The position numbers and the translations under genes were made by a program. Below, one piece after another: positions 1 through 64,000 of a stretch of DNA of 64,000 nt. Numbering within the stretch: the first letter of the stretch is position 1; each line of letters starts with the position of its first letter. The stretch is taken from contig NZ_CP108054.1 in the NCBI RefSeq assembly GCF_036173125.1, forward strand, positions 1,860,001 to 1,924,000. The letters are read 5' to 3'. This DNA is from Streptomyces sp. NBC_00286. Lineage in GTDB: Bacteria > Actinomycetota > Actinomycetes > Streptomycetales > Streptomycetaceae. The notes under the pieces were generated by a model, which saw only the letters and a program-made list of their open reading frames with translations, did not search any database and was not told where the DNA came from.

Positions 1-201
1 GACGGCGGTGTGCTGCGCCAGGACCAGTTCAAGGCGATCCGGCTTCAGGAGGAGGAGCTGCTGTCCTGGCGCCTCGTGGCGCGCGAGGAAGTCGGCGAGT
101 ACCTGCCGAGTGCCACGGGGCGGCGGGTGCTGGCCGCCCTCGACGCCCTCGCGGACGGGTCGGGGACTGCCGAGCTGGAGAACGGCCATCGGGTGGCTTG
201 A
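1..201 (+). CDS. Nudix hydrolase, C-terminal fragment (5' end outside window)
   Basis: Frame 1 is open from the first base and stops at TGA 199-201, so only the last 66 residues are visible. The tail reads as a run of charged and aromatic residues (IRLQEEELLSWRLVAREEVGEYL) followed by a helical end. This resembles the C-terminal part of Streptomyces Nudix (MutT-type) hydrolases just after the Nudix box. The Nudix box itself lies upstream of the window, so the substrate cannot be judged. The gene runs in the same direction as the downstream kinase but is separated by about 170 bp. Confidence 0.6.
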   Translation, partial: DGGVLRQDQFKAIRLQEEELLSWRLVAREEVGEYLPSATGRRVLAALDALADGSGTAELENGHRVA

Positions 202-370
202 ACGACCGACGCTGACCGATTCGGAACAACAACTTCCTGAAAATGGTCCCCAGTTGTCACTCCGGCCCCTATTCTAACTTTCAAGTGTGCGGGCGATCCT
301 CCCCCTCCGCACACCTCGTCCCGGAGCTGGGGCACCCCTGCGCATGCCCCGAGAACAGGCAGCTGAGGTC

Positions 371-2650
371 ATGGAACCACTGGACCCAGACGATCCCGAG
401 GAGCTAGGTCCCTACCACCTTCAGGCGCGGCTCGGCGCGGGGGGCATGGGGCAGGTCTATCTGGCCACCTCCCCGTACGGGCAAGCGGTTGCGGTCAAGG
501 TCATCCGGCCCGAGAAGCTCGCGGACCGGACCTTCCGTATCCGTTTCCGTCGTGAGGTGGCCGCCGCGCAAGCGGTCAGCGGCAGATACACGGTGCCCCT
601 GCTGGACGCCGATCCGGATGCCGCCACGCCCTGGCTGGCCACCCCCTACATACCGGGTCCGACCCTGGAAGAGGCGGTCGTCGAGCACGGTCCGTTGCCG
701 GTTCCGTCGGTGCTGGTGCTGGGAGCCTGCGCCGCGGAGGCGCTGCTCGACGTGCACAGGGCGGGCTTGGTGCACCGCGACCTCAAGCCGTCCAACGTGC
801 TGCTCGCCGCCGACGGTCCGCGCGTCATCGACTTCGGCATCGTCCGCGCCAGCGACGGCTATGACCTCACCCGCTCCGGAGTGATCTTCGGGTCCCTGGA
901 GTACATGTGCCCCGAGCAGGCGACGGGCGCTCCGATCGGGCCGGCGGCGGACGTGTTCTCCCTCGGATCGGTGCTCACGTACGCCGCCTCCGGACATGCG
1001 CCGTTCAGCGGCACCGCGGCGGCCACGCTGCTCTACCAGGTGGTGCACAACGCGCCCGACCTGACGGGCGTACCCAAGCCGCTGGACGAGATCATCAACC
1101 TGTGTCTCGCCAAGGATCCGCATCTTCGGATCTCTCCGGAGCGGTTGTACGCGGCCTGTGCGCCCAGCGGAGTGGAGCAGACGCTGGAGCGCGGCTGGCT
1201 GCCCGCGCCGGTGGCTGCGTCGATCGCCCGGCGTACGGCGGCCTTGAGGGCACTCGACACCCGGTCGCGCTTCCCATCGCGCGACCGGATCCCGGTCTCC
1301 GCCCACCACAACGGCCCGGCGCCACGCGCTTACGGCCGGTATGGGGCGCCCTCCATCGCGGCGACGCCACCTCCAGGCCACGCCTACGATGCCGATCACA
1401 TGGCCGAGGCACCCGCCATCCCCCGACCCCGGGAACCAGAGCCTTGCCCTCCCCCTATGCACCGCCAAGCGCGTGCGCGACGCGGGCTCTCCCGGCGCGC
1501 GATTCTCGCCGCGTCGACGGGCGCCACGGCCGCCGTCGTGAGCACCGCCCTGCTGATCACGCGAGGTGACAAGGCGGAGAAGCAGGCCGTGGAGCCGCTC
1601 GGGCCGGCTCCGCGTCCGCTGTGGACGTATCGCAGTGATCCGCTGCTTCAGGCACCGCCGGTGTTCCGGGGCGGTACGGCGCTGGTGAAGACCCGACCGG
1701 GAAACATGGTCTGTCTCGATCTCAAGGACGGTACGCGGCCCAAGTGGGTCTACCGGGGCATCAGCCAGTCGCCCACCCCGGTCGTTCAGATCCTCGGCGC
1801 CGCGGTCGCGCTGGGCGAGGGCTCGACGGTGATCGGGGTCGACCTGGACAAGGGCACGGAGCGTTTCACGTACGACTTCGGAGCGGATTTCCGGTTCGAC
1901 ACGCTGTCCGGCAAGGTCAGCGACCGCGATGTCGTCGTCTTCGGTCTGCGATTCCAGCGCCGGTCCGACGAGCAGGGGGTCGCGACGTCCACGGACACGG
2001 TCTTCGGCATCGACCTCGAGGCGGGCCGGACCCTCATCACGCCCATCAGCCCCGAGGACGTCGGCGTCCCACTGGAACCGGTCGTCTTCCCCGGCAACTT
2101 CATCTACGCCGACGGGTTCCGCAATGTGACGGCCCGCGACACCGGCACCGTCGACAGCCGTGTCCGGTGGAGGCATCCCGTCGGCTACGACCTCCGGCCG
2201 GGTCTTGCGGTCCTTGGCCGAACGGTCTTCGCCGTCGGCAAGGAACTCATGGCGCTCCACCTCGCCACCGGCCGGACCCGCTGGAACGTGCGCGCCGAAC
2301 GCGGGCAGTTCGCCTCCCTCGGTGTCGCCGGAAACACGGTCTACGCCACCGGCACGGACCCCTCCGGTGTGTACGCCTTCAACGCGGCGAACGGCTCCAA
2401 GCGCTGGTTCTGCCGGACCCCGCGCCTCAACACCGAGCACCCGATCGTCGCGGGCCCCCAGGAGGTCTACGTCCCCGCCTTCCGGAACGGCGACGGCTTC
2501 TACGCGATCGACGCCGCCCGGGGCAGACTCCTGTGGAACTTCAGCGACGGCCTGGAGACCGGCGTCCACGACTGGCAGTTCGCCTGCGACGGCGCCGGGC
2601 ACCTGGTGGCCCACCATTACGACCGTACGTACGGAGTGCCGACGCCCTGA
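371..2650 (+). CDS. Membrane-anchored Ser/Thr protein kinase with PQQ-like beta-propeller sensor
   Basis: Hanks-type kinase of 759 residues. The glycine loop GAGGMGQV is at residues 22-29, the ATP-binding Lys at 43 (AVKVI), the catalytic HRDLKPSN from 135 and DFG at 154-156, so the kinase should be active. A proline-rich linker follows, then one hydrophobic segment near 378-398 after an Arg-rich stretch. The C-terminal half (about 425-759) has repeated Trp/Gly-rich blades like PQQ-binding-like propellers, probably an extracytoplasmic sensor domain. The ATG at 371 is preferred because Streptomyces homologues begin with a similar acidic MEPLDPDD-type sequence. In-frame GTG 287 and ATG 344 are upstream alternatives. 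What the propeller senses is unknown. Confidence 0.88.
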   Translation: MEPLDPDDPEELGPYHLQARLGAGGMGQVYLATSPYGQAVAVKVIRPEKLADRTFRIRFRREVAAAQAVSGRYTVPLLDADPDAATPWLATPYIPGPTLEEAVVEHGPLPVPSVLVLGACAAEALLDVHRAGLVHRDLKPSNVLLAADGPRVIDFGIVRASDGYDLTRSGVIFGSLEYMCPEQATGAPIGPAADVFSLGSVLTYAASGHAPFSGTAAATLLYQVVHNAPDLTGVPKPLDEIINLCLAKDPHLRISPERLYAACAPSGVEQTLERGWLPAPVAASIARRTAALRALDTRSRFPSRDRIPVSAHHNGPAPRAYGRYGAPSIAATPPPGHAYDADHMAEAPAIPRPREPEPCPPPMHRQARARRGLSRRAILAASTGATAAVVSTALLITRGDKAEKQAVEPLGPAPRPLWTYRSDPLLQAPPVFRGGTALVKTRPGNMVCLDLKDGTRPKWVYRGISQSPTPVVQILGAAVALGEGSTVIGVDLDKGTERFTYDFGADFRFDTLSGKVSDRDVVVFGLRFQRRSDEQGVATSTDTVFGIDLEAGRTLITPISPEDVGVPLEPVVFPGNFIYADGFRNVTARDTGTVDSRVRWRHPVGYDLRPGLAVLGRTVFAVGKELMALHLATGRTRWNVRAERGQFASLGVAGNTVYATGTDPSGVYAFNAANGSKRWFCRTPRLNTEHPIVAGPQEVYVPAFRNGDGFYAIDAARGRLLWNFSDGLETGVHDWQFACDGAGHLVAHHYDRTYGVPTP

Positions 2651-2707
2651 CGGCGCCGCGGCGATATCCGTTGGCTCCACCCGGACGGGCCTGCTTACGC
2701 TCGCCTC

Positions 2708-3433
2708 ATGGAGAAGCCTCTTGTCGCGATTCTCAGCGGGGCCGGTATCAGCACCGACTCCGGAATCCCCGACTACCGCGGCCCGAACGGGCTGTGGCAG
2801 CGGGATCCGGAGGCCCAGAAACTCGTGACGTACGAGTACTACATGGCCGATCCGGAGATCCGGCGCCGGTCGTGGCAGATGCGGCGGAAGAACCGCACGC
2901 TCCAGGCCGAGCCGAACGCCGCACACCGGGCGGTGGCCGATCTTGAGCGGGCCGGGGTGCCGGTGCGGGTGATCACGCAGAACGTGGACGGGCTGCATCA
3001 ACTGGCCGGGATGCCGGCTCGCAAGGTGCTCGAACTGCACGGCACCGCACGGACCGTGGTGTGTACGGGCTGTCAGGCGAAGGCCCCGATGGAGGACGCC
3101 CTGGCGCGGGTCGCGGCGGGCGAGGAGGATCCGCCGTGCCTGGAGTGCGGCGGGATCCTGAAGTCGGCGACGGTGATGTTCGGCGAGCGGCTCGACCCCG
3201 CGGTCCTCGGCGAGGCGATCGCCATCACCAAGGCCTGCCAGCTGTTCATCGCCGTCGGTACCAGCCTCCAGGTGCAGCCCGCGGCGGGGCTCGCCGGCCT
3301 CGCCGCCGACCACGGGGCGCGGCTGATCATCGTCAACGCCGAGCCGACCCCGTACGACGACCAGGCAGATGAAGTCGTACGGGAGCCGGTCGGGACGGCC
3401 CTGCCGGAGCTGCTTGACAAGATCGCGGGTTAG
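2708..3433 (+). CDS. cobB: Sir2-family NAD-dependent protein deacylase
   Basis: Sirtuin of 241 residues, the usual bacterial length. The NAD-binding motif GAGISTDSGIPDYRG is at residues 11-25, TQNVDGLH at 90-97 and the catalytic His in ELHG at 111. Two zinc-binding Cys pairs (C119/C122 and C144/C147) are intact, and the Rossmann end motif VGTSLQVQPAAGL is present. It should remove acetyl or other acyl groups from lysines using NAD. The ATG lies about 58 bp after the kinase stop, so the two could be co-transcribed, but no functional link is evident. The gene converges with ogt: the two stop codons overlap at 3430-3433. Confidence 0.9.
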   Translation: MEKPLVAILSGAGISTDSGIPDYRGPNGLWQRDPEAQKLVTYEYYMADPEIRRRSWQMRRKNRTLQAEPNAAHRAVADLERAGVPVRVITQNVDGLHQLAGMPARKVLELHGTARTVVCTGCQAKAPMEDALARVAAGEEDPPCLECGGILKSATVMFGERLDPAVLGEAIAITKACQLFIAVGTSLQVQPAAGLAGLAADHGARLIIVNAEPTPYDDQADEVVREPVGTALPELLDKIAG

Positions 3434-3912
3434 AAGAGGGCCGTACCCCGTTCGAAGTCCAGCAGGCGCTTCTTGCGGTCCAGGCCGCCGCCGTAGCCGG
3501 TGAGGCTGCCGTTCGCGCCGACCACTCGGTGGCAGGGGACGATGATGCCGAGGGGGTTTCTGCCGTTGGCGAGGCCTACCGCGCGGGAGGCCTTGGGGTT
3601 GCCGATGGCGTCGGCCAGTTCGCCGTACGAGCGGGTCTCGCCATAAGGGATGCGGCGGAGTTGGTCCCAGACCGTGCGCTGGAACGGTGTTCCGTCGAGG
3701 CACATGGGCACGTCGAACTCCTTCAACTCGCCCGCGAAATAGGCCTTCAGCTGGTCGATCGCCTCGCCGAAAGGCGTGTCGTCGGGGGCGCCGAAGGTCT
3801 CCTCCGGTGGGCGGTGGCGCTGGTCGGTCATGTAGAGGCCGGACAGGACGCTGTCGGTGGCTACGAGGGTGAGGGGGCCATAGGGGCTGTCGATCACGGT
3901 GTGCTGTTTCAC
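3430..3912 (-). CDS. ogt: Methylated-DNA--protein-cysteine S-methyltransferase
   Basis: Suicide alkyltransferase of 160 residues that takes methyl groups off O6-methylguanine in DNA. The acceptor motif IVPCHRVVG is complete with Cys at residue 127, and the helix-turn-helix segment FQRTVWDQLRRIPYGETRSYGELA is at about 78-100. The length matches stand-alone Ogt/MGMT proteins. It lies 48 bp downstream of the Ada/AlkA fusion on the same strand, so the two very likely form one alkylation-damage repair operon. Its stop codon overlaps that of the convergent sirtuin gene. Confidence 0.92.
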   Translation of the reverse strand: MKQHTVIDSPYGPLTLVATDSVLSGLYMTDQRHRPPEETFGAPDDTPFGEAIDQLKAYFAGELKEFDVPMCLDGTPFQRTVWDQLRRIPYGETRSYGELADAIGNPKASRAVGLANGRNPLGIIVPCHRVVGANGSLTGYGGGLDRKKRLLDFERGTALF

Positions 3913-3960
3913 GGAAAGTCCTTTGCCGAATCTGAGTAGTTGGTACGGGCCCGTACTGGC

Positions 3961-5436
3961 TTATACGGGAAGGAAGTTGATCGGGTGGTCGCCGGTCGCC
4001 CAGAGGTACTGGACGGCGTACGCCCTCCAGGGCCGCCAGGCCGCGGCGCGGTCCGTGAGCGCGGCGGGCGTGGAGGGCAGGCCCAACTCCCGGGCGGCGT
4101 ACCGGACTCCGAGGTCGGTGGGCAGGAAGGCGTCGGGGTCGCCGAGGGCGCGCATCGCGATGACGTCGACGGTCCACGGCCCGAAGCCGGGGAGTTCGAG
4201 CAGCCGGGCGCGGGTTTCCGCCCAGTCGCTCTCGACGCCCAAGTGGAGGGAACCGTCGGCGAGTTGACGGACGAGCGTGGTGAGGGTGGTGCGCCGGCCG
4301 GCCGGCATCGCGAGTGAGGCGGGGTCGAGCTCGGCCAGTGCCTGGGCGGAGGGGAAGAGGTGCGTGAGGCCGCCTTCGGGGTCGTCGATCGCCTCACCAT
4401 GTGCCGTGACCAGGCGTGCGGCGTGCGTGCGGGCGGCGGCCGTGGACACCTGCTGGCCGAGTACGGCGCGGATCGCGAACTCGGCTTCGTCGACGGTACG
4501 CGGCACCCGTCGGCCCGGCGCCTTGTCGACGAGCGGGGCGAGCAGTGGATCCGTACGCAACTGGTCGTCGACCGCGACCGGGTCGGCGTCGAGGTCGAGC
4601 ATGCGGCGGCAGCGGCTGATGGCGACGGTCAGGTCGCGCATGTCGCTGAGGCTGAGCCGGCAGGCGATGTGGTCGGACTTCGGGGTGAGTGCGACGACGC
4701 CGTGGCCGTACGGCAGGCGCAGGGTGCGGCGGTACGCGCCGTCGCGCCATTCCTCGACGCCGGGTACGGCGGTGGCGGCGAGGTGGCCGAAGAGGTTGTC
4801 GGGGTTGAGCGGGGCCCGGAAGGGGAGGCGGAGCGCCAACACCCCTGGCGTACCGGGTGAGTTGGCGCGGTTCTTGGGGGCCCGGGCGCGTAGTTCGCTC
4901 GGGGAGAGGGCGAAGACCTCGCGGACCGTGTCGTTGAAGGTGCGGATGGAGGAGAAGCCCGCCGCGAAGGCGATGTCGGCCATCGGGACCGGGGTCGTCT
5001 CGATGAGGATGCGGGCGGTCTGGGCGCGTTGGGCGCGGGCCAGGGCGAGCGGGCCCGCGCCCAGTTCGGCGAGGAGCTGGCGTTCGATCTGCCGGGTGCT
5101 GTAGCCGAGCCGGGTCGCGAGTCCGGGGACGCCCTCGCGGTCCACGACTCCGTCGCCGATCAGCCGCATCGCGCGGGCGACGACGTCGGCGCGCTGGTTC
5201 CATTCGGGCGAGCCGGGGGTGGTGTCGGGGCGGCACCGCTTGCAGGCCCGGAACCCGGCTTGCTGACAGGCCGCCGCGCTCGGGTAGAACGTCATGTTCT
5301 CCGGCTTCGGCGGCACGACCGGGCAGCTGGGCCGGCAGTAGATCCGGGTGGTCAGGACCGCCGTATAGAACCAGCCGTCGAAGCGGGCGTCCTTCGACTG
5401 GACGGCGCGGACACAGCGCTCGGTGTCGGTGTGCAT
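3961..5436 (-). CDS. alkA: Ada/AlkA fusion: methyl-acceptor, AraC-type HTH and DNA-3-methyladenine glycosylase II
   Basis: Fusion of 491 residues. The N-terminal Ada metal-binding domain has Cys 34 and 38 (CRPSC) and 65 and 68 (CKRC), the zinc and methyl-acceptor cluster. An AraC-type HTH covers about 85-180. From about 195 comes an AlkA N-terminal domain, and the last third is a HhH-GPD glycosylase with the hairpin LPGFGPWTVD and a catalytic Asp in the DAFLPTDLGV segment. This is the known actinobacterial Ada-AlkA architecture, combining a methyl-phosphotriester sensor/activator with base excision. The start MHTDTERC at 5436 was chosen because the upstream in-frame extension (ATG 5496) looks non-conserved. 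It probably activates its own operon with ogt when methylated. Confidence 0.88.
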   Translation of the reverse strand: MHTDTERCVRAVQSKDARFDGWFYTAVLTTRIYCRPSCPVVPPKPENMTFYPSAAACQQAGFRACKRCRPDTTPGSPEWNQRADVVARAMRLIGDGVVDREGVPGLATRLGYSTRQIERQLLAELGAGPLALARAQRAQTARILIETTPVPMADIAFAAGFSSIRTFNDTVREVFALSPSELRARAPKNRANSPGTPGVLALRLPFRAPLNPDNLFGHLAATAVPGVEEWRDGAYRRTLRLPYGHGVVALTPKSDHIACRLSLSDMRDLTVAISRCRRMLDLDADPVAVDDQLRTDPLLAPLVDKAPGRRVPRTVDEAEFAIRAVLGQQVSTAAARTHAARLVTAHGEAIDDPEGGLTHLFPSAQALAELDPASLAMPAGRRTTLTTLVRQLADGSLHLGVESDWAETRARLLELPGFGPWTVDVIAMRALGDPDAFLPTDLGVRYAARELGLPSTPAALTDRAAAWRPWRAYAVQYLWATGDHPINFLPV

Positions 5437-5892
5437 GGCGCGCAGTGTCCCGCTGTACGTCTCGTTGTGCGTCCCGTTCTGCATGCCTTCCAGCATCGGC
5501 CATGGTCATGGCGGTGGCTGGCGAGAATGCGACATGTAGCTGGGGCTGCCGCCGGCCGCGACGCGTGCGCGACGCCTGCGGCCACCGCGCTGTTCTGCTT
5601 CACCGTCCTCGGCGGCACGCTCAGTCTTCCGGAACACGACCAGCCGGATGAGCTGACGCCCGTCGCGCTGCTTTCTGCTGTGGCATCGCTCTCACCGTTC
5701 CTATTCACTGAGCCATGGTGAGTCCTGCGTCCAGGACTGCCTGTCAGTGGCCTGCCGCGAACGGTCTTCGGCGGGCTGGGCGGTTGCGGGGGCGCCTACG
5801 GGGGTGGTGGATCGGGGTACGTCAAGGAGCCGAAAGCCGGAGGCGCTGGCATTGTTTGAACTGCGGCAGCCGTCTCCATCTCGAGGTGACCC
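5437..5892. other. Intergenic region, no gene recognised
   Basis: About 455 bp separate the divergent alkA and hpnR-like genes. It should carry both promoters. Short open frames here lack a start with a good ribosome site or any family resemblance. No convincing B12-riboswitch core was seen by eye upstream of the B12-binding radical SAM gene. A GAGGTGA ribosome site at about 5883-5889 serves the gene starting at 5893. Confidence 0.5.
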
Positions 5893-7389
5893 ATGCGCCT
5901 ACTGCTCGTCCACCCCAGCGCCCTGCTGTACTCGGAGATCTTCCTGAGGCTGGAACCACTCGGTCTTGAACGAGTGGCCGGCGCCGCCCGCGACGCAGGT
6001 CATCAGGTACGAGTGGTGGACCTCCAGGTACTCGACCACGCGGATCTGCGGTCGGAACTGGCGTCCTTCCAGCCGGAAGCTCTCGGCATCTCGCTGAACT
6101 ACCTCGCCAACATCCCGGAGGCCATCGAGATCGCCCAGCGGACGAAACAGGCCGTACCCGGCTGTTTCGTCTTCTTCGGCGGCCACAGCGTCTCCTTCGT
6201 CGCCGAGGACGTACTCACCCAGGCGGCGGGCGCCGTAGACGCGGTGGTCCGCGGCGAGGGCGAACCGGTCATGGCGCCGCTGCTCGAAGCGGTCCGCGAC
6301 GGCGGCGTGGACGGCGTCCCGGGCGTGGTCACCGCGAACGGCCACGGGCCCGCGCCGCGGCTGCTGCACGGCATCGACGCGCCGCGCCCGGCCCGCGACC
6401 TGATGCGTCACCGCCGCCGGTACTTCATCGGGGAACTCGACCCGTGCGCCTCCATCGAGTTCACCCGCGGCTGCCCCTGGGACTGCTCGTTCTGCTCGGC
6501 GTGGACCTTCTACGGCCGCAGCTACCGCAAGGCGTCCCCGGAAGCGGCGGCCGAGGAGCTCGCGTCGATCCGGGAGCCGAACGTGTTCATCGTCGACGAC
6601 GTCGCGTTCATCCGTCCGGAGCACGGCGACGCCATCGCCGCAGAGGTGGAACGCCGGCGGATCCGCAAGCGCTACTACCTGGAGACCCGCAGCGACGTAC
6701 TGCTGCGCCACACGGAGGTTTTCGAGCGGTGGGCCCGGCTGGGGCTGAACTACATGTTCCTCGGGATGGAGGCGCTCGACGAGGAGGGCCTCGAGCTGTA
6801 CCGCAAACGGGTCAGTCCGGACGAGAACTTTCACGCTCTGGAGACGGCCCGCAAGCTCGGCATCAACGTCGCCATCAACCTGATCGTGGACCCGGCCTGG
6901 GACGAGGAACGCTTCCGGATCGTCCGCGAGTTCGCGCTGTCCGTACCGGAGATCGTCCACCTCACGGTGATGACGCCGTATCCGGGTACGGAGATCTGGC
7001 ACACCGAGTCACGCCGGCTGACCACCCGCGACTACCGGCTCTTCGACATCCAGCACGCCGTCGTGCCCACGGCACTGCCGCTCGACGTCTTCTACCGGGA
7101 GCTGGTCCGCACCCAGGCCGTACTGCACAAGAAGCACCTCGGTCTGCGCACCGCCTTCGGCGCGGCGCGGGTCCTCGGCCGCAACCTCGCCCACGGTCAG
7201 ACGAACTTCGCCCGCATGCTGTGGAAGTTCAACCGGGTCTACAACCCGCAGCGCCAGCTCGCCGACCACGCCCGCCCGGTCCGCTACGAACTCCCCCTGC
7301 CCCCGCACGCCGAGCTCGGCGACCGCCGCGAGCTGTACGTCCACACCCGGCCGGCCGCCCACGCCAAGCCGCCCGGGCCGCAGCACTGA
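5893..7389 (+). CDS. hpnR: B12-binding radical SAM protein, probable hopanoid C-3 methylase HpnR
   Basis: Class B radical SAM methylase-like protein of 498 residues. Residues 1-150 form a cobalamin-binding Rossmann domain. The 4Fe-4S motif CPWDCSFC has Cys 194, 198 and 201. Characteristic stretches such as LRLEPLGLERVAGAARDAGH near the N-terminus and GQTNFARMLWKFNRVYNP near the C-terminus match my recollection of HpnR, the enzyme that methylates C-3 of hopanoids. No squalene-hopene cyclase or other hpn gene is nearby, so the assignment rests on sequence alone. A clean GAGGTGA site precedes the ATG. The DMT transporter starts 30 bp downstream, suggesting co-transcription. A methylase for another lipid is the main alternative. 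Confidence 0.72.
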   Translation: MRLLLVHPSALLYSEIFLRLEPLGLERVAGAARDAGHQVRVVDLQVLDHADLRSELASFQPEALGISLNYLANIPEAIEIAQRTKQAVPGCFVFFGGHSVSFVAEDVLTQAAGAVDAVVRGEGEPVMAPLLEAVRDGGVDGVPGVVTANGHGPAPRLLHGIDAPRPARDLMRHRRRYFIGELDPCASIEFTRGCPWDCSFCSAWTFYGRSYRKASPEAAAEELASIREPNVFIVDDVAFIRPEHGDAIAAEVERRRIRKRYYLETRSDVLLRHTEVFERWARLGLNYMFLGMEALDEEGLELYRKRVSPDENFHALETARKLGINVAINLIVDPAWDEERFRIVREFALSVPEIVHLTVMTPYPGTEIWHTESRRLTTRDYRLFDIQHAVVPTALPLDVFYRELVRTQAVLHKKHLGLRTAFGAARVLGRNLAHGQTNFARMLWKFNRVYNPQRQLADHARPVRYELPLPPHAELGDRRELYVHTRPAAHAKPPGPQH

Positions 7390-7419
7390 CCGGCCGCGAG
7401 TTCCGGAACAGGGCCCGGT

Positions 7420-8358
7420 ATGCCGGTCGCCGTCCTCGCCTCACTCGCCGCGGGCGCCTGCTTCGCCCTGGCGGGAGTACTCCAGCAGCGGGCGGCCAGC
7501 GCCCGCCCCGCCGAGGAGGCGCTGTCCTGGACCCTGCTACGCCATCTGGTCCGGCGACCGCTGTGGCTGTCCGGGATCACCTTCGCCTTCGTCGCGTACG
7601 GGTTCCAGGCCCTGGCCCTGTCGTCCGCACCGCTCAGCCTGGTGCAGCCGTTGATCGTCTGCGAGCTGATCTTCGCGGTACCGCTGTCCGCACGGCTCAG
7701 CCGCAAACGGCTGGGCGCCCGCGAGTGGATCGGCACCCTCTCCGTGGCGGCCGGCCTGGCGCTCGCCCTGTCCACCGCCCGTCCGCACGGCGGCAGCTCG
7801 ACGGACGCGGATCTCGGACCCTGGCTGATGACGCTGGGCTCGGTGTGCGGGGTGACGCTCTGCGCACTGGTGGCGCGCCGGTTCGTAGGCGGTACGTGGC
7901 GGGCGTCGCTCGTGGCCCTGGCCGGCGGAGCGGTGATGGGCTTCCAGTCCGTACTGCTGACCATCACGGTCGCCCACATGGAACGGGGCCTGCTGTCCCT
8001 GTTCACGGCCTGGCAGACGTATCTGCTGGTCATCGCCAGTTTCACCGGGCTACTGCTGATCCAGAGCGCATTCCAGGCGGGCCCACTGGCCGCCACGATG
8101 ACGGTCATCGACGCGACGGAACCGGCCGTGGCCATCGCGACCGGCACGACGCTGTTCGGCGAGACACTGCACCACGGCTGGCCCACATCGGCCTTTACGG
8201 TCCTGGGCGTGTGCCTGACGATCTTCGGGATCGTACGGCTCAACTCGTCACCGTTGATCGCCGCGCTGCACCCGCGCGAGCCACACGGCCCGCCGACCGC
8301 GGACGGTGCCGGGGGCGGGCGCGCGGCGGCTGAGCGCACGACGGACCTCCGGTCGTAG
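7420..8358 (+). CDS. DMT (EamA-like) family multi-span transporter
   Basis: Very hydrophobic protein of 312 residues with roughly nine or ten membrane segments. The first is at about residues 3-20 and the last at about 265-285. The two halves have similar repeats, as in drug/metabolite (EamA) transporters, and the C-terminal tail is short and charged. It follows the HpnR-like gene by 30 bp on the same strand and probably shares its transcript. The substrate cannot be inferred; lipid export is only a guess from the neighbour. Confidence 0.8.
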   Translation: MPVAVLASLAAGACFALAGVLQQRAASARPAEEALSWTLLRHLVRRPLWLSGITFAFVAYGFQALALSSAPLSLVQPLIVCELIFAVPLSARLSRKRLGAREWIGTLSVAAGLALALSTARPHGGSSTDADLGPWLMTLGSVCGVTLCALVARRFVGGTWRASLVALAGGAVMGFQSVLLTITVAHMERGLLSLFTAWQTYLLVIASFTGLLLIQSAFQAGPLAATMTVIDATEPAVAIATGTTLFGETLHHGWPTSAFTVLGVCLTIFGIVRLNSSPLIAALHPREPHGPPTADGAGGGRAAAERTTDLRS

Positions 8359-8390
8359 TGCGTGATCGGCGACGCCGGGTGTGAAGTCCG

Positions 8391-8840
8391 GTGCGGTCCA
8401 GCGCCCCGTAAAGGGCGCGGGGCAGTGACACGTGCGGCTTCGCCGCGATGGGGGTCCCCCCGCTCGAGCGCAGCCGAGAGTGGGGGAGCGACCAGCCCCC
8501 ACCGGTCCGCCTGCGCCCGCCCGTCCGCGTCGTCGTGCCGCGCTGACCCGTAGCGCGCCGACCTGACAAAGTTCGGTGCGCTACGGCGCCTCTTTAGGGG
8601 CGCGGGGCGTGACACGATCCGGCTCCGCCACGTGGACGCGACCAGCGCCCACCAGCCCACCTCCGCCACGCCTCTGCGTCGTCGTGCCGCGCCACACCCG
8701 CGCTGCACGCGCCTGCTGGCGCTCCCGGCGGCGGCCTTGGCGAAGTCCGTCGCGCTACAGCGCCCCGTAAGGGGCACGGGGCGTGACATCGTGCGGCTCC
8801 GCCGCGTGGGCGCGCCCAGCCCCCACCGGGCCCGCGGTTT
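8391..8840. repeat. Tandem 175-180 bp GC-rich intergenic repeat, about 2.5 copies
   Basis: A block beginning GCGCTACRGCGCCCCGTAAG or a variant recurs at about 8391, 8574 and 8747. Each copy holds an inverted repeat of GCGCC...GGCGC type, then a GTGACAC/GTGACAT and CGGCTCCGCC segment, then CCAGCSCCCACC and a GCGTCGTCGTGCCGCGC segment. The third copy is truncated and overlaps the 3' end of the glycosyltransferase gene. The first copy also carries a second hairpin at about 8452-8490 (GGTCCCCCCGCTCGAG ... GAGTGGGGGAG). This covers the gene-free stretch 8359-8754. Confidence 0.7.
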
Positions 8841-10215
8841 CATAACTGCCCCTCAAGCGAAGCGCCTCGCGCCAGACCGGCACCAGGTCATCCGCGAACA
8901 CCTGCGCCCAGGTGGGATGCCGATGCCGCGCCGTGGCGACCGCCCGCTCCCCCACCACCCGGCGCAGCTCCGGCCGGGTCACCAGCTCGGTCAGCACCTG
9001 GGCCCAGCCCTCCGCGTCGTCGTGCCGTACGACCAAGCCGTCCCGCCCAGGCCCGGCCAGCCACTGCGTGGTCCGGGCGCCCGCCGGCAGCACGACGGGG
9101 AGGCGGCAGGCCATCGCCTCGGCGACGACATTGCCGACGGTCTCCGTCCGGGACGGGAAGGCGAACACGTCGCAGCCGGCGTACACCCGCGCCAGCCACT
9201 CCTGGGGCTGCGGCGCGAGCAGCGTCACGTCGGGGCCGAGCAGGTCCGCGACGCGGCCGCGGTCGGTGCCTGGGCCGACCATCAGCAGATGTACGGCATG
9301 CCCCTGGCGTCTCATCCGGTCCACCGACTCGGCGAGCAGCAGCGCCCGCTTGGAGGCGTCCACGCGGCCCACGAACAGGATGAGCGGCCGGTCCACGGGA
9401 ACGCCGTGGGCGCGGGCGAGTGCGCCGCGGGCCCAGGGATCGGGCCGGAACCGCTCGCGGTCGATGCCGCGCCGCAGTTGCGAGACCCTGCCGGGGTCCG
9501 TCAGCGCGGTGATCTCGGTCCGGTCGTCCGGGGAGGCGACCAGCACCCGGTCGCACATCCGGATCAGCCGGTCGCGCCGCCGCCGGGCCAGCCAGGCGAC
9601 CGCCGCTGGCGCACCGCCACCGGGGAACCGGCCGTCCATCCACGCCAGGCCGGGGTTCCTGCCGAGCATCTGCTTGAGGTACACGGACGCCAGGGCCGGG
9701 ACGTCCGTGTGGAGCGAACCGACCACCCCGGGTCGTACGGACGTGGTGGCCCGGTCGGCGCGGCGGACCAGGAGGGCCGCCGTCGAGGCGAAGGCGAAGG
9801 TGTGCGTGAGGTGCCAGACGTCGTGCCGGGGCAGCAGCCTGGCCAACCGGGGGTGGAAAGGGGCGAGATCGACGATGTCGACTCCGCCGACCGCGGGCAT
9901 CAGGGCCGCCGTGCTGAGCACCGGCCGCAGGCCGACGAACCGTACGCGGGGCGACAGCGGCTCCACGCTCTCCCGCTCACCGAGGACGTACACGGTCAGG
10001 TCGATACCGGGACCGGGCCCGCTGTACTGGGCCGCGGCTTCGGCGAAGTGCTCCCAGCACTTGACGTGACCGCCGGACGCACCGTTCCTGAGCAGTTCGA
10101 CGAGGACCGCGACAGAGGGGACGGGTTCGTGCGCCCGACCGGCGCCGGGAAGCCCGTACGCCTCGGCGAGAGAAAGTCCGGAAAGTTCTGAACGCCCGGA
10201 AAGTGAATCGCCCAT
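8755..10215 (-). CDS. GT4-family glycosyltransferase
   Basis: GT-B fold glycosyltransferase of 486 residues. The C-terminal domain has the sugar-nucleotide motifs LFVGRVDASKRALLLAESV (about 277-296) and FAFPSRTETVGNVVAEAMA (about 350-370), with the EX7E-type glutamates of group 1 transferases. The N-terminal domain includes LLRNGASGGHVKCWEHFAEA and a DIVDLAPFHPR segment. The ATG at 10215 was chosen over the longer open frame from 10335 because the extension is unconserved Arg/Pro-rich sequence. The last 25-30 residues, rich in Ala, Gly and Pro, are translated from an intergenic-type repeat. The acceptor is unknown. Confidence 0.8.
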   Translation of the reverse strand: MGDSLSGRSELSGLSLAEAYGLPGAGRAHEPVPSVAVLVELLRNGASGGHVKCWEHFAEAAAQYSGPGPGIDLTVYVLGERESVEPLSPRVRFVGLRPVLSTAALMPAVGGVDIVDLAPFHPRLARLLPRHDVWHLTHTFAFASTAALLVRRADRATTSVRPGVVGSLHTDVPALASVYLKQMLGRNPGLAWMDGRFPGGGAPAAVAWLARRRRDRLIRMCDRVLVASPDDRTEITALTDPGRVSQLRRGIDRERFRPDPWARGALARAHGVPVDRPLILFVGRVDASKRALLLAESVDRMRRQGHAVHLLMVGPGTDRGRVADLLGPDVTLLAPQPQEWLARVYAGCDVFAFPSRTETVGNVVAEAMACRLPVVLPAGARTTQWLAGPGRDGLVVRHDDAEGWAQVLTELVTRPELRRVVGERAVATARHRHPTWAQVFADDLVPVWREALRLRGSYETAGPVGAGRAHAAEPHDVTPRAPYGAL

Positions 10216-10398
10216 GGCACTCGTAGTACCCGTTGGCCTGCGCTTCCTACCAAAGGGACGGGCAGGTGGGCGCGGGCGGTGGCGTACGACTGCCCTGTGC
10301 ACGGGCCGGGCGGACAGGGCGCTCTCTTCGTACACTGGGCCCGGAGTACCCCGTCACCAACCGACATATGGCTTCACCGGTTGCAGAGGACGACTACC

Positions 10399-11259
10399 GT
10401 GCCCCACGACTCACCCCCCACCGGCTCCGAAGCCACCGCGGCCGGTACGGACCCCGATACTCCCCCGCACCTCGCCGCCGCGTCGGCGACGAAAGCGAGT
10501 GTGGCCCTGGTGACGGGCGCGTCCTCGGGCATCGGCGCCGCCGTCGCACGGCGGCTGGCGGCGGAGGGCAACTGGCACCTCGTACTCAACGGACGCGACC
10601 GTACGCGGCTCGAGCAGGTCGCCAAGGACCTCGATCAGGGCGCCAACGACACCTCGGCCGCCGCGTTCCCGATAGATCTGGCCGAGCCGGGGGCGGACCG
10701 ACGGCTCGCCGAGTACGTCCTGGACTCCGCCGGGCGGGTGGACCTGTTGGTGGCAGGCGCCGGCATCGGCTGGGCAGGACCCTTCGACACCATGCCGCAG
10801 CGGGCCATCGACGAGGTGTTCTCCGTCGACGTACTGGCGCCGGTTCATCTCGTACGACTCCTGCTGCCGGACATGATCAGCCAGGGCACCGGCCGCGTGG
10901 TGCTCATCGGCTCCGTCGCTGGCAGCCTCGGGGTGCGTGACGAGGCTGTCTACTCCGCCGCCAAGGCCGCCCTCGGCACCTTCGCCGAGGCGCTCCGCTA
11001 CGAGTTGCGCGGCACGGGCGTGGGGATCAGCCATGTCATGCCCGGGGTCGTGGACACCCCGTTCTTCGACCGGCGCGGCGCTCCCTACGTACGCTCGCGC
11101 CCCAGACCCGTACCGGCCGAACGCGTCGCCGAGGCCGTCTGGCATGCCATCACCCGCGACCGCGACGAGGTGTACGTACCGGGCTGGCTCCGTCTGCCCG
11201 GGCGACTGCACGGCGCGGCACCGGCACTGTACCGGCGTCTCGCGGCCCGGTTCGGCTGA
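10399..11259 (+). CDS. SDR-family oxidoreductase
   Basis: Classical short-chain dehydrogenase of 286 residues. The cofactor motif TGASSGIG is at 39-46, the structural motif appears as VAGAGIG, and the catalytic YSAAK starts at residue 185, with Ser in LIGSVAGSLG. After the substrate loop the C-terminal part (VPGWLRLPGRLHGAAPALYRRLAARFG) may be membrane-associated, as in SDRs acting on lipids. GTG 10399 was chosen because a GAGGA site lies about nine bases upstream; longer in-frame extensions lack family similarity. The gene is divergent from the glycosyltransferase. The substrate is unknown. Confidence 0.85.
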   Translation: MPHDSPPTGSEATAAGTDPDTPPHLAAASATKASVALVTGASSGIGAAVARRLAAEGNWHLVLNGRDRTRLEQVAKDLDQGANDTSAAAFPIDLAEPGADRRLAEYVLDSAGRVDLLVAGAGIGWAGPFDTMPQRAIDEVFSVDVLAPVHLVRLLLPDMISQGTGRVVLIGSVAGSLGVRDEAVYSAAKAALGTFAEALRYELRGTGVGISHVMPGVVDTPFFDRRGAPYVRSRPRPVPAERVAEAVWHAITRDRDEVYVPGWLRLPGRLHGAAPALYRRLAARFG

Positions 11260-11318
11260 GGCTGCCACTGGTGTACGGCTGACGCTGCCGCCGGTGCGTG
11301 GACAGGACCGCGGTCGGT

Positions 11319-11729
11319 TCAGCTGCGGGCCTCGCGGGTCTTGGAACGGTTCGCCTTGCGTACCGCGTCCAGCAGCTCGGGCTTCGTCATACGGGACCGT
11401 CCCTCGACGCCGAGTCGCTTGGCCACGTCGTACAGGTGCTGCTTGGAGGCCTGCTCGTCCACGCCCTCGCCGCTGCGCCCGCCCTGCTGCCGCGGCCGTG
11501 CCGCCAGCTGATCGGAGGGGCCTTTGCGCTGGTGCTCCTTGCGCTCCCAGTGATCGCCGACCTTCTCGTACTTGTGCTTGAGCGCTGAGTACGCGACCCG
11601 GTGCGCCCGCTCGCCCTCGCCGTACTGCTCGACGGCGGAGTCATGGGCCTTGACCCAGGTGCGCTGCGCGTCCTTGGACGACCGGTCCAGAGTTGACGGC
11701 AGTTCCTCGCGTCCTGGCACGGGACTCAC
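11319..11729 (-). CDS. ChaB-like protein with Rho N-terminal-like tail
   Basis: Small basic protein of 136 residues. Residues 8-65 (ELPSTLDRSSKDAQRTWVKAHDSAVEQYG, then AHRVAYSALKHKYEK) match the ChaB fold, named for an E. coli cation-transport regulator. The C-terminal part (about 92-130, KQHLYDVAKRLGVEGRSRMTKPELLDAVRKAN) resembles the Rho termination factor N-terminal SAP-like helix pair. This combination is common in Streptomyces stress-related proteins, but its function is not established. It lies downstream of the ABC sugar operon on the same strand with a roughly 80 bp gap. Confidence 0.82.
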   Translation of the reverse strand: MSPVPGREELPSTLDRSSKDAQRTWVKAHDSAVEQYGEGERAHRVAYSALKHKYEKVGDHWERKEHQRKGPSDQLAARPRQQGGRSGEGVDEQASKQHLYDVAKRLGVEGRSRMTKPELLDAVRKANRSKTREARS

Positions 11730-11807
11730 CTCCCCATCCGGTTCGGACGAAGCGAGATCCGAGTGCCCGGCTCACCCCTGCTAGAAACGGGCACTCCGAT
11801 GCCGCCG

Positions 11808-12971
11808 TTACTTGCCCCAGATCTTCCGGTACGCCTCCCGGTAACCCGACGGGTCCCAGGTCGTGGCCCCCGCGCTGTTGGCGGCCGTGGTGAGGTGGAC
11901 GGGAGCCACGTATCCGCTGGCGGGTCGGCCGGCGAAGGCGCGGTTGAACTCGTCGACGATCTGCCAGCCCTGCAGGGACAGCGGCTCGGGGACGGTGGCG
12001 GCCTGGAACTGTTCGCTGTTGATGCGCTGGAAGGCGGAGGGGTCGCCGTCGCCGGCGCCGATGTTGAAGGGTGGACCGGAGCCTTTCTTGCCGGCCGCCC
12101 GGAAGGCGGGGGCCGCGTCGGCGAAGTACAGGTCGTTGATGGCGACGGAGTAGGTCCACTCGTTCTGGAAACGGGCGAGGAGGGAGGAGATCTCCCGGGG
12201 GGTGCGGCTGCTGGCGTCCGGGATCGGGATGTTCTCCTGCGACAGCAGCTTCACGCCCGAGCAGGTGGCGAGCTCCTTGCTGATCAGGTCGGACTTGTTC
12301 CTGGCGAAGGGGATCGAGGCGTCGGTGATGAGTACGACCCCGGCACGGCCGTTGGAGCGCGAGATGACCCACTGCGCGCTGATGCGGGCCACGTCCTCGA
12401 CCCGGGTGGTGACGTTGGTGAAGAGTTTGGGCCGCTGGCTGGGGCCGGGCGCGGCTACCGCGTGCCAGCCGATGAGCGGGATGCCCGCCGCGTTGGCCCG
12501 CGCGACCTGCTGCGAGGTCGAGTCGGGGTCGAAGCCGCCGATGACGATGCCCGAGGGCCTGAGGGCCACGGCCGCACTCATGGCCGCCTGGATGCCGGCG
12601 GGGGTGCCCCCGCCGTCGATCACCCGTACGTTCCAGCCGATGACCCGTGCGGCTTCCCGCACGCCCTTCGCGGTGCCCGCCACTCCGGGATTGGTCATGG
12701 TCTGGGCGACGTAGACGATGGTTTTGCCGGATTCCGCCGAGGGGCCGCTGGTCGGTCCGTCCCAGGGGGCGTCGGTCTTCTCTGCCTGTCTGACGGCGGC
12801 CTGGGCCTTGGCGTGGGCCGCGGGGCAGGCGCTCTTGCCCGTCGCGGACTCCTCCCCGCCCGTCGACGAGCCTCGTTCGCAGCCCACAAGGACGGTTGCC
12901 GCTGCCAACAGGGCCGCGGAGGCGAACCGAGCCGTGAAGACGCCGGGGGTGGCCTTGCGGTTGCGTTGCAC
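11808..12971 (-). CDS. Sugar ABC transporter substrate-binding lipoprotein
   Basis: Extracytoplasmic binding protein of 387 residues, the last gene of a three-gene ABC operon. A signal peptide ends in the lipobox LVGC with lipidated Cys 31. The mature part follows the periplasmic-binding-protein/LacI-like fold: IVYVAQTMTNPGVAGTAKGVREAA near the start, then IVIGGFDPDSTS, VLITDAS and NIGAGDGDPSAFQRI. It should capture a sugar or sugar-like ligand for the permease and ATPase encoded just upstream. Ligand identity is not visible. Confidence 0.88.
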   Translation of the reverse strand: MQRNRKATPGVFTARFASAALLAAATVLVGCERGSSTGGEESATGKSACPAAHAKAQAAVRQAEKTDAPWDGPTSGPSAESGKTIVYVAQTMTNPGVAGTAKGVREAARVIGWNVRVIDGGGTPAGIQAAMSAAVALRPSGIVIGGFDPDSTSQQVARANAAGIPLIGWHAVAAPGPSQRPKLFTNVTTRVEDVARISAQWVISRSNGRAGVVLITDASIPFARNKSDLISKELATCSGVKLLSQENIPIPDASSRTPREISSLLARFQNEWTYSVAINDLYFADAAPAFRAAGKKGSGPPFNIGAGDGDPSAFQRINSEQFQAATVPEPLSLQGWQIVDEFNRAFAGRPASGYVAPVHLTTAANSAGATTWDPSGYREAYRKIWGK

Positions 12972-13038
12972 GGGAACTCCTCGCGGAGGGTTGAGCGGAG
13001 GATGCGGTCGGGGTCACGGGGTGGTGGCGTGGCGTGGG

Positions 13039-14142
13039 TCAGGGAGTGGTGCCCGTAGTTCCGCCGTCCTGGGTCGGGGGGTACGGCGGTGGGGGCGGCC
13101 CGGCGGGCGAATCGCGGGCCGCGATGGCGCCGGTGCGCAGGCGGCGGGCGGAGTAGCCGGCCAGGCCGACGGCGATGAGCAGGGTGCCGCCGTAGAACAG
13201 CGGGGTCGTCCAGAATTCGGCGCCCATCTGGCCGATGCCGGTGAGGCCGACGGCGAGGACGGTGACGGCGACGACGGTGCCCAGGGCGTTGGGGCGGCCG
13301 GGTTTGATCGCGGTGGAGCCGAGGAGCGCGCCGGCGAAGGCGGGCAGCAGGTAGTCGAGGCCGACGCTCGGATTGCCGATCTGCTGTTGGGTCGCGAGCA
13401 GCACCCCGGCGAAGCCGACGATCAGTCCCGATGCGGCGAACGCGTAGACGGTGTACTTACGGGTCGGGATGCCGACGAGGTCGGCGGCGCGGGGGTTGGA
13501 GCCGATGACGTACAGGTACCGGCCGAGCGGCAACCGCTCCAGCACCAGCCAGAGGGCGACCGCGAGGGCGAGCACGTAGAAGGCGGGGACCGGAAGGCCG
13601 AGGAACGTGGAGTCGAAGAGGTCGGTGAAAGCGGCCGGAAGGCCCTGCGGGCCGGGGACGATCCTGCCTCCGCCGGTGATCCAGCCGGTCGCGGCGTACA
13701 TCATGCTGCCGGTCCCGAGGGTGGCGATGAAGGAGTCGATCCGGCCGAACTCGACGATGACACCGTTGAGGACACCCACCATCGTCCCTCCGATGATCAC
13801 CGCGAGACAGGCGAGCGGCCAGGGCCACCCGGCATTGACGACGAGCTGCAGCACCATGACGTGCGCCAGGCCGAGGCCGTAGCCGATGGAGAGGTCGAAC
13901 GCGCCGGTCACGATGGGGACCATGGCGGCGAGCGCGAGGACGGCCGGGATCGACTGGGTGGACAGGATCGAGTCGACGGTGTCCCCGGTGGGAAAGGTAC
14001 GCGGCAGCGTGAGGGAGAAGATCAGGAAGAGCAGGGCGGTGAGGGCCAGGAGGCCGTACGTGCCGATGAGGTGCCCGCCCTGCCTCTCCAGTCGGCTCAG
14101 CGGGCCCGGCCGGCGCGGTGGGGACGGGGGCGAGGCGGTCAT
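13039..14142 (-). CDS. Sugar ABC transporter permease (RbsC-like)
   Basis: Permease of 367 residues with eight to ten membrane segments and the BPD_transp_2 signature region (GALLGSTAIKPGRPNALGTVVAV near residue 290). It belongs to the ribose/xylose-type RbsC group. The ATG at 14142 overlaps the stop of the ATPase gene as ATGA, so translation is coupled. The C-terminal tail is Pro-rich and cytoplasmic. It works with the double ATPase upstream and the lipoprotein downstream. Confidence 0.9.
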   Translation of the reverse strand: MTASPPSPPRRPGPLSRLERQGGHLIGTYGLLALTALLFLIFSLTLPRTFPTGDTVDSILSTQSIPAVLALAAMVPIVTGAFDLSIGYGLGLAHVMVLQLVVNAGWPWPLACLAVIIGGTMVGVLNGVIVEFGRIDSFIATLGTGSMMYAATGWITGGGRIVPGPQGLPAAFTDLFDSTFLGLPVPAFYVLALAVALWLVLERLPLGRYLYVIGSNPRAADLVGIPTRKYTVYAFAASGLIVGFAGVLLATQQQIGNPSVGLDYLLPAFAGALLGSTAIKPGRPNALGTVVAVTVLAVGLTGIGQMGAEFWTTPLFYGGTLLIAVGLAGYSARRLRTGAIAARDSPAGPPPPPYPPTQDGGTTGTTP

Positions 14143-15731
14143 GAGGTCGTCGCGCTTCCGGAGGTTCCCGAGGGGGGCATGGCCGACGCTGCCCGGGTGA
14201 GCCCCGCGACGGTGAGGTCCGGGCCGCTCAGCTCGGCTGTCACAGTCCCGCGGACGAAGACCAGGGCACGTCGGCACACGCCCGCGACCTCCTCGAAATC
14301 GGTGGAGATGAGCAGCACCGCGAGGCCGGCGGCCAGCGCCTCGTCGAGCAGGCCGTAGATCGCGGCCTTGGCGCCGATGTCCACGCTCGCGGTCGGCTCC
14401 TCGAGGATCAGCAGGCGCAGGCCCACCCGCAGCCATCGGCCGATCATGACCTTCTGCTGGTTTCCGCCGGAGAGGGTGGCGATGGGGGCCTCGCTGTCGC
14501 GGGGACGCACCGAGAACCGTTCGATCAGGGTGGCGGCCTCGGCGCGTTCGCGGCGGGGCCTGATCCAGCGCAGCGCCGGCAGGCCGCCTGCGCGGGGGTT
14601 GGCCAGGAGGTTCTCCCGTACGGTCAGCTCGGTGGCGCACCCCTCCTGCTGCCTGTCGCCGGTCACGAAGCCGACACCGAGGGCGACGGCGTCGGCGACC
14701 TTGTGGGGGCTGTACCGCCGGCCGTCGAGCAGCACCCGCCCGCCGAGGAGGGGCCGCGAGCCGGCGAGGGCGCGGCCAAGGTCCATGTGCCCGGCGCCAG
14801 AGAGGCCCACCAGGCCCAAGACCTCCCCGGCCTTGAGTTCCAGGCTGACCGGGCCTGCGCCGACCGTCCGTACGCCGTCGAGGGTCAGTACGGCCGGGGC
14901 GTCGGCGGGGCCCGTGGCGCGGCGAGCGATGCGAGATGGGGGTCCCCCCGGACGGAGTCTGGGGGAGGTCAGTTCCTCGCCGACGATGTCGTGCACCAGA
15001 CCGGCGGGGCTACGGTCCGCCAGCCGGCCGTGGCTGACGAGGTGGCCGTCGCGCAGGACGGCGAAGGTGTCGGCGACCTCGTACACCTCGTCGAGGCGAT
15101 GGGTGACGTAGAGGATGCCGTGGCCCCGGTCGCGCAGGGCGTGCAGTACGCGGAAGAGCCGGGCGCAGTCCGCGGCGGGGAGGCGGGCGGTCGGCTCGTC
15201 GAGGACGATGAGCTTCGCCCGTCCCGCCAGCGCTCGGGCGATGGCGACCAGCGAACGCTCTGCGGGGCCGAGCCGGGCGATCGGTGCGTCGGGGTCGAGA
15301 TGTGCGGCGACGATCCGCAGGGCGTCGGTGCAGCGCTCCCGGGTCCGCCGCCAGGAGATCAATCCGGCGCGGCGCGGATACCCGGTGCTCAAGGCGATGT
15401 TCTCGGCGACCGTCATCCACTCCACGAGACCGAGGTCCTGGTGGATGAAGGACATGCTGCTGGAGGCCGCGTGGGTGCCGAGCGGGTGACCGGCCACGGT
15501 GATCTGCCCCGCGTCGGCGTGGTGGACGCCGGCGAGCACTTTGATGAGCGTGGACTTTCCGGCGCCGTTGGGGCCCAGAAGGGCCAGAACGCTGCCCGCG
15601 TGGACATCGAGATCGACCTCGGCCAGCGCGTGGGTTCCGCCGAACCGCTTGCCGAGCCCGCGGATACGGACCAGGGGTTCCGTGCCGGAGCGCGGGACCG
15701 CCTTGTCAGAGGCGTCGGGAGCATCGTGCAC
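14139..15731 (-). CDS. Sugar ABC transporter ATP-binding protein, two ABC domains (RbsA-like)
   Basis: About 530 residues with two ABC modules. The first has Walker A GPNGAGKST and a Q-loop region. Its ABC signature position reads RLGPAERSL, a degenerate form, followed by Walker B LIVLDEPTA. The second has a degenerate Walker A (GLSGAGHMD), signature LSGGNQQKV and LLILEEPTASVD. Such asymmetry is normal for RbsA/MglA-type ATPases. GTG 15731 was chosen because GGGAGAT sits about seven bases upstream; ATG 15785 is a longer alternative. The linker between modules contains a hairpin repeat translated in frame (see the repeat at 14937-14970). Confidence 0.88.
   Translation of the reverse strand: MHDAPDASDKAVPRSGTEPLVRIRGLGKRFGGTHALAEVDLDVHAGSVLALLGPNGAGKSTLIKVLAGVHHADAGQITVAGHPLGTHAASSSMSFIHQDLGLVEWMTVAENIALSTGYPRRAGLISWRRTRERCTDALRIVAAHLDPDAPIARLGPAERSLVAIARALAGRAKLIVLDEPTARLPAADCARLFRVLHALRDRGHGILYVTHRLDEVYEVADTFAVLRDGHLVSHGRLADRSPAGLVHDIVGEELTSPRLRPGGPPSRIARRATGPADAPAVLTLDGVRTVGAGPVSLELKAGEVLGLVGLSGAGHMDLGRALAGSRPLLGGRVLLDGRRYSPHKVADAVALGVGFVTGDRQQEGCATELTVRENLLANPRAGGLPALRWIRPRRERAEAATLIERFSVRPRDSEAPIATLSGGNQQKVMIGRWLRVGLRLLILEEPTASVDIGAKAAIYGLLDEALAAGLAVLLISTDFEEVAGVCRRALVFVRGTVTAELSGPDLTVAGLTRAASAMPPSGTSGSATTS
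14937..14970. repeat. Hairpin repeat inside the ABC ATPase coding sequence
   Basis: The + strand reads GGGGGTCCCCCCGGACGG then AGTCTGGGGGAGG, an inverted repeat with C6/G5 arms. A closely related element with a different loop lies in non-coding DNA at about 8452-8490. Here it encodes the Pro/Arg/Gly-rich LTSPRLRPGGPPSR linker between the two ABC modules. This suggests a mobile or duplicated intergenic repeat tolerated in a flexible linker. Confidence 0.65.
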
Positions 15732-15852
15732 GGAACATCTCCCGGGGGTCGGCCTGACGGGTTCTTCCCGACTTTCATCAGGCATGCTAACGAGGTAAAT
15801 GGCAACATTTCAGGCATTTGACGGGCTGAGCCGGAGCGCCGCACACACGCCC

Positions 15853-18804
15853 TCAGGCGCCGTCGATCCCGCATTCGGCCCAGATGACCTTGCCCTCGGG
15901 GGTGTAGCGGGTCCCCCAGCTCTGTGCCAGCTGCGCGACGAGGAACAGGCCGCGGCCGCCCTCGTCGGTGGTGGCCGCACGGCGCAGATGCGGGGCGGTG
16001 CTGCTGGTGTCGTAGACCTCGCAGATCAGGCTCGGACCGTGGAGCAGCCGTACCCGGATGGGTCCGGAACCGTGGCGGATGGCGTTGGTGATCAGCTCGC
16101 TGAGCAGGAGTTCCGCGACGAACGCGGCCTCGTCGAGTCCCCAGTCGGCCAGCTGCCGGACGGCGGCGGCGCGGACGTCGCTGACGAGGGCCGGGTCGGC
16201 GGGCAGGTCCCAGTGGGCGATCCGGTGGGGGTCCAGCGCGTGGGTGCGGGCGACGAGAAGTGCGAGGTCGTCGGCGGGGTGGGCGGGTGCCACGAGGTCG
16301 AGGACCGCCTCGCAGGTCTCCTCGGGTGTGCGCTCCGGGTGGGCCAGGGCTTTGCGCAGTCGGTCGAGGGACTCGTCGATGTCACGGTTCCGGTCCTCGA
16401 TGAGTCCGTCGGTGTAGAGGACCAGCTGGCTGTGCTCGGGGAGGTGGATCTCGGCGGTTTCGAAGGGCAGACCGCCGAGGCCGAGAGGCGGCCCGGCGGG
16501 CAGGTCGGGGAAGGACACGGTGCCGTCGGGGCGGACCAGGGCGGGCGGAGGGTGACCGGCACGGGCCAGGACGCACTGCTGCGAGGTCGGGTCGTAGATG
16601 GCGTACAGGCAGGTCGCGCCGATGATGCCGACGCCGTCGGCGGCGGGATCCTCGCGGTCCAGGCGCCCCACGACGTTGTCGAGGTGGGTGAGGACTTCGT
16701 CCGGGGGGAAGTCGAGTTCGGCGAAGCTGCGTGCGGCGGTGCGCAGCCGTCCCATGGTGGCGGCGGAGTGCATGCCGTGGCCGACGACGTCGCCGACGAA
16801 GAGGCCGATACGGGTGCCGGAGAGGGGGATCACGTCGTACCAGTCCCCGCCCACATCGGATTCGGCGGGCAGATAACGATGGGCGACCTCGACGGCTTCC
16901 TGATCGGGCAGACCCTGCGGGAGCAGGCTCCGCTGCAGGGCGAGGACCATATTGCGTTCGCGTGTGTAGCGCCGGGCGTTGTCCATGGAAAGCGCGGCGC
17001 GGGTGGCGAGTTCGTGGGCCAGCGCGCGGTCGTCGTCCCCGAAGGGGGCGGAGCCGTGCGAGCGGTAAAAGGCGGCGACGCCCAGGACGACGCCACGGGC
17101 GACCAGGGGGACCGCGATGAGGGAGTGGACGTGGGTCAGCAGTTGCTCGGTGTGCTCTGGGTCCTGGGTGAGCCAGCCCGCGGCGGCCTTCAGGTCGGGT
17201 TCCAGCACTGCCTGCCCGCTGGTCAGACAACGCAGTTGGGGCGCGGTCGGGCCGAAGTCGACGCGCTTGTCGAGCGGCCTGAAAGGAACGTCGTCGCGGA
17301 TGCCGTGGACCACCGTACGGCGCAGATCACCGCTGGGGTCGGCGGACTCCTCGCCGCGCAGTACGGCATCGGGCAGGTCGATCGTGACGAAGTCGGCCAG
17401 CGCCGGAACCACCGTCTCGGCGAGCTCCTGGGCGGTACGGCGCACATCCAGGGTGGTCCCGATACGGGCGCTGGCCTCGGACAGCAGCTCCAGGCGGCGT
17501 CGCGCCGCCAGGGCGTACGTCCCCACGTGCGGCTCGCCCACCAGCACGAGCCCTCTCGCGGGGGGTTGGGACTCGGGGTGGCCGTCCGTCGCGTCCGCAG
17601 CGGTAGCGGCGGCCATGACGCCCTGGCCGTCCGTGGGGCCGTGGCCGCTCGTGGAGACCAGACCGCCCGTGGGGCCCTGGCCGGAAGCGGCGGCGGGGAG
17701 GTGCCCGACGAGCGGAGTGCCGGATGCGGCGTCGGGGCGTTGCCCGGACAGCGGAGTGGCGGAGTACTGCCCGGGCGCCGGGGCGACGGGAGTGTACGCG
17801 GCGGACGGCGCGACGACAGCGCTGCCGGCAGGCTCGGCGTGAGGGCCGAGCGGCCCGAGCAGCTCGTCGACCCGGAGCGGGACGGGGAGTGCCTGTCGCG
17901 GTGGAGGGCCCCGGAAGAGGGCCTCGATGGCGATGCCTTCCACTCCGGAGGCGCTCGTCATCGGACGGCTCACCAGCGTCACACTCCGGCCGTCGGAGAG
18001 GGACACGTCGACGGCGGCACGCTGCCCGCCGGAGATCAGCTCGGTGGCCTTCTCCATGAGGACCGCCTGGTCACGGAGGCGCAGCTCACGGGCCAGTTCG
18101 TCCACTCCGACGCCTTGGTGAACGCCGGCGGCGGCATCGCCGCAGGTGCTCAGGTAGGCCCCCAGCAGAGCGCGCTCACGCGCGGAACTCTGCTCCAGCA
18201 GTCGGCGCTCGATGGCTTGGGCCGCCTTGCGTATCACGGTGACGAGCGCCGGGTCCTCGGCGCTGCGCGGATAGCCGAGGCACAGGACGCCTTCGATGCG
18301 CCCGCTGAGCGGGTCGCGGACGGGAATCGCACGGCAGGCGCTCCCCTGCGAGCGCTCGGCGAAGTGCTCGGCACCGTGGACCCGGATGAGTTGCCGCTCC
18401 GCCAACGCGAGACCGATGCCGTTGGTGGCGGCGAACTGCTCGGCGAACACGAACCCCGGGACGCGCTGGATCGCCGGGAGGCTCCTGGCCAAGGCCTCCT
18501 CTCCGAAACGGCGCAGAAGGACCGTGCCACTCGCATCCGCGACGGAGATGTTCATCGCGCTGCCCGCGAACATGGACTGCAGCCGGTCGAGAACTGGACC
18601 TGCAGCGCGGACGAGCCGACCGTCCCGGTCGAAGTCCTCTCGGAAGGGAAGGTCTGCCTGGTCCGGTGAGAGACCCAGGGACCTGCAGCGCTGCCATGAA
18701 TCCAAGATCGACTTTCGTACGCCCGAATCGACCGGCTCACCCTGCAGAAACCGCTCACGAGAACGGGCGGACGCAGTGCCGCCTGCCGCACGCCACGTCC
18801 GCAT
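15853..18804 (-). CDS. GAF / SpoIIE-type PP2C phosphatase / HATPase multidomain regulator
   Basis: Sensor-effector protein of about 983 residues. The N-terminal 250 residues resemble the GAF sensor of AcoR/DhaR-type activators (SILDSWQRCRSLGL, FAEQFAATNGIGLALAERQ). A linker of about 380-450 is rich in Gly, Pro and Thr. A second GAF covers about 455-620. The SpoIIE-like PP2C core follows with GGDWYDVIPL and FVGDVVGHGMHSAATMGRLR. The C-terminal 130 residues are a RsbW-like HATPase with NAIRHGSGPIRVRL and DEGGRGLFLVAQLAQSWG. Such proteins control anti-sigma-factor antagonists. ATG 18804 was chosen because the upstream extension to 18936 is unconserved. The partner sigma system is not in this window. 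Confidence 0.88.
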   Translation of the reverse strand: MRTWRAAGGTASARSRERFLQGEPVDSGVRKSILDSWQRCRSLGLSPDQADLPFREDFDRDGRLVRAAGPVLDRLQSMFAGSAMNISVADASGTVLLRRFGEEALARSLPAIQRVPGFVFAEQFAATNGIGLALAERQLIRVHGAEHFAERSQGSACRAIPVRDPLSGRIEGVLCLGYPRSAEDPALVTVIRKAAQAIERRLLEQSSARERALLGAYLSTCGDAAAGVHQGVGVDELARELRLRDQAVLMEKATELISGGQRAAVDVSLSDGRSVTLVSRPMTSASGVEGIAIEALFRGPPPRQALPVPLRVDELLGPLGPHAEPAGSAVVAPSAAYTPVAPAPGQYSATPLSGQRPDAASGTPLVGHLPAAASGQGPTGGLVSTSGHGPTDGQGVMAAATAADATDGHPESQPPARGLVLVGEPHVGTYALAARRRLELLSEASARIGTTLDVRRTAQELAETVVPALADFVTIDLPDAVLRGEESADPSGDLRRTVVHGIRDDVPFRPLDKRVDFGPTAPQLRCLTSGQAVLEPDLKAAAGWLTQDPEHTEQLLTHVHSLIAVPLVARGVVLGVAAFYRSHGSAPFGDDDRALAHELATRAALSMDNARRYTRERNMVLALQRSLLPQGLPDQEAVEVAHRYLPAESDVGGDWYDVIPLSGTRIGLFVGDVVGHGMHSAATMGRLRTAARSFAELDFPPDEVLTHLDNVVGRLDREDPAADGVGIIGATCLYAIYDPTSQQCVLARAGHPPPALVRPDGTVSFPDLPAGPPLGLGGLPFETAEIHLPEHSQLVLYTDGLIEDRNRDIDESLDRLRKALAHPERTPEETCEAVLDLVAPAHPADDLALLVARTHALDPHRIAHWDLPADPALVSDVRAAAVRQLADWGLDEAAFVAELLLSELITNAIRHGSGPIRVRLLHGPSLICEVYDTSSTAPHLRRAATTDEGGRGLFLVAQLAQSWGTRYTPEGKVIWAECGIDGA

Positions 18805-18956
18805 CGATTCCCCGTCGGACCGAACCACGCGCCACCTCGCTCCCGTCGCCGTTCCCGTTCCTGACCGTCCACCATTCCGAAATGTCGCAGCATTTACGAC
18901 AATACGGGTATCAGGAATACGAGTCACGGTTCGCAAGAAACCGAACCCCGGTTACG

Positions 18957-19466
18957 TCAGCGGAGCTGCGCGGCGAACGCCTCGTAGGACCGCTCGTCGA
19001 AGAGGACGAATCTGGCCTCCTCGACCGACGTGGGCGTGGCCCGCACCGTCTCGATGGCGATCCGGGCACCGTCGTCGATCGGCCAGCCGTAGATGCCGGT
19101 GGAGATCGCGGGGAACGCGATCGTACGGGCGCCGAGTTCGTCGGCGCCCCGCAGGGACTCCCGGTAGCAGGAGGCGAGCAGGTCGGAGCGGCCCTCGCTC
19201 TGGCTGTACACCGGGCCGACTGTGTGGATCACCCAGCGTGCGTCGAGTTCGCCCGCGGTCGTGGCGACCGCCTGTCCCGTCGGCAGGCCTTTGCCGTACT
19301 GGGAAGCGCGGAGCTTGCGGCACTCGTCCAGGATGGCGGGGCCGCCGCGCCGGTGGATGGCTCCGTCCACGCCTCCGCCGCCGAGCAGCGAGGAGTTCGC
19401 GGCGTTCACGATGGCGTCGACGGACTGCTGCGTGATGTCTCCCTGGACGAGTTCGATGGCGGTCAT
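18957..19466 (-). CDS. Macro-domain protein (ADP-ribose / O-acetyl-ADP-ribose hydrolase)
   Basis: Single macro domain of 169 residues. The start GDITQQSVDAIVNAANSSLLGGGGVDGAIH contains the NAAN and GGGGVDGAI phosphate-binding loops, and STGIYGWP is near 119. It should bind or deacetylate ADP-ribose derivatives, including the product of sirtuins such as the one at 2.7 kb. ATG 19466 is preceded by GGAGGAGG. That ribosome site and start lie in one copy of a 29-bp tandem duplication of the end of the upstream oxidoreductase gene. Confidence 0.9.
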   Translation of the reverse strand: MTAIELVQGDITQQSVDAIVNAANSSLLGGGGVDGAIHRRGGPAILDECRKLRASQYGKGLPTGQAVATTAGELDARWVIHTVGPVYSQSEGRSDLLASCYRESLRGADELGARTIAFPAISTGIYGWPIDDGARIAIETVRATPTSVEEARFVLFDERSYEAFAAQLR

Positions 19467-19521
19467 GACTCGCGCAACCTCCTCCATACGGTCATGACTG
19501 GCGCAGCCTCCTCCATACGGC
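19464..19521. repeat. 29-bp tandem duplication at the oxidoreductase/macro-domain junction
   Basis: Two adjacent 29-bp copies share TCATGACT, then CGCGCAACCTCCTCCATACGG in one copy and GGCGCAGCCTCCTCCATACGG in the other, differing at two bases. On the minus strand the first copy read codes the last residues and stop of the FAD oxidoreductase, and the second supplies GGAGGAGG and the ATG of the macro-domain gene. Confidence 0.85.
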
Positions 19522-20910
19522 CTTGGCGGCGTTGTGTCCCGACATGCCGTGCACGCCCGGACCCGGTGGGGAGGCCGAGGAACAGATGAACACGGCCGGA
19601 TGCGGTGTGCTGTACGGGGCCAGGGACAGCCGGGGCCGCAGCATCAGTTGAAGTCCGGAGGCCGCGCCGCAGGCGATGTCACCGCCCACGTAGTTCGCGT
19701 TGCGGGCGGCGATCTCGGGTGGGCCTGCCGTGGCACGGGCCAGTACGCGGTCGCGGAAGCCCGGCGCGAACCGCTCGAGCTGGCGCTCGATCGCGTCGGT
19801 GAGGTCGCCGGTCCAGCCGTTCGGCACATGGCCGTACGCCCAGAAGACCTGCTTGCCGTCCGGCGCCCGGGAGGGGTCGACGACGCTGGGCTGCACGGTG
19901 ATCAGGAACGGTGCGTCCGGCGCCCGGCCGTCCCGCGAGGCCGCGCGCAGGGCTGCGCCGATCTCGGCCGTGTTCGCACCGATCTGCACCGTCCCGGCGC
20001 GGCGGGCCTCCTCCGCCGCCCAGGGCACGGGTCCGTCCAGCGCGTAGTCGATCTTGAAGACGCCGGGCCCGTAGCGGTAGCGCTCGTAGTACCGGCCGAA
20101 GCCCGCGATCCGGCTGAGGGCGGAGGGCGAGGTGTCGAAGACGTACGCGCGCGCGGGCGGCAGGTCGTCGAGGCGCTTGACCTCGTAGTCGGTGTGGACG
20201 GTGCCGCCGAGGTCCTTCAGATACGCGGCGAGCGCGTCGGAGATCGACTGGGAGCCGCCGCGCGCCACGGGCCAGCCGCCCGCGTGCGCGGCCAACGCGA
20301 AGACAAGACCGACGGCGCCGGTGGCGAAGCCGTCGAGCGGGGCCATGACATGCGCGACCAGACCGGCGAACAGCGTCCTGGCCCGCTCGTCGTGGAATCT
20401 GCGCGTCAGCCAGGTCGAGGGCGGCAGACCGACGAGACCGAAGCGGGCGAGGGTGACCGGGTCGCGGGGCAGCGCGGTGAGCGGCAGGGACATGAAGTCC
20501 CGGACGAGCGTGTCCCATCTGCCGGTGAAGGGGTCGACCAGCCTGCGGTACGTCCCCGCATCTCGCGGCCCGAAGGAGGCGGCCGTCTCGGCGACGGACC
20601 GTGACAGCACGGCCGCCGTGCCGTCCGGGAAGGGGTGCGCCATGGGCAGGTCATGGTGCAGCCACTCCAGTCCGTACCGACCGAGCGGCATCGCCTTGAA
20701 CGCGGGCGAGTTGACGCCCAGCGGGTGCGCGGCCGAGCACGGGTCGTGCCGGAAGCCGGGCAGCGTCAGCTCCTCGGTGCGGGCGCCGCCACCGACCGTC
20801 TCACATGCCTCGAAGACGGCCACGCTGAAGCCGCGACGGGCCAGCTCCACGGCAGCGGTCAGTCCGTTCGGCCCCGCACCCACCACGACCGCATCGAGCA
20901 TCGACGGCAC
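19492..20910 (-). CDS. Phytoene-dehydrogenase-like NAD(P)/FAD-dependent oxidoreductase
   Basis: FAD enzyme of 472 residues of the CrtI-like amine-oxidase superfamily. The dinucleotide motif [20 protein letters not shown] is at about 7-26, followed by an Arg/Glu FAD contact segment. The C-terminal FAD-closing motif is [25 protein letters not shown] 20910 is chosen because AAGGAG lies seven bases upstream; ATG 20901 is an alternative. No carotenoid genes are near, so it is probably one of the many Streptomyces CrtI homologues of unknown substrate. It sits just upstream of the macro-domain gene on the same strand. Confidence 0.86.
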
Positions 20911-20969
20911 CTTCGGACTCCTTTGTCAGCCGATGGCCATTCGGGATCAGGATATGCCGGGGCGGTGAC

Positions 20970-21330
20970 AGCCCCTGGGCGCGGGTGGTCGTCTCCGGCC
21001 ATCCGACGGGTCCGTGACAGTGCCCGGGCTGGGTGGACTTCTCCGGCCATCCACCGGGGCCGTGGCAGCCCCGGCGCGGGTGGACTTCTCCGGCCATCCG
21101 ACGCGACCTGCGGCCCGGGTGCTTGGCGGCGGCCCGAGCGCGGGCAGCGGCCCGAGTACCGGCGGCGGCCCGAGTACGGGCAGCGGCCCGAGTACGGGCA
21201 GCGGCCTGAGCACAGGCAACCGCCCGCGGGGCAGTCCGACCGCAGGCCAGATCGCCCGTGAGTCAGTCAGCCCGCGAGTCAGGCCGCCCGCAGGTCAAGC
21301 GGCCGCTGGGCCAGGCCACCCGCCGGTCAA
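20970..21330. repeat. Two families of tandem repeats between oxidoreductase and inositol monophosphatase genes
   Basis: Three copies of a 47-48 bp unit ending in CTCCGGCCATCCGACG end near 21003, 21051 and 21098. They are followed by five copies of an 18-bp unit, CGGCCCGAGTACGGGCAG and variants, at 21130-21219, and then shorter GTCAAGCGGCCGC-like repeats near 21290-21340. The 18-bp period keeps reading frames open on both strands, giving artificial Gly-Ser-Thr or Pro-Leu frames. No ribosome site or homology supports a gene in 20911-21359. Confidence 0.8.
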
Positions 21331-21359
21331 GCGGCCGCCGGAGTCAGACTGCCCGCTGA

Positions 21360-22205
21360 TCAGGCCCCGTCCGCCAGCAGCGCCGCCACCCGCTGAGCCG
21401 TGGCCGCGTCCCGTGCCGCGGTGAACGGCAGGACGTTGCCCCCGGTTATACGGAACGGCTCGCCCGCGCGGGTCAGATGCGCACCGCCCGCCTCCTCGAC
21501 CAGCAACAGGCCCGCCGCGTGGTCCCAGGCGGCTTCCCAGGAGAAGCCGGTGGCGTCCAACTCCCCGCGGGCAATGGCCAGATACTCGAGCCCGGCGGAG
21601 CCGCAGGGCCGGGTCCGCACGCCCTCCGTGCGCAGGCCCAGCAGGGCGCGCTTCTCTTCGTCGGTCGTGAAGTCGGGGTGGGACGTGGCCACTTCGAGCG
21701 GGCGGTCCGGCGCGGGCGAACCGGAGCGCAGGGGCACTCCGTCGAGAGCGGCGCCCCCGCCCCGTATCGCCGTGGCGAACAGGTCGAGCGCCGGAGCGTA
21801 CGTCCAGGAAGCGAGCACCTGGCCGCCCAGTGCGAGCGCGACCAGGGTGCAGAAGCCGGGGTTCCCGTGCACGAACTGCCGTGTCCCGTCCACCGGGTCG
21901 ACGATCCACACCGGTGCCTCGCCCTGGATCGCCTCGTACGTCAGCGGGTTGGCGTGCACCGCTTCCTCGCCGACCACGACCGAGCCGGGCAGCAGGGCGC
22001 CGAGCGTGGCCGTGAGGTACTCCTCGGCCTTGCGGTCGGCGTCCGTCACCAGGTCGTGCGGGCCGGTCTTCTCGTCTACCTCGTGCGCGGCGAGCTGCCG
22101 GAAGCGCGGCATGATTTCCGTCGCCGCCGCCTTGCGGACCGCTTCCTCTACGTCGGACGTGCCGTGCGCGAGAAACTCTTCGATGGTTTCGCTGTCTTCG
22201 ATCAC
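21360..22205 (-). CDS. Inositol monophosphatase family protein
   Basis: About 281 residues with the metal-dependent IMPase/FBPase fold. Key motifs are GEEAVH (first metal Glu), the metal site DPVDGTRQFVHG and the C-terminal WEAAWDHAAGLLLVEEAGG with its Asp ligand. It could act on inositol phosphate, histidinol phosphate or 3'-phosphoadenosine phosphate; the sequence does not decide. The start is uncertain. GTG 22205 (VIEDSETIEEFL) fits homologue length, but a good ribosome site is not obvious, and the open frame continues to 22283. Confidence 0.85.
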   Translation of the reverse strand: MIEDSETIEEFLAHGTSDVEEAVRKAAATEIMPRFRQLAAHEVDEKTGPHDLVTDADRKAEEYLTATLGALLPGSVVVGEEAVHANPLTYEAIQGEAPVWIVDPVDGTRQFVHGNPGFCTLVALALGGQVLASWTYAPALDLFATAIRGGGAALDGVPLRSGSPAPDRPLEVATSHPDFTTDEEKRALLGLRTEGVRTRPCGSAGLEYLAIARGELDATGFSWEAAWDHAAGLLLVEEAGGAHLTRAGEPFRITGGNVLPFTAARDAATAQRVAALLADGA

Positions 22206-22299
22206 CACTCCATGAGAGCACGCGGCACTGACAATCCTCACCCGGCCGGTGCACTCCGGGTGGAATCGCCATGAACACCCCAACCACTAAGCCATCCGG

Positions 22300-24141
22300 T
22301 CAGCGTCCGACCGCGTACCCCTGCATCCCCCGCGGATTCGCCGCCGCCGACAGCACCCCGCTCTCCGGGTCCCGTGCGACCGCGCACAGCCGCCCCTCGG
22401 ACCAAGCCTCGCCGAGCTGCACGTCGTGACCCCGGCGCCGCAGCTCCTCGACGACGGCCGGGTCCATACGGGACTCGACGGTGACGCTGCCGGGGCGCAT
22501 GCCGCGTGGGTAGAAGGAGCCGGGGAAGCTGTCGTTGTGCCAGTTCGGGGCGTCGATCGCGCCTTGGAGGTCGAGTCCGCCGCGCACCTCGGAGCGCAGC
22601 GCGACCGCCAGGAAGAAGTGCAGTTGCCACTGGTCCTGCTGGTCCCCGCCGGGTGTACCGAACGCCATGACCGGCACCCCGCCCCGCAGCGCGAGTGACG
22701 GCGTGAGCGTCGTACGCGGACGGCGGCCGGGCGTAAGGGAGTTGGGCAACCCCTCCTCCAGCCAGGCCATCTGAAGCCGGGTGCCGAGCGGGAAGCCCAG
22801 CTCCGGCACGACCGGGTTGGACTGCAGCCAGCCGCCGCTGGGCGTGGCGGCGACCATGTTGCCCCAGCGGTCGACGACATCGAGATGGCAGGTGTCGCCT
22901 CGGGTACCGCCGTCCCCCGAGACGTCCGGCTCCCCGGGAACGGGCGACGACCCTGGGCTCTTGGCCACGGTCGGCTCCCCCGCCCCCGGCGTCGCGAGCG
23001 GATCGAACGCCGCCTCCCCGCTGGCCACCACGCGCGCGTGCCCGCTCAGCCGCGGAGTACGTCCCCCAGGGCTCCCGGGCCGCAGCTCGTACGAGGCCTT
23101 CTCCCCGACGAGCGCCCGCCGCCCGGCGTTGTACTCCTCCGACAGCAGCTCCCCCACCGGTACGCCGGCCGCGTCCCCGTACCAGGCCTCCCGGTCGGCC
23201 ATCGCGAGCTTGCAGCCCTCGATCAGCAGATGGACGTACTCCGCGGAGCCGTATCGCGGCAGCTCGGGCGGCAGCAGGGCCAACTGCTGGAGGAGGACCG
23301 GCCCTTGGCTCCAGGGGCCCGCCTTGCACAGGGTCCAGCCGCGCCAGTCGTACGTCACCGGAGCCTCGTAGGACGCAGACCAGGAGGCCAGGTCGGCTGC
23401 CGTCAGCGTGCCCGCGTGGCGTTCGCCACTGGTGTCCATGGTGGCCCGCGCCGCCTGCCGTACCAGGGCCTCGGCGATGAAGCCCTCGCGCCAGATCTGC
23501 CGCGCGGCCTCGATCTGCGCGACCCGGTCACCGCCCGCCCGGGAGGCCTCCGTGATCAGCCGCCGCCAGGTCGCGGCCAGCGCCGGATTCCGGAACAGCT
23601 CGCCCGGCCACGGCGCCCGGCCGCCCGGCAGATACACCTCGGCCGACGAGGTCCACTCGGTCTCGAAGAGCTCCCGTACGGTTTCGACGGTCTCGCCGAC
23701 GCGCTCCACGGGCGGGTGCCCGTCCTCCGCGTACCCGATGGCGTACTTCAGGACGTCCGCCAAGGTCTTCGTGCCGTGGTCCCGCAGGAGCACCATCCAC
23801 GCGTCGAAGGCTCCGGGAACGGCGGCGGCGAGCGGTCCCGTACCGGGTACGAGATCCAAACCGAGTCCCCTGTAGTGGGCGATTTTCGCCCCGGCCGGCG
23901 CCACGCCCTGCCCGCACAGCACCCGGACCTCGCCGCCCGCCGGGGCCAGGATGATCGGCACCTCACCCGCCGGCCCGTTCAGGTGGGGCTCGACGACGTG
24001 CAGTACGAAGCCCGCGGCGACGGCGGCGTCGTACGCGTTGCCGCCGTCCTCCAGCACGGCCATCGCCGACTGCGAGGCGAACCAGTGCGTGGAGGACACC
24101 ATGCCGAAGGTGCCCTGGAGGGTGGGACGGGTCGTGAACAC
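22300..24141 (-). CDS. Gamma-glutamyltransferase family protein
   Basis: Ntn-hydrolase-like protein of 613 residues without a signal peptide. The N-terminal part has the family stretch GGNAYDAAVAAGFVLHVVEPHLNGPAGE. The processing and nucleophile Thr is in RGDTCHLDVVDRWGNMVAATPSGGWLQS, and a long low-complexity linker precedes it. C-terminal features are TPGGDQQDQWQ and a GAIDAPNWH segment. This cytoplasmic GGT-like group is often linked to acylase or oxamate-type amidohydrolase functions rather than glutathione. It differs from the secreted GGT at 39.4-41.2 kb. Confidence 0.85.
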   Translation of the reverse strand: MFTTRPTLQGTFGMVSSTHWFASQSAMAVLEDGGNAYDAAVAAGFVLHVVEPHLNGPAGEVPIILAPAGGEVRVLCGQGVAPAGAKIAHYRGLGLDLVPGTGPLAAAVPGAFDAWMVLLRDHGTKTLADVLKYAIGYAEDGHPPVERVGETVETVRELFETEWTSSAEVYLPGGRAPWPGELFRNPALAATWRRLITEASRAGGDRVAQIEAARQIWREGFIAEALVRQAARATMDTSGERHAGTLTAADLASWSASYEAPVTYDWRGWTLCKAGPWSQGPVLLQQLALLPPELPRYGSAEYVHLLIEGCKLAMADREAWYGDAAGVPVGELLSEEYNAGRRALVGEKASYELRPGSPGGRTPRLSGHARVVASGEAAFDPLATPGAGEPTVAKSPGSSPVPGEPDVSGDGGTRGDTCHLDVVDRWGNMVAATPSGGWLQSNPVVPELGFPLGTRLQMAWLEEGLPNSLTPGRRPRTTLTPSLALRGGVPVMAFGTPGGDQQDQWQLHFFLAVALRSEVRGGLDLQGAIDAPNWHNDSFPGSFYPRGMRPGSVTVESRMDPAVVEELRRRGHDVQLGEAWSEGRLCAVARDPESGVLSAAANPRGMQGYAVGR

Positions 24142-24209
24142 GGGCGACTCCTCACTGCCGGGCAGGCGTCCGAAGATCGTACGTACCCGTCCGCGCCCCC
24201 GAGTACCCG

Positions 24210-24830
24210 CTACTCCATCGGCTTCCAGGGCGACGTCCCCAAGACGTTGTCGGGGCCGATGTCGAGGGCCTGCTCGGGGCGTACGGTCACGGTGTCGCGC
24301 CCCTTTTGTGGGGTCACCCGGAGGTACACACCGTCCTCGGCGTGCATCCGCCAGACCAGGCCCGCCTGCGCGGTCTCGCCCGGAGCGAGGGTCAGCGGCT
24401 CGGGGCCGGGGCCGCCCGAGGCCATGGGCACCTGGTCCGTTCCCTCGACGGTCCGCACTTCCGGGAACGGTTCGCCCGCCTCGTCGAGAACGGTGACGGA
24501 CGGGTAGCCGTTCAACTCGTAAGGCCGCTCACCGCAGTTGGTCAGCGTGAGGGTCATGCCACGCAAACCCATGGCGCCGTTGATCGGACCCGCGTCCAGG
24601 CGGACACCGGACGACGGGCAGCCACCCGCTTCCTGGACGGGCACGGACGCGGAGGACTCGGGCACCGGGGCGGCCGACACCGCGGGCGGTGTCGAGGACG
24701 GCCTCGGCCCGGGGTCCGGATTGCGCTCACGCTCCAGTTCGGCGGAGAGCCCACACCCGCTCGCACTCAGCGCCAACAGGCAGGCGAGCACGGCGGCATA
24801 CGGGGACGACCTGCGGCGTATCGCGATCAC
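24210..24830 (-). CDS. DUF4232-type lipoprotein
   Basis: About 206 residues. An Arg-rich start and a hydrophobic segment end in SASGC with candidate lipid-attached Cys 26. A Ser/Pro-rich spacer follows, then an all-beta domain with two Cys (GGCPSSGVRL and LTNCGERPYELNGYPSVTVLDEAG), the pattern of DUF4232. GTG 24830 is supported by GAGGAT upstream. It is probably an exported surface lipoprotein of unknown role, expressed divergently from the next exported protein. Confidence 0.78.
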   Translation of the reverse strand: MIAIRRRSSPYAAVLACLLALSASGCGLSAELERERNPDPGPRPSSTPPAVSAAPVPESSASVPVQEAGGCPSSGVRLDAGPINGAMGLRGMTLTLTNCGERPYELNGYPSVTVLDEAGEPFPEVRTVEGTDQVPMASGGPGPEPLTLAPGETAQAGLVWRMHAEDGVYLRVTPQKGRDTVTVRPEQALDIGPDNVLGTSPWKPME

Positions 24831-24996
24831 GCGCCGATCCTCGCACGCGGCCCCGGCGGAAGGATCCACTCCGGACCCTGTGGCCACGCGGTCACGGAGC
24901 GAGTTCGGGCTACCGCCTCACTGGGAGGCATGTGACACTGGCGTACCGTCCGCAGTGTGGCCCCCTCCGCACCCGTCCCCTCACGAGAAGTGCGCC

Positions 24997-25665
24997 GTGC
25001 GTTCTCTTCCTCTGCCGCTCGCCCTCACCGCGCGTCTGCTGCCGGTCGCCGTGCTCGCATCGGCGGGCTGGGCGCTGGCGTCCGGGCCGTTCGCAGCGTC
25101 CCCGGCCGGGGACGCGGATGACAAGGCGGCCTCGGACAGACCCAGCGCGTCGCCGTCCGCGCCGTCCACGGCGGCGGCGACCCGGACGTACCGCGTGTCA
25201 CCGAAGCCCTGCCTGGGGCTCGCGGAGAAGACGGTGACCTCGCTGGTGCCGGGCGCCAAGGCGGCCGGCAAGGAGATCCCGTCGACCAACGAGTCGGTGC
25301 GCCGCACCTGTTCATGGAACGCGCTCAAGGAGTTCGACTACCGCTGGCTCGACGTCTCGTACGAGATCAAGAAGAGCGACCAGATCGCGGCGACGGCCTA
25401 CAAGGAGCGCGTCGCGAAGCACGGCGGCGGAGGGGCGGTCCCCGGTCTCGGGGACGAGGCGTACTCCGTGGTGAACCTCACCACCGAGGACAAGCAGCAG
25501 ACGCGCGAAGGCATGGTGATCGTCCGCGCGTCCAACGCGATGGTGGTCGTCACCTACAACGGCAGTGACTTCGAGTCGAAGAAGGCACCCAGTACGGACG
25601 AGATCAACAAGGGCGCCATCAAGGCGGCCAAGGAGGCGGTGGCCGCGCTGGAGAAGGCTCAGTAG
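24997..25665 (+). CDS. Secreted/anchored protein, DUF3558-like
   Basis: Exported protein of 222 residues: a hydrophobic N-terminus (residues 3-30), an Ala/Ser/Pro linker to about 65, and a compact domain with two Cys (SPKPCLGLAEKTVTSLVPGAK and VRRTCSWNALKEF). The two-Cys spacing and the CSW motif recall DUF3558-type actinobacterial lipoproteins, though no lipobox Cys is seen. The length and start are reasonably set by GTG 24997. No enzymatic motif is visible. Confidence 0.68.
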   Translation: MRSLPLPLALTARLLPVAVLASAGWALASGPFAASPAGDADDKAASDRPSASPSAPSTAAATRTYRVSPKPCLGLAEKTVTSLVPGAKAAGKEIPSTNESVRRTCSWNALKEFDYRWLDVSYEIKKSDQIAATAYKERVAKHGGGGAVPGLGDEAYSVVNLTTEDKQQTREGMVIVRASNAMVVVTYNGSDFESKKAPSTDEINKGAIKAAKEAVAALEKAQ

Positions 25666-25701
25666 AGCCCGTTTTCCACCAGCGCGGCCCGCACCAACCC
25701 G

Positions 25702-27258
25702 TCACACGTCCTTGGGCTCGCGCTCCCTGCCGCCCATCAGCACCACGTACAGCAGCACCGACGCCGCCAGGCCCACCGCCCAGCCGTAGTCGGCGAGCGG
25801 CTTCAGGAACGGGATCAGTCCGTCCGCCGGGAAGGGGCCGGCCTTGTTGCCGTCGGCGTCGACGTTGGAGTACGAGCCGCCCACGGCGAGGACGGCGCCT
25901 ACGGCGAAGGCCACCAGTGCCCGCCAGTTCCAGCCGGAGCTGTACCAGTAGCGGCTGCCCTCGGTGTAGAGGCCGGACAGGTCCAGGTGAGTACGGCGGA
26001 CCAGCCAATAGTCGGCGATGAGGATGCCGACCACGGTGCCGAGGAGGCCGCCGACGGTACCCAGCCACGTGAAGATGTAGACGTCCGGGTTCTCGATCAG
26101 CTTCCAAGGGAAGATGACCACGCCGATGCAGCAGGCGATGAGCGCCCCGGTGCGGAAGTTGATGAGCTTCGGGGCCAGGTTGGACAGGTCGTACGCCGGG
26201 CTGACCAGGTTGGCGGCGACGTTCGTGGACAGCGTGGCGAGCAGCAGTATGAAGAGCGCGAAGAGCACCCCGATCGTGCTGTCCATCCGGGCCGCGAGCT
26301 GGCTCGGGTCCCAGATCGGCTCGCCGTACACGGCCTGCGCGCCAGAGGTGACCAGCACCGACAGCAGTGCGAACGCGGCCATGGTGGTCGGCAGTCCCAG
26401 CGACTGGCCCCACACCTGGGCCTTCTGTCCGGCGCCGAAGCGGGTGAAGTCGGGGATGTTGAGGGAGAGCGTCGACCAGAAGCCGATCATGCCCATCAGC
26501 GCCGGGAAGAAGACCTTCCAGAAGTCGGCGCCCCAGCCGAGCTGTGAGGGCTGGTCGAGCAGCGGGCCGAAGCCGCCCGCCTTGTTCGCGATCCACACCA
26601 GCAGCGCCACCGCGCCGGCCAGCATCAGCGGCGCCGCCCAGTTCTCCAGCCGCCGCACCGCGTCCATGCCGCGCAGGATGATGACGATCTCGACGGCGAA
26701 GAAGAGCAGGAAGCACAGCCACTGTGTCCACGGATAGCCGCCGACCTTGCCGGCGTCGGTCCACCAGCTGCCCGCCCCGGACAGCTTCCCGGCGAGGAAG
26801 TAGATGGACTGACCGCCGATCCAGGTCTGGATGCCGAACCAGGCGCAGGCCACAAGGCCGCGCAGCAGCGCCGGCAGATTGGCGCCGCGCAGCCCGAAGG
26901 AGGCACGGGCGAGCACGGGGAACGGAATGCCGTACTTCGGCCCCGCGTGGCCGGTCAGCAGCATCGGCAGCAGCACGATGACGTTGCCGAGCGCGATGGT
27001 GAGCACGGACTGCTTCCAGTCCATGCCGAGTGCGACCAGGCCGGCCGCGAGCGTCCACGACGGCACGTTGACCGCCATCCCGATCCACAGCGCGGCGAAG
27101 TTGTAGGTCGTCCAGCGCCGATCGGCGAGCGGAACGGGACGCAGGTCCTCGTTGGCGAAGGGACTGTCGGCGGGGAAGGCGCCGGGGGCGAGTTCGATCC
27201 GGCCGTTGGCGTCGGTGGTCTGGCTCGGCGGCGGACCCGTGGGGACGGTTTCGGTCAT
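25702..27258 (-). CDS. NCS1-family nucleobase/hydantoin permease
   Basis: Permease of 518 residues with about twelve membrane segments. NCS1 signatures include the N-terminal DLRPVPLADRRWTTYNFAALWIGMAVN, then GPKYGIPFPVLARASFGLRGANLPALLRG, and LSLNIPDFTRFG. NCS1 members import uracil, allantoin, hydantoin or cytosine. It is the last gene of the pyrimidine/hydantoin catabolic operon, 183 bp after the F420-type oxidoreductase, so uracil or hydantoin is the likely cargo. ATG 27258 (MTETVP) is chosen over the longer frame from 27354. Confidence 0.9.
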   Translation of the reverse strand: MTETVPTGPPPSQTTDANGRIELAPGAFPADSPFANEDLRPVPLADRRWTTYNFAALWIGMAVNVPSWTLAAGLVALGMDWKQSVLTIALGNVIVLLPMLLTGHAGPKYGIPFPVLARASFGLRGANLPALLRGLVACAWFGIQTWIGGQSIYFLAGKLSGAGSWWTDAGKVGGYPWTQWLCFLLFFAVEIVIILRGMDAVRRLENWAAPLMLAGAVALLVWIANKAGGFGPLLDQPSQLGWGADFWKVFFPALMGMIGFWSTLSLNIPDFTRFGAGQKAQVWGQSLGLPTTMAAFALLSVLVTSGAQAVYGEPIWDPSQLAARMDSTIGVLFALFILLLATLSTNVAANLVSPAYDLSNLAPKLINFRTGALIACCIGVVIFPWKLIENPDVYIFTWLGTVGGLLGTVVGILIADYWLVRRTHLDLSGLYTEGSRYWYSSGWNWRALVAFAVGAVLAVGGSYSNVDADGNKAGPFPADGLIPFLKPLADYGWAVGLAASVLLYVVLMGGREREPKDV

Positions 27259-27441
27259 GGGCAGGCCAATCAAGGGAGGTGGGACGGGAGTTGGCCGTGC
27301 GGGGGCCTGGCCGGCGCCGGGGCGGGCAGGGCGGCGTGGGACATGCCTGCCCATTGCCGGCGTCGCCCACCCCTCCCCGGGACGGCGGGGAGGGGGAAGT
27401 GTGGGGCGTTGGGGAGTCAGGAGGAGCGGTTCGGGTACGGA

Positions 27442-28461
27442 TCAGGCGTTCAGCGCGGGGATGACCTTCTGGCCGTACGCGTCGATCACGGCCTCTTGCG
27501 CGTCATGCATGTCGTACACGGCGAACTGGTCGACGCCCAGCTCACGCAGCGCGTTCAGTTTCTCCACGTGCTTCTCGACCGGGCCGATGACGCAGAACCG
27601 GTCGACGATCTCGTCCGGCACGAACTGGGTGTCCGGGTTGCCGCTGCGCCCGTGGTGCGAGTAGTCGTACCCCTCGCGGGCCTTGATGTAGTCGGTGAGC
27701 GTCTCCGGAACCACGGCGCCGTCGGACCCGTACTTGGACACCAGGTCCGCGACATGGTTGCCGACCATCCCGCCGAACCAGCGGCACTGTTCACGCGCGT
27801 GCGCGAGCGCCTCCGGTGAGTCGTCCTCGGTGACATACGCCGGGGCGGCCACGCAGATCTTGACGTCGGACGGGTCACGACCGGCCGCGACCGCCGCGTC
27901 TTTCACCGCCTTCACCATGTACTCGGTCAGATACAGATCAGACAGCTGGAGGATGAAGCCGTCGGCCTCCTCACCGGTCATCTTCAGGGCCTTCGGACCG
28001 TACGCGGCCATCCAGACCGGGAGTTCGGCGCCGGGCTTGATCCACGGGAACCTGATGACGGTGCCGCCGAGGTCCGCCTCCTCACCGCTGCCCAGCGCCC
28101 GGATCACCTTCATGGCCTCGCTGATACGGGCCAGGGTGTTGGGCTTGCGACCCGCGACCCGCATCGCGGAGTCGCCGCGGCCGATGCCGCACACCGTCCG
28201 GTTGCCGAACATGTCGTTGAGCGTGGCGAAGGTCGAGGCGGTGACCTCCCAGGTGCGGGTGCCCGGGTTGGTGACCATCGGGCCGACCTTCAGCTTCGAC
28301 GTGTTCGACAGGATCTGGCTGTAGATCACGAACGGCTCCTGCCAGAGCACGGCGGAGTCGAAGGTCCAGCCGTACGTGAAGCCGTTGCGCTCGGCCCGCT
28401 TCATCAGGCTGATGACGCGGGAGGCGGGCGGGTCGGTCTGCAGGACGAGTCCGAAGTCCAT
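27442..28461 (-). CDS. LLM-class F420-dependent oxidoreductase in pyrimidine operon
   Basis: Luciferase-like TIM-barrel enzyme of 339 residues (TIGR03842-like). Features include MDFGLVLQTDPPASRVISLMKRAERNGFTYGWTFDS, VCGIGRGDSAMRVAGRKPNTLARISEAM and PVWMAAYGPKALKMTGEEADGF, the F420/FMN-binding pattern of this superfamily. It lies 11 bp downstream of dihydropyrimidinase and between it and the permease. No classical dihydropyrimidine dehydrogenase is in the cluster, so it is a candidate for the pyrimidine-ring reduction or another redox step. That is an inference from context. Confidence 0.87.
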   Translation of the reverse strand: MDFGLVLQTDPPASRVISLMKRAERNGFTYGWTFDSAVLWQEPFVIYSQILSNTSKLKVGPMVTNPGTRTWEVTASTFATLNDMFGNRTVCGIGRGDSAMRVAGRKPNTLARISEAMKVIRALGSGEEADLGGTVIRFPWIKPGAELPVWMAAYGPKALKMTGEEADGFILQLSDLYLTEYMVKAVKDAAVAAGRDPSDVKICVAAPAYVTEDDSPEALAHAREQCRWFGGMVGNHVADLVSKYGSDGAVVPETLTDYIKAREGYDYSHHGRSGNPDTQFVPDEIVDRFCVIGPVEKHVEKLNALRELGVDQFAVYDMHDAQEAVIDAYGQKVIPALNA

Positions 28462-28472
28462 GGGCGCCGCTC

Positions 28473-29876
28473 CTAGTTGAGGTACTGACAGGTGGAGCGC
28501 GGGGTGTAGACACCGTGACCGGCACGTCCGGTGAACTCCCGCTCGGTGATGACGAGTTCGCCCCGCGAGAGGACCGTCTCGACGCGGCCGGTGACGCTCT
28601 TGCCCTCGTACGCCGAGTAGTCGACGTTCATGTGGTGCGTGTCGGCGGACAGGACCTGCTCGGCCCCCGGGTCGTAGATGACGACGTCGGCGTCGGCGCC
28701 CGGCGCGATGGTGCCCTTCTTCGGGTACAGGCCGAACATCCGGGCCGGAGTGGCGCAGGCGATCTCGATCCAGCGGCGGCGGGTGATGTGTCCGTCGACG
28801 ACGGCCTGGTGGAGGAGGTCCATACGGTTCTCGACGCCCGGCAGACCGTTGGGGATCTTGGAGAAGTCACCGCGGCCCAGTTCCTTCTGGCCGACGAAAC
28901 AGAAGGGGCAGTGGTCGGTGGAGACGACCTGGAGATCGTTCGTGCGCAGGCCCCGCCACAGGTACTTCTGGTGCTCCTTGGGGCGCAGCGGCGTGGAGCA
29001 CACGTACTTGGACCCCTCGAAGTCCGGCTCCGCGAGGTTGTCCGTGGACAGGAACAGATACTGCGGGCAGGTCTCGCCGAAGACGTTCAGACCCTCGTCG
29101 CGCGCCCGTGCCAGCTCGGCGACTGCCTCCATCGCCGAGACGTGCACGACATACAGCGGGGCGCCCGCGACCTGGGCGAGCTTGATGGCGCGGTGAGTGG
29201 CCTCGGCTTCGAGGAGCGCCTTCCGCACCTCGCCGTGATACCGCGGATCCGTCTCCCCCCGCGCCAGCGCCTGCTCGACGAGGACGTCGATCGCGATGCC
29301 GTTCTCGGCGTGCATCATGATCAGCCCGCCGTTCTCGGCGGAGCGCTGCATGGCGCGCAGGATCTGGCCGTCGTCGCTGTAGAAGACGCCGGGGTAGGCC
29401 ATGAACTGCTTGAAGGAGGTGACGCCCTCCTCCACGAGCAGGTCCATCTCCTTGAGGGTCTCCGGGTTGACGTCGGAGACGATCATGTGGAAGCCGTAGT
29501 CGATGGCGCACTTGCCGTCGGCCTTGGCGTTCCAGGCGTCCAGGCCCTCACGGAGCGAGTGGCCCACGGTCTGCACCGCGAAGTCGACGATCGTCGTGGT
29601 GCCGCCCCAGGCCGCGGCCCGGGTGCCGGTCTCGAAGGTGTCGGAGGCGAAGGTGCCGCCGAACGGCAACTCCATGTGCGTATGGGCGTCGACACCGCCC
29701 GGGATCACGTACTTCCCGGTGGCGTCGATGATGCGCTCGGCGGTCCAGGCCTCGGCGGCCGGGGTGCCGGAGGCGGCGAGGGCGGCGATACGGCCGTCCT
29801 CGATCAGGACGTCGGCGTGGATCTCGTCGGACGCGGTGATGACGAGGCCACCGCGGATGACGGTACGACTGCTCAT
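28473..29876 (-). CDS. hydA: Dihydropyrimidinase (D-hydantoinase)
   Basis: Cyclic amidohydrolase of 467 residues. The metal motif GVDAHTHMELPFGG holds the two His ligands. The carbamylated Lys is in VTSFKQFMAYPG, later His are in MHAENG and VVHVSAMEA, and the Asp ligand is in STDHCPF. It hydrolyses 5,6-dihydrouracil or hydantoins to N-carbamoyl amino acids. It is the third gene of the operon after beta-ureidopropionase and the aminotransferase, completing the ring-opening step. Confidence 0.93.
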   Translation of the reverse strand: MSSRTVIRGGLVITASDEIHADVLIEDGRIAALAASGTPAAEAWTAERIIDATGKYVIPGGVDAHTHMELPFGGTFASDTFETGTRAAAWGGTTTIVDFAVQTVGHSLREGLDAWNAKADGKCAIDYGFHMIVSDVNPETLKEMDLLVEEGVTSFKQFMAYPGVFYSDDGQILRAMQRSAENGGLIMMHAENGIAIDVLVEQALARGETDPRYHGEVRKALLEAEATHRAIKLAQVAGAPLYVVHVSAMEAVAELARARDEGLNVFGETCPQYLFLSTDNLAEPDFEGSKYVCSTPLRPKEHQKYLWRGLRTNDLQVVSTDHCPFCFVGQKELGRGDFSKIPNGLPGVENRMDLLHQAVVDGHITRRRWIEIACATPARMFGLYPKKGTIAPGADADVVIYDPGAEQVLSADTHHMNVDYSAYEGKSVTGRVETVLSRGELVITEREFTGRAGHGVYTPRSTCQYLN

Positions 29877-29972
29877 GGTCCTCTCCTTGGTCGCGGTGGT
29901 GGGTACTGATGACGTACGGATCGCCCGGCGCCGTCCGGATCGACGGGCGCCGGGACGACCGTCGCCGATGTC

Positions 29973-31262
29973 CTACGGGGCGCTCCGCAGCGCGCGCTCG
30001 AGGATCGCGGCGCCCTCTTCGGCCTCCGCGACGGTGAGTGAGAGCGGTGGGGCGATGCGCAGGACGCTGGTGTTGTGGCCGCCGCCCTTGCCGATCAACA
30101 GGCCTTCCTCGCGGGCCGCTTCGAGCACGGCGGCAGCCGCGTCCGGGTCGGCCTCGTCGGTGCCGGGCTTCACCAGCTCGACGCCGATCATCAGCCCGCG
30201 GCCACGGATCTCGCGTACGCCCTGATGCTGCGCGGCGACGGCCCGCAGCCGCTCGATGAGCATGCCGCCGACGCGTCGGGCGTTGCCTTGAAGGTCGTGT
30301 TCGAGGAGGTACGTGAGGTTGGCGTTCCCGGCGGCCATCGTGACCGGAGAGCCGCCGAAGGTCGAAATGGAGTTGGAGTCAAGGCAGTTCATGACCTCGG
30401 CTCGGGCGACGACACCGCCGATCGACATACCGTTGCCGATGCCCTTGGCGAAGGTCAGCATGTCCGGCGGTCCTGAGTCGCCGTGAGCCTGCCAGCCCCA
30501 GAAGTGGTCGCCGGTCCGGCCCCAGCCGGTCTGCACCTCGTCGGCGATCCACAGGATGCCGCGCTCCTGGAGCACCTCACGGAAAGCCGCGTACAGTCCG
30601 TCCGGCGGTGCGGTGAAGCCGCCGACACCCTGAATGGGCTCGGCGATCAGGGCCGCGGGCGCGCGGACATGGCCGAGCAGGTCCTCGAGGTCGGCGACGC
30701 AGGCAGCGATGAACTCGGCGTCGTCGAGGTCGGCGTACGGACCGCGGGTGCGGACGCCGCCGTGGACGTACAACGTCTGGAGCGGCGAGAGGCTGGTCGG
30801 CGACCACCCCTTGTTGCCGGTGATGCCGACCGCGCTGAACGAACGGCCGTGGTAGCTGTTGCGCATCGCCAGGATCTGGTTGCTCTGCCGGTACGCGGTC
30901 GCCAGCAGCAGCGCGGTGTCGTTGGCCTCCGTGCCGGACGTCGTGAAGAAGACACGGGCGTCCGGGATGCCGGACAACTGGGCGATACGCTCGGCGAGTT
31001 CGACCATCGACCGGTTGAGGTAGAGGGTCGAAGTGTGGATGATCCGCCCGGCCTGCTCGCTGACGGCCTTCGTCACCTCGGGGAGCGCGTGCGCGGTCAT
31101 GGTGGTCAGAATGCCGCCGAAGAAGTCGAGGTACTTCTTCCCCGCGGCGTCCCAGACGTAGCGGCCCTCGCCGTGGGTGATCTCGAGAGGATCGGCGTAG
31201 TAGAGGGCGAGCCAGTCAGGGAGGACTGCCTTGTGGCGGGCGAACAGATCCAGGTCACTCAT
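29973..31262 (-). CDS. Class III PLP aminotransferase, probably beta-alanine/omega-amino acid
   Basis: Aminotransferase of 429 residues of the class III (AGXT2/omega-amino acid) group. Motifs include TSGTEANDTALLLATAYRQ, NSYHGRSFSAVG and ILWIADEVQTGWGRTG. The PLP Lys is in LTFAKGIGNGMSIGG, followed by ISTFGGSPVTMAAGNA. Its ATG overlaps the upstream nitrilase stop as ATGA. In this operon it would transaminate beta-alanine or beta-aminoisobutyrate released by beta-ureidopropionase. Confidence 0.9.
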   Translation of the reverse strand: MSDLDLFARHKAVLPDWLALYYADPLEITHGEGRYVWDAAGKKYLDFFGGILTTMTAHALPEVTKAVSEQAGRIIHTSTLYLNRSMVELAERIAQLSGIPDARVFFTTSGTEANDTALLLATAYRQSNQILAMRNSYHGRSFSAVGITGNKGWSPTSLSPLQTLYVHGGVRTRGPYADLDDAEFIAACVADLEDLLGHVRAPAALIAEPIQGVGGFTAPPDGLYAAFREVLQERGILWIADEVQTGWGRTGDHFWGWQAHGDSGPPDMLTFAKGIGNGMSIGGVVARAEVMNCLDSNSISTFGGSPVTMAAGNANLTYLLEHDLQGNARRVGGMLIERLRAVAAQHQGVREIRGRGLMIGVELVKPGTDEADPDAAAAVLEAAREEGLLIGKGGGHNTSVLRIAPPLSLTVAEAEEGAAILERALRSAP

Positions 31263-32101
31263 GGCTGCACCAGTCCCTCGTAGGCGTCGGGCCGGCGGTC
31301 CCGGTAAAAGGCCCATTGCTGACGCACTTCCTCGATGAGATCGAAGTCGAGGTCGCGTACGACAAGCTCCTCCGTCTTGTCGCTCGCGGTCTCGCCGACG
31401 AACTGCCCGCGGGGGTCGACGAAGTAACTCGTCCCGTAGAAGTCGTTGTCGCCGTACTCCTCCTGGCCGACGCGGTTGATCGCGGCGATGAAGTACTCGT
31501 TGGCGACGGCGGCGGCGGGCTGCTCCAACTGCCAGAGATAGGCGGAGAGACCACGGGAGGTGGCGGACGGGTTGTAGACCAACTGGGCGCCGTTGAGGCC
31601 GAGTTGGCGCCAGCCTTCCGGGAAGTGGCGGTCGTAGCAGATGTAGACGCCGACCTTGCCGACGGCCGTGTCGAAGACGGGCCAGCCGAGGTTGCCCGGT
31701 TTGAAGTAGTACTTCTCCCAGAAGCCCTTGACCTGGGGGATGTGGTGCTTGCGGTACTTGCCGAGGAAGGTGCCGTCGGCGTCGATCACGGCGGCGGTGT
31801 TGAAGTAGAAGCCGGACTGTTCGACCTCGAAGACCGGGACGACGATGACCATGCCGGTTTCGCGCGCGAGCTCCTGCATACGGGTCACGGTCGGGCCGTC
31901 CGGTACCGGCTCGGCCCACTTGTAGTGTTCCGGGTCCTGCACCTGGCAGAAGTACGGCGCGTTGAAGACTTCCTGGAATCCGATGACCTTCGCGCCCTGA
32001 CGGGCCGCTTCGCGGGCGTGTTCCTCGTGCTTGGCGACCATGGATGCGGTGTCGCCGGTCCAGGTGGCCTGGACCAGGGCGGCACGTACGACGTTGGCCA
32101 T
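31259..32101 (-). CDS. Carbon-nitrogen hydrolase, probable beta-ureidopropionase
   Basis: Nitrilase-superfamily amidase of 280 residues. The Glu-Lys-Cys triad is visible in IGFQEVFNAPYF (Glu), LGKYRKHHIPQVKGFWEKYYF (Lys) and VGVYICYDRHFPE (Cys). It should hydrolyse N-carbamoyl-beta-alanine to beta-alanine, CO2 and ammonia, the step after dihydropyrimidinase. It is the first gene of the operon. A GACGCA hexamer tract lies upstream (32130-32192 region), so the promoter is probably upstream of or within 32102-32260. Confidence 0.9.
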   Translation of the reverse strand: MANVVRAALVQATWTGDTASMVAKHEEHAREAARQGAKVIGFQEVFNAPYFCQVQDPEHYKWAEPVPDGPTVTRMQELARETGMVIVVPVFEVEQSGFYFNTAAVIDADGTFLGKYRKHHIPQVKGFWEKYYFKPGNLGWPVFDTAVGKVGVYICYDRHFPEGWRQLGLNGAQLVYNPSATSRGLSAYLWQLEQPAAAVANEYFIAAINRVGQEEYGDNDFYGTSYFVDPRGQFVGETASDKTEELVVRDLDFDLIEEVRQQWAFYRDRRPDAYEGLVQP

Positions 32102-32129
32102 GAGCTTGCTCCTTCGACCGGTCGACCGG

Positions 32130-32192
<63 letters not shown>

Positions 32193-32279
32193 CGCCCGTA
32201 GACGCTGGAGCCCCGAAAGTAAGCGGAGCCGCTGCGCTCGGCAAGACCATCGGCGTTAACCGGTGGAGTCGATCATGTT

Positions 32280-33115
32280 TCTTCCTCCGGTTGGGGCGCC
32301 TGGGGGCGGGTTGGGTTTGTTGCCGGCGGGGTGCCTCCGGCGGTGGTGCGATTGGGTTCGTTGGCGGCGGGTTGCCTCCGGCGGTTGTGCGGTTGGGTCC
32401 GTTGTCGGCTGCGGCGCCATTGTGGCTGGTCGCGCCGCCCCGCGGGGTGCCTCCGGCGGTTGGGCGGGTGCGGGTGCGTGGTGGTTGCTCGCGCAGTTCC
32501 CCGCGCCCCTAGGTGGTTGGTGGGTGCGGGGCCGCGGTCCGGTGCGTCAGCCCGTCGCCAACAGGGCATACGACCCCTTGCTGACACAGGGCGCAGGTAT
32601 GCCCAGACCGAAGCTAAGCGACGGGCATACGACGCACCGGCCCACGTCCCCTCCCACCGGCGGGAAGCCGCGGGTAGTCGGGCGTGCTGGGCCTCCCGCC
32701 GACGGGAAGCCGCGGGCAGTCGGGCGTGCGGGGCCTCCCGCCGCTGAGAGCTGCGGGCAGTCGGGCGTGCGGGGCCTCCCGCCGGCGGGAAGCCGCGGGC
32801 AGTCGGGCGTGCGGGGCCTCCCGCTGTTGAGAAGCTGCGGGCACGTGGGGCATGCGGGCTTTTCGGGTCGCTTGCTCTTCCGGGTGCGGGCAGTCGCAGG
32901 TTTTTAGGGAGTTTTTAGGGGCGCGGGGAACTGCGCGACCAGCCACAACGCACCCGCAGCCGCGACACAACCCCGACACCCCACCCCGGTAGGCACCTCA
33001 CCCACCCGCGGTAAGCGCCCCCCCACCCCGCCGCAGGCACCCCGCCCACCCCACGCAGAGGGGCCTGGGGGCGGAGCCCCGAGTTTCGGGAAGGGGCGGG
33101 GTTGGGGAAAGGAAC
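32280..33115. repeat. Left arm of a long mirrored repeat region
   Basis: This gene-free block carries, from outside in, GGGGTGCCTCCGGCGG repeats (32320-32470), a GCGCAGTTCCCCGCGCCCCTA element (32494-32512), a segment with GACGGGCATACGACGCACCGG (32620-32645), 41-bp tandem repeats, a reversed GGGGCGCGGGGAACTGCGCG element (32920-32940) and a reversed GCGGAGCCCC...GGGGCGGGGTTGGGG element (33068-33107). The same parts occur in opposite orientation and mirrored order at 36010-36690. No gene is supported in 32102-33186. Confidence 0.75.
32655..32850. repeat. 41-42 bp tandem repeat, about 4.5 copies
   Basis: Units ending in GGGCCTCCCGCC end near 32700, 32742, 32783 and 32824. Each has GGCGGGAAGCCGCGGGCAGT or a diverged form, then CGGGCGTGCGGGG. 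The series lies within the left mirrored arm and has no counterpart of this length in the right arm, so it looks like a local expansion. Spacers are not unique, so it is not a CRISPR array. Confidence 0.8.
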
Positions 33116-33186
33116 CGCCAACGACGGGCCCGCAGTCGCCCATGAACCGAACCCACCACCCCCCGTGGGCGCCGGACTGCCAGGGG

Positions 33187-34743
33187 TCAAGCCGTGTAAC
33201 CAGCTACGCGCAACGCATGGACCAGGTCCCAGTGGCGTTCCTCCGAGACGGCCTTGGAGGCCGACAGGAGGAGGGGCGCGAGGCGCGCCGGGTCGGGGGC
33301 CGCGCTGCGGGCCGCCTCCTCGGGCGTACGGACGCGCACGTACGCATCGAGAAGCGCACGCACCTCACGGTCGCGCCCCTCCTCGGCAAGCGCCAACACC
33401 GCCTCGCCGATCTCCGAGGCAGGCCGCGCGACACCCTGTCGCAGCATCTGCCGACCATCCGCCGTACGCCCGGCAGCGGCAAGCGCATCGGCCGCCGCAA
33501 CCAACCGATCGGCCGGCAACGAAACCGCCTCCCACAACAACGTGGCCCAATCCGCCCCCAACCCCGCACGATGCAACTCGGCGGCGAGAAGAGGAAGCCG
33601 GGCCGCAGGCCAGTACGCGGCCTCGGCCAGCAGGGCGTGCGCCTCCCCGCTGTGGCCCTCACGCCGCAACCGTACGAGCCGCTCAACGGTCTCGACCGTG
33701 GCCCGCCGCGCCTCGTCGTCCAAGGCCTCACGCCGCCCCGCCGGCTGACGCGGCGCCGACGGCCGAGGTTCCGCTTCCTCGGCGACCCCCACGTAACGGA
33801 CCCCCCGCGGGCTGCGGTCCGTGGCGACAGGAGCGGCCATGTCCGGTACGGCGCTGGCACCCGGGTCCGCTTCCATCCCGGCGAAACGGGCACTGCCCCG
33901 GGGCCGCCGTTTGGAGCGTTGCTTGGCCGCTTTGGGGGCGGGTTCGGAGGGCGCGGGGCGGACGTCGGCCGCGGAGGGCCGGTCGTCCGACGGCGTGGCG
34001 TGCTCAGGTGAAGGTGCGGAGGAGGCGGACGTCGGGGTGTTCACGCCGACGTCGGGCTCCCAGGCGGCCCGCCGCGCGGTCGAGTCCCGCCAGATGTCGG
34101 GCCAGTCGTCCGCGACCGACTCCTGACGCCGCGCGCCCACGCGCCCGCCGGTGGCACGGTCGTCGGCCTCCTCATCGACCCAGACGACACCCCCGCCGTC
34201 CCCCGGAGGAATCGTCATAGCCTGACCGCCCGTCGTCCGGCGGTCCAACTCCTCCATCCGGGACCGGATTTCGGCACAGCGAGCGGTGGCGCGTTCGTGG
34301 TCGTCGCGGGCCCAGGCCAGGTCGAGGCGTATGGAGTCGGCCTCGTCGCGGGAGGCGGCGGTGCGCAGAGCCTGGGTCAGTTCCACCTGGCGTTCGGCGG
34401 CGTAGCGCTGTTCGCGGAGCATCACGTCGAGGCGGTCACCGAGGGCCTCCCGGCCGCCGGGCCGGGCGTCGTACGCGGCGAGTGAGGCCTGATGCAAGGC
34501 GCGCGCCCGCTCGGTCTCCTGGGCGGCGGCCCGGTCGCCGTATGCGAGCGCGAGGTCCTGGAGAAGCGCCTCCACAACGTCCCAGGGCGGCACCTCCCAG
34601 CCATCCATGCAGGCCCGCATCCCGTCGGGATCGCGCTGCCAGAACACACCGCACCACCCGCCGCCCTGGTCGAGCCGGGTCAGCAGTCCCTTGAGATACT
34701 GCGCGAACTCCCGCACCTGCCCCGGGAGTTGATCCACCGCCAT
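33187..34743 (-). CDS. Large hypothetical protein, helical with disordered middle
   Basis: About 518 residues with no enzymatic motif that I recognise. The N-terminal part (1-90) contains LPGQVREFAQYLKGLLTRLDQGGGWCGVF. Residues about 90-170 are Glu/Arg/Ala-rich and probably coiled coil. A Pro/Ser/Ala-rich disordered stretch runs to about 330. The C-terminal 180 residues form a regular helical array (GEAHALLAEAAYWPAARLPLLAAELHRAG and similar), possibly repeat-like scaffold helices. ATG 34743 is chosen for its GGGGTGA site; GTG 34752 is in frame. I recall similar long proteins in other Streptomyces but not a function. It sits between the mirrored repeat arms. Confidence 0.7.
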   Translation of the reverse strand: MAVDQLPGQVREFAQYLKGLLTRLDQGGGWCGVFWQRDPDGMRACMDGWEVPPWDVVEALLQDLALAYGDRAAAQETERARALHQASLAAYDARPGGREALGDRLDVMLREQRYAAERQVELTQALRTAASRDEADSIRLDLAWARDDHERATARCAEIRSRMEELDRRTTGGQAMTIPPGDGGGVVWVDEEADDRATGGRVGARRQESVADDWPDIWRDSTARRAAWEPDVGVNTPTSASSAPSPEHATPSDDRPSAADVRPAPSEPAPKAAKQRSKRRPRGSARFAGMEADPGASAVPDMAAPVATDRSPRGVRYVGVAEEAEPRPSAPRQPAGRREALDDEARRATVETVERLVRLRREGHSGEAHALLAEAAYWPAARLPLLAAELHRAGLGADWATLLWEAVSLPADRLVAAADALAAAGRTADGRQMLRQGVARPASEIGEAVLALAEEGRDREVRALLDAYVRVRTPEEAARSAAPDPARLAPLLLSASKAVSEERHWDLVHALRVAGYTA

Positions 34744-34916
34744 TACGTTCACCCCACGCCGGCCTGGAGTACTCCGTTCCGGTAGAAAACACCATTCATG
34801 TTACGGATGCGCTACGAGAGGTTTTCGGACCGGACGCAGAGTGCTCCGCGCAACTCGGAACTTGACGTGCGCGGTTCGACTTCTGAGGCCGTCAAGTCCC
34901 GTATACGCGCAGGACG

Positions 34917-35177
34917 CTACACCCCGGCAGGCGCGCACCTCCCCACGATCTCGTCCATCGACAGACCCAGCACTCCGGCCAGTGCCGCCACGGTGAAGAA
35001 GGCGGGCGTCGGGGCACGGCCGGTCTCGATCTTGCGGAGCGTCTCGGCGGAGAGGCCCGCGCTGGCGGCGACCTCCGCCATGCTGCGGCCGCCACGGGCC
35101 TCACGCAGCAACTGGCCGAGCCGCTCGCCGCGTTCACGCTCTTCGGGGGTCAGGGGGGTGCGTACCATGCCCACCAT
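34917..35177 (-). CDS. XRE-family HTH regulator
   Basis: Small DNA-binding protein of 86 residues (83 from ATG 35168). A single XRE/Cro HTH covers about 18-75: RLGQLLREARGGRSMAEVAASAGLSAETLRKIETGRAPTPAFFTVAALAGVLGLSMDEIVG. It is divergent from the methionine aminopeptidase gene, with only about 53 bp between starts. That gap holds three related TATAGTAAT/TACTAATACC boxes, so it probably represses itself and map. Confidence 0.88.
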   Translation of the reverse strand: MVGMVRTPLTPEERERGERLGQLLREARGGRSMAEVAASAGLSAETLRKIETGRAPTPAFFTVAALAGVLGLSMDEIVGRCAPAGV

Positions 35178-35230
35178 ACTAATACCGGTGAGCGGTATAG
35201 TAATGGGCGCCGACCGGTATAGTAATTGGC
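35177..35230. promoter_or_regulatory. Divergent promoter/operator with repeated CGGTATAGTAATgGGC boxes
   Basis: A direct repeat CGGTATAGTAATGGGC (35193-35208) and CGGTATAGTAATTGGC (35215-35230) is spaced 22 bp, two helical turns. An inverted copy TACTAATACCGG lies at 35177-35188. TATAGT at 35218-35223 fits a -10 box placed so that transcription would begin at or next to the map ATG at 35231. These AT-rich boxes stand out from the GC-rich surroundings. Confidence 0.7.
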
Positions 35231-35998
35231 ATGGTGGAACTCAAAACAGACACGTCGATCGACGCCATGTACGAAGCGGGCCAGGTTGTGGGCCAGGCCC
35301 TCACGGCGGTACATAAGGCTGCTGCCGTGGGCGTATCGCTGCTGGAACTGGACGAGGTCGCCCACGACGTCCTGCGCGCCGCCGGCGCCGGCTCCCCCTT
35401 CCTCGGTTATCGGCCCTCCTTCGCTCCTACGCCCTTCCCTGCGGTCCTGTGCACCTCGGTGAACGACGCCATCGTGCACGGGATCCCGACCGGGTACCGG
35501 CTGCGCGACGGTGACCTGGTCTCCGCCGACTTCGGGGCCGAACTGGGGGGCTGGGTCGGCGACTCGGCGATCAGTTTCGTCGTGGGCCGGCCGCGGCCCG
35601 ACGACGTACGCCTCGTGGAGACGGCCGAGCGTGCGCTTGCGGCGGGCATCGAGGCGGCCGTCGTCGGTAACCGCATCGGCGACATCGCCCATGCCGTCGG
35701 CACGGTGTGCCGGGCGGCGGGTTACGGCATTCCGGACGGCTTCGGTGGCCACGGCATCGGGCGCCGTATGCACGAGGACCCTCCGGTCCCGAACGAGGGC
35801 CGTCCCGGCCGCGGCTTGCCCCTCCGCCACGGCATGGTCCTCGCGATCGAGCCGATGCTCATCGCCGGCGGCACCGACGGCTACCACGCCGCCTCGGACG
35901 GCTGGACCCTCCGAACCAACGACGGCTCCCGCGCGGCCCACGCCGAACACACGGTAGCCATCACGGACGCGGGCCCGCGAGTCTTGACGGCTCGCTGA
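35231..35998 (+). CDS. map: Type I methionine aminopeptidase
   Basis: Metallopeptidase of 255 residues that removes initiator Met. Motifs include VNDAIVHGIPTGYRLRDGDLVSADFGAELGGW with the first Asp ligands, the His in GFGGHGIGRRMHEDPPVPN, LRHGMVLAIEPMLIAGG with Glu, and the C-terminal AAHAEHTVAITDAG. It is the XRE-paired type of map paralogue. No Shine-Dalgarno is visible: the ATG directly follows the TATAGTAATTGGC box, so the mRNA may be leaderless. Confidence 0.93.
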   Translation: MVELKTDTSIDAMYEAGQVVGQALTAVHKAAAVGVSLLELDEVAHDVLRAAGAGSPFLGYRPSFAPTPFPAVLCTSVNDAIVHGIPTGYRLRDGDLVSADFGAELGGWVGDSAISFVVGRPRPDDVRLVETAERALAAGIEAAVVGNRIGDIAHAVGTVCRAAGYGIPDGFGGHGIGRRMHEDPPVPNEGRPGRGLPLRHGMVLAIEPMLIAGGTDGYHAASDGWTLRTNDGSRAAHAEHTVAITDAGPRVLTAR

Positions 35999-36009
35999 GG
36001 GCCCCGTCG

Positions 36010-36690
36010 CGGCGGTTCTCTTCCCCAACCCCGCCCCTTCCCGAAACTGAGGGCTGCGCCCACAGCCCCCGGCTGGGGGTGGGGCGCCTACGGCGGGTGG
36101 GTGGGTGGGTGGGTTCACGGGGTGGGTGGGGTGCCTATCGGGGTGGTGGGTGACAGTTGTGTCTCGGCTGCGGGTGCGTCGTGGCTGGTCGCGCAGTTCC
36201 CCGCGCCCCTAAAGGGGCGCCCCCGGAACCGTCAGCCACGAAGCTCACCAGCCGCCATGCTCGCCAGCCCCGACGAAACCGGCACTCTCCCGCCGGCGGG
36301 AGGGGACGTGGGCCGGTGCGTCCTATGCCCGTCGCTTAGCTTCGGTCTGGGCACACCAGCACCCTGTGGAAGCAAGGGGCCGTATGCCCTGTTGGCGACG
36401 GGCTGACGCACCGGACCGCGGCCCCGCACCCACCACGCACCCAAGGGGCGCGGGGAACTGCGCGACCAGCCACACACAACCCGCACCCGCCCAACCGCCG
36501 GAGGCACCCCGCGGGGCTGGCGCGACCAGCCGCGACGGCGCCGCACCCGCCAACGAACCCAACCGCGCCACCGCCGGAGGCACCCCGCGGGGCCGCGCCA
36601 CCAGCCCCAACGAACCCGCACCAAAAAACGAACCCCCATCCACCCCCGAACCCCCACGTGTAACCGCCGGAGGCATGGGCACTCGCGAGC
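36010..36690. repeat. Right arm of the long mirrored repeat region
   Basis: From inside out it carries TTCCCCAACCCCGCCCCTTC (36019-36038), a GGGTGGGTGGGTGGGTGG stretch, the GCGCAGTTCCCCGCGCCCCTA element (36190-36210), the AGGGGACGTGGGCCGGTGCG segment (36296-36315), a reversed GGGGCGCGGGGAACTGCGCG element (36446-36466), and several CCGCCGGAGGCACCCCGCGG copies (36500-36595). These are the reverse complement, in mirrored order, of elements at 32280-33115. No gene is supported in 35999-36720. Confidence 0.75.
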
Positions 36691-36720
36691 CCGACGGCAA
36701 GTCGACAAGCGAGGATGGCC

Positions 36721-39405
36721 ATGACCAGCGGCTTCCCAGGCCCGGAGGGATACGGACCGGACCCCTTCGGAGAATTCTTCGCACGCTTCTTCGGGGGCGG
36801 GCCACGCCCCGCTCCCCGGCATATCGACATAGGCCGGCTGATGAGCGGCCCGGCGCGCCAGCTGGTGGCCACCGCCGCGACCTACGCCACCGAACACGGC
36901 AGCACGGACCTGGACACCCAGCACCTCCTCCGCGCCGCCCTCGCCGTCGAACCCACCCGAAGCCTGCTGGCCCGCGCCGGCGCCGACCCCGACGCGCTGG
37001 CCACCGAGATCGACGAGCGCGTGGGCCCGCCCGACAGCAGGTCCGGCGACCAGTCCGCCATCAAGCCCGACCAGTCACCCACCCGCCCCGAGAACCGTCC
37101 CGAGGACCGCTCCGCAAACGGACCCGACGGCGGTCCCGACGGCCGCCCAGACCGCCCCCACACCCCCCTCGGCATCACCCCCGCCGTAAAACGCGCCCTC
37201 CTCGACGCCCACGCCCTCGCCAGGGCGGAGGGCGTCGGCTACATAGGCCCCGAACACGTCCTCAGCGCCCTCGCCGCCAACCCCGACTCCGCAGCCGGAC
37301 ACATCCTGAACGCCGCCCGGTTCTCCCCCTCCCCCCGCCCGCCCGAGGGCTCGGCCCCGGCGGCAGGCGCCCCCGCGCACCCCGAGCGGGCGCGTTCCTC
37401 CCCCACCCCCACCCTCGACAAGTACGGCCGCGATCTCACCGACCTCGCGCGGCAGGGCCGTATCGACCCGGTCATCGGACGGGACACGGAGATCGAGCAG
37501 ACCGTCGAGGTGCTGTCCCGCCGAGGCAAGAACAACCCGGTGCTCATCGGCGACGCGGGCGTGGGCAAGACCGCCATCGTGGAGGGCCTCGCGGAGCGCA
37601 TCGCCGACGGCGATGTGCCCGATGTCCTCGCCGGCCGCCGCGTCGTCGCCCTGGACCTGTCGGGCGTGGTCGCGGGCACGCGCTATCGCGGTGACTTCGA
37701 GGAGCGGCTGACCAACATCGTCGACGAGATCCGGGCGAACTCCGACGAGCTGATCGTCTTCATCGACGAGCTGCACACCGTCGTCGGCGCCGGAGGCAGC
37801 GGCGAGGGCGGTTCGATGGATGCGGGCAACATCCTCAAGCCGCCGCTGGCCCGCGGTGAGCTGCACGTGGTGGGTGCCACGACGCTGGAGGAGTTCCGCC
37901 GGATCGAGAAGGACGCGGCCCTGGCGCGCCGGTTCCAGCCGATCCTGGTCCCCGAGCCCTCCCCGTCGGACGCGTTGGAGATCCTGCGCGGCCTGAGCGA
38001 CCGGTACGAGGCCCATCACCAGGTCCGCTACACCGATGAGGCCCTGGTCGCCGCCGTAGAACTGTCCGACCGCTACATCACGGACCGCCATCTGCCGGAC
38101 AAGGCCATCGACCTGATGGACCAGGCGGGCGCTCGGGTACGCCTGCGCGCCCGGACCAAGGGCACCGACGTACGCGCCCTGGAACGCGAGGTCGAGCAGC
38201 TCACCCGGGACAAGGACCAGGCGGTGGCGAGTGAACAGTACGAGCAGGCCACGCAGTTGCGCGACCGGATCAGCGAGCTGAAGACGAAGATCGAGGCCGG
38301 GCGTGACGGCGAGGCCGACGAAGGACAGCAGCTCGAGGTCACCGCCGAGGCCGTCGCCGAGGTGGTCTCCCGGCAGACCGGTATCCCGGTCAGCAGTCTC
38401 ACGACCGAGGAGAAGGACCGGCTGCTCGGCCTGGAGGAGCATCTGCATGAGCGGGTCGTCGGGCAGGACGAGGCGGTCAGGGTCGTGGCCGACGCGATTC
38501 TGCGTTCCCGGGCCGGGCTCGCCAGCCCGGACCGGCCGATCGGCAGCTTCCTCTTCCTCGGCCCGACCGGGGTCGGCAAGACGGAGCTGGCCCGTGCGCT
38601 GGCGGAGGCCCTGTTCGGCAGCGAGGAGCGGATGGTGCGCCTGGACATGAGCGAGTACCAGGAACGGCACACCGTCAGCCGGCTCGTCGGCGCCCCGCCC
38701 GGCTATGTCGGCCACGAGGAGGCCGGGCAGCTCACCGAGACCGTACGGCGGCATCCGTACTCGCTGCTTCTCCTCGACGAGGTGGAGAAGGCCCACCCCG
38801 ATGTGTTCAACATCCTGTTGCAGGTGCTGGACGACGGCCGGCTCACCGACGCGCAGGGCCGCACGGTGGACTTCGCCAACACCGTGATCGTGATGACGAG
38901 CAATCTCGGCTCCGAGGCGATCACCCGCGGCACCGGCCTCGGGTTCTCCGCGCGCGACGCCGAGGCCGACGAGCAGGCCCGCCGTGAGCAGATCCTGCGC
39001 CCGTTGCGTCAGCACTTCCGGCCGGAGTTCCTCAACCGGATCGACGAGATCGTGGTCTTCCGGCAGCTCACCAGCGATCAACTGCACCGCATCACCGAGC
39101 ACTTGCTGGATCAGACGCGGCAGCGGCTGCTCGCCCGGGACATCACGGTCACCTTCACCGAGAACGCCGTCGACTGGCTCGCGCAGCGCGGACACGAGCC
39201 CGAGTACGGCGCCCGGCCGCTGCGCCGCACCATCCAGCGGGAGATCGACAACCGCCTGTCCCGCCTCCTCCTCGACGGCCGGCTCCCGGCGGGCAGCCGC
39301 GTGACGGTGGACATCGAGTTCGGCGAGCCGGTGTTCCGTACGGACGAGAGCACCGACGGCAGCAAGGGCGGCAGTACCGACGAGGCCGGTCAAGCCGAAG
39401 GCTGA
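36721..39405 (+). CDS. clpC: ClpC-type AAA+ protease chaperone (Hsp100)
   Basis: Two-ring AAA+ unfoldase of about 894 residues. An unusual Gly/Pro/Phe-rich start (residues 1-40, [12 protein letters not shown]) precedes two Clp N repeats split by a roughly 40-residue Asp/Pro/Arg linker near 105-145. AAA1 has [18 protein letters not shown] and [14 protein letters not shown]. The middle domain carries a UVR-like [20 protein letters not shown], which indicates ClpC rather than ClpB. AAA2 has [20 protein letters not shown] and [12 protein letters not shown]. The LGF triad in [10 protein letters not shown] fits the ClpP-docking loop. ATG 36721 is preceded by GAGGA; ATG 36715 is an alternative. It is likely a second, specialised ClpC paralogue, so the symbol is by family only. 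Confidence 0.88.
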
Positions 39406-39438
39406 GTTACGGCAAGACCGGCCACGCCCAAGGCCGAG

Positions 39439-41241
39439 CTACCTCTCCGGCGTCACCACCATCGCCGAGCCACCCCCGCGTCGTACCTTCTCCGCCGCGG
39501 CCAGCCACTTCCCGTTCGGCAGCCGTTGGACGCCCGTCGCCGCGCCGATCTCCGGGTTCTGCCGGAAGCCATGGCCGATCGACTCGAGCTGAGCCTTCAA
39601 CTCGCTGTTCCACAGGCCGGGTTCGAGCTCGGTCGTCGTCTGGTTGCGCTGGCTCGCGCGCGGTGCGGCGATCGCGTCGACCAGCGGAATGCCGCGGTCG
39701 ACCAAGCCCGTCAGCGTCTGCAGCACGGTCGTGACGATGGTCGCCCCGCCCGGCGAACCGAGGGCCACCACCGGCTTGTTGTGCTGGTCCAGCACGATCG
39801 TCGGCGAGATCGACGAGCGCGGCCGCTTGCCCGGACCCGGCAGGTTCGGGTCATGCACATCGGGGCTCGCGGGGGCGAAGGAGAAGTCCGTCAGCTCGTT
39901 GTTGAGGATGAAGCCGCGGTCCGGAACGGTGATGCCGCTGCCGCCGGTCTGCTCGATGGTGAGGGTGTACGCGACGACGTTGCCCCACTTGTCGGCCGCC
40001 GTGAGATGCGTGGTGTTCTCACCTTCGTACGTCGTCGGCGCCGCCTTACCGCCGGTCCCGCAGGCCACGGGGTCCCGCGGATCGCCCGGCGCCAGCGGGC
40101 TCGTCAGCACCTCATCGTCCTTGATCAGGCACTCCCGCGAGTCGGCGTACTTCTGCGACAGCAGTTCCTTCGTCGGTACGTCCTCGAAGGCGGGGTCGCC
40201 CACCCAGCGCCCCCGGTCCGCGAAGGCGATACGGCTCGCCTCGATGTAGCGGTGCAGGTACTGGACATCCGAGGCCTTCGAAAGATCCGTGTTCTCAAGG
40301 ATGTTGAGCGCCTCGCCGACCGTCGTCCCGCCGGAAGAAGAGGGGGCGATGGAGTAGACGTTCAGACCGCGGTACTTGGTCTTCGTCGGGGCCTGCCGCT
40401 TCGTCTCGTACGCCGCGAGGTCCTTCAGGGACAGCTCGCCCGGGCGGGCGTTGCGCCCGGAATCCGGGTCCACGGGCGGGTCGTTGACGGTGTCGACGAT
40501 GTCCCGGGCCAGCTTGCCGTGGTAGAGCGCGCCGACGCCCTTGCGGCCCAACTCCGCGTACGTGCGTGCCAGATCGGGGTTCTTGAAGGTGGTGCCGACC
40601 ACGGGCAGTTGGCCGCCGGGGAGGAACAGTTCGGCCGTGTCGGGGAAGTCCTTGAAGCGGGCCTGGTTGGACTCCGTCTGGGAGCGGAAGGTCGGGTCGA
40701 CGGTGAACCCTTCGCGCGCGAGCCGCTCGGCGGGCTTCAGCAGCGGGCCGAGCCGTTTGCTGCCCCAGGCGTCGAGTGCCGTCTGCCAGGTGGCGGGCGT
40801 GCCGGGCGTGCCGACGCCGAGGCCGCTGGTCACCGCTTCGGCGAACGGGATCGGCTGCCCGTTCTCCAGGAAGAGTCCCGAGTCGGCGGTCAGCGGTGCC
40901 GTCTCGCGTCCGTCGATGGTGTGCACCGTACGGGACTTGGCGTCGTAGTAGACGAAGTAGCCGCCTCCGCCGATGCCCGCGGAGTACGGCTCGGTGACGC
41001 CGAGCGCCGCGGCCGTGGCGACGGCCGCGTCCACCGCGTTGCCGCCCTTGCGCAGGACCTCGATACCGGCGGCGGACGCGTCCGCGTCCACGCTCGCCAC
41101 GGCCCCGCCGTATCCGACGGCGACCGGCTCCTTCTTCGGCGTCGCGCCCGCCGGTGCCGACGGGGGTGCCGCCGCCCCGGCCGACACCACGGCGGCCGAG
41201 ACCGCCAGGACCACGAACTTCCGTCTCACCGGACGACGCAT
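39439..41241 (-). CDS. ggt: Secreted gamma-glutamyltransferase
   Basis: Preproenzyme of 600 residues. The signal peptide (RRKFVVLAVSAAVVSAGAAA) is followed by a mature domain starting near 35. The classic segment GGNAVDAAVATAAALGVTEPYSAGIGGGGYFVYYDA and the Arg-containing TIDGRETAP are present. The autoprocessing and nucleophile Thr is in YEGENTTHLTAADKWGN. The small subunit has NNELTDFSFAP, PRSSISPTIVLDQHNKP and GSPGGATIVTTVLQTL. It cleaves glutathione or other gamma-glutamyl compounds outside the cell. It converges on the ClpC-type gene. Confidence 0.93.
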   Translation of the reverse strand: MRRPVRRKFVVLAVSAAVVSAGAAAPPSAPAGATPKKEPVAVGYGGAVASVDADASAAGIEVLRKGGNAVDAAVATAAALGVTEPYSAGIGGGGYFVYYDAKSRTVHTIDGRETAPLTADSGLFLENGQPIPFAEAVTSGLGVGTPGTPATWQTALDAWGSKRLGPLLKPAERLAREGFTVDPTFRSQTESNQARFKDFPDTAELFLPGGQLPVVGTTFKNPDLARTYAELGRKGVGALYHGKLARDIVDTVNDPPVDPDSGRNARPGELSLKDLAAYETKRQAPTKTKYRGLNVYSIAPSSSGGTTVGEALNILENTDLSKASDVQYLHRYIEASRIAFADRGRWVGDPAFEDVPTKELLSQKYADSRECLIKDDEVLTSPLAPGDPRDPVACGTGGKAAPTTYEGENTTHLTAADKWGNVVAYTLTIEQTGGSGITVPDRGFILNNELTDFSFAPASPDVHDPNLPGPGKRPRSSISPTIVLDQHNKPVVALGSPGGATIVTTVLQTLTGLVDRGIPLVDAIAAPRASQRNQTTTELEPGLWNSELKAQLESIGHGFRQNPEIGAATGVQRLPNGKWLAAAEKVRRGGGSAMVVTPER

Positions 41242-41345
41242 CCATACCTCCAGTTATCAGCCGTCTGCGCAGCGTACTTCTTCGCCATGGCCCCGTCAGG
41301 GACTCCTCGAACAGTGTTCCGGCGCGCCCGCTACCATGCGCGCCC

Positions 41346-42104
41346 ATGACTGACGACGTGCGCAACATCGTTCTGGGCGCGGCCCTGGCCGTCATCGGCG
41401 CCGCGCTCGGCTGGCTCGCCCGTACATACCTGTGGAAGCGCAGACTCCGCCGTAAGCAGGCGTTTTTCGGGCTGCCCGAGAACTCCGAGTCGCTTCTGGT
41501 GGTGAATCGCGACGCGGGCGGCCCGGATCTCACGGTCGTGCGCCACGATGTGGCCGCGCTGCTCGAACTCTCCGCGCTGATCAAGGACTGCGGCGCCCAC
41601 TCCCAACTCGTCGCGCACGACGCGGCACAGCAGGGTTTCGGGGAACGTACGGAGTTCTGTGTGGGCCATCCCTCGGCGAACCGCCGGATGGCCGCGCATC
41701 TGCACTCACTGCTGCCGGGCATCCGCCTGAACACGGACCCGGAGCCGGGCCCGGACCGCGGCGCCTTCCACATCGGCGGCGAGACCTACCGCCTGGAGCC
41801 CGGCAAGACCGAGTACGCGTTCTTCGCTCGGCTCACCGCCGGCCAGGGCCATATGACGCGACCCGTGTTCGTCTTCTGCGGCCAGCGCGCGATCACCAAC
41901 CAAGCGGCCACGCGCTATCTCGCCCGCCAGCACGAGAAGTTGGCGCGCAAGCACGGCAACAACTCCTTCGTTCTGCTTTTGAAGGTCGTCAACTCGCAGG
42001 CGTACGGGTCTGATGTGGTCGAACTCGTCGCGGACGTCACGAAGGCCGCGCAGACCCCGGCGGCCGTGGAGGTCGCTCCTCAGAAGGGACATGGAGCCTC
42101 CTAA
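41346..42104 (+). CDS. Conserved single-span membrane protein of unknown function
   Basis: 252 residues. One membrane segment (about 8-25, VLGAALAVIGAALGWLARTYLW) is followed by a basic stretch and a soluble alpha/beta domain of about 200 residues: ESLLVVNRDAGGPDLTVVRHDVAALLELSALI, then FCVGHPSANRRMAAHL and FVFCGQRAITNQAATRYLA. The pattern of conserved Asn/Arg/Gly loops suggests a nucleotide- or effector-binding fold, but I do not recognise a named family. It is divergent from ggt with about 105 bp between starts. Confidence 0.7.
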   Translation: MTDDVRNIVLGAALAVIGAALGWLARTYLWKRRLRRKQAFFGLPENSESLLVVNRDAGGPDLTVVRHDVAALLELSALIKDCGAHSQLVAHDAAQQGFGERTEFCVGHPSANRRMAAHLHSLLPGIRLNTDPEPGPDRGAFHIGGETYRLEPGKTEYAFFARLTAGQGHMTRPVFVFCGQRAITNQAATRYLARQHEKLARKHGNNSFVLLLKVVNSQAYGSDVVELVADVTKAAQTPAAVEVAPQKGHGAS

Positions 42105-42142
42105 GTACATTCACATTTCAACGATCGTTACTCGCACGTAAC

Positions 42143-42188
42143 TTACCGACGGGTTACCTGCGGTAAGAGGCGGCGGTTACCGTCGGGT
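42143..42188. promoter_or_regulatory. Candidate operator: direct TTACCGWCGGGT repeats upstream of the CocE-type gene
   Basis: TTACCGACGGGT (42143-42154) and TTACCGTCGGGT (42177-42188) repeat with 34-bp spacing. A GGTTACC/GGTAAG inverted pair lies between them, just upstream of the ATG at 42221 with its GAGGAGTGA ribosome site. The arrangement suggests a repressor or activator site, but no regulator is adjacent. Confidence 0.4.
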
Positions 42189-42220
42189 CACTTTGCACTG
42201 ACACGAGTGAGGAGTGACCC

Positions 42221-43807
42221 ATGGGAAGCCCTCGCAAGGGCCTGCGTACCACCGCCGTCGGTGCCGTTTCGGCGACCCTGCTCGCCGGTACGGCCATCGG
42301 GCTGGCCCCTGCCGCTCAGTCGGCGCCCGGCGCGTCGGCCGCGGCCGGCGGCGTCCGGTTCGTAGACATCGCCGGCGACGGCGGCACCACCCTCAAGGCC
42401 AATGTCGTCACCCCCGCGGGCGCCGACGGCACCCGCCGCTACCCGCTCATCGTCCTGCCGACGAGCTGGGGCCTGCCGCAGGTCGAGTACCTCGCCCAGG
42501 CCAAGAAGCTCGCCAACTCCGGCTATGTGGTCGTCAGTTACAACGTCCGCGGCTTCTGGGAGTCCGGCGGCTACATCGAAGTGGCGGGCCCGCCGGACAT
42601 CGCCGACGCCTCCAAGGTCATCGACTGGGCCCTCGCCAACACCCCGGCCGACGCGGACCAGGTCGGCGTAGCAGGCCTCTCGTACGGCGCGGGCATCAGC
42701 CTGCTCGCCGCCGCACACGACAAGCGCGTCAAAGCGGTCGCCGCGCTCAGCGGCTGGGCCGACCTGATCGACTCGATCTACTCCGGCCGCACCCAGCACT
42801 CCCAGGCGACCGCCCTGCTGGACGTCGCAGGCAACATCACCGGCCGCCAGAGCCCCGAACTCAAGCAGATCTACAAGGACTTCTTCGCCTCCAACCTGGC
42901 CAGGGAGCCGGAGCTCATCGCCTGGGGGAAGAAGCGCTCCCCCGCGACGTACGTCGACCGGATCAACGCCAACGGCACGGCGGTCATGATGGCCAACGCC
43001 TGGGGCGACACGATCTTCCCGCCCAACCAGTACGCCGACTTCTACGAGAAGCTCACCGGCCCCAAGCGGCTGGAACTGCGCCCCGGCGACCACGCCACCA
43101 ATGAGGCGACCGGCCTCTTCGGCCTGCCCAACGACGTGTGGACCGACACCGCCCGCTGGTTCGACCACCACCTCAAGGGTGCGGACAACGGCATCGACCG
43201 CGAACAGCCCGTCCGGCTCAAGTCCCGCTCCACAGGCGGCTACGAGGGCTACCCGGACTGGAAGTCGGTCACCGCGACCCGGAAGAAGATCGACCTCGCG
43301 GGCAGCACCACGATCCGCGCGAACACCAACTCCGGTGCGGACGGCGGCACCATCTTCCTGTCCAGCATCCTCGACCAGGTGGCCAAACTGCCCCCGATGG
43401 CCTCGATGCCGCTACTCCCCCGTCGGCACGCCGCCGTATGGCAGTCGGAGAAGTACGCGAGCGCCCAGCGGGTGCGCGGGACCACGAAGCTGCACACCAC
43501 GGTCACCAGCACCAAGGAGAGCGGCACCCTTGTCGCGTACCTCTACGACGTGGGCCCGCTCGGCATCGGCAAGCTGGTCAGCAATGCGCCGTATACGTTC
43601 CATGGGCAGACGCCGGGCAAGCCGTTCGGCGTCGATCTGGAGCTGTTCTCCACGGCGTACGACGTCCCGGCGGGGCACCGGCTCGCCCTGGTCGTCGACA
43701 CGGTCGACCCGCTCTACATCGAGCACAACCCGGACGGCGCGCAGCTGACCTTCTCCTCACCCCCGGCCGACCCGTCGTACGTGTCGGTGCCGCTGCGCGG
43801 GCAGTGA
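42221..43807 (+). CDS. Secreted CocE/NonD-type alpha/beta hydrolase
   Basis: Exported hydrolase of 528 residues. The signal peptide ends near residue 35 (AAQSAPGA). The nucleophile elbow GLSYGAG is near residue 152-158, with Asp in the NAWGDTIFPPNQ region and His in GDHATNEATG. A C-terminal jelly-roll-like X-Pro dipeptidyl-peptidase domain (about 330-528) ends with DTVDPLYIEHNPDGAQLTFSSPP. Such enzymes cleave peptides or esters outside the cell. Substrate preference is not evident. Confidence 0.87.
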   Translation: MGSPRKGLRTTAVGAVSATLLAGTAIGLAPAAQSAPGASAAAGGVRFVDIAGDGGTTLKANVVTPAGADGTRRYPLIVLPTSWGLPQVEYLAQAKKLANSGYVVVSYNVRGFWESGGYIEVAGPPDIADASKVIDWALANTPADADQVGVAGLSYGAGISLLAAAHDKRVKAVAALSGWADLIDSIYSGRTQHSQATALLDVAGNITGRQSPELKQIYKDFFASNLAREPELIAWGKKRSPATYVDRINANGTAVMMANAWGDTIFPPNQYADFYEKLTGPKRLELRPGDHATNEATGLFGLPNDVWTDTARWFDHHLKGADNGIDREQPVRLKSRSTGGYEGYPDWKSVTATRKKIDLAGSTTIRANTNSGADGGTIFLSSILDQVAKLPPMASMPLLPRRHAAVWQSEKYASAQRVRGTTKLHTTVTSTKESGTLVAYLYDVGPLGIGKLVSNAPYTFHGQTPGKPFGVDLELFSTAYDVPAGHRLALVVDTVDPLYIEHNPDGAQLTFSSPPADPSYVSVPLRGQ

Positions 43808-43887
43808 TCGCCGACTGCTGCCGGGCGAGTCATCACCCGTGCCCACGAGATACCGCTCCCCCAAGGAGTTCTTGAACGCGTCACCCG

Positions 43888-44631
<744 letters not shown>

Positions 44632-44741
44632 GCCCAGCCCTACTCACTCGTCGCTGTGTCGCGGTGACCGCAAACGTTCCAGCTATCCAGACAGAAGTGC
44701 AGCCAATGTACGACACCTGCGCATTTCAGACATAAGCCCGG

Positions 44742-45179
44742 TTACGCCTCCGACACCTCGCCGTACAGCTGGGAGAGCTCCGGTACGCCGCTGGCCGCCC
44801 ACTCGTGCCCGGCGGCGACCACGTCGATCTCCCGGCCGGACTCCAGCCGCACCACCGGCTGGCCGTCGGGCCACAGCTGCCAGGTCGCGCCGGGGACCGT
44901 GCGCAGGATGACCGTGCCGAGATAGAGGCCGGCGTCGTTGCCGAGCCAGGGCAGGCTCTCCTCGTCGTCGCGCCAGCGCGGCAGCAGTTGGTCGAGCGCC
45001 TCCAACGAGGCCGGGGAGTCGTCGAGTTCGATCCCGGCCCGCTCCGCCTGGGAGCGCAGCAGTTCGCACTCGGAGAGAAGCTCGGCCACTCCCTCGCGAT
45101 CGCTCTCGCTGTCGGAGAAGACTGCGACTCTGGCGGGGTCTCGCTTCTTGCGCCAGTTGCCCAGGAACGAGATGTTCAT
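44742..45179 (-). CDS. Conserved hypothetical protein (DUF6278-like)
   Basis: 145 residues starting MNISFLGNWRKKRDPARVAVFSDSESD, with a helical Glu/Leu-rich centre (AELLSECELLRSQAERAGIELD) and a C-terminal half rich in Trp and Leu (LPWLGNDAGLYLGTVILRTVPGATWQLWPDGQPVVRL). It recalls small Streptomyces proteins classified as DUF6278; this is from memory and not certain. No enzymatic motif is visible. It lies about 110 bp upstream of the GluA-like gene on the same strand. Confidence 0.65.
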   Translation of the reverse strand: MNISFLGNWRKKRDPARVAVFSDSESDREGVAELLSECELLRSQAERAGIELDDSPASLEALDQLLPRWRDDEESLPWLGNDAGLYLGTVILRTVPGATWQLWPDGQPVVRLESGREIDVVAAGHEWAASGVPELSQLYGEVSEA

Positions 45180-45365
45180 ACTCCCAGCCTGTCATCCGTA
45201 TCGCCCGGCGCACCACAGGGCACGCTGGGCCGCTTGTTCCAGGGGATTTCGCGCGGAGTTCGCGCGTCGATCATTGACGAGTTCCTGACGCCTCCTTAGC
45301 TTCGCGGAGCACCTGTGGTCTCGCAGTTGTCGTGTCACATCTGTCGTCTCGCACGTGTCGTCTTG

Positions 45366-45403
45366 TTCGTCTCGATCGTCTTGATCGTCTTGATCGTCTT
45401 GTC
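45366..45403. repeat. Nine-base GATCGTCTT tandem repeat upstream of the SGNH gene
   Basis: Three to four copies of GTCTTGATC/GTCTCGATC lie 20-60 bp upstream of the hydrolase start, preceded by looser GTCGTCTCGC-like repeats from 45320. In-frame translation would give an artificial RLDRLDRL extension to the protein, one reason to prefer the downstream GTG start. Confidence 0.7.
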
Positions 45404-45424
45404 GGCAAACGGGAGGAGTCGGTC

Positions 45425-47185
45425 GTGCACCGACGTGTCTGGGGTCCGGCCGTCGCTCTCGCTCTTCTCATGATGGCGGTGCCGACCGCGTCCGCGAAGG
45501 CCGGGCTGCCCACCCGGACCGGGCCGCTCCCGCTGGAGCGGCTCTTCGACAACACGGCCGTCAGCGACGACGCGCGTCCCGGCGAGGCGGACTTCGACGG
45601 CTCGGGCGGCTCCCTGTCGGCTCGGGACCTGACCGCCGCGGGCTGGACGCCGGGCCGCACACTGACCGTCCAGGGCGCCCGGCTGACCTGGCCGCGCAAG
45701 GCGGCAGGGCAGCCGGACAACGTGCGCGCCGACGGCCAGCTGGTCCGGGTCCACGGTCGCGGCGACGCCCTCGCCTTCCTGGTGGCGGGCACGGCCGGTG
45801 ACGCGGCCACGGGCACGGGGGTGGTGCGGTACGCGAACGGCTCGCGCTCCACGTACCGGCTGACCGCCCCCGACTGGCGCCGCGGCCCCCTCGCCACCAA
45901 GGCCGTGGCACTGCCGCACGTCAACACGCCCGGCGGCCAACTCGCCGAGAAGGCACGGCTGTACGTCGTCACCGTGCCGCTCGCCGAAGGCCGGACCGTC
46001 GCCTCCGTGCAGCTGCCGCGCAACGACGACCTGCATGTGTTCGCGCTGTCGGTACGCGCCGACTCGCCCGGCTGGACGGGCAGTTGGGCCACTTCGACCT
46101 CCGGGTACGGGGCGGTCGGGCCCTGGACGGACCGGACGCTGCGCCTCGTGGTGCACACCTCGGCGGGCGGGCCGCGCGTACGGATCCGGCTGGACAACAC
46201 CTTCGCCGCCGCGCCCGTACGGATCGGGAGTGCGACGGTGGCGGTCCAGGGGTCCGGTGCGAGCCCGCGGAGTACCCCCGTGCCGCTGTCGTTCCGGGGT
46301 GCCGCCGGGACCGAAATCCCCGCGGGGGCACAGGCGTTCAGCGATCCGCTCGGCTTCGATGTGCCCGCGGACGCCAATCTGCTGGTGAGCTTCCATCTGC
46401 CGGGAACGGTGAGCGCCGCGCCCATGCACAGCCTGGCCGTCCAGCGGTCGTATCTCAGCGAGCCGGGCGACCATGCCGCGGACGCCGGCCCGGACGCGTA
46501 CACCTCGACGATCAGCAACTGGCCGCTGCTGACCGGTGTGGACGTGGGCGGTGGGCCCGGTTCCGTGGTGCTGCTCGGGGACTCGATCACCGACGGCGAG
46601 AAGTCGACGCCGGACGCGAACCTTCGCTGGGGCGATGTGCTCGCCAGGCGGTTGCGGGACCAGGACGTGGTCCCGCACTACGGGGTCCTGAACCACGGCA
46701 TCTCGGCGAATCGTGTGGTCTCCGACCGCTATCCGGGCGACGGCGTCTCCACCGATATGGGCGGCGTGAGCGCCCTGAACCGGCTCGACCGTGATGTCCT
46801 GGCGCAGACGTCGGCCCGTACGGTCGTTGTCTTCCAGGGCGTCAATGACGTGCGATGGGGTGCGAGTGCGGAGCAGGTCATCGCCGGGCTGCGCGAGATC
46901 GCCGACCGGGCGCATGCGCGTGGGCTGCGGGTGCTGGGCGCGACGATCGTTCCCTGCGAGGGGGAGGCTCGGTGCACTCCTGCCGCCGATGCGGGGCGCT
47001 CCGCTGTGAACGCGTGGATACGGGCCAGCTCCTCGTTTGACGGGGTGCTGGATTTTGATGCGGTGTTGCGGGATCCGGCGCGGCCTTCGCGGATGTTGCC
47101 CGCTTACGACAGTGGGGATCATCTGCATCCGGGCAATGCGGGGCTCGCTGCGCTGGCTGGGGCTGTGGACTTGCGGTTGCTGTAG
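45425..47185 (+). CDS. Secreted SGNH/GDSL hydrolase
   Basis: About 586 residues. The signal peptide (GPAVALALLMMAVPTASAKA) is followed by a beta-rich N-terminal domain of about 350 residues and a C-terminal SGNH domain. SGNH blocks: VLLGDSITDGE (Ser), HGISANRV (Gly/Asn block), VFQGVNDVRWG (GxND) and SGDHLHPGNAG (Asp/His). It is an exported esterase or lipase-like enzyme of the type often annotated as SGNH/GDSL hydrolase. GTG 45425 is preferred for its GGGAGGAG ribosome site about seven bases away. Confidence 0.88.
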   Translation: MHRRVWGPAVALALLMMAVPTASAKAGLPTRTGPLPLERLFDNTAVSDDARPGEADFDGSGGSLSARDLTAAGWTPGRTLTVQGARLTWPRKAAGQPDNVRADGQLVRVHGRGDALAFLVAGTAGDAATGTGVVRYANGSRSTYRLTAPDWRRGPLATKAVALPHVNTPGGQLAEKARLYVVTVPLAEGRTVASVQLPRNDDLHVFALSVRADSPGWTGSWATSTSGYGAVGPWTDRTLRLVVHTSAGGPRVRIRLDNTFAAAPVRIGSATVAVQGSGASPRSTPVPLSFRGAAGTEIPAGAQAFSDPLGFDVPADANLLVSFHLPGTVSAAPMHSLAVQRSYLSEPGDHAADAGPDAYTSTISNWPLLTGVDVGGGPGSVVLLGDSITDGEKSTPDANLRWGDVLARRLRDQDVVPHYGVLNHGISANRVVSDRYPGDGVSTDMGGVSALNRLDRDVLAQTSARTVVVFQGVNDVRWGASAEQVIAGLREIADRAHARGLRVLGATIVPCEGEARCTPAADAGRSAVNAWIRASSSFDGVLDFDAVLRDPARPSRMLPAYDSGDHLHPGNAGLAALAGAVDLRLL

Positions 47186-47240
47186 CGGCAGCGCCGCGGT
47201 GCCGCTTCGCGGAGGGGTTCGGCTGTGGGTCCGTCGTGGC

Positions 47241-48401
47241 TAGAGATCTTCAAGTGTCGGGGTTATGTCGAGCGCGGGGTGGTGACGGCTGACGTGGCGT
47301 CGGCTATGCCGGTTCCATGAGGTATCCCGACGGTGGTGGTCTGACCGCCGCGGAACGGGCTCGGCGGGAGCGGGTGTGGTTCGCAGCAGCCGAGAAGTTC
47401 GCCCATGGGGCGAGCGAGCCGGAGGTCGCCCGGCAGTTCAGAGTCTCAAGGATGTCGGCGAACCGCTGGCATCGGGCCTTCACCGAAGGCGGCGTCGAGG
47501 CGCTGGCCTCGAAGGGGCCGGGCGGCGCGCGCTGCAAGCTCGACGAGGCCCAGTTACGGGCCCTGGAGCAGGAACTGGAGGCCGGGCCTGCCGCGCACGG
47601 CTGGGATGAGGACCAGTGCTGGACCCTGGCGAGGATCACCGAGCTCATCGAGGCGAAGTTCGGTGTCGGCTACACCCTCGGCGGGGTGGACGCCCTGCTG
47701 CACCGTATCGGCTGGAGCGTGCAGGTCCCCACCAGGCGGGCCGCCGAACGCGACGAGGAGGAGATCGCCATCTGGAGGGATGAGCAGTGGCCCGTCATAA
47801 AGGACGGCGGCGGACCTGGGGGCCTGGCTGTGCTTCGAGGACGAGGCAGGCCAGGGCCTGAGGCCGCCCAAGGGCCGCATCTGGGGTCGGCGTGGCCGCA
47901 CCCCGCTGGTGCAGGTTTCCGCCGCTGGCTCCGGCCGCATCTCGCCGGCCGGTCTGGTTGCCACTCGCCCCGGCCGGGCGCCGCGGCTCATCTGCCGCAC
48001 CCGCCTGCACCGCCGCCGCAAGGGCGAGAAGAAGGGTTTCACCGAGACCGACTACGCGCGATTACTCGACGCCGCCCATCAGCAGCTCGGCGGCCCGATC
48101 GTCCTGATCTGGGACAATCTGAACACTCACCGCAGCAAGGCCATGCAGCAGCTGATCGCTGCCCGGCCGTGGCTGGTCGTCTACCAACTGCCCTCCTATG
48201 CGCCGGAACTCAACCCGATGGAGGCCGTGTGGTCCCACCTGAAGCGATCCCTGGCCAACCTCGCCAAGCGGACCATCGACCAGCTCGCCAGGATTGTGAA
48301 GACCCGCCTCAAGCGGATGCAGTACCGTCCCGCCCTCATCGCCGGATTCATCACCAAGACCGGCCTCGACCAGCCGCAATAACACCAGCTGAAGGTCTCT
48401 A
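47241..48401 (+). mobile_element. IS630-family insertion sequence
   Basis: TA dinucleotides at 47241-47242 and 48400-48401 flank inverted ends. The left end begins GAGATCTTCAAGTGTCGGGG, and the reverse complement of the right end begins GAGACCTTCAGCTGGTGTTA. TA target duplication and a DDE transposase match IS630/Tc1-mariner. The right TA overlaps the stop codon of the HMA-domain gene. A third, related end lies at about 49837-49863 (see that entry). Confidence 0.85.
47317..48382 (+). CDS. IS630-family transposase in two frames (programmed or mutational +1 shift)
   Basis: The first frame (from ATG 47317) gives the HTH part: [22 protein letters not shown] and [23 protein letters not shown]. 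The DDE part is in the +1 frame: the shift is needed near 47800-47804 (ATAAAGG), after which [32 protein letters not shown] and [17 protein letters not shown] supply Asp, Asp and Glu. A +1 programmed frameshift is possible, as in other two-frame IS630 elements. A single-base insertion would instead make it inactive. The gene has at least two TTA Leu codons, rare in Streptomyces. Confidence 0.82.
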
Positions 48402-48614
48402 GCCAAACCGGTCGTCGAGTTCATAGCCGGCTTCCTCGACCGCAGCGCGCACGTCCGCGATGTCGAGATCCCTGTCGCTGGTCACCGTGACCGTGCCGCT
48501 CTCGACGTTCACCGCCACGGCGGTGACGCCGGCGACGTGTTGAATCTCCTCGGTGACGAAGCCTGCGCAGTGGTCGCAGACCATTCCGCTCACGGTGTAG
48601 GTGCTCTCGGTCAC
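48399..48614 (-). CDS. Heavy-metal-associated (CopZ-like) domain protein
   Basis: Copper-chaperone-like HMA domain of 71 residues: the metal motif GMVCDHC at about 10-16 and the typical beta-alpha-beta ending [24 protein letters not shown]. Its ATG overlaps the NTF2-like gene stop as ATGA. The C-terminus (DDRFG) ends exactly in the IS630 right-end TA, so the original stop may have been altered by the insertion. It probably carries Cu or a similar metal. Confidence 0.88.
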
Positions 48615-49054
48615 GCCGGCCGCACCTGCCCCTCGGACACCTCTGGCGCCGGCTGTCCCGGGCCGGCGTCCGCTGGGAGGGTGCGGGTGAGTATGTGTGC
48701 CTGGCGCATCCGCCCGTCATCGGTGAACTGAGCGAACATGTGCGCCTCGATGGCGAGGGCTCTGTTGCGGTTCTGTACATACAAGGTGGACCGGACGGCG
48801 ATCCGATCCCCGTTCACCAGTGCTTCATGCACATCCCAGCGGCCGCTGGGCCGGTTCTTGCGCACCGGGCGAGTGTGCGCGATGAGCTTGTCCCGGTCCA
48901 TCCGGTGTCCGTCGGCGATCTGGACGATGTCCGGTGTGTGATAGCGGTCGACGATCAGTCCCGGGTCCTCGTCGCTGTCCAGGAGGTCGTTGTGGAAGGA
49001 CGCATAGAAATCGGCGATGAACTGCTTGGGGTCGGTGTCGTTGAACGGACTCAT
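48611..49054 (-). CDS. NTF2-like (SnoaL-type) nuclear transport factor 2 family protein
   Basis: 147 residues with the NTF2-like cone fold: FIADFYASFHNDLLDSDEDPGLIVDRYHTPDIVQIADGHRMDRDKLIAH is the typical first half, followed by strands ALVNGDRIAVRSTLYVQNR and MFAQFTDDGRMRQAHILTRT. Families of this fold include isomerases and hydrolases as well as unassigned proteins, so the role is open. It is the first gene of the two-gene unit with the HMA protein, divergent from the TetR regulator. Confidence 0.8.
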   Translation of the reverse strand: MSPFNDTDPKQFIADFYASFHNDLLDSDEDPGLIVDRYHTPDIVQIADGHRMDRDKLIAHTRPVRKNRPSGRWDVHEALVNGDRIAVRSTLYVQNRNRALAIEAHMFAQFTDDGRMRQAHILTRTLPADAGPGQPAPEVSEGQVRPA

Positions 49055-49089
49055 GGTGCTCCCGTCACGCTGCTGGTCGGCGCACTATC

Positions 49090-49106
49090 TCTTACAGTCT
49101 GTAAGA
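49090..49106. promoter_or_regulatory. Palindromic operator TCTTACAGTCTGTAAGA between NTF2-like and TetR genes
   Basis: A perfect 8-1-8 palindrome, with a further half site GTGTAAGA at 49134-49141 next to the TetR start. TTGACA at 49126-49131 fits a -35 box of the tetR promoter only if transcription starts inside the gene, so it may instead be incidental. The location between divergent genes is typical for TetR autoregulation. Confidence 0.78.
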
Positions 49107-49142
49107 TATGCACCCTCCCGCAATATTGACAAGGTGTAAGAA

Positions 49143-49820
49143 ATGACTCCACGCCAGGCGCCGCATCGCCGTGCCGACGCCCAGCGCAGCCGGGCCGCCA
49201 TCCTGGACGCGGCGGTCCGGCTCCTGAACACACATCCCGACACCAGCGTCGAAGTCATCGCCACCGCCGCAGGCGTGACTCGCCAGACCGTCTACGCCCA
49301 CTTCCCCTCGCGGGAACAACTGCTGACAGCAGCCCTCGACCGGATCACCGAGGAAGCGGTCGCCGCGATGGACGCCGCCGGCCTTGACACGGGACCTGCT
49401 GTGGATGCCCTGCTGCGACTGCTCGATGCCAGCAACCGGACAGCCGGGCGATACCCCGTCCTGCTCCAGAAGATCAGCCTGCTGCCCGTTGATCCGCACA
49501 CCGACCACGAACGCCATGCGCCGGTCGCCGACCGGCTGAAGCGGGTGATCCAGCGCGGTCAGGAGACCGGGGAATTCGGGGGCGGACTCTCCCCGGACTG
49601 GCTCGTCGCTGTCACCATCAACCTCGGCCACGCTGCGAGCGCCGAGGTAGACGCCGGCCGGATGTCCAGCGAGGAGGCAGCGGAAGCACTCCACACCAGT
49701 CTGCTCCGCGTGTTGGGCGCAGTCGCGCCGACAGGAACCCCGACACGAGAGGAGGGTGCCCCTGCCGCTCGCAGCGCCGCCAAAGCCAAGGGTGCGAAGC
49801 TCCGCAATCCTCAGAAATGA
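49143..49820 (+). CDS. TetR-family transcriptional regulator
   Basis: 225 residues. The HTH at about 15-65 (RAAILDAAVRLLNTHPDTSVEVIATAAGVTRQTVYAHFPSREQLL) is textbook TetR/AcrR, followed by an all-helical ligand-binding domain and a Lys/Ala-rich tail. An AAGGTG ribosome site lies six bases before ATG. It is divergent from the NTF2-like and HMA genes across the TCTTACAG palindrome and presumably represses them. The inducer is unknown; a metal or oxidative cue is plausible from the HMA neighbour. Confidence 0.9.
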   Translation: MTPRQAPHRRADAQRSRAAILDAAVRLLNTHPDTSVEVIATAAGVTRQTVYAHFPSREQLLTAALDRITEEAVAAMDAAGLDTGPAVDALLRLLDASNRTAGRYPVLLQKISLLPVDPHTDHERHAPVADRLKRVIQRGQETGEFGGGLSPDWLVAVTINLGHAASAEVDAGRMSSEEAAEALHTSLLRVLGAVAPTGTPTREEGAPAARSAAKAKGAKLRNPQK

Positions 49821-49836
49821 CAGAGGACCTTCAGTC

Positions 49837-49863
49837 GCCGTAACGCCAACCTTTGAAGGTCTC
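49837..49863. repeat. IS630-like terminal repeat downstream of tetR
   Basis: The + strand ends TAACGCCAACCTTTGAAGGT then CTC. Its reverse complement begins GAGACCTTCAAAGGTTGGCG, close to the IS630 left end GAGATCTTCAAGTGTCGGGG and to the right end of the adjacent IS. The next bases (AAGTCGCGTAGTTCC) continue the dispersed repeat that the left end interrupts at 47240. A GACCTTCA...TGAAGGTC inverted pair at 49826-49861 could also act as a terminator. Confidence 0.7.
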
Positions 49864-50010
49864 AAGTCGCGTAGTTCCCCAGCCCCGCCCTTTCCCGAGA
49901 CTGGGGGCTGCGCCCCACACCCCCGCCAGGGGATGGTGGGTGACACTACGTGTCGCGGCTGCCGGTCCGTTGTGGCTGGTCGCGCAGTTCCCCGCGCCCC
50001 TATAGGGGCG
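49864..50010. repeat. Dispersed Streptomyces intergenic repeats
   Basis: This block contains GTCGCGTAGTTCCCCAGCCC, a GACTGGGGGCTGCGCCCCAC segment, and a full GTGGCTGGTCGCGCAGTTCC, CCGCGCCCCTATAGGGGCGC element at about 49973-50011. The same elements occur at 32.5-33.1 and 36.0-36.5 kb. No gene is seen in 49821-50076. Confidence 0.75.
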
Positions 50011-50076
50011 CTCCCGTGCGGGGCGGTTCCGAAGGGCGCCCCCAGACAGGCGCCCGGATGCACCGAAGCGCCATGC

Positions 50077-50856
50077 CTACACGTCCAAGTCCACTACCAC
50101 CGGAGCGTGGTCCGACGCGCCCTTGCCCTTTCGCTCCTCCCTGTCGACGTACGAGTCCTTGACCGCCTTGGTGAAGGGCTCGTTGCCGTAGACCAAGTCG
50201 ATTCGCATGCCTCGGTTTTTGGGGAAGCAGAGTTGGCGGTAGTCCCAGTACGTGTAGGGGTGGTCGTACTTGAGGGGGCGCGGGATCACGTCCGTGAGGC
50301 CGGACTCGCGGAGTTCGGTGAGGGCGGCTCGTTCGGCGGGGGTGACGTGGGTGGAGCCCTCGAAGGCTGCGATGTCGTAGACGTCTTCGTCCGTCGGGGC
50401 GATGTTGTAGTCGCCCAGGACCGCGAAGGGGCGGCTGCCGGACGCGTCGCCCGCTACCGCTGCCTTGAGGGCCTCGATCCACTGGAGTTTGTAGGCGAAG
50501 TGGGGGTGGTCCACCTCTCGGCCGTTCGGCACGTACACCGACCAGACGCGGATCGGGCCGCAGGTCGCCGCTATGGCGCGGGGCTCCTGGACGCCGTCGT
50601 AACCGGGGTCGCCGGGCAGGCCCTTGACCACGTCTTCGAGGCCTGCGCGGGAGATCACCGCCACGCCGTTCCACCGGCCTGTCGCGTGCACCGCCGACTC
50701 GTAGCCCAGCTTGGTCAGTTCGTCGGTGGGGAACTGCTCGGCGGTGGTCTTGGCCTCCTGGAGGCACAGCACGTCGGTGCCGCTGCTCTCCAGCCAGGCC
50801 AGCAGCCTGGGGAGGCGGGCGGTGATCGAGTTCACGTTCCAGGTGGCAATCCGCAT
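50077..50856 (-). CDS. xth: Exodeoxyribonuclease III
   Basis: AP endonuclease/exonuclease of 259 residues. Motifs include ATWNVNSITARLPRLLAWL and VLCLQEAKT (metal Glu), YVPNGR, GDYNIAPTDEDVYD and the C-terminal GASDHAPVVVDLDV with its Asp-His pair. The length is standard for XthA. It repairs abasic sites in base-excision repair. It lies about 50 bp downstream of the MBL-fold gene on the same strand. Confidence 0.92.
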   Translation of the reverse strand: MRIATWNVNSITARLPRLLAWLESSGTDVLCLQEAKTTAEQFPTDELTKLGYESAVHATGRWNGVAVISRAGLEDVVKGLPGDPGYDGVQEPRAIAATCGPIRVWSVYVPNGREVDHPHFAYKLQWIEALKAAVAGDASGSRPFAVLGDYNIAPTDEDVYDIAAFEGSTHVTPAERAALTELRESGLTDVIPRPLKYDHPYTYWDYRQLCFPKNRGMRIDLVYGNEPFTKAVKDSYVDREERKGKGASDHAPVVVDLDV

Positions 50857-50908
50857 GCCTCACAACTTACCGGGAGGGTCTGACAACGGACCCGCAGGAG
50901 GCATGAGC

Positions 50909-51544
50909 TCAGAGTTCGGCCGAAGTGCCCGGCGTCAGCCGCAGGTGTTCCGCGCCGCCCAGGCCGCCGATCTGACGGTCGTAGATGGGGCGGGCGAGGT
51001 CGGTGAGGAGGGCGTCGTGGATGTCGTACGCGCGTTGGGGTTTGACCTCGCGTACGTACTCGATGACTTCGGCGATCTTGTTCCAGGGGGCCATGACCGG
51101 GAGCATCAGCGTCTCTACCGGCTGGTCGGGGACGGTGAGGGCGTCGCCCGGGTGGAAGACTCTGCCGCCGTCGACGAGATAGCCGACGTTGGTGATGCGC
51201 GGGATGTCGGGGTGGATGACGGCGTGCAGTTCGCCGTGGACCTGGATGTCGAAGCCCGCGGCGGTGAAGGTGTCGCCGTGGCCGACGGTGTGCACGCGGC
51301 CGGGGAACGCCGCCGCGATCTGGTCGGAGACGGACTTCAGGGTCCACAGCTCGGCGCCTGGGTTGGCCTCGAGACCGGCTCGCAGGCGGCCCTCGTCGAA
51401 GTGGTCGGGGTGCTCGTGCGTGACCAGGATCGCGTCCGCGCCGACCGCGGCGTCCTCCTCGCTGAAACCGCCGGGGTCGATGACGAGCATGCGCCCGTCC
51501 TTCTCGAGCCGGATACAGGCGTGCGACTTCTTCGTGAGCTTCAT
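50909..51544 (-). CDS. MBL-fold metallo-hydrolase (UlaG-like)
   Basis: 211 residues. The beta-lactamase-fold metal motif THEHPDHFDE is followed by GELHAVIHPDIPRITNVGYLV, GGRVFHPGDAL and ETLMLPVMAPWNKIAEVIEYV, typical of UlaG-like proteins. ATG 51544 (MKLTKKSHAC) is used; ATG 51553 is three codons upstream. The substrate is unknown. Confidence 0.88.
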   Translation of the reverse strand: MKLTKKSHACIRLEKDGRMLVIDPGGFSEEDAAVGADAILVTHEHPDHFDEGRLRAGLEANPGAELWTLKSVSDQIAAAFPGRVHTVGHGDTFTAAGFDIQVHGELHAVIHPDIPRITNVGYLVDGGRVFHPGDALTVPDQPVETLMLPVMAPWNKIAEVIEYVREVKPQRAYDIHDALLTDLARPIYDRQIGGLGGAEHLRLTPGTSAEL

Positions 51545-51623
51545 GCTTTCCATCCTGCCCCCGCCGTCTTGAGCGGGCGCACTCCCGGGGCCCCTGCCGG
51601 GCTCCCCAGGGATACCCGGCCGC

Positions 51624-52919
51624 TCACTCCTGAGGCGTGGTCTCCTCGCGGATGACCTGCTGCGCCACCTTGAAGGCGCTGTTCGCTGCCGGTACGCCGC
51701 AGTAGACGGCCGCGTGGAGGAGTACTTCCTTGATCTCGGCCGGAGTGAGGCCGTTGCGGAGGGCGGCCCGGATGTGGAAGGCGAGCTCTTCGAGGTGGCC
51801 GCCCGCGACGAGGGCGGTGAGGGTGACGCAGCTGCGGGAGCGTCTGTCGAGACCGGGCCGGTCCCAGACCTCGCCCCAGGCGTAGCGCGTGATGAACTCC
51901 TGGAAGTCCCCGGAGAACTCGTCAGCCTGGGCGAACGCCCGGTCCACATGCGCGTCGCCGAGCACCTCACGGCGGACCTTGATGCCCGCGTCGTACGGGT
52001 CGGGCCTGCTCAGGGCCTCGGGCTGCTCGGCGGCGGCGATCTCGGCGACGGGCGTGACCGGCGAGGCCGCGGCCAGCACCGGCTTGACCGGGGACGCGGC
52101 GATCGCCATATGGCCGGAGGTCGTGTCGAAGGCGGGCTGCCAGGCGCTGGTGAAGTGCCGTACGAGGAGGTCGGTGACCGCGGCGGGCTGCTCCACGGGG
52201 ACCAGATGTGAGGCGCCGGGTACGACGGCGAGGCGGGCGTCCGGTATTCCGGCGACCAGGGTGCGGGCCTCGGCGGGTCCTGTGACCTGGTCGTCGGAGC
52301 CGACGAGGACGAGCGTGGGCACGCCGACGCGGCCGAGTTCGGGGCGTACGTCGAAGGAGGCGAGCGCCTCGCAGGCGGCGATGTAGCAGCCGGGGTCGGT
52401 GGTGCGCACCATCTGCACGGCCCACTCGGTGATCGCGGGCTGGGCGGCGGCGAAGCCGGTGGTGAACCAGCGCTCCGGGGACGTACGGGCGATGGGGTCG
52501 AGGCCGTTCGTCCGTACGATCACTCCGCGCTGGCGAAACTCGTCGGCCGTGCCGAAGCGCGGAGAGGCGGCGATCAGGGCGAGCGAGGCGACCCGCTGCG
52601 GGTGGCGCAGAGCCAGCTCCGTACCGACTGCGCCGCCGAGCGCGCAGCCCGCGTAGCCGAACCGCTGGACGCCGAGTCCGTCGAGTGTGGCGAGCAACCG
52701 GCCGGCGAGATCGGTGACCGAGCCGGCCGGGTATGCGGGGGCGCCGCCGTGGCCCGGCAGATCGAACCGGAACACCCTCCAGTGCTTCATCAGCTCCGGG
52801 ACCTGGCGGTCCCACATATGCCAGGTCGTGCCCAGGGAGGGGCCCAGGACCAGGACAGGTGCGTCTTCTGGCCCGTCAAAGCGGTATTGCAGGGTGGTGT
52901 TCGGTGGTGTCTCGCTCAC
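51624..52919 (-). CDS. pcaL: PcaL-type fusion: 3-oxoadipate enol-lactonase and 4-carboxymuconolactone decarboxylase domains
   Basis: Fusion of 431 residues. Residues about 10-265 are an alpha/beta hydrolase with HGGAP and the His motif PGASHLVPVEQP; the catalytic Asp is in GSDDQVTG. The nucleophile elbow reads YAGCALGGAVG, so the serine expected in GxSxGG is Ala (codon GCG). Residues about 310-430 are a carboxymuconolactone decarboxylase domain (VDRAFAQADEFSGDFQEFITRYAWGEVWDRPGLDRRSRS and HIRAALRNGLTPAEIKEVLLHAAVYCGVPAAN). PcaL acts in the protocatechuate branch of the beta-ketoadipate pathway. No other pca genes are next to it. Confidence 0.85.
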   Translation of the reverse strand: MSETPPNTTLQYRFDGPEDAPVLVLGPSLGTTWHMWDRQVPELMKHWRVFRFDLPGHGGAPAYPAGSVTDLAGRLLATLDGLGVQRFGYAGCALGGAVGTELALRHPQRVASLALIAASPRFGTADEFRQRGVIVRTNGLDPIARTSPERWFTTGFAAAQPAITEWAVQMVRTTDPGCYIAACEALASFDVRPELGRVGVPTLVLVGSDDQVTGPAEARTLVAGIPDARLAVVPGASHLVPVEQPAAVTDLLVRHFTSAWQPAFDTTSGHMAIAASPVKPVLAAASPVTPVAEIAAAEQPEALSRPDPYDAGIKVRREVLGDAHVDRAFAQADEFSGDFQEFITRYAWGEVWDRPGLDRRSRSCVTLTALVAGGHLEELAFHIRAALRNGLTPAEIKEVLLHAAVYCGVPAANSAFKVAQQVIREETTPQE

Positions 52920-53475
52920 CCGTCAGACCCTCTCATCTCTCACGGGTTCTCACACGGCCGGTCCCAACCTAACGGCACGCATGCGGGTCGCAGCGTCGAG
53001 TGTGAGGGGAACCCCTACGTCTCGGCGTGAAGGGCCTGAAAAGCCTTGCCGGATCTCCCCAACCAGGGGCTTGAACACCACACGGTGAACGACTTCTTGG
53101 TGGTCTTCACAGGCACATAGTCAGGGACAGATCGTTGAACGATTCTTCAATACTCAGGACCTCGTCTGACTGCGCCTCGGTCGCTCGCCTGGAGCGTCCG
53201 GCACAGCCCCTGCACGAACCTCCCTCCAGGAGTGGCCGGATCGCATCAGCGTCGCCCGCGAAACCCGCGGGAAACGGAAACGCCTCGTAGAAAAAACCTC
53301 CATACCTCTTGAAGGATTGTTCAACGATCTCTAGCTTATTCAAACATCGAGTGCCAAGCCAGGTCCACGAACCGGCAGGCCCCAGCGGCCGGACTCACGA
53401 GGACCGCCCGACGACCCTCAACTGCTCTGACACGACGTCTCGTTCAGCCAGTCCCCTCTTCCCGTGAGGTCCAGC
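52920..53475. promoter_or_regulatory. Intergenic region with two GntR-type palindromes upstream of the MFS gene
   Basis: About 555 bp without a credible gene. It carries AGATCGTTGAACGATTC (53129-53145) and GGATTGTTCAACGATCT (53314-53330), both near-palindromes matching GGATCGTTCAACAATCC at 55692-55708 upstream of the DUF1445/pxpABC operon. It is relatively AT-rich around 53280-53345, as expected of a promoter. The unit very likely controls the MFS gene. Confidence 0.6.
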
Positions 53476-54744
53476 GTGACAACCACACCCACACGAACGA
53501 CGGCCACCGCGGCCGATGAGGTAACCGGCGCCTTCGCCTGGTACCGGTCGATGTCCACCCAGGGCCGACGTGCCTTCAAAGGGGCGTTCGGCGGATACGC
53601 CCTCGACTCCTACGACTTCCAGGTGCTGCCGCTGGGCATGGCGGCCATCGCGGCGTACTTCAGCCTCAGCACCTCCCAGACCGGCCTGCTGACCACGGCC
53701 ACCCTGCTCGCGTCCGCGGTCGGCGGCGTCCTCGCCGGGGTGCTGATCGACCGGGTGGGCCGGGTCAAAACCCTCATGATCACGGTGGTCACCTACGCCG
53801 TGTTCACCGTGGCCTGCGGCTTCGCCAACAGCTACGAGATGCTGCTCGCGATGCGCACGCTCCAGGGCATCGGCTTCGGCGGCGAATGGGCGGCGGGCGC
53901 CATCCTGGTCGCCGAGTACGCCAAGCCGCGCTACCGCGGCCAGGTCCTCGCCTGGGTGCAGGCCTCCTGGGCGGTCGGCTGGGGACTGGCCGTCCTCGTC
54001 TCCACCATCCTCATCGACACGGTGGACCAGGACATCGTCTGGCGGATCCTGTTCTGGACCGGCGCCCTGCCCGCCGTACTGCTGATCTACGTACGCCTCC
54101 GCGTGAAGGACGCCCCCGAGGTCGCGGAGAAGCTCACCAAGAAGGACGCCCGCGTTCCGGTGATCGCCGTCTTCCAAGGCGGCCTGGCCCGCAGGACCAT
54201 CTTCGCGACCATGTTGTCCATGGGCGTGATGGGTGGCTACTACACCTTCGCCACCTGGCTGCCCACCTACCTCAAGACCGAACGCGGACTGTCCGCCATC
54301 GGCACCGGCGGCTACCTCTTCGTCCTCATCACCGGCGCCTTCTGCGGCTACGTCCTCGCCGGAGTCGTCATCGATCGGCTGGGCCGCAAGAAGTCCTTCG
54401 CCATCTTCGCCTTCCTCAGCGCCGGCCTGCTGATGACGTACGTCAACATTCCCGAGGGCTCCAACACCCTGCTCATGTTCGCCGGCTTCCCGCTCGGCTT
54501 CTGCGCCTCGGCCATCTTCTCCGGCTTCGGCTCGTATCTCGCCGAGCTCTACCCGGTCGAGGTCCGCGGCACCGGCCAGAGCCTCACGTACAACGTCGGA
54601 CGCGCCCTCGGAGCGGTTTTCCCGACGGCGGTCGGATTCTCCGGGGGTGTCGGCGGCGCGCTGACCTACGGCGCCATCGGCTATGCCGTCGCGGTGGTCG
54701 CACTCCTGGGGCTGCCCGAGACCAAGGGCACCGAGCTCCGCTGA
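53476..54744 (+). CDS. MFS transporter (AAHS/sugar-acid type)
   Basis: Permease of about 422 residues with twelve membrane segments. MFS signatures include [24 protein letters not shown] near the start, [28 protein letters not shown], and the mirror-image LDR-type loop [20 protein letters not shown]. The C-terminal helices contain [20 protein letters not shown]. It probably imports an organic acid, perhaps 5-oxoproline, because it shares a palindromic operator with the pxpABC unit. GTG 53476 is used, with GAGG upstream; GTG 53464 is an alternative. Confidence 0.87.
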
Positions 54745-54749
54745 ACCTG

Positions 54750-54819
54750 CCCTGCTCAAAAAACCGCTCAGACCGTGCAGTGCGGGTGACTGCACGGTCT
54801 GAGCGGTTTCTTGAGCAGG
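54750..54819. terminator. Bidirectional hairpin terminator between MFS and GntR genes
   Basis: A long inverted repeat of about 30 bp per arm (CCTGCTCAAAAAACCGCTCA then GACCGTGCAGT, loop GCGGGTG, then ACTGCACGGTC and TGAGCGGTTTCTTGAGCAGG) lies between the convergent MFS and GntR genes. A-rich and T-rich runs inside the stem suit rho-independent termination in both directions. Confidence 0.85.
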
Positions 54820-54890
54820 CTGCGGGACAGGGGTCGTGTCACAACTGCCGTGCGCGCGGGCCTCCTTCCAGGGCCTGTACGCCACAGAAC

Positions 54891-55586
54891 CTAGCCCCCG
54901 AAGCTTTCCGAGTACCTCTCGACCAGCTGCTTCTCGGCGTCGTCGAGGTACGAACTCAGCAGCAGTTCCGCCCTGACGACGTTCGCTTCCCGGAGGGCGG
55001 AGAGGACTTCGCGGTTGCGCGGCAGGTACGGCTCGTGAAAGCCGCGTGGGTTGTCCATCGCGTGGAAGACCAGGCGCAGTTCGGCGAGTACGCCCCTCAT
55101 CAGCTCGTTCAGACGGGTGCTGCGGGCGAGGCCCACCACCGCCTGGTGGAAGTGGATGTTGGCCGTCCCGAGGTCGGCCCAGGCACCCTCCTCCGACGCC
55201 TTCTCGCCTTCGGCGACCGCGGCTTCGGCCTGGCTCAGGTCGTAGGGCGGCATGCTGAGGCTGCGTACCGCGGCGCACTCTATGAGTTTGCGTACGCGGT
55301 AGATGTCGACGACGTCCTGGACCGTGAGCCTGCGTACGAAGACCCCGCGGTTGAGTTCGTGAGTGAGGAGCCGCTCGTGGGTGAGCAGGCGGAACGCCTC
55401 GCGGAGCGTGTTGCGGGAGACCCCGAGAGCCTGCCCGATGGAGTCCTCCGAGAGCTTGCTGCCCGGCGCCAGGTACCCCTCCGCGATGCGCGTACGCAGA
55501 ATCTCGGCCACCCGGTCGGCAGTACTGGAGCGGCCGAGCAGTTCGCGGTCACCCATGAGCACGGCCGGGTCGATCTCGGCAGCCAT
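54891..55586 (-). CDS. GntR-family (FadR/FCD) transcriptional regulator
   Basis: About 231 residues. The winged HTH ([54 protein letters not shown]) is followed by an FCD domain ([19 protein letters not shown] and [21 protein letters not shown]) with His/Asp ligand residues. It is divergent from the DUF1445/pxpABC operon and probably regulates that operon and the MFS gene through the GGATYGTTCAACRATCY palindromes. ATG 55586 is preferred for its AAGGATGG site; ATG 55595 or GTG 55634 are longer options. Confidence 0.9.
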
Positions 55587-55691
55587 GACGTCCATCCTTC
55601 GAACGGGGCCGACCGGCTTACTGCGGCGGCTCAAAATGTCTCTCCACCAGTGAATCGAGAAAGCGAGAACGAAACAACAAGTCCCCTTGTC

Positions 55692-55708
55692 GGATCGTTC
55701 AACAATCC
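55692..55708. promoter_or_regulatory. GntR palindrome upstream of the pxp operon
   Basis: GGATCGTTCAACAATCC is a near-perfect inverted repeat centred on 55700, 105 bp upstream of the GntR ATG and about 85 bp upstream of the DUF1445 ATG. It matches the site at 53314-53330 with the two half sites exchanged. FadR-type GntR proteins bind sites of this size and symmetry. Confidence 0.75.
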
Positions 55709-55793
55709 CTTAAAGTTGGGTCGCGGGTCTGATGAAGGCACGCGCACCCCCGCAGGCAGGAGCAGTCCGAACTGCCGTGACGAGAGGACCGCG

Positions 55794-56588
55794 ATGACGG
55801 AAGCAGTCCGGACCAGAGCACAGACGCCCGCACAGGCCCGGGCCGTCTTCCGTGCGGGCGCCAGCACCCCCACGGACGGCTGGTGCACCGGGTACACCCA
55901 GGCCAACCTCATCTCGGTGCCCGCGGACTGGGCGTACGACGTCCTGCTGTTCTGCCAGCGCAACCCCAAAGCCTGTCCGGTCCTCGACGTCACCGACCCG
56001 GGATCGTGGACCACCGCTCTCGCCCCCGACGCCGACCTGCGCACCGACCTCCCTCGCTACCGCGTCTGGTCGAACGGCGAGCTGGCCGACGAGCCGACGG
56101 ATGTCCGCGATGTCTGGCGGGACGACCTGGTCACCTTCCTGATCGGATGCAGCTTCACCTTCGAAGGTGCCCTGGCGGACGCGGGAGTGCCGATGCGCCA
56201 CATCGACCAGGGGCGCAACGTCGCCATGTTCCGTACGGACCGGCCCTGCCGCCCGGCCGGCCGGATGCACGGTCCGCTCGTGGTCTCCATGCGCCAGATT
56301 CCGGCCGGACTCGTCGACGCCGCGACCCGGATCAGCGCTCTGATGCCGGCCGTGCACGGCGGTCCCGTACACGTGGGTGATCCCGCGGAGCTGGGCATCA
56401 AGGACCTCTCCCGCCCGGACTTCGGTGACCCGGTGGAGGGCGAGGCCGGGGACGTACCGGTGTTCTGGGCGTGCGGTGTCACCCCGCAGGCCGCGCTGAT
56501 GGCCTCACGGCCGCCCTTCGCGATCACCCACGCGCCCGGCTACATGCTGATCACCGACGCCCGGGATGTGAACTACCGCATCGTGTAA
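55794..56588 (+). CDS. DUF1445 family putative hydro-lyase / D-glutamate cyclase-like protein
   Basis: 264 residues. It begins [52 protein letters not shown] and has the family's [10 protein letters not shown] and [14 protein letters not shown] blocks, plus [14 protein letters not shown] near the end. DUF1445 proteins relate to mammalian D-glutamate cyclase, which makes 5-oxo-D-proline from D-glutamate, and are usually annotated as putative hydro-lyases. Being first in the pxpABC operon supports a role in feeding or handling 5-oxoproline. GAGAGGA precedes ATG 55794. Confidence 0.87.
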
Positions 56589-56641
56589 GGCCCCTGACCG
56601 CCGGACAGAACACGGATGACTCCGAGGAGACCGAGCAAGCG

Positions 56642-57406
56642 ATGACCGACAGCGTGATTGACCTCAACGCGGACCTCGCGGAGGGGTACGGACGGTGGGC
56701 ACTCACCGACGACGAGGCCCTGTTGTCCGTGGTCACCAGCGCCAACGTCGCCTGCGGCTTCCATGCGGGCGACGCCGCGACGATGCGCAGGGTCTGCGAG
56801 GGCGCGGCCGAGAGGGGCGTGACCATCGGAGCGCACGTCTCCTACCGGGACCTGACCGGGTTCGGGCGCAGGGACATGAGCCTGCCCGCGGACGAGCTGA
56901 CCGCCGAGGTCGCCTACCAGATCGGCGCGCTCGAGGTGTTCGCCCGGGCGGCGGGAACGAAGGTCGCCTACGTCAAGCCACATGGGGCGCTGTACAACCG
57001 GGTGGTGCACGACGAGGAGCAGGCCGAGGCCGTGGTCCGTGGGATCCGATTGGCCGACCCCCGGCTGCCGGTGATGTGCCTGCCCGGCTCCGCCGTCCTC
57101 CGCCGGGCGGACGCGGCTGGACTGGGCTGCGTCACCGAGGCGTTCGCGGACCGTGCCTACACCGAGGCGGGAACGCTGGTCCCGCGCGGCACTCCGGGCG
57201 CCGTGATCACCGATCCGCGGCAGGTCGTCGAGCAGGCCCTCGGGCTGGCCACCGAGAGCCGTACCACGACACCCGACGGCAAGCCCGTATCCGTACGGGC
57301 CAGGTCCCTGTGCCTGCACGGTGACACGCCCGGTGCCGTGGAACTGGCGCAGCGCGTACGCACCGCACTGGAGGACGCCGGGGTCCATGTGGAGGCGGCC
57401 GCATGA
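56642..57406 (+). CDS. pxpA: 5-oxoprolinase subunit A (LamB/YcsF family)
   Basis: 254 residues. The LamB/YcsF signature DLNADLAEGYGRWALTDDEALLSVVTSANVACGFHAGD is followed by GVTIGAHVSYRDLTGFGRR and KPHGALYN. It is part of the ATP-dependent 5-oxoprolinase that opens 5-oxoproline to glutamate. Its stop overlaps pxpB as ATGA, so subunits are made in step. Confidence 0.93.
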   Translation: MTDSVIDLNADLAEGYGRWALTDDEALLSVVTSANVACGFHAGDAATMRRVCEGAAERGVTIGAHVSYRDLTGFGRRDMSLPADELTAEVAYQIGALEVFARAAGTKVAYVKPHGALYNRVVHDEEQAEAVVRGIRLADPRLPVMCLPGSAVLRRADAAGLGCVTEAFADRAYTEAGTLVPRGTPGAVITDPRQVVEQALGLATESRTTTPDGKPVSVRARSLCLHGDTPGAVELAQRVRTALEDAGVHVEAAA

Positions 57407-58071
57407 GGGCGCTGCCGGTCGGTGAGGACTCGCTGCTGATCGACCTGGAGACTCCGCGGGAGGCTCAGGCGATGCACGCCGAGGTGGTGCGCCGCCGCGA
57501 CGCGGGCTTGCTGACGCTCAGGGAGATCGTGCCCGGGGAGAAGACGGTGCTGCTCTACGGAGTTCCGGACGCGGAGCGGCTGCGTGCCGAGGTGAGCCGG
57601 TGGACCGTACCGGAGTCGGCCGCGGACAGCGGCCCGCTGCTGGAGATTCCGGTCCGCTATGACGGCGCCGACCTGTCCGCCGTCGCCCAGTTGTGGGGCG
57701 TGACGGAGGACGAGGTGGTGGGCGTGCACAGCGGCATCGAGCACCGGGTCGCGTTCTGCGGATTCGCCCCGGGATTCGCGTACATGACGGGGCTCGGCGA
57801 CGCCTTCCGCGTACCGCGTCGTGATGCCCCGCGCACCTCGGTGCCCAAGGGCTCCGTGGCACTCGCCGGCGCGTACACCGGCATCTATCCGCGTTCCTCA
57901 CCGGGCGGCTGGCAGCTCATCGGGACGACGCAGGTTCCGCTGTGGGACATGGAGCGCGAACCGGCGGCGCTGCTCAGCCCGGGGACGCGGGTGCGGTTCG
58001 TACCCGAGGAGCCGTCCAAGTGCACACCCTCGTCCGCGGAGGACGGCGGCCGGCGCGTGAGGTGCCCGTGA
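57403..58071 (+). CDS. pxpB: 5-oxoprolinase subunit B (KipI family)
   Basis: 222 residues. The KipI/PxpB signature FCGFAPGFAYMTGLGDAFRVPRRDAPRTSVPKGSVALAGAYTGIYP is intact, with the RSSPGGWQLIGTT segment following. It couples to PxpA and PxpC. The pxpC GTG start overlaps its stop as GTGA. Confidence 0.93.
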   Translation: MRALPVGEDSLLIDLETPREAQAMHAEVVRRRDAGLLTLREIVPGEKTVLLYGVPDAERLRAEVSRWTVPESAADSGPLLEIPVRYDGADLSAVAQLWGVTEDEVVGVHSGIEHRVAFCGFAPGFAYMTGLGDAFRVPRRDAPRTSVPKGSVALAGAYTGIYPRSSPGGWQLIGTTQVPLWDMEREPAALLSPGTRVRFVPEEPSKCTPSSAEDGGRRVRCP

Positions 58072-58949
58072 GCGACGGCAAGCTCGAGGTCGTACGGGCC
58101 GGAGCCCTCACCACGCTTCAAGACCTGGGTCGGTTCGGCCACGCCCACCTGGGCGTGCCCCGGTCGGGCGCGCTGGACCAGCCCGCCCACGCACTGGCGA
58201 ACCGGCTGGTGGGCAACCCCGCCGACGCGGCAACGCTGGAGACCACGCTGACCGGCGTGGCGGTACGGGCCGGCCGGCCCATGACCGTCGCGGTCACCGG
58301 GGCCCCCGCCGCCGTACGGATCGACGGCCGACCGGCGGCGTTCGGGAGCCCCGTGTATGTGCCTGCCGGTGCGGTGCTCGAGGTGGGCACGGCCGCCTGC
58401 GGACTGCGCAGCTATGTCGCGGTGGGCGGCGGCATCGAGGTCCCCCCGGTTCTGGGGAGCCGCTCCACCGACCTGCTCTCCGGCCTGGGGCCCGCCCCTC
58501 TGCGAGACGGGGACGTGCTGCCGATCGGGGCGGCGCAGGGCCAACCTCGTTACGCCGACACGGTGTTCTGGCCGGGCCCGCCCCGCGAACTGGTGCTGCC
58601 CGTGTTCCCGGGTCCGCGCGACGACTGGTTCACTCCCGCCGCGCTACGTACTCTCGCCACCGCCCGCTTCGCCATCTCGACCCAGAGCAACCGCATCGCC
58701 CTGCGAACGGAAGGGCCCGTCCTGGAGCGCGCGGTGCACGGCGAACTGCCCAGCGAAGGCATGGTGATCGGGGCGATCCAGGTCCCGCCCGACGGCAGAC
58801 CGGTGGTCTTCCTCGCCGACTCCCCGACCACCGGCGGCTACCCGGTGATCGGTGTGGTCCCCGAGAGGAGGCTGGCCGCCGCGGCCCAGGCGGTGCCGGG
58901 GCTTCCGCTGCGGTTTGTTCCGGTGCGCCGCCGCGTTCGGACAGGGTGA
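58068..58949 (+). CDS. pxpC: 5-oxoprolinase subunit C (biotin-dependent carboxyltransferase-like)
   Basis: 293 residues. LTTLQDLGRFGHAHLGVPRSGALDQPAHALANRLVGN is the KipA/PxpC start, followed by RSYVAVGGGIEVPPVLGSRSTDLLSGLGG-like sequence and the C-terminal FLADSPTTGGYPVIGVVPERRLAAAAQ. GTG 58068 overlaps the pxpB stop. It completes the PxpABC complex. Confidence 0.93.
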   Translation: MSDGKLEVVRAGALTTLQDLGRFGHAHLGVPRSGALDQPAHALANRLVGNPADAATLETTLTGVAVRAGRPMTVAVTGAPAAVRIDGRPAAFGSPVYVPAGAVLEVGTAACGLRSYVAVGGGIEVPPVLGSRSTDLLSGLGPAPLRDGDVLPIGAAQGQPRYADTVFWPGPPRELVLPVFPGPRDDWFTPAALRTLATARFAISTQSNRIALRTEGPVLERAVHGELPSEGMVIGAIQVPPDGRPVVFLADSPTTGGYPVIGVVPERRLAAAAQAVPGLPLRFVPVRRRVRTG

Positions 58950-59167
58950 CCCCAAACACTCCGCATCCGCGCGCGCCAAACCCGGCGGAGAATCGGGGAA
59001 TTCTACTGTTACCCGCCGTTCCTGGAGGCGGAGTTGGCCATCGGCCCTTATATTCGGCTGGCGAATCAGCCGACCAAGAGGGCACAAGAGAGCAAGAGGC
59101 GAGTCTGTCGGCGGACGGCTGACGAGCCCTGGCCCGGGGCACGCCCACTTGGTGCGCCGGCGTAACC

Positions 59168-59386
59168 ATGGAGAAGGCACCACACACGCACGCAAGTCAG
59201 CAGCCGCAGCAATTCCACGCCTCGTGCGGGCACTTGCTCGCGGCCCCGGCCGACCGGACAGGTCAGGACGTCCGCTGTCCGCACTGCCACCAGGTGGTCC
59301 GTGCTCCTCTCCCCGACGTGCCCTACGCCTCGCCCGTCGCTCCACCAGTCCGCGCCACCGAGCCGGTCGGCCTGACGGCCCTTTAA
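59168..59386 (+). CDS. Small zinc-ribbon-like protein
   Basis: 72 residues with a CGH...CPHCH arrangement (HASCGHLLAAPADRTGQDVRCPHCHQVV) that could bind one zinc, followed by a Pro/Ala-rich tail. It is a plausible small regulatory protein of Streptomyces type, but no strong ribosome site precedes the ATG. It lies between the pxp operon and the convergent SWIM gene; no function can be given. Confidence 0.5.
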   Translation: MEKAPHTHASQQPQQFHASCGHLLAAPADRTGQDVRCPHCHQVVRAPLPDVPYASPVAPPVRATEPVGLTAL

Positions 59387-59438
59387 CAGGCAGCGGGGGT
59401 CAGGGCAGCTGACCCTGACAACATGCTCCGCGTCGCGG

Positions 59439-61844
59439 TCATGGTTCGGTCGGTGAGCCCAGGCCGGTGAGAGCGCCGACCGGGTCGAGGTCGGGGGTGC
59501 CTCGGGGCCACCAGTCGTCGTGGCCCGGTTCCGATTCGTACGCGTACCAGACGCCGTCGTGGCCGAGGCGGAGCTGTATGTGGCCGCGAGGGTGGGTGAG
59601 GTGGTTGTGCCAGGGGCGGAAGGCGGGGAAGTCGGCGGCCAGGAGGAGCGGGCGGGCGCGGTCGAAGCGGCCTGCCGGCGGGTCCCAGGGTTCCTCGAGG
59701 ACGGCCAGCCCTTCGAGTCCGCCCTGGCGCCAGGCGGCGACCGCGCGTGCCAGGTCGGCGGGGGTGCGGCCGGCGGCGGAGGCGAGGGACGCGTAGAGGG
59801 CGCGGGTGGTGGCGGTGAGGCCGGAGCCGGGGCGGGTGGCGGCGAGCCGGACGGCGTCTTGCCAGAGCGTCAGCTCCGCGACCGGGTCACGTCCCGTGGT
59901 GAGCAGCGCGTGCGCTCGGGTGGCCGCGTCGGTGGCCAGCTGGTCGAGGGCGAACGGGTCCGGGCCGCCTGGAGACGCCGGATAGGCGGGCGGCTGCTCG
60001 GGGTGCGCGGGCGGGGGCAACGGCTCGGGCAGCGGCGGGAGTTGGCGGGGCGCCAGGGCGTCACGGGCGCGTACGCCGGGGAGTCCGGGTTCTTTGCCTT
60101 CCCGGCCCTCCTGGCCTTCCTGCCCCGCCTGGGCCGAGCGGGCGGCCAGGGTGGCGTTGCGGCGCGACAGCTCGTCCAGCAGCTCGCGCTCGCCTCGGCC
60201 GCGCAGCAGGAGCAGTACGAAGGGGTCTTCGTCCAGCAGCCGGGCCGTTTGGTAGCAGAGGGCGGCCGCGTGCTTGCAGGGGTGGCCGAAGTCGGGGCAG
60301 CTGCAGTGCGGTTCAAGGTCTCCGGGGCCGGGGAGCAGTTCGACCCCGCACTCGGCGAGCGACTGGGGCATGTCCTTGTCGAGCAACGCCGCGATGTGCC
60401 CCGGCCGTTCGGCAGCAGCGTCCAGGAACCGCTCCCAGTCCTCGTCCGCGAGCGTGCGCATCCGGATCTGCACCCGGTACGGCCGCGGCCGGCTCCCGTG
60501 CACATACGCGAGCACAAGCCCCGGCGTGACGGTCACGGCATCCACGTGCCCCTTGCCCGCATACGCCCGCCCGCGACCAAGCCGCGCCGGATCCAGCGCG
60601 GCCTCCTCCAACGCCCGCACCCATGCGTTGCCCCACCAGCTCTCGGCGAACCTGTCCTCACCTGGTGGCCGCGGCGGCAGGGCGGGGAAGGTACGGCGCA
60701 GGTCGGTGCCGAGGGACGGGAGTGTGGTGTTCGGGCGGGGGGCTTCGTCAGGCACGGAGCTGGAACGCGGCGCCGAAACGTCCGCGGCCGTCCGGGGTCC
60801 GGTGGGTCGCGTACGGGCGCCTCGGCCGACGGAACCGATGGCGGACGCGGGTGCCGCACTGGGTGGGATCGCTCGCCCGATGGGCGGAGGAGCGGACTCC
60901 GGGTTCGTCGCCGAGGAGGCGGCGTCGCGGGGAGCCGCCGCGCCGCGGTCGGTTGTCCTCGGCGACCGTTCAGAGCCGGAAGGCTTCGGGTCGACGAGAC
61001 GGCTCGGCCGACCAACTCCCTTGTCCCCCACGGCTGCACGGGACCGACTCGCACCGGTTCGGGCCGCGCGAAGCGCCTCGCGGGCCACATCACCGGGGCG
61101 CGGAGTACCGGAGGACCCGCCGCTGCCGGGCCGACCAACGTCGGGACGACCGGCATCGGGACGGCCACCCTCGGCACGGCGGGGGTCGGGACGGCCACCC
61201 TCGACACGGCGGGGGTCGGGACGGCCACCCTCGACACGGCGGGGGTCGGGACGGCCACCCTCGACACGGCGGGGGTCGGGACGGCCACCCTCGACACGGC
61301 GGGGGTCGGGACGGCCACCCTCGGCACGGCCATCATCCGACGGCTCGGCCATCGCACCGGAGCGCACGTCGCCCCCAGTCCCCGCCGCTCCAGGCACCCC
61401 GTCACCGGTCGGCGGGGATGCCTCCGCCCCGCCTTCCACGCGAGACGCAGCGCCCGCGGCCCGACCGGACGCGGCTCGCAAAGCCTCACGCGCCACGTCC
61501 CCCGGACGGGGCGCCTGCGGTGGCGTCCGCAGCCGGGCGGCGTTCGTCTCGGGGGCCGGGCGATCCGTGCCCCGTGTCGCCGGTCGCGCCTGCGGCGCGG
61601 CGGAGCCGTCCTTCTCCGAGTCGGCTCCGGAGTCCCCGGCCTCGCCACGCCGCGCCGCCCACAGGGCACGGCGGGCCACATCGCCAGGCCGGGCCTCACC
61701 GGATGAGGACGACGGGTCCGGACGTACACCTCCGTGCGACGGCTGCACCGACCGGCCCCGCTCGGAGGCCGTGCCGCTCTCGGCGGAGTTGCCGCGCCCC
61801 CGCGACTCGTTGGGCTCGGCTGATGCGTTGGGGTCGGCTGACAT
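59439..61844 (-). CDS. SWIM zinc-finger protein with long repetitive disordered N-terminus
   Basis: About 801 residues. The SWIM motif HCSCPDFGHPCKHAAAL (CxCx(n)CxH) lies near residue 510-530, preceded by a conserved WWGNAWVRALEEAALDPARLGRGRAYAGKGHV domain. The first 360 residues are Gly/Arg/Pro-rich and probably disordered. They contain five ten-residue GGRPDPRRVE repeats and three copies of an RPGDVAREALRAA motif near residues 50, 112 and 247. SWIM proteins partner SWI2/SNF2 ATPases in nucleic-acid work. The start overlaps the helicase stop (TGATG), so the pair is translationally coupled. Confidence 0.88.
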   Translation of the reverse strand: MSADPNASAEPNESRGRGNSAESGTASERGRSVQPSHGGVRPDPSSSSGEARPGDVARRALWAARRGEAGDSGADSEKDGSAAPQARPATRGTDRPAPETNAARLRTPPQAPRPGDVAREALRAASGRAAGAASRVEGGAEASPPTGDGVPGAAGTGGDVRSGAMAEPSDDGRAEGGRPDPRRVEGGRPDPRRVEGGRPDPRRVEGGRPDPRRVEGGRPDPRRAEGGRPDAGRPDVGRPGSGGSSGTPRPGDVAREALRAARTGASRSRAAVGDKGVGRPSRLVDPKPSGSERSPRTTDRGAAAPRDAASSATNPESAPPPIGRAIPPSAAPASAIGSVGRGARTRPTGPRTAADVSAPRSSSVPDEAPRPNTTLPSLGTDLRRTFPALPPRPPGEDRFAESWWGNAWVRALEEAALDPARLGRGRAYAGKGHVDAVTVTPGLVLAYVHGSRPRPYRVQIRMRTLADEDWERFLDAAAERPGHIAALLDKDMPQSLAECGVELLPGPGDLEPHCSCPDFGHPCKHAAALCYQTARLLDEDPFVLLLLRGRGERELLDELSRRNATLAARSAQAGQEGQEGREGKEPGLPGVRARDALAPRQLPPLPEPLPPPAHPEQPPAYPASPGGPDPFALDQLATDAATRAHALLTTGRDPVAELTLWQDAVRLAATRPGSGLTATTRALYASLASAAGRTPADLARAVAAWRQGGLEGLAVLEEPWDPPAGRFDRARPLLLAADFPAFRPWHNHLTHPRGHIQLRLGHDGVWYAYESEPGHDDWWPRGTPDLDPVGALTGLGSPTEP
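61171..61320. repeat. In-frame 30-bp tandem repeat in the SWIM gene, five copies
   Basis: Five contiguous 30-bp units of TCGACACGGCGGGGGTCGGG plus ACGGCCACCC. The last four are identical and the first differs by one base (TCGGCACGGC). The unit encodes GGRPDPRRVE on the minus strand. Near-identity indicates recent expansion, and copy number should vary between strains. Confidence 0.9.
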
Positions 61845-64000
61845 CACGTCGGCCTCCGGAGTGATACCAGGTCCGACAGCTCGCGGTCGGTGAGCTCCGT
61901 GAGGGATGCCTCACCGGAGCCCAAGATCGCGTCGGCCAGTGCCCGCTTGGACGCGAGCATTTCGGCGATGCGGTCTTCTACTGTGCCCTCGGTGATGAGG
62001 CGGTGGACCTGGACGGGTTGGGTCTGGCCGATGCGGTAGGCGCGGTCGGTGGCCTGTTCCTCGACTGCCGGGTTCCACCAGCGGTCGAAGTGGATGACGT
62101 GGCCCGCGCGCGTGAGGTTCAGGCCTGTGCCGGCCGCCTTCAGGGACAGGACCAGGACTGGCGTCGCCCCGCTCTGGAAGCGGTCCACCATGTGTTCGCG
62201 CTCGGGCACCGGCGTACCGCCGTGCAACAGCTCGACCGGTACCGCTCTGGCCGCGAGATGGGAGGTGATCAGCCGCGCCATCCCCACGTACTGGGTGAAG
62301 ACGAGCGCCGAACCGTCCTCGGCGAGCAGCGTGTCCAACAGCTCGTCCAGCAGGGCGAGTTTGCCGGACCGGGCGGCGAGCCGGTCGCCGGCCTTCGGCG
62401 AGGCGTCCTTCGGCAGGACGTCCTCCTTCAGGTACAGCGCGGGGTGGTCGCAGATCTGCTTCAGCGCGCCCAGCAGCTTCAGCACCAGGCCCCGGCGGGC
62501 GATGCCGTCCGTCGTCTCGATCGCGAGCATGGACTCGCGGACCACCGCCTCGTAGAGCGCGGCCTGTTCACGGGTGAGCGGGACGGGGTGGTCCGTCTCC
62601 GTCTTCGGCGGCAGCTCGGGGACGATGCCGGGGTCGGACTTCTTACGGCGCAGCAAGAAGGGGCGGATCAGGCGCGCGAGGCGGGACACGGCCTCCTCGT
62701 CCTCGCCGTTCTCCACCGCGCGCGCGTGCCGGGCGCGGAAGGACTTCAGCGGGCCGAGGAGTCCGGGGGTCGTCCAGTCGAGCAGGGCCCAGAGTTCGGA
62801 GAGGTTGTTCTCCACAGGTGTCCCGCTCAGGGCGACCCTGGCGGGCGCGGGGATCGTACGCAGGGCCTTCGCTGTGGCCGAGTACGGGTTTTTGACGTGC
62901 TGCGCCTCGTCCGCGACGACCATGCCCCACCGCTGCTGGGCGAGCCGGGCCGCCCCGGACCGCATCGTCCCGTACGTGGTGAGGACGAAGCCGCCGTCCA
63001 GGTCGTCCAGGGTGCGGCCCGGCCCGTGGTAGCGGCGGACGGGGACGCCCGGGGCGAACCGGTTGATCTCCCGCTGCCAGTTGCCGAGCAGCGAGGCCGG
63101 GCAGACGACCAGGGTCGGCTCGCTGCGCGCCCGCTTTAGGTGGAGGGCGATGACGGTGACGGTCTTGCCGAGCCCCATGTCGTCGGCGAGGCAGCCGCCG
63201 AGGCCGAGCGAGGTCATCAGGTCGAGCCAGGCCAGCCCACGCAGTTGGTAGTCCCGCAGCGTCGCCGTCAGACCGGCGGGCGGCTCGGCGGGCCGCACCC
63301 CCGCCGTCAGCCGGTCACGCAACGCGGCCAGCGCCCCGACGGGCACCGCCTCGACCGTCTCCCCGTCGGCCTCCGCGCTGCCGGTGAGCGCGGCGGAGAG
63401 CGCGTCGACCGGGTCGAGCAGGCCCAGTTCGCGTTTACGCGCCTTGCGGACGAGGGCCGGATCGACGAGCACCCACCGGTCCCGCAGCCGTACGACGGGC
63501 CGGTGTGCCTCGGCCAGCTCGTCCATCTCGGCCTCGCTGAGCGGATCGCCGCCGAGCGCCAACTGCCAGCGGAACTGGAGCAGTTCCTCGCTCTCGAAGA
63601 ACCCCGTACCGTCCGTCGCCGAGCCGGGCGCCGGACGCACCACCGCCGCCGCACTCAGGTCCTGGGCCAGGTCACGGGGCCAGTGCACGGCGACTCCGGC
63701 CGCACCGAGACGGGTCGCCGCGACGCCGAGCAGATCGGACAACTCGCCCTCGGACAGCGCCAGTACGTCCGGCACGTCCTGCTCCGACAGCCGGTCCAGC
63801 GGCGGCCATACGCGCGCCGCGCGCCGAACCGCCAGGGCGGCGTCCACACGCGCGCGAGGCCCGAACGTCCCGTCGGCCTCGCCCGCCCACAGGGCCGCGG
63901 CGTCGACGACAAGGGTGGGGTCGGCAAGGCTGTGCACCTGAACGACGGCCGCGCCCGCCCGCCGCATCGCCTCACCGTCGCCGTTGCCACTGTCGCGGTC
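61844..64000 (-). CDS. SNF2-family DEAD/DEAH helicase, N-terminus beyond window
   Basis: At least 719 residues visible; the frame is open to the right edge. Helicase motifs: ADDMGLGKTVT (Walker A), TLVVCPASLLGNWQREI (Ia), VVADEAQHVKNP (DEAQ, motif II), LSGTPVENNLSELWALL (III), then VLVLSLKAAGTGLNLTRAGHVIHFDRWWNPAVEEQATDRAYRIGQ (V and VI with the arginine finger). It is the ATPase partner of the downstream SWIM protein. Similar pairs are widespread in Streptomyces and have no agreed role. Confidence 0.92.
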   Translation of the reverse strand, partial: DRDSGNGDGEAMRRAGAAVVQVHSLADPTLVVDAAALWAGEADGTFGPRARVDAALAVRRAARVWPPLDRLSEQDVPDVLALSEGELSDLLGVAATRLGAAGVAVHWPRDLAQDLSAAAVVRPAPGSATDGTGFFESEELLQFRWQLALGGDPLSEAEMDELAEAHRPVVRLRDRWVLVDPALVRKARKRELGLLDPVDALSAALTGSAEADGETVEAVPVGALAALRDRLTAGVRPAEPPAGLTATLRDYQLRGLAWLDLMTSLGLGGCLADDMGLGKTVTVIALHLKRARSEPTLVVCPASLLGNWQREINRFAPGVPVRRYHGPGRTLDDLDGGFVLTTYGTMRSGAARLAQQRWGMVVADEAQHVKNPYSATAKALRTIPAPARVALSGTPVENNLSELWALLDWTTPGLLGPLKSFRARHARAVENGEDEEAVSRLARLIRPFLLRRKKSDPGIVPELPPKTETDHPVPLTREQAALYEAVVRESMLAIETTDGIARRGLVLKLLGALKQICDHPALYLKEDVLPKDASPKAGDRLAARSGKLALLDELLDTLLAEDGSALVFTQYVGMARLITSHLAARAVPVELLHGGTPVPEREHMVDRFQSGATPVLVLSLKAAGTGLNLTRAGHVIHFDRWWNPAVEEQATDRAYRIGQTQPVQVHRLITEGTVEDRIAEMLASKRALADAILGSGEASLTELTDRELSDLVSLRRPT

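Follow-up and report, generated by a model that had tools for sequence, protein, structure and literature searches.

Does an IS630 element end with its transposase gene, or can it reach past a neighbouring operon to a second, more distant right end and carry the genes between? IS630-type elements are usually pictured as bare transposase genes. The locus considered here lies in a 64,000-nucleotide stretch of DNA (the window), part of a Streptomyces genome of 9.85 Mb in one contig. It spans 2621 bp (window 47243-49863) and consists of an IS630 copy, followed by genes for a heavy-metal-associated (HMA) protein, a SnoaL/NTF2-like protein and a TetR-family regulator, and then by a second right end. 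Further full copies occur in G342 (a MAG) and in Streptomyces olindensis, making three in total. Judged from these sequences, 47243-49863 would be a cargo-carrying IS630 transposon, a reading to which we give a probability of about 0.85. Its features are as follows.

47241..47242, no strand: TA at the left outer end (target dinucleotide); TA here too in G342 and S. olindensis
47243..47272, minus strand: left terminal repeat (IRL); weight-matrix score 35.0
47243..48399, plus strand: IS630 element; IS630/DDE_3 profile matches
47317..48382, plus strand: IS630 transposase in two half-frames, the HTH half from 47317 and the DDE half at 47909-48382
48373..48399, plus strand: inner right end, 3 bp shorter than family ends; weight-matrix score -1.9
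48400..48401, no strand: TA separating the inner right end from the cargo, read in the sequence
48399..48614, minus strand: HMA gene (CopZ-like); Pfam HMA 7.7e-16
48611..49054, minus strand: SnoaL/NTF2-like gene; Pfam SnoaL_2 6e-07
49091..49105, no strand: palindrome CTTACAGTCTGTAAG, proposed TetR operator, overlapping the promoter-like site of the SnoaL-HMA pair
49132-49103, minus strand: promoter-like site, a consensus match only; shuffles average 0.2
49143..49820, plus strand: tetR-family regulator gene, divergent from SnoaL-HMA; Pfam TetR_N 2.5e-11
49834..49863, plus strand: distal right end (IRR'), directly past tetR; score 23.6, reverse complement beginning GAGACCTTCAAAGGTTGGCGTTACGG
49864..49865, no strand: AA adjoining the right outer end in place of the expected TA, which G342 and S. 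olindensis do have

The stop codon of the HMA gene is made up of base 48399 and the TA at 48400-48401, and the SnoaL-like gene overlaps the HMA start by four bases. Rfam models gave no match at gathering score over 46500-50500.

Comparison shows the unit, IRL through IRR', in three Streptomyces genomes, at a different site in each. A sample of 392 genomes of the genus, the window's own included and with two candidates scored in each, holds it in two, the window genome and G342, where the whole unit is 96.3% identical over 2.63 kb. The S. olindensis copy (L040), also 96.3% identical, came from a TetR protein scan with one genome per species and the best 80 loci kept; within these best 80 the IS is carried only by L040 and by L041, the G342 copy. 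We saw one full copy each in the window genome and in S. olindensis (40 candidates scored in each), and one full copy in G342, with only two candidates scored. The downstream endpoint is identical in all three. An earlier note on this DNA had expected a TA to the right of the distal end; the window has AA there, and it is in the two other genomes, and in decayed form in S. phytophilus, that this end stands beside TA. The S. phytophilus locus (L042) has a piece of tetR and the decayed distal end (weight-matrix score -16.5) adjoining TA, and nothing else of the unit. Other IS copies in the genus sample, G342 apart, are 69-77% identical to the window IS630, and none of 26 sister IS630 loci has this cargo within the fetched stretch. 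Three IS copies exceed 77% identity, and every one of them is cargo-bearing. That the unit also sits at two unrelated sites, bordered by TA on either outer side, supports the suggestion that one transposition event delivered transposase and cassette together, and on these comparisons the HMA-SnoaL-tetR unit very probably transposes as a whole.

Sites lacking the unit were found for two of the three insertions. The G342 site is unbroken in G009, where the flanks are continuous across the junction over 361 bp (313/361 identical, 87%), with TG at the position of the target TA. For the window site, a survey of the host gene xth matched 46 of 61 genomes, and 30 loci were fetched, the window's own included. 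A GDSL lipase gene lies directly beside xth, with neither IS nor cassette, in 9 of the 29 relatives, the matched ends being 27-124 bp apart; the remaining 20 have no lipase within the fetched stretch (up to 1.5 kb). The earlier note had held that relatives with the cassette but lacking the IS at this position would speak against it, and there are none among those nine. The dispersed repeat that the unit was thought to split is present in the lipase-xth gap of one relative only (G032, among seven gaps listed of the nine), so the base-exact junction in the window rests on repeat copies within the genome. Joined, the window flanks read ...GGGTCCGTCGTGGC-TA-GTCGCGTAGTTCCCCAGCCCC, an intergenic repeat variant. 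A further copy of this variant, L003 of the same genome, continues across the junction position without a break, with GTT in place of the CTA of the joined flanks. The genome contains 154 occurrences of the repeat core GTGGCTRGTCGCGYAGTTCCCC (of a control pattern, 0), and its target position is TG in all 100 of the 154 places listed and TA in none. For the S. olindensis insertion, 80 relatives yielded no site at which the flanks are joined without the unit; left and right flank match different places.

The ends of the unit were scored with a 30-column weight matrix derived from sister IS630 copies, 29 ends in all (14 right, 15 left), this unit excluded; the 14 right ends are the ones whose terminus was clear in the 26 sister loci. 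Over both strands of the 64 kb window only IRL (35.0) and the distal end score above zero, the next best place being at -0.7, and family ends left out of the model score 5.5-48.8. A third end past tetR, claimed by the earlier note, is confirmed at 49834-49863 (23.6), as is the IS630 bordered by TA on both sides, at 47243-48399 with TA at 47241-47242 and 48400-48401. Across the three unit copies IRL scores 21-35 and IRR' 22-24. The inner right end, likewise retained in all three as the notion of a second, closer end had implied, scores below zero (-1.9 in the window, -9.8 and -13.7 in the two other copies) because it is 3 bp short in every copy; rescored with three matrix columns skipped, it reaches 21-24. 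The 3 bp are lacking where the outermost 10 bp meet the inner part of the repeat. The distance from TAA to the terminus is accordingly 17 nt at the inner end of all three copies. Among the sister right ends a TAA or TAG stands 20 nt from the terminus in 13 of 14 (CAG in 1 of 14), and IRR' likewise has TAA at 20 nt. From scores and spacing together, we would read the near end as crippled and the far end, IRR', as intact.

It is suggested here that the IS630 transposase would pair IRL with IRR', not with the inner right end, and would cut and paste the IS together with HMA, SnoaL and tetR in one piece. The inner end, being 3 bp short, is probably a poor substrate, and the cargo could in this way have become locked in; that the crippled inner end is the reason for the co-transfer of the cargo is a proposition on which we are evenly divided.

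The origin of IRR' is a separate question. Over 38 bases it agrees with the 14 sister right ends at 21-30 positions, and over its inner 28 bases the agreement with a sister right end is 21 of 28, the best of any place in the unit, the next having 18. The likeness to sister IS630 right ends extends back to about 49826, the part past the repeat itself being 10 bases with 1-7 of 10 matching, too short to serve as proof. IRR' being closest to sister right ends, its source was most likely a lost IS630, and we consider it probable that IRR' is what is left of the right end of a second IS630 copy. Such a copy would once have stood beyond tetR, and the ancestral composite was probably reduced on the right to IRR'. 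It could instead be supposed that the transposase misread an unrelated, repeat-like sequence past tetR as an end, and that this fixed the unit. A single IS moving adjacent DNA to a second end downstream is the layout of the transposable modules (TMos) of ISEcp1 type, in the IS1380 family, as set out in a published account (PMC9330008), and the present unit does consist of a single IS and adjacent DNA moved together. In agreement with capture of this kind, no donor IS630 for IRR' came to light: 49780-49866 used as a query matched the window genome alone among 391 order-level genomes with two candidates scored in each. However, the TMos belong to another IS family and have variable downstream endpoints, whereas here the endpoint is fixed, the same one serving in all three copies, and the second end is no loose look-alike but fits the full 30-bp family end with the correct spacing and resembles sister right ends more than any other place in the unit does. 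We therefore regard capture of an unrelated sequence as unlikely.

A different order of events is less likely again. An older IS630 unit might have held the cassette up to IRR', with the present IS later replacing its left part or landing there. The inner right end with its own TA does resemble a complete IS insertion, and IRR' matches the inner end at only 8 of 38 bases without gaps (with the inner-end coordinate off by one), compared with the sister right ends given above. Against this order, IRR' did not turn up with any cassette whose left part differs, unless the decayed S. phytophilus piece is counted. The IS (96.1-96.6%) and the cargo (96.2-97.3%) have diverged among the copies to a similar degree, so that the order of assembly cannot be read from them, and we have counted this too against a nested origin.

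Passive spread, in which plasmids, ICEs or homologous recombination carried the unit and its ends were never used, is highly improbable. Some vehicle probably did act, since the host xth genes are 86-87% identical to that of the window as against 96% for the unit, which suggests that the unit probably moved between species. Of 131 matching plasmid records not one spans 80% of the unit, and those listed, 20 in number, match through the IS only or the cassette only; phages gave a single 180-nt HMA-like match and nothing more of the unit. Passive carriage does not explain why similarity among the three sites stops at the two TA-bounded ends, with none in 2 kb on either side, or why G009 has an unbroken empty site where G342 has the unit; the two further copies, together with the empty sites, led us to reject it. 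On the same grounds we reject, as scarcely credible, an ordinary IS630 beside a resident cassette with a coincidental third end, which cassette relatives lacking the IS in many actinomycetes might favour, but which identical ends, the unit at two other unrelated sites and nine relatives with no cassette at the window site contradict.

A second set of loci shows a like arrangement with another cargo. One of the 26 sister IS630 loci, in G236 (L132), has a second right end 731 bp past the first, beside TA, and between the two right ends lies a convergent gene for a 142-aa protein that no Pfam model matches above cut-off. This cargo stretch has matches in 5 of 382 genomes of the genus, G236 included. 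The layout recurs in G262, where the IS has an internal deletion, the left repeat is cut down to about six bases and a TA stands at each outer end; G095 has a decayed form lacking the distal end. Outside the unit, G236 and G262 share only IS-end-sized matches of 28-30 bp over 6 kb each. Eight loci resembling the G262 flanks were fetched and five examined; an alignment to the joined flanks crosses the junction in four of the five (L217, L221, L222 and L223, not L218), the right side contributing 16-49 matched bases. G236 has TG as its left dinucleotide, and its inner right end has a normal score (38.1), which indicates that a crippled inner end is not required for this layout. As far as these sequences go, the layout is recurrent, found with two unrelated cargoes (TetR-SnoaL-HMA and the 142-aa protein), and the crippled inner end is peculiar to the HMA-SnoaL-tetR unit. 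We put forward, tentatively and as something that may well prove wrong, that IS630s of Streptomyces repeatedly turn into gene carriers by switching to the distal relict end of a sister IS630, that a slight loss of spacing in the nearer end can lock the switch, and that a self-regulated operon is then inherited with the element.

The cargo itself is of a widespread kind. HMA proteins are binders of metals such as copper. That of the unit matches NCBIfam models of CopZ type below cut-off; the SnoaL-like protein has no NCBIfam match and, against PDB sequences, none at E 0.1. A SnoaL-like gene lies within 3 kb of tetR in 60 of the best 80 TetR loci (the two with the IS included), and 33 of those 60 have an HMA gene as well; the genera are Streptomyces, Nonomuraea, Micromonospora, Nocardia, Amycolatopsis, Actinomadura and others. 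Cassette relatives lacking the IS are common in actinomycetes, and on a Streptomyces plasmid a SnoaL-tetR pair adjoins oxidoreductase genes instead. Allowing three mismatches, the palindrome CTTACAGTCTGTAAG is also present in 17 of the 23 loci without the IS that were tested. In the window it lies between tetR and SnoaL, over the promoter-like site; from this proposed operator TetR probably acts as repressor of the SnoaL and HMA genes, which diverge from tetR. Among the three copies dN/dS of the cargo is 0.10-0.42 in eight of nine gene comparisons, the ninth (HMA) giving 0.62 from three changes in all, while the transposase halves give 0.40-0.79. The lower range of the cargo relative to the transposase suggests that the cassette is probably functional. 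Among the loci compared, the closest IS-free cassette is that of S. hainanensis (L036), at 89%. Just past its HMA gene stands GGAGACCTTGA, in register with the inner IS end, which could be either chance or a candidate scar.

Whether the window copy could still move by itself is another matter. Its transposase halves match Pfam HTH_33 (3.6e-22) and DDE_3 (1.7e-17) and NCBIfam transpos_IS630 (3.1e-23 and 1.6e-21), each half falling short of 100 bits, the full-length cut-off. Where the half-frames meet, an A-rich run, often ATAAAAAG, is present in the sister copies, and plasmid records of such ISs mostly have two genes annotated. Run and records would fit a putative programmed frameshift by analogy with ISHsp2, a published two-frame IS630 for which a frameshift has been proposed (PMC3606827). 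In the window copy the A-rich run is one base shorter than in the two other copies, and the register of the half-frames is off by one base relative to them, so its transposase may be defective. The halves being in different register and the right dinucleotide being AA, the window copy is probably no longer autonomous.

The unit has the marks of the IS630 family (IS630-Tc1-mariner superfamily), namely a TA target, a two-frame transposase with HTH and DDE parts and terminal repeats, but differs in having two right ends and three genes inside that are not for transposition. Transporter ISs (tIS), as PMC9330008 presents them, likewise have passenger genes, a regulator included, between the ends used; the unit too has its passengers between its outer ends, but differs in that the original inner right end is still present. 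A composite transposon resembles it in that cargo lies between two ends of one IS family. An example that likewise has a tetR gene in its cargo is Tn6682, in which a pair of isoISAba14 flanks that gene and one for an alkyl sulfatase (PMC7031236). The difference is that a single IS is found here in place of two bracketing the cargo, the right one, if ever present, being down to about 38 bp. By analogy, the unit is one that would work like a transposable module or a transporter IS, built on the IS630 family. Searches of open-licence full texts for IS630 brought up no cargo unit of this design among the papers listed; subscription papers mostly lie outside this coverage, and this is no proof of absence. 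The idea of a cargo-carrying IS630 unit with its own regulator holds, with full copies in three genomes.

An annotation that ended at the first right end of the IS would miss the cargo. The unit also makes it testable whether a loss of 3 bp of spacing in one end redirects the transposase to the next. A compact, TA-flanked unit in three genomes, with what is probably a regulated, metal-handling-like operon inside, would represent a natural case of an insertion sequence becoming a gene carrier.

A second IS630 unit, with a cargo differing from that of the first, was found in the sampled genus genomes G236, G262 and G095. It runs from the IS through an inner right end and 0.7 kb containing a 142-aa gene, whose product has no Pfam hit above cut-off, to a distal right end adjoining TA, and the sites it occupies in G236 and G262 are different.

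L132 1501-3376: second IS630 unit, locus from G236
L213 1787-2821: second IS630 unit, locus from G262
L214: second IS630 unit, decayed, locus from G095

Among the three copies of the first unit, the A-rich junction joining the transposase half-frames (window about 47795-47810) varies, that of the window copy being 1 base shorter than the other two. An intergenic repeat has the core GTGGCTRGTCGCGYAGTTCCCC, which is present in 154 exact copies across the genome that holds the window, among them the following.

Window 36177-36202: intergenic repeat
Window 49968-49993: intergenic repeat

At positions 9239-9418 of MT835669.1, which is catalogued as Bacteriophage sp. and originates from human faecal samples, there is 73% likeness to the HMA gene; the record is possibly bacterial DNA under a wrong label. 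The nearest IS-free cassette, at 89% identity, is that of S. hainanensis (L036). Directly beyond its HMA gene, at about 6460-6495, lies GGAGACCTTGA in a register matching the inner IS end; this may be either a scar or a chance occurrence.
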